10,720 bases of DNA, from contig JAOUGG010000039.1 of assembly GCA_029857855.1 (NCBI GenBank), positions 1-10,720 of the forward strand. Direction: 5' to 3'. A model generated the notes under the pieces. That model was given only the letters and a program-made list of their open reading frames with translations, made no database searches and had not been told where the DNA came from. The position numbers and the translations under genes were made by a program. The stretch's first letter is position 1; each line of letters opens with the position of its first letter. This document shows, piece after piece, positions 1-10,720 of this stretch. Source of the DNA: Acidimicrobiia bacterium (GTDB taxonomy: Bacteria; Actinomycetota; Acidimicrobiia; Acidimicrobiales; SZUA-35).

Positions 1-189
1 GCCGACGAGACCGCCTTCGCCCTGGCCGACATGCTCAAACGCAACGGCCTGGCCCATCCGGACGGCTCCCGTGTCGGGCGCCAGGACTTCATCTCCTCCG
101 GCGATGTACGTTCATTCACCCGCCTCGGTAGCCGGCTTCTCGGACCGGAACTGGTCGACGCCACCCTGTGGCGATCCGGCACCGGCTGA
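1..189 (+). CDS. murI: Glutamate racemase, C-terminal fragment
   Basis: Frame 1 is open from the first base to the TGA at 187-189, giving the last 62 residues of a protein that begins outside the window. The fragment starts A-D-E-T-A, then has a helix and R-N-G-L, then I-S-S-G-D, S-F-x-R-L-G and L-L-G-P-E-L. This order matches the end of actinobacterial MurI, where S-A-D-E-T-A, T-G-D-P-x-x-F-x-x-L-G and F-L-G-P-E-V occur. MurI interconverts L- and D-glutamate in the cytoplasm for peptidoglycan synthesis. The fragment has none of the catalytic cysteines, so the call rests on tail similarity and on context: murI lying upstream of rph and rdgB is a common actinobacterial arrangement. A 107-nt gap separates it from rph. 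Confidence 0.75.
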
Positions 190-284
190 GCGACGGGGGC
201 CTACCGGCTGGGCGGATCGACCGGTGTTCTCCGGCCACGACGCCCGCGCTGGCGGCCTATGCTCCAACGGGCACGACGATCAAC

Positions 285-290
285 GGAGAG
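285..290 (+). promoter_or_regulatory. Ribosome binding site of rph
   Basis: GGAGAG lies six bases before the ATG at 297. It decides the start of rph in favour of this ATG over the in-frame upstream ATG at 168, which lies inside murI. A TATGCT hexamer at 258-263 could be the -10 of a separate rph promoter, but no convincing -35 is visible. Confidence 0.7.
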
Positions 291-296
291 GCAATC

Positions 297-1025
297 ATGC
301 GACCAGACGGCAGAGCCAACGACGAGCTGCGACCGGTGTCGTTCCTACGAGACTTCACCGACATGGCCGACGGTTCGGTTCTGGTCGAGTTCGGACGGAC
401 CCGGGTTCTGTGCACGGCCTCGGTCGAGACCGACATACCTCGGTGGCTGCGTGACAGCGGCAAGGGTTGGGTCACCGCCGAGTACTCGATGCTGCCGGGT
501 TCGAGCCCGGAGCGGATCCGCCGCCGGGTGTCGGGTCGTGATCAGGAGATCCAGCGCCTGATCGGTCGCAGCCTGCGGGCCGTGTGTGACCTGACCATGC
601 TGGGGGAGCGGTCGATCACCGTCGACTGCGATGTACTCCAGGCCGACGGCGGCACCCGGACCGCCTCGATCTGCGGAGGCTTCGTCGCGCTGCACGATGC
701 GCTGAGCCGTCTGATGGTCGCCGGGGAACTGTCGGTCCATCCACTGTCCGACCACTGCGCCGCGGTCAGCGTTGGCATCGTCGACGGTGAATGTCGCCTC
801 GACCTTCCCTACATCGAGGACTCGGCGGCCGAAGTCGACATGAACGTGGTGATGAGCGGGTCCGGAGGATTCATCGAGGTCCAGGGAACGGCCGAAGGTC
901 AGGTGTTCGACCGTGCCCAACTCACGACGTTGATCGATCTCGCGTCGGCCGGCATCGCCGACATCGTCGATCGGCAGAAGGCTTTGCTCGCCACGCCACC
1001 GGCGTCCCGAGTTGCCGGATCCTGA
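297..1025 (+). CDS. rph: Ribonuclease PH
   Basis: A 242-residue protein of normal length for the family. RNase PH is a phosphorolytic 3'-5' exoribonuclease that trims tRNA 3' ends, working as a hexameric ring in the cytoplasm. The N-terminus has R-P-D-G-R followed by E-L-R-P-V, the family signature. Residues 75-98 carry the arginine-rich stretch [16 protein letters not shown], and residues 111-123 read [13 protein letters not shown], holding the phosphate-binding T120-R121. The two metal-site aspartates are D175 and D181, six apart as in the B. subtilis enzyme. The start is fixed by GGAGAG six bases upstream. rdgB starts 8 nt after the stop, so the two are probably co-transcribed and perhaps translationally coupled. 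Nothing is missing or odd. Confidence 0.95.
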
Positions 1026-1033
1026 TCGACGAA

Positions 1034-1663
1034 GTGGCAGAGCGCCCGCCACTCGTCCTGGCCACCCGGAACCCCGGCAAGATCCGGGAGCTCACCGTCG
1101 TGCTCGGCGATCATTTCACCGTGCTCCCTCGGCCGGGTGACCTTCCCGAGACGATCGAGGACGGTGACACCCTGGTCGCCAACTCCATGAAGAAGGCGGT
1201 CGAGGTCGCCGAGCACACCGGGTCAACCGCGCTGGCCGACGACACTGGGCTCTTCGTGCACGCACTGGGCGGACAGCCCGGTGTTCGCAGCGCCCGATAC
1301 GCCGGCCCCGACGGTGACAGCGGGGCCAACCGGGCCAAGATGCTCTCGGAGCTGGCCGGAATCGGCGACCGCAGGGCCTACTTCGAGACGATCATCGTCG
1401 TTCGGTTCGGCGCCATGGTGCCTTCGTGGCCCGCACTTCCCGAACCCCTTCGGCGAGGTGTGCCGGTGATCGGCTGGGGGCGCGTCAACGGCACGATCAC
1501 CACTGAACCGAGAGGCGACGAGGGGTTCGGCTACGACCCGATCTTCCAGCCCGACGAAGGTCAGGGCGCCACGTTCGCCGAAATGACCCTGGCCGAGAAG
1601 CAGGCCATCAGCCACCGGGGACGGGCGCTGGTCGACGTGCAGTATATCCTCGGCCTCCGATAG
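1034..1663 (+). CDS. rdgB: RdgB/HAM1-type non-canonical purine NTP pyrophosphatase
   Basis: A 209-residue house-cleaning enzyme that hydrolyses dITP, ITP and XTP to the monophosphate and so keeps deaminated purines out of nucleic acids. L-A-T-R-N-P-G-K (residues 9-16) is the nucleotide-binding motif. A-D-D-T-G-L (68-73) holds the catalytic aspartate, G-F-G-Y-D-P-I-F (164-171) is the family hallmark, and S-H-R (193-195) is the base-recognition motif near the C-terminus. GTG at 1034 is chosen because it places the first motif about ten residues in, as is usual. Upstream in-frame sequence is rph read in another frame. No good ribosome site precedes it, so coupling to rph is likely. A segment of about 20 residues (roughly 126-146, rich in Pro) before the G-R-V-x-G strand is longer than in short homologues. 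Confidence 0.93.
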   Translation: MAERPPLVLATRNPGKIRELTVVLGDHFTVLPRPGDLPETIEDGDTLVANSMKKAVEVAEHTGSTALADDTGLFVHALGGQPGVRSARYAGPDGDSGANRAKMLSELAGIGDRRAYFETIIVVRFGAMVPSWPALPEPLRRGVPVIGWGRVNGTITTEPRGDEGFGYDPIFQPDEGQGATFAEMTLAEKQAISHRGRALVDVQYILGLR

Positions 1664-1706
1664 GCCTGGTTGTCTCCTCAGCCTCCGGGAAGCCGTTCGT
1701 GGCCGG

Positions 1707-1790
1707 TGCGGACGGGGGGAGTCGAACCCCCAAGCCCGTGAGGGCGCCAGGACCTAAACCTGGTGCGTCTGCCAGTTCCGCCACGTCCGC
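1707..1790 (-). tRNA. tRNA-Leu, anticodon UAG
   Basis: Read on the minus strand, this folds as a class II tRNA of 84 nt. A 7-bp acceptor stem pairs GCGGACG (1790-1784) with CGTCCGC (1714-1708), and the discriminator is A. The D arm is typical of leucine (ending in AACTGGCAGACGC). The anticodon stem CCAGG/CCTGG encloses TTTAGGT with anticodon TAG, reading CUA and probably other CUN codons. A variable arm GCCC-TCA-GGGC follows after one unpaired base, and then the T arm with loop TTCGACT between runs of G and C. The 3' CCA is not encoded (the genome has CCG), so CCA must be added by nucleotidyltransferase. It is divergent from clpP, with 57 nt between them. Confidence 0.95.
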
Positions 1791-1813
1791 ATAACGTGTG
1801 TGGATGGGTGCCA

Positions 1814-1839
1814 CGGTAGCCGATGCATCGGCGGTAGCC
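1814..1839. promoter_or_regulatory. Palindrome between direct repeats in the tRNA-Leu/clpP divergent region
   Basis: A perfect 14-bp palindrome, GCCGATGCATCGGC (1819-1832), is overlapped at each end by the 8-bp direct repeat CGGTAGCC (1814-1821 and 1832-1839). The right repeat overlaps the candidate clpP -10 (TAGCCT, 1835-1840). Immediately beyond the left end, on the minus strand, is TACCGT (1818-1813), a possible -10 for the tRNA. The layout suits an operator that could affect both promoters, but no regulator can be named. It does not resemble the ClgR motif known for actinobacterial clp genes. Confidence 0.4.
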
Positions 1840-1850
1840 TGACCATTATG
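1835..1850 (+). promoter_or_regulatory. Candidate -10 element and leaderless start of clpP
   Basis: TAGCCT (1835-1840) fits the TANNNT pattern of actinobacterial -10 boxes and lies seven bases before the ATG at 1848. That spacing would put the transcription start on the A of the ATG. No Shine-Dalgarno sequence precedes the ATG, which supports a leaderless mRNA. No recognisable -35 is present. Confidence 0.45.
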
Positions 1851-2471
1851 ACAAGTCCTGTTCTGCTGCCAACCGCCGAAACGCCGAGCTCCAACTTCGG
1901 TTTTGACATCTTCCAGCAGCTGCTCAAGCAACGCATCGTCTTCCTTGGGCAGCAGGTTGATGACAACATCGCCAACGCCCTCGCCGCCCAGATTCTCTAC
2001 CTGGCCGGCCAGGACAACGACAAGGACATCTGGCTCTACATCAACTCGCCCGGCGGCTCGGTCACGGCGGGTATGGCCATCTACGACACCATGCAGTTCG
2101 TCAAGCCCGACGTGGCCACCGTGTGCCTCGGCCTCGGGGCCTCGATGGGTCAGTTCCTGCTCACCGCCGGTGCCCCCGGCAAGCGCTACGCCCTTCCTCA
2201 CGCCCGGATCCTGATGCACCAGCCGAGCGCCGGCGTGCAGGGCCAAGCGGCCGACATCGCCATCCAGGCCGAGAACCTCATCAACATCAAGAAGGAAATG
2301 GCCCAGCTGATCGCCGATCACGCGGGCCAGGACGTCGAGCGGATCATCGAGGACTCCGACCGCGACAAGTGGTTCACGGCCACCGAGGCCAAGGACTACG
2401 GCCTGCTGGATCACGTCATCACCCGCTCCGGTGAGCTCGCCGGCAGCGACGACGGCGGCGACGACGACTGA
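1848..2471 (+). CDS. clpP: ATP-dependent Clp protease proteolytic subunit, ClpP1-like
   Basis: A 207-residue serine protease subunit. ClpP forms a double heptamer that degrades proteins fed by ClpX or ClpC. The catalytic triad is complete: S99 in G-A-S-M-G, H124 in L-M-H-Q-P, and D173 in D-S-D-R-D-K-W-F. Y-I-N-S-P-G-G-S at 64-71 is the oxyanion strand and glycine loop. The stretches A-L-P-H-A-R-I-L-M-H-Q-P and A-D-I-A-I-Q-A-E resemble mycobacterial ClpP1 more than ClpP2. The start at 1848 has no ribosome site but lies seven bases after a -10-like hexamer. The last nine residues (G-S-D-D-G-G-D-D-D) form an acidic tail not typical of the core fold. Neither a second clpP nor clpX is adjacent, whereas actinobacteria usually keep clpP1-clpP2-clpX together; a partner elsewhere is likely. 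An RNA methyltransferase starts 28 nt downstream. Confidence 0.95.
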   Translation: MTSPVLLPTAETPSSNFGFDIFQQLLKQRIVFLGQQVDDNIANALAAQILYLAGQDNDKDIWLYINSPGGSVTAGMAIYDTMQFVKPDVATVCLGLGASMGQFLLTAGAPGKRYALPHARILMHQPSAGVQGQAADIAIQAENLINIKKEMAQLIADHAGQDVERIIEDSDRDKWFTATEAKDYGLLDHVITRSGELAGSDDGGDDD

Positions 2472-2499
2472 CCGTCCGTCCAACCGTCGACCCCCAACG

Positions 2500-3753
2500 A
2501 TGACGTCGTCCACCCCCGATGTCGGCGACGCCGGCTTCGACGCACCCTACGACGTCGGGTTCGATCTGCTCGTCGACCGGATCGCGACCGGTGGGTCCGC
2601 CCTCGGTTCGGGACCCGACGGGAGGGTGGTCTTCACCGAAGCGGCCATACCCGGCGAGGAACTCACCGCCGTGGCCACCGCCGTTCACCGATCCAGGATC
2701 GAGGCCCGGCCGGTCGACATCCGTCGTGCCTCCCCCGATCGGGTGGATCCTCCCTGCCGTCACGCCGGAAGCGACGATGCCGGGGAGCCGGCGTGCGGCG
2801 GCTGCGACTGGCAACACATCACACCCGACCGGCAGCGGGCGCTGCGGGTGGAGATCGTCGAGGACTGCCTTCGGCGTCTGGCCCGCCTCGACCCGCTGCC
2901 CCCGGTTCGATCCGGCCCCGAACTCCCGGCCGCCGGCTATCGCACCACGGTTCGAGCCGTGGTGGCGGGCGGCAGGGCCGGTTACCGCCGTCGACGGTCG
3001 CACGAGCCGCTCCTCGTCGACGAGTGTGTCATCGTCCATCCCCGCGTCGCCGAAGTCCTGCTCGAGGGCCGGTTCGGTCCGACCGCCATGGAGGTCGTCA
3101 TTCGGGTCGGCGCCAACAGCGGTGAACGGATGGTGGTCGTCGATCCCGTTGCCGACGATGTGCTCGTCCCCGACGATGTCGTCGTGGTCGGACGTGATGA
3201 GCTGGCCGCCGGGCGACGCCCCCACATCCACGAGGAGTTGGGCGGTCTGCGCCTGCAGATATCCGCCGACTCGTTCTTCCAGTGTCGACCGGACGGGGCG
3301 CTGGTCATGGCCCGTGTAGTCGGCGATCTGTTGGCCCCGTTCGACGGTTCGATGCTCGACGCCTACTGCGGGGTCGGCCTCTTCGGCGCCCTGGCTGCGG
3401 TCGGCCGCCCGGTGATCGGTGTCGAGTCGAATCCGTCGGCTGCGGCCGATGCCCGTTGGAATCTCCAGCCGCATGGAAGGGTCGTCGAATCGACGGTCGA
3501 GCATTGGACGCCTGAACCCGTCGGTGTCGTCGTCGCCGATCCCGCCCGTTCCGGCCTCAGGGCCACGGCGTGCGACCGCTTCGTGGCAACCGGCGCCGCC
3601 GCCATTGCCCTGGTCAGCTGCGATCCGGCGTCACTGGCCCGGGACACGGTCCTGTTGGGCGAGCGGGGCTTCGGGCTCGAATCGGTCACGGTGATCGACC
3701 TGTTCGGGCATACGTCACACGTCGAGACGATCTCACTGTTCGTGCGGCGCTGA
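2500..3753 (+). CDS. TRAM-domain class I SAM-dependent RNA m5U methyltransferase (RlmD/TrmA family)
   Basis: A 417-residue enzyme predicted to make 5-methyluridine in 23S rRNA or tRNA. An N-terminal TRAM RNA-binding domain (about 20-75) is followed by [4Fe-4S] ligand cysteines C86, C99, C102 and, further on, C176. The Rossmann methyltransferase core has S-F-F-Q (258-261), D-A-Y-C-G-V-G-L-F-G (287-296, SAM loop), G-V-E-S (307-310) and A-D-P-A-R (346-350). The catalytic nucleophile is C374 in V-S-C-D-P, and the general base is E409 in H-V-E-T near the C-terminus. All active-site positions known from E. coli RlmD are present. The first cysteine spacing, C-x12-C-x2-C, is wider than the usual C-x5-C-x2-C. 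The start is uncertain: ATG at 2500 is preferred, with an in-frame GTG at 2431 inside clpP as the alternative. No ribosome site is visible, so coupling with clpP 28 nt upstream is possible. Sequence alone cannot say whether rRNA or tRNA is the substrate. Confidence 0.9.
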   Translation: MTSSTPDVGDAGFDAPYDVGFDLLVDRIATGGSALGSGPDGRVVFTEAAIPGEELTAVATAVHRSRIEARPVDIRRASPDRVDPPCRHAGSDDAGEPACGGCDWQHITPDRQRALRVEIVEDCLRRLARLDPLPPVRSGPELPAAGYRTTVRAVVAGGRAGYRRRRSHEPLLVDECVIVHPRVAEVLLEGRFGPTAMEVVIRVGANSGERMVVVDPVADDVLVPDDVVVVGRDELAAGRRPHIHEELGGLRLQISADSFFQCRPDGALVMARVVGDLLAPFDGSMLDAYCGVGLFGALAAVGRPVIGVESNPSAAADARWNLQPHGRVVESTVEHWTPEPVGVVVADPARSGLRATACDRFVATGAAAIALVSCDPASLARDTVLLGERGFGLESVTVIDLFGHTSHVETISLFVRR

Positions 3754-3762
3754 TTCCGGCGA

Positions 3763-4644
3763 TCAGCCGCTGCGGCCGCCGCGGCCGTCGGGGCTCCCGA
3801 TGGACATGTAGGAGGCCCGCCAGTCGTGGCCGGGCCAGTGCACCGGCGCCTGGACGGTGGTCCGAGGCAGAAAGGCCGAATCGAACAGCCGGAGCGCCGT
3901 GTCGACCACGAGCCGCTGGTCCTCTCGGTTCCCCGGAGGTCCACACGGGTTGCCCAGGGGCACGTCGGTGAACACGAATCGGGCGACGGCGGCCTGCTCG
4001 ACGATGTCACGTGCGCTGCCGATGACCACAGTCGGGAAACCCGCCTCCTCGAGGTGTCGTGCGACCAAACTCACGGTTTGGTGGCAGACCGGTCAAAGGG
4101 GAACGAGGAGCACCAGATCGACGTCGTCGTCGTCACACCAGGAGGCGATGGTCTCGGCGTCGGCTCGGGTCGATCGCTGGCTGTATGTGGTCGGAATGCA
4201 GAAGAACCGATCGTTGAGCGAGCCGAGACGGCCCTCGGCGGCGAACCCGGCCAGCGTCCGCAGGGGGAGAAACGACTCCACGTCGTCGGTGGTGGTGGCA
4301 TCCTTGTGCCAGAAGAGATCGTCGGTGTACATCTGCTCGGGCGGCGGATCGGCGGCCACGGCCCGGACCGACTTCGCTGGCCTCGGGCCGTCGTGGCACT
4401 CGACCGGAAACGAGGTGGTCACCACGGCAAGACGGCTCGAGGCCACCGCCCGTTCCGGCTTGTGGAACGGAGCTGAATCGTTCGTCACCCAGCGGTAGGG
4501 CTGTTCGTAGCCTTTCGACGCGTAGTAGCGACGGGAACGATCGATGTAGCTCAGGGCGACCCGGTGGGCCGGATCGATCGTGCCATCGGCTTCCGCCATG
4601 CCATCCTCGTGGTTCGGCGGGATCGTCGCCTCGACATCGGTCAT
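3763..4644 (-). CDS. GrdB-like selenoprotein (glycine/sarcosine/betaine reductase selenoprotein B family), with in-frame UGA read as selenocysteine
   Basis: Read through one TGA (4095-4093), this is a continuous 293-residue protein. Selenocysteine is residue 184, in L-L-V-P-L-U-P-V-C-H-Q-T: a U184-x-x-C187 redox motif. Residues 25-65 (S-Y-I-D-R-S-R-R-Y-Y, P-Y-R-W-V-T-N-D) and the segment after U184 (S-L-V-A-R-H-L-E-E-A-G-F-P-T-V-V-I-G-S-A, then F-T-D-V-P-L-G-N-P) match, from my knowledge of the family, the short GrdB-like proteins that carry Cys or Sec at this site. True GrdB is part of clostridial glycine reductase; the role of these short homologues is unknown, and a thiol/selenol redox role is inferred. 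A SECIS-like hairpin follows the UGA. The real stop is also TGA (3763-3765). ATG 4644 lies 8 nt after a -10-like TACGCT without a ribosome site; the alternative ATG 4599 has GAGG five bases upstream. It is convergent with the methyltransferase, 9 bp apart. A nonsense mutation is the rival explanation. Confidence 0.85.
4060..4086 (-). other. Candidate bacterial SECIS hairpin
   Basis: Directly downstream of the in-frame UGA the minus strand folds as TGC (4086-4084), a C-C mismatch, ACCAAAC (4082-4076), loop CGTGA (4075-4071), GTTTGGT (4070-4064), C, GCA (4062-4060). This makes a perfect 7-bp upper stem and a 3-bp lower stem. The apical loop begins 17 nt after the UGA and has G as its second base. 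Both facts fit the general bacterial SECIS pattern: a hairpin close behind the UGA, a small loop, and a G among the first two loop bases, which SelB recognises. The hairpin lies inside the coding sequence, as bacterial SECIS elements do. Confidence 0.75.
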
Positions 4645-4658
4645 GGATCTCGAGCGTA
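4645..4658 (-). promoter_or_regulatory. Candidate -10 element of the selenoprotein gene
   Basis: TACGCT (minus strand, 4658-4653) fits TANNNT and lies eight bases before the ATG at 4644, the spacing expected for a leaderless transcript. TTGTGG about 19 bases further upstream is a weak -35 candidate. The alternative start at 4599, which has its own GAGG, would instead give a 5' leader of about 45 nt. Confidence 0.35.
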
Positions 4659-4753
4659 GAACACGCGACGACGCCGACCACAAACACTGCAGCCTCATCG
4701 CCCGGCGGAAGCGCCCGACCCCGGTGCCGCGGCGTAGATGGCCCGGGTGTCGG

Positions 4754-4851
4754 TAGTATTGGTGGGTGCGGCTGCGGAGTTGGTGAAAGGCGGCCAGCCG
4801 GTGAATCCGACAAGATTGAAACATCTGCCCACGGCGGGTTGTCCGATGGGC
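4754..4851 (+). promoter_or_regulatory. Candidate promoter, leader peptide and alternative hairpins upstream of the SPOR-like gene
   Basis: TAGTAT (4754-4759) is a good -10 candidate. Six bases later a GTG (4766) opens a six-codon reading frame, Met-R-L-R-S-W then TGA (4784-4786), which would be leaderless. GTTGG inside its last codons (4779-4783) can pair with CCGAC (4807-4811). The overlapping ATCCGACAA (4805-4813) can instead pair with TTGTCCGAT (4839-4847) with one mismatch. That in turn excludes GCCCACGG (4827-4834) pairing with CCG-A-TGGGC (4843-4851, one bulge). The arrangement resembles an attenuator, but each stem is short and could arise by chance in GC-rich DNA. Confidence 0.25.
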
Positions 4852-5017
4852 TCGTGCGCAACGGTGGTGGTTGGTGGTACAGCTGCACAGTGGGCATCGA
4901 TGGAGGCCGTGTTGGCGGTCGTCGAATCACGGCGTGACGCGAGTCGGGTTGTGCGTGCCGCCCGTGTGTGTGATGGTGTCGTTGGACCCACGACGATCGC
5001 AGTGAACAAGGCGAGAT

Positions 5018-5022
5018 AGGAG
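5018..5022 (+). promoter_or_regulatory. Ribosome binding site fixing the GTG start at 5031
   Basis: AGGAG lies eight bases before GTG 5031, at good spacing. It supports that GTG as the start of the membrane-anchored SPOR-like protein. Confidence 0.7.
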
Positions 5023-5030
5023 ATTCGGCT

Positions 5031-6482
5031 GTGGCCGAGACGGGAAACGAAAACGGGAAGGCGGACGATGGTCGTGACCGTGCGGCGAGTGGACCGCCGC
5101 CATCCTTTGGTCACACCAACCCCGAGTGGTCGACGAACGACTTCTCGGGTCTCGACCTGGGGGAGGACTCGGTCGACACCTCGGCCCGCCCGGTCCGCCG
5201 GTTGAACCTTCCTCCGCTGGCTCAGACCGGCGATGACGGAGGACTCACGGGTGGCCCCGGACCGGCGGATGCCGGTGTGTTCGCCTCGGTGCCCGATGAC
5301 GAGAACCTGACGGTCAGCCCGTCGGCGGCGGCTGCTGATCGCACGTCGGTGCAACCGGTCCGTCCCAACGGTTCTGCCGGTAGCTTTCAACCGACGGCGT
5401 CGGCCCCCAAGCAGGGAACGCCGCCCCATCCGCTCACCGCGGCCCGAGGGCCCGGTACAGGCGCCGGGCCGAGCCGCGGCGACCAGGATCGGTACCGACC
5501 GGCCGTGGGAGGCGGATCGCCCTCAGGAGGCGACTACGGCGACTACACCACGGTCTACGAGGAGGACATGAGAGGGTTCGATGACCGGTTCGACAGTCTG
5601 GATCGCCGACAGGGCCCGCAGGCGGGAGGCCAGCGTCCCGGCGCTCCCGGCGGCCCGGGGCCCCGGCAGCCCGGCCGTCCTCAGCTGGAGCTGGCGCCGG
5701 CGCTGCCGGTGCAACAGGATCGCAGCCGCTGGATGATCCCGGTTGCGGCGTTGCTCGGCGTCCTGGCCCTGGCCGCCGGCTACTGGGTGTTCGTGCGCTC
5801 CAACGACGACCCGGCCACCTTCGCCGCCGATTCCGGCGATCTGGCCGCTGATCTGGTCGAGGAGGAACTGGAGGGTGATCCCGCCGCCGATGGTTCGACG
5901 GCGCCGACCGATCCGGCCGCCCCTGCCGTCCTCTCCGATTCGCCGGTGCTGACGCTCGAAGGTGCCGCCGACGGACCACTCGAGGTCGAGACCCAGTACG
6001 AGATGACGATCGACGGTGTCCCCAACGGCTCGCAGTACCTCGTCGTGGTCGATGACATCCCGCAGGAACCGGCCCTCGACTATCTGCCGGTGCTCATCCT
6101 GCCCGAGGGACGGCACACGATTTCGGTGACGGTCACCTCCGGTGGGCAGACGGCCAACACCAACCCGGTCGAGGTCTACGTACTCGCTCCCGAGCTGACC
6201 GCCACGCACCGGGCGAACCTGTCGTCGGTGAGCGTTGGCGATCAGGGCTGGGCCGAGGCGTTGAAGCAGTTCGACGAGTTCAGGGCCGCCGGCCACGAGA
6301 ACCTCATGCTCTCACCGTCGGACCCCTACCCGAGCCTGCTGCCCGGATTCTGGAACCTGTATGTGGCCGGCTTCGCCGATAGCGCGGCGGCCATCGCCTA
6401 CTGCGAGCAGTTCGAGCTGACCGTTCCCGATCAGTGCTATCCAGCACCGTTCGACCCCGCCGGACCGCCTCGCGACGGCTGA
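5031..6482 (+). CDS. Single-pass membrane protein with disordered cytoplasmic N-terminus and SPOR-like C-terminal domain
   Basis: 483 residues, GTG start with AGGAG. Residues 1-230 are low complexity, rich in Gly, Pro, Asp and Ser, and probably disordered and cytoplasmic. One transmembrane helix spans about 235-255 (M-I-P-V-A-A-L-L-G-V-L-A-L-A-A-G-Y), preceded by S-R and followed by V-R. An acidic Ala/Pro linker leads to an Ig-like beta region (about 310-395, T-I-D-G-V-P-N-G-S-Q-Y, then L-P-E-G-R-H-T-I-S-V). A final domain (about 397-470) has helix, strand and G-F-W-N-L-Y-V-A-G-F-A-D-S-A-A-A-I-A-Y-C, which resembles the second half of a SPOR domain, the peptidoglycan-binding fold of division proteins. 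Two cysteines (Y-C-E-Q-F and D-Q-C-Y-P) could form a disulfide outside the cell. The specific role is unknown; an envelope or cell-division link is inferred. It shares topology with the protein at 8324-9364. Confidence 0.75.
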   Translation: MAETGNENGKADDGRDRAASGPPPSFGHTNPEWSTNDFSGLDLGEDSVDTSARPVRRLNLPPLAQTGDDGGLTGGPGPADAGVFASVPDDENLTVSPSAAAADRTSVQPVRPNGSAGSFQPTASAPKQGTPPHPLTAARGPGTGAGPSRGDQDRYRPAVGGGSPSGGDYGDYTTVYEEDMRGFDDRFDSLDRRQGPQAGGQRPGAPGGPGPRQPGRPQLELAPALPVQQDRSRWMIPVAALLGVLALAAGYWVFVRSNDDPATFAADSGDLAADLVEEELEGDPAADGSTAPTDPAAPAVLSDSPVLTLEGAADGPLEVETQYEMTIDGVPNGSQYLVVVDDIPQEPALDYLPVLILPEGRHTISVTVTSGGQTANTNPVEVYVLAPELTATHRANLSSVSVGDQGWAEALKQFDEFRAAGHENLMLSPSDPYPSLLPGFWNLYVAGFADSAAAIAYCEQFELTVPDQCYPAPFDPAGPPRDG

Positions 6483-6586
6483 TCCGGCACCTCGAATCGA
6501 CCTCACCCGAGCGGCTGTTGCGACATGGTTCGCGGTCCAGCCGCCGGGGTGGCATCGTCGACCGATGCTGGCAGACTGTCCGACCG

Positions 6587-8269
6587 ATGGGTTCTTCGAC
6601 AGCGGCATCGACATTGCGGCTACGGGTGTGGCAACGACGGGCGCTGGACGCGTTCCTGGGTTCAGGGCAATCCGATTTCCTCGCCGTGGCCACCCCCGGT
6701 GCCGGCAAGACGACGTTCGCCTTGACCGCGGCCCGGATGACGATGGCCAACCTGCCGGGCCGTCTGGTGGTCGTGGCCCCGACCCGTCATCTGAAGGAGC
6801 AGTGGGCGGATGCCGCCCAGCGTTTCGGCCTCCACCTGGTGACCGATTGGCAGCCGGGCGACCTCATCCCGGCCGACGCCCATGGCGTCGTGACCACCTA
6901 CCAGCAGGTGGGAAGCAGTCCGGAGCCGTTCTTCGCCCTGTCGCAGGGAGGTTTCGTCGTCCTCGACGAGATCCACCACGCCGGCGAGGAACGAACGTGG
7001 GGCGATGGTGTGCGTACGGCCTTCGACGGCGCCGGTCGGCGCCTGGCCCTCTCTGGTACCCCGTTCCGCTCCGACACCAACACCATCCCCTTCGTGCGCT
7101 ACGACAACGACGTGGTGGTTCCCGACATCGAGTACGGGTACGGCGATGCCCTCGGAGACGGTCGAGTGGTTCGACCGGTGTACTTCCCGCGGTTCGGCGG
7201 CTTCATGGAGTGGACGGCCCCCGACGGGGCGGTGCTCGCCGCCTCGTTCGATGATGCGCTGGCCCGAACCTATGCCAACCAGCGGCTCCGGGCCGCACTG
7301 AGCCTGGAGGGGGAGTGGCTGCCGACCGTGATCGGGCACGCCAACGACCAGCTCATGAAGATCCGCACCAGCCACCCCGAGGCCGGCGGGTTGGTGATCG
7401 CCACCGACCAGGATCACGCCAGCGGGATCGCCGACCTGCTCCGTCGGCGGTTCGGTCAGAAGCCGATTGTGGCCACCAGCGAGGATCCCGACGCCTCGGC
7501 CCGGATCTCCCGGTTTGCCGGGAGCGCCGACCCGTGGATCGTGGCCGTCCGCATGGTCTCCGAGGGCGTCGACATCCCGCGGCTACGGGTCGCCGTCTAC
7601 GCCACCACGACCACGACCGAGTTGTTCTTCCGTCAGGCGGTTGGCCGGATCGTGCGTCACATCGCCGGTCGGGGCCGGCAGCGGGCCTACATGTTCATCC
7701 CGGACGATGTCCGCCTTCGCCACTACGGCTTCACCATCGCCGATTCGCGCCGGCACAGTCTGAACAAGAACACCAGGGACTCGGACGACGACCGAACCCG
7801 CGATGCGGATACCGATCAGATGTCGCTGTTCTCCGTGCTTTCGGCCACCGCCACTGATGCGGATGCCGAACAGGATGTGCTCAGCGTGCACGACGAGCCG
7901 GGTGTCGATGACGACGAACACGCGGCCGGAGGTGATGGGGTCGACGAACAGCTCACCCTCGGTGCCCTCACACTCGATCTCGGGCAACTCCCGCCGCCGG
8001 CCCTCGGCGTCTCGTCATCATCGATGCCGTTCGGGGGGTTCGACCGCAACGAGCGCGATCGGTTGCGGCGAATGAACAACGATCTGACCAAGGAGCTGGT
8101 CGATCTCACCGGCCGACTCCACGCCCAGGTGAACGCCGAACTCAATCGGCGTGCCGGCATCGGCAAGGTTTCCGAGGCGTCGATCGTTCAGCTGAATCGT
8201 CGCAGTCGGGCCGCCGAGGACTGGCTGCGTCACGAACACCGGCGCGCTCGCTTCGCCCGCTTCACCTGA
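6587..8269 (+). CDS. SF2 DExH-box helicase
   Basis: 560 residues from ATG 6587. The N-terminal RecA-like domain has a Q-like L-R-V-W-Q-R-R-A (residues 12-19), Walker A A-T-P-G-A-G-K-T (35-42), motif Ia V-V-A-P-T (62-66), Walker B V-L-D-E-I-H-H (125-131) and motif III L-S-G-T-P-F-R (155-161). The second RecA domain has S-E-G-V-D-I-P (325-331) and motif VI R-Q-A-V-G-R-I-V-R-H (349-358). It is therefore a complete, probably active, ATP-dependent nucleic acid translocase or helicase. After about 395 comes an acidic low-complexity stretch (about 396-460). A basic helical tail follows with N-D-L-T-K-E-L, A-E-L-N-R-R-A-G and Q-L-N-R-R-S-R-A-A, a pattern that I associate with small actinobacterial and phage DEAD-box proteins. 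The ATG is chosen because upstream codons are Arg/Ser-rich nonsense. No ribosome site is seen, so the start is uncertain. No nuclease or methylase neighbour suggests a defence system. Role in repair is possible but not shown. Confidence 0.88.
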   Translation: MGSSTAASTLRLRVWQRRALDAFLGSGQSDFLAVATPGAGKTTFALTAARMTMANLPGRLVVVAPTRHLKEQWADAAQRFGLHLVTDWQPGDLIPADAHGVVTTYQQVGSSPEPFFALSQGGFVVLDEIHHAGEERTWGDGVRTAFDGAGRRLALSGTPFRSDTNTIPFVRYDNDVVVPDIEYGYGDALGDGRVVRPVYFPRFGGFMEWTAPDGAVLAASFDDALARTYANQRLRAALSLEGEWLPTVIGHANDQLMKIRTSHPEAGGLVIATDQDHASGIADLLRRRFGQKPIVATSEDPDASARISRFAGSADPWIVAVRMVSEGVDIPRLRVAVYATTTTTELFFRQAVGRIVRHIAGRGRQRAYMFIPDDVRLRHYGFTIADSRRHSLNKNTRDSDDDRTRDADTDQMSLFSVLSATATDADAEQDVLSVHDEPGVDDDEHAAGGDGVDEQLTLGALTLDLGQLPPPALGVSSSSMPFGGFDRNERDRLRRMNNDLTKELVDLTGRLHAQVNAELNRRAGIGKVSEASIVQLNRRSRAAEDWLRHEHRRARFARFT

Positions 8270-8309
8270 TCCCTTGTACCGCCGACATGTTGCCGGACCT
8301 CCATGAATG

Positions 8310-8326
8310 TAGGCTGGTGTGTTGTG
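8310..8326 (+). promoter_or_regulatory. Candidate -10 element and leaderless GTG start
   Basis: TAGGCT (8310-8315) is followed after eight bases by GTG (8324-8326), in frame with the membrane protein downstream. It has the same form and spacing as the elements before clpP and the selenoprotein gene. An in-frame ATG at 8303 lies upstream of this hexamer and would not be on such a transcript; ATG 8330 is the next alternative. GTG 8324 is preferred. Confidence 0.4.
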
Positions 8327-9364
8327 GAGATGGGCAACGCGGGCTCCGACCAATTGCTGCACGGCCGTAGCGGCCTCGATGGTTCCGACGATCTCGGTGG
8401 TCTCGACGTCACAACCGCCGAGGTGCCGGTGTTGGACCGGCCCCGAACGTCGGTGCTGGCCGACGACGGATCTCGTGGTGCCGGTGGATCCGGGGCGGCG
8501 ATTTCGATCAGTCTGGAATCCAACGAGGTTCCGTTCCAGCAGCCGAATCTCCAGACCATTCCCGTCGAGCAGGGGGGTCGCGACTGGCGGGCCGCTGTCG
8601 CCGATGTCGGGAAGTGGCCACTCGTGGCGCTCGGCGCCGCCGCCGTCCTCGTGGCCGTGTTCGCGCTGTTCATCTCGCGCAACGGCCAGTCGCTGAGCGA
8701 CGGCGAGTCGGCTGAAGCACCGTCGGCTGCGGAATCGGCGTCGGCGGCGGTTGCCGCCGACCAGATTGCCGGCGATGAATCCGACGACCCGTTCGGACGT
8801 TCCACGGGCACACTCGGGCCGGCGGAGGGCTCCGGATTCTTCAGCGGCCAGGTCGTCGAGCCCGACCGGTCCCTGACCGGCACCGATGTCGACTGGACAC
8901 CGACAACGGTGGCGACCACCGCCCCGCCGACGACCGCCACCGCCGCGACAGCCGAGGCGTCTTCGACGACGGCAGCCGACACCACCGCCCCGCCGACGAC
9001 CGCTGCCACCACGGAGTCGACGACTCCCACCACCGCCGAACCCGCCGGGCCGTGGGTTCGGGCCGTCGGCCCGGGAACGGGCGACGAATCCAATCCCGCC
9101 GTCGTTTCCGGGCGCGTCACGCTCGAAGCCCAAGGCTCAGACGAGCTCATGAGCTACCGATTCTTCGTCTACGTCCGCACCGACAAGGGTAAGTGGCGCC
9201 GGGTCGAACGGAGCCGGTGGCGGTCCGACCCCCGTTGGACGATCAACACCGACTCGTACGGGGGCCGTACGATTCGCTGGACCGTGGTCGGGTTGACCGA
9301 GTCCCGGAAACAGACCGACGAGAGCGCTCCGCTCTATCTCCAGGTGGGCGGCGGCAGGGACTAG
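8324..9364 (+). CDS. Single-pass membrane protein with Thr/Pro-rich linker and extracytoplasmic beta domain
   Basis: 346 residues from GTG 8324 (353 if ATG 8303 is used). The first 95 residues look disordered and cytoplasmic. One transmembrane helix lies at about 98-118 (W-P-L-V-A-L-G-A-A-A-V-L-V-A-V-F-A-L-F-I), ending in S-R-N. An Asp/Ser/Ala-rich stalk leads into a Thr/Ala/Pro linker (about 195-245) with two copies of T-T-A-P-P-T-T-A. This is typical of proteins that cross the actinobacterial wall and is often glycosylated. The last 95 residues form a beta-rich domain with several Trp and Arg (Y-R-F-F-V-Y-V-R-T, W-R-R-V-E-R-S-R-W, T-I-R-W-T-V-V-G-L), Ig- or fibronectin-like in look. No catalytic motif is recognised. 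Ligand binding or a wall structural role is only a guess. Its stop overlaps that of the opposite-strand gene within CTAG (9361-9364). Confidence 0.72.
   Translation: MEMGNAGSDQLLHGRSGLDGSDDLGGLDVTTAEVPVLDRPRTSVLADDGSRGAGGSGAAISISLESNEVPFQQPNLQTIPVEQGGRDWRAAVADVGKWPLVALGAAAVLVAVFALFISRNGQSLSDGESAEAPSAAESASAAVAADQIAGDESDDPFGRSTGTLGPAEGSGFFSGQVVEPDRSLTGTDVDWTPTTVATTAPPTTATAATAEASSTTAADTTAPPTTAATTESTTPTTAEPAGPWVRAVGPGTGDESNPAVVSGRVTLEAQGSDELMSYRFFVYVRTDKGKWRRVERSRWRSDPRWTINTDSYGGRTIRWTVVGLTESRKQTDESAPLYLQVGGGRD
8915..9003 (+). repeat. Two 23-bp direct repeats in the Thr/Pro linker
   Basis: Identical 23-bp units at 8915-8937 and 8981-9003 both begin ACCACCGCCCC and encode T-T-A-P-P-T-T-A. They lie in the linker of the envelope protein and probably reflect internal duplication or codon-level homogenisation. 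Such repeats can change linker length by slippage or recombination. Confidence 0.8.
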
Positions 9365-10149
9365 GGCGAGCCGGTGCCGCCGCGGCCAGGGGTCTGGCCG
9401 AACTTCTTCTTTTCGAACCGGCGGCGGGCCAGCCATCCCATCGAAGCGAGGGCAGCCGCCGCCTCACGTTCGGCCTCGATCGAACGACGGGTGGCGTCGA
9501 GCCTGGCCTGACGCTCGTCCTCGGCCAGCGCCTGCTCCCGTTCGATCCGGGCTCGCAGTTCGGCCATCTTGGCGTCGGTCACCACTCGAGCGGATCGTTC
9601 GTCGCGGAGGCGGTCGACGGTCTGTTGCCGTTCGTATCGCTCCTCGGCCAGTTCTCGCACCATTCGCTGCTGACCGGCGGCCATGGCGGCCATGGCCCTT
9701 TGCGACTCCCGGGCCCGGGCCTCGGCCTCCGCCCGTTCCTCGTGGGCGCCCAAGAGACGATTGAGCAGCGCGCCGTCGACGATCTCGGCCACCGTGATCT
9801 CTTCGGTGGACTGCTCGTAGACACGGGTCGACAGATCATGGACGGGCTCTGGTCGATGCACCAGCTCCCGCCCGCCGTTCGACTCGTCGAGCGAATGGTC
9901 CTGTGGGCCGGCTTCGGTCACGGTGACGGCGGGGCCTCCGTCGGTGAGGTCAACCGCCGTCACCGTCCAGCCGTGACGATTCACGAGCTGGTCGACCATG
10001 CCGGCCGGAACGACCCAGGTCGGCCCATCCGGGGCGGCCACCTTGGCCGCCTCGGGTAGCGCGCCGGTCCGGATCATGCGCTTGAGCAGGTCAACGTCAA
10101 CGCCGACCCGCCCGGACAGTTCAGTGAGAGTTACAACCTCGGTGGTCAT
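9361..10149 (-). CDS. HTH DNA-binding domain plus long coiled coil, unknown function
   Basis: 262 residues. The first 60 form a probable MerR-like winged helix-turn-helix: V-T-L-T-E-L-S-G-R-V-G-V-D-V-D-L-L-K-R-M reads as helix, turn, helix, and W-V-V-P-A-G as the wing. After a variable middle region, residues about 135-235 are a long Glu/Arg/Ala-rich coiled coil. A basic tail follows (W-L-A-R-R-R-F-E-K-K-K-F, 239-250). This architecture recalls KfrA-like and other DNA-binding coiled-coil proteins that act in plasmid or chromosome organisation, but no specific family is recognised. ATG 10149 is preferred over an upstream in-frame start at 10173 because GGAGG lies four bases before it. The TAG stop shares CTAG with the convergent gene. 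It may oligomerise through the coil. It could be a regulator or a nucleoid/partition factor; the sequence does not decide. Confidence 0.75.
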   Translation of the reverse strand: MTTEVVTLTELSGRVGVDVDLLKRMIRTGALPEAAKVAAPDGPTWVVPAGMVDQLVNRHGWTVTAVDLTDGGPAVTVTEAGPQDHSLDESNGGRELVHRPEPVHDLSTRVYEQSTEEITVAEIVDGALLNRLLGAHEERAEAEARARESQRAMAAMAAGQQRMVRELAEERYERQQTVDRLRDERSARVVTDAKMAELRARIEREQALAEDERQARLDATRRSIEAEREAAAALASMGWLARRRFEKKKFGQTPGRGGTGSP

Positions 10150-10153
10150 GGAG

Positions 10154-10158
10154 CCTCC
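10154..10158 (-). promoter_or_regulatory. Ribosome binding site of the HTH coiled-coil gene
   Basis: GGAGG on the minus strand, four bases before ATG 10149. It supports that start over the in-frame upstream one. The 209-nt gap behind it (10150-10358) holds a TTGACG box (10226-10221) without a well-placed -10, and a CCCC-AC-GGGG mini-hairpin. Nothing firmer is seen there. Confidence 0.6.
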
Positions 10159-10358
10159 ACGGCGGTCGAGCACGCCCCGCCCAGAGCGCTCAGGTAGGCC
10201 AAGAATCGGATGTCTACGACCGTCAAAATATGACCCCCCGTGGGGCCGAGGGTGGATGGGTCCGACCTGCTTGTCGGATGAGCCCTGGAACCGCCGCTCG
10301 CCCAGAGGATCCGCCGACTTTTACTTTTCGGTTACGGGCCCCGAGCGGCCATTCGAAC

Positions 10359-10720
10359 TCAGGGCCGGTACTCCACACCGGGCAGCACGCACAGCATCTC
10401 GTAGAGAAGGTTGGCGGCCAGCAGCGACGTCGATCCCGACTGGTCGTAGGCCGGCGCCACCTCGACGAGGTCGCAGCCGACGACGTCGAGACCCCGGCAG
10501 CCCCGAATGATCTCGAGTGCCTGCACGGTCGTGAGCCCCCCGATTTCGGGGGTGCCGGTGCCGGGGGCGAATGCCGGATCGATGCCGTCGATGTCGAAGC
10601 TGAGGTAGACCGGGGCGCTGCCGCCGGCGCCGCCGACCCGTTCCCGAACCTCGGCCATCAGCGGTTCGAGCGAGCGGTGCCAGCATTCCTCGATCTGCAC
10701 GACCCGGAAACCCTGCTCCC
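10359..10720 (-). CDS. Agmatinase-family ureohydrolase, C-terminal part
   Basis: The frame is open from the right edge of the window to TGA at 10361-10359, giving the last 120 residues. The N-terminal part lies outside. F-R-V-V-Q-I-E-E-C-W-H-R-S is followed by S-F-D-I-D-G-I-D-P-A-F-A-P-G-T-G-T-P-E, the arginase/agmatinase signature holding the D-x-D-x-x-D manganese ligands. G-C-D-L-V-E-V-A-P-A-Y-D follows and has the conserved glutamate late in the fold. The family hydrolyses a guanidinium group to urea plus an amine, for example agmatine to putrescine. The signature fits agmatinase or guanidinobutyrase better than arginase, but the substrate cannot be fixed from this part. It is transcribed in the same direction as the HTH coiled-coil gene, 209 nt upstream of it, so a shared operon is not evident. 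Confidence 0.9.
   Translation of the reverse strand, partial: EQGFRVVQIEECWHRSLEPLMAEVRERVGGAGGSAPVYLSFDIDGIDPAFAPGTGTPEIGGLTTVQALEIIRGCRGLDVVGCDLVEVAPAYDQSGSTSLLAANLLYEMLCVLPGVEYRP

Follow-up and report, generated by a model that had tools for sequence, protein, structure and literature searches.

GrdB and PrdB are both listed as selenoproteins with a UxxC motif in reviews (PMC13188914, PMC9312934), and the chemistry given for them in one of these is the reductive cleavage of a C-N bond (PMC13188914). Cleavage of a C-F bond by a GrdB homologue has been put forward as a published proposal (PMC10838667). Sec-containing PrdB was reported from the Sargasso Sea with 42 genes (PMC1088965), and 235 PrdB sequences with UxxC were reported from the Global Ocean Sampling (PMC2398784). 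Going by these survey reports, the kind of protein described here is already known, Sec-containing 'PrdB' being abundant in marine metagenomes. The present analysis places it in Acidimicrobiia, finds no PrdA with it and gives grounds for questioning whether members of this clade should be called 'proline reductase'.

The gene lies on a stretch of DNA of 10,720 nucleotides from an Acidimicrobiia bacterium, referred to here as the window, and its product would be a selenoprotein that belongs to the PrdB/GrdB superfamily and stands alone. On the minus strand, positions 4644 to 3763 translate in one frame into a PrdB-like protein of 293 residues, the terminal TGA at 3765-3763 included in these coordinates, with a single internal stop, the TGA of codon 184 (4095-4093). 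This codon is flanked by ...DLVLLVPL on the upstream side and PVCHQTVSLVARHLE... on the downstream side. The motif obtained by reading through it is U-P-V-C-H-Q, in which Sec184 would be the first residue of U-P-V-C and Cys187 (codon 4086-4084, minus strand) the second redox residue of UxxC. The likeliest start codon of the gene is the ATG at 4644-4642. A mechanical ORF for the first half begins at an ATG at 4824 and comprises 243 amino acids; P0001, a database entry that matches the window's protein exactly, has 183, the length expected if translation begins at 4644 and stops at the TGA. For the second half, gene callers would give a spurious GTG-initiated ORF of 103 residues (3763-4074, minus strand), predicted in a preliminary description of this DNA and present in the ORF list. 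Gene callers end the Sec form at residue 183, as in 14 of the 120 database homologues listed, and those records therefore lack what is likely the catalytic residue.

To evaluate the coding constraint on both sides of the TGA, dN/dS was calculated by the NG86 method between the window gene and its nearest relative (in genome G007), which is 82% identical and carries the TGA likewise. Codons 1-183 gave a dN of 0.117 and a dS of 0.626 (dN/dS about 0.19), and the 107 codon pairs available for comparison downstream of the TGA gave a dN of 0.070 and a dS of 0.508 (dN/dS about 0.14). The low dN relative to dS past the TGA indicates that the second half is constrained in the same frame, and purifying selection there is at least as strong as upstream of the TGA. 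With a single internal stop and constraint on both sides of it, the earlier claim that the frame runs unshifted through the TGA is upheld.

Relatives of the gene were sought in the DNA of the window's own genome and of 60 related ones, 61 in all. Matches to the PrdB-like protein were found in 34 of the 61 genomes, in 121 rows, of which 115 contain one TGA, five contain no stop and one contains a TAG. Where the stop lies was determined for 32 loci, namely the window, 28 TGA-bearing loci, one stop-free locus, and L052 and L053, two named Acidimicrobiaceae loci in which the residues around the motif are identical to those of the window. Translated from the DNA of the window and its 31 relatives, the motif codon is TGA in 31 of the 32 loci and TGT in L047; sequencing error at codon 184 is unlikely because of this recurrence. 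The preliminary description had considered that a TGC or TGT might stand in place of the TGA, and the one TGT found is thus not the window's. Protein-database homologues were examined for the 120 matches listed out of 734. Among these 120, site 184 is Cys in 105 and Trp in one, and 14 sequences, P0001 included, stop at ...PL, the residue preceding the UGA, as expected from the claim that ordinary gene calling truncates the protein. The expectation that the site holds Cys or Sec is borne out, the single Trp (P0077) being the one other residue among the 120. In an alignment of 30 rows, made up of the window protein (with Sec entered as Cys) and 29 chosen homologues including P0077, PVCHQ at 185-189 is invariant and column 184 is at least 90% Cys. 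With Cys187 invariant and TGA in nearly all loci read, the assignment of a Sec at codon 184 that completes U-x-x-C is well founded.

These data bear on two other readings of the codon. According to the first, the TGA is a true stop, so that the gene is a pseudogene or encodes a truncated protein and its second half is a remnant. Gene callers do end the protein there, in P0001 and 13 others among the 120 listed, but the purifying selection past the TGA, the sharing of the TGA by 31 of 32 loci, the Cys in 105 of the 120 homologues and the many second-half alignment columns that show no variation make this extremely improbable. According to the second, UGA 184 is read as a residue other than Sec, either as Trp or by near-cognate suppression. 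The homologue P0077, with Trp at the Sec position, is the observation that would fit it; this Trp is perhaps a UGA that was read as Trp by the gene caller of its source. Such decoding is hardly credible in view of the Cys in 105 of the 120 homologues listed, the use of TGA as terminal stop in the window gene and in many relatives, the Sec machinery described below, and the alignment of the site with the Sec of PrdB. Together with the machinery and the hairpin described below, these comparisons make it very probable that the PrdB-like gene truly encodes a selenoprotein.

The preliminary description had named the Sec machinery of the same genome as a check. The genome to which the window belongs (G000) is 81% complete and consists of 978 contigs. 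It contains a tRNA-Sec (67.3 bits against a gathering score of 47), also called as tRNA-SeC by ARAGORN, and a selB of 259.7 bits, above the cut-off of 242.25. The selA gene adjoins selB and runs off the end of the contig, and this cut copy scores 254.5 bits, below the cut-off of 267.9. No selD was found in this 81%-complete genome, the matches being weak (best 42.1 bits). Elsewhere in the genus selD scores above the cut-off, in 11 of the 12 genomes, with G000 as the sole exception, and its absence from G000 is likely an assembly gap. The best selD match in each of these 11 genomes contains one internal TGA, and at all ten loci fetched (L072-L081) the TGA lies in the motif GAG-U-(G/A)-(C/A)-K, which we take to be the active-site Cys/Sec motif of SelD. 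Because of the in-frame TGA in GAG-U at 10 of 10 loci, the SelD of this genus is probably itself a selenoprotein.

The same description regarded a selenoprotein as uncommon in actinobacteria. This view is not borne out, as 214 of the 396 Actinomycetota genomes searched have a selB above the cut-off (228 of 396 at E <= 1e-60) and a relative of the window protein is present in 64 of the 396 (E <= 1e-10). Of the 64 genomes that contain a relative, 57 have selB at E <= 1e-60, versus 171 of the 332 without one (Fisher p 5e-9, kinship ignored). In seven of the 64 Actinomycetota genomes with a relative, one of them 98% complete, no selB was found at E <= 1e-60. It is noted that loci of distant Actinomycetota (L084-L109) have PrdB-like motifs such as UPLCHRSVGLV and UPLCTRTVSTL, many of them with Sec; these proteins are probably separate subfamilies.

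Insertion of Sec at UGA 184 would proceed through the tRNA-Sec, SelA and SelB of the cell, aided by a hairpin just downstream. Such a SECIS-like hairpin, with a conserved stem and covariation, is located directly 3' of the UGA on the minus strand (4060-4086). It comprises a 7-bp stem (4076-4082 paired with 4064-4070), a 5-nt loop (4071-4075) and three further pairs after a bulge. The hairpin was assessed in 32 distinct sequences, 30 from TGA-bearing loci of the family and two from the G000 paralogues. Without regard to kinship among the 32 sequences, 90.0% of the hairpin cells are paired versus 86.0% in shuffles, and changes on both sides occur in five of the ten pairs versus 1.2 in shuffles; for each measure, none of 500 shuffles reached a value as high. 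Sliding the partner strand by 1-3 columns reduced the pairing to 22.5-39.7%. An earlier count on 20 of the 32 sequences gave 88.5% paired and five pairs with double changes. In 15 of the 32 sequences the outermost pair is not formed, and 24 of the 32 have all pairs of the 7-bp stem, compared to 2% of synonymous randomisations. The folding energy of the region is ordinary by the same kind of randomisation, 33% of the randomised sequences being as stable as the window or more so, with a mean z of -0.26 over the 32 sequences. Because the folding energy is not unusual, it is the specific stem and not its stability that speaks for a SECIS. In five Cys homologues, 4-6 of the seven stem pairs are formed. 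The hairpin is a reasonable SECIS candidate, and both this role and the Sec insertion itself are inferred.

The protein had been described as GrdB-like, and the family models do not bear this out. Among NCBIfam models the best match is PrdB (TIGR04483), with 61.9 bits versus a cut-off of 300. The four GrdB-type models listed reach 23.1-35.2 bits, all below their cut-offs, TIGR01917 (GrdB) having 23.1 bits against 602.2, and Pfam GRDB (PF07355) scores 11.4 bits against a cut-off of 22. Judged by these scores, the window protein is nearer to PrdB than to GrdB and misses the curated cut-offs of both. Three PrdB-like genes with one TGA each were found by searching the window's genome. The two besides the window gene lie on other G000 contigs, C231 (L055) and C326 (L056), and they exceed the Pfam GRDB cut-off of 22, with 24.0 and 41.2 bits, whereas the window gene falls short of it. 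Ten sequences were aligned, among them the window protein, the C231 and C326 paralogues and the annotated prdB of Peptoclostridium acidaminophilum. The Sec residues of the window protein, of both paralogues and of the Peptoclostridium prdB, and with them the TGA of the annotated gene, all fall in column 412.

PrdA, the pyruvoyl partner in the classical route, gave no match at E <= 1e-3 in the 12 genus genomes, six of which have a completeness of 90% or more and a contamination of 5% or less. With a Terrisporobacter plasmid as control record, the same model scored 975 bits for PrdA and 444.5 bits for a PrdD/reductase-component-B region. GrdA likewise gave no match in the 12 genomes, and the positive control for the GrdA search gave no match either. 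With no PrdA found, the classical D-proline route is probably not used by the window protein.

The neighbours of the gene are rph, rdgB, tRNA-Leu and clpP, in surroundings that are mostly housekeeping. A uracil-methyltransferase-like gene is convergent with it, and a protein without a Pfam match and a helicase are divergent from it. Much of this gene order is common to several relatives, and the surroundings give no functional link for the PrdB-like gene. No grd or prd genes were recognised beside the window gene, and none are annotated beside two Cys homologues carried by plasmids of Roseomonas and Haematobacter, where the surroundings differ. It should be mentioned that the segment at 4731-5056, which separates the selenoprotein gene from the divergent gene at 5031, matches its counterpart in the nearest relative with 88% identity over 328 bp, and that the selenoprotein gene is less identical than this segment (81% of bases before the TGA and 85% after). 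The segment looks non-coding because its plus-strand ORF of 93 amino acids is not kept in one frame, and it has no Rfam match at the gathering score.

The protein might nevertheless be a component of a working D-proline or glycine/betaine/sarcosine reductase whose partners are encoded elsewhere. Its best family match is to PrdB, and the surveys name marine selenoproteins of this general type PrdB. This reading is unlikely, since the score is far under the equivalog cut-off, PrdA is absent among the matches in the 12 genus genomes while the control record responded, and grd or prd neighbours are missing both here and in the annotation at the two plasmid Cys homologues. The window protein is most likely a solo UxxC oxidoreductase.

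For such a solo enzyme, the AlphaFold2 model of the Cys form (mean pLDDT 85.1) places residue 184 between the strand 177-181 and the helix 185-200, and the product is predicted to have an alpha/beta fold, its Sec lying at the N-terminus of a helix. By analogy with PrdB, the Sec selenolate would attack an electrophilic atom of a small substrate, and candidate targets would be the carbon of a C-N, C-S or C-halogen bond, or an S-S or O-O bond. Cys187 could then resolve the adduct to give an Se-S bridge, which a cellular thiol system would reduce again. Alternatively, the enzyme could serve the stress response, using its Sec to reduce peroxides or disulfides instead of C-X bonds, which would be consistent with UxxC as a common thiol-redox motif (PMC2398784) and with a solo gene that has 2-10 PrdB-like matches per genome in the 12 genus genomes. 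We find this possible though rather doubtful, as the precedents in the superfamily are C-N cleavage (PMC13188914) and the proposed C-F cleavage (PMC10838667).

On balance, we consider it highly probable that this is a solo selenoprotein gene of the PrdB/GrdB superfamily, with UGA 184 decoded as Sec with the help of the hairpin and with PrdB-like chemistry. A wider proposal, on which we are evenly divided, is that the 'PrdB' of the surveys would, at least in the Acidimicrobiia clade, be separate pyruvoyl-independent, single-subunit seleno-reductases with several paralogues per genome, which reductively cleave a small electrophile and are not proline reductases. If the solo reading is true, a selenoenzyme type labelled proline reductase has a different substrate in this clade.

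With PrdB (TIGR04483), the window protein shares homology over residues 94-253, the Sec column and UxxC. It differs in its length, 293 residues against 238 positions in the model, in its motif (U-PVCHQ, against U-GTCHR in the Peptoclostridium prdB), and in that its 61.9 bits stand against 300 and no PrdA was found with it. With GrdB (PF07355, TIGR01917), there is weak likeness to the C-terminal part of the model; in contrast, the model has 431 positions and the protein of 293 residues lies under every cut-off. The marine-metagenome 'PrdB' of the Sargasso Sea and the Global Ocean Sampling, compared here by description, are likewise Sec-containing UxxC proteins, assigned to proline reductase by the surveys (PMC1088965, PMC2398784). 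Full-length homologues are the proteins of Bradyrhizobium, Roseomonas, Haematobacter and others annotated as 'Glycine/sarcosine/betaine reductase selenoprotein B family protein' or 'glycine reductase', which are 40-51% identical to the window protein in the 30-row alignment and have Cys instead of Sec.
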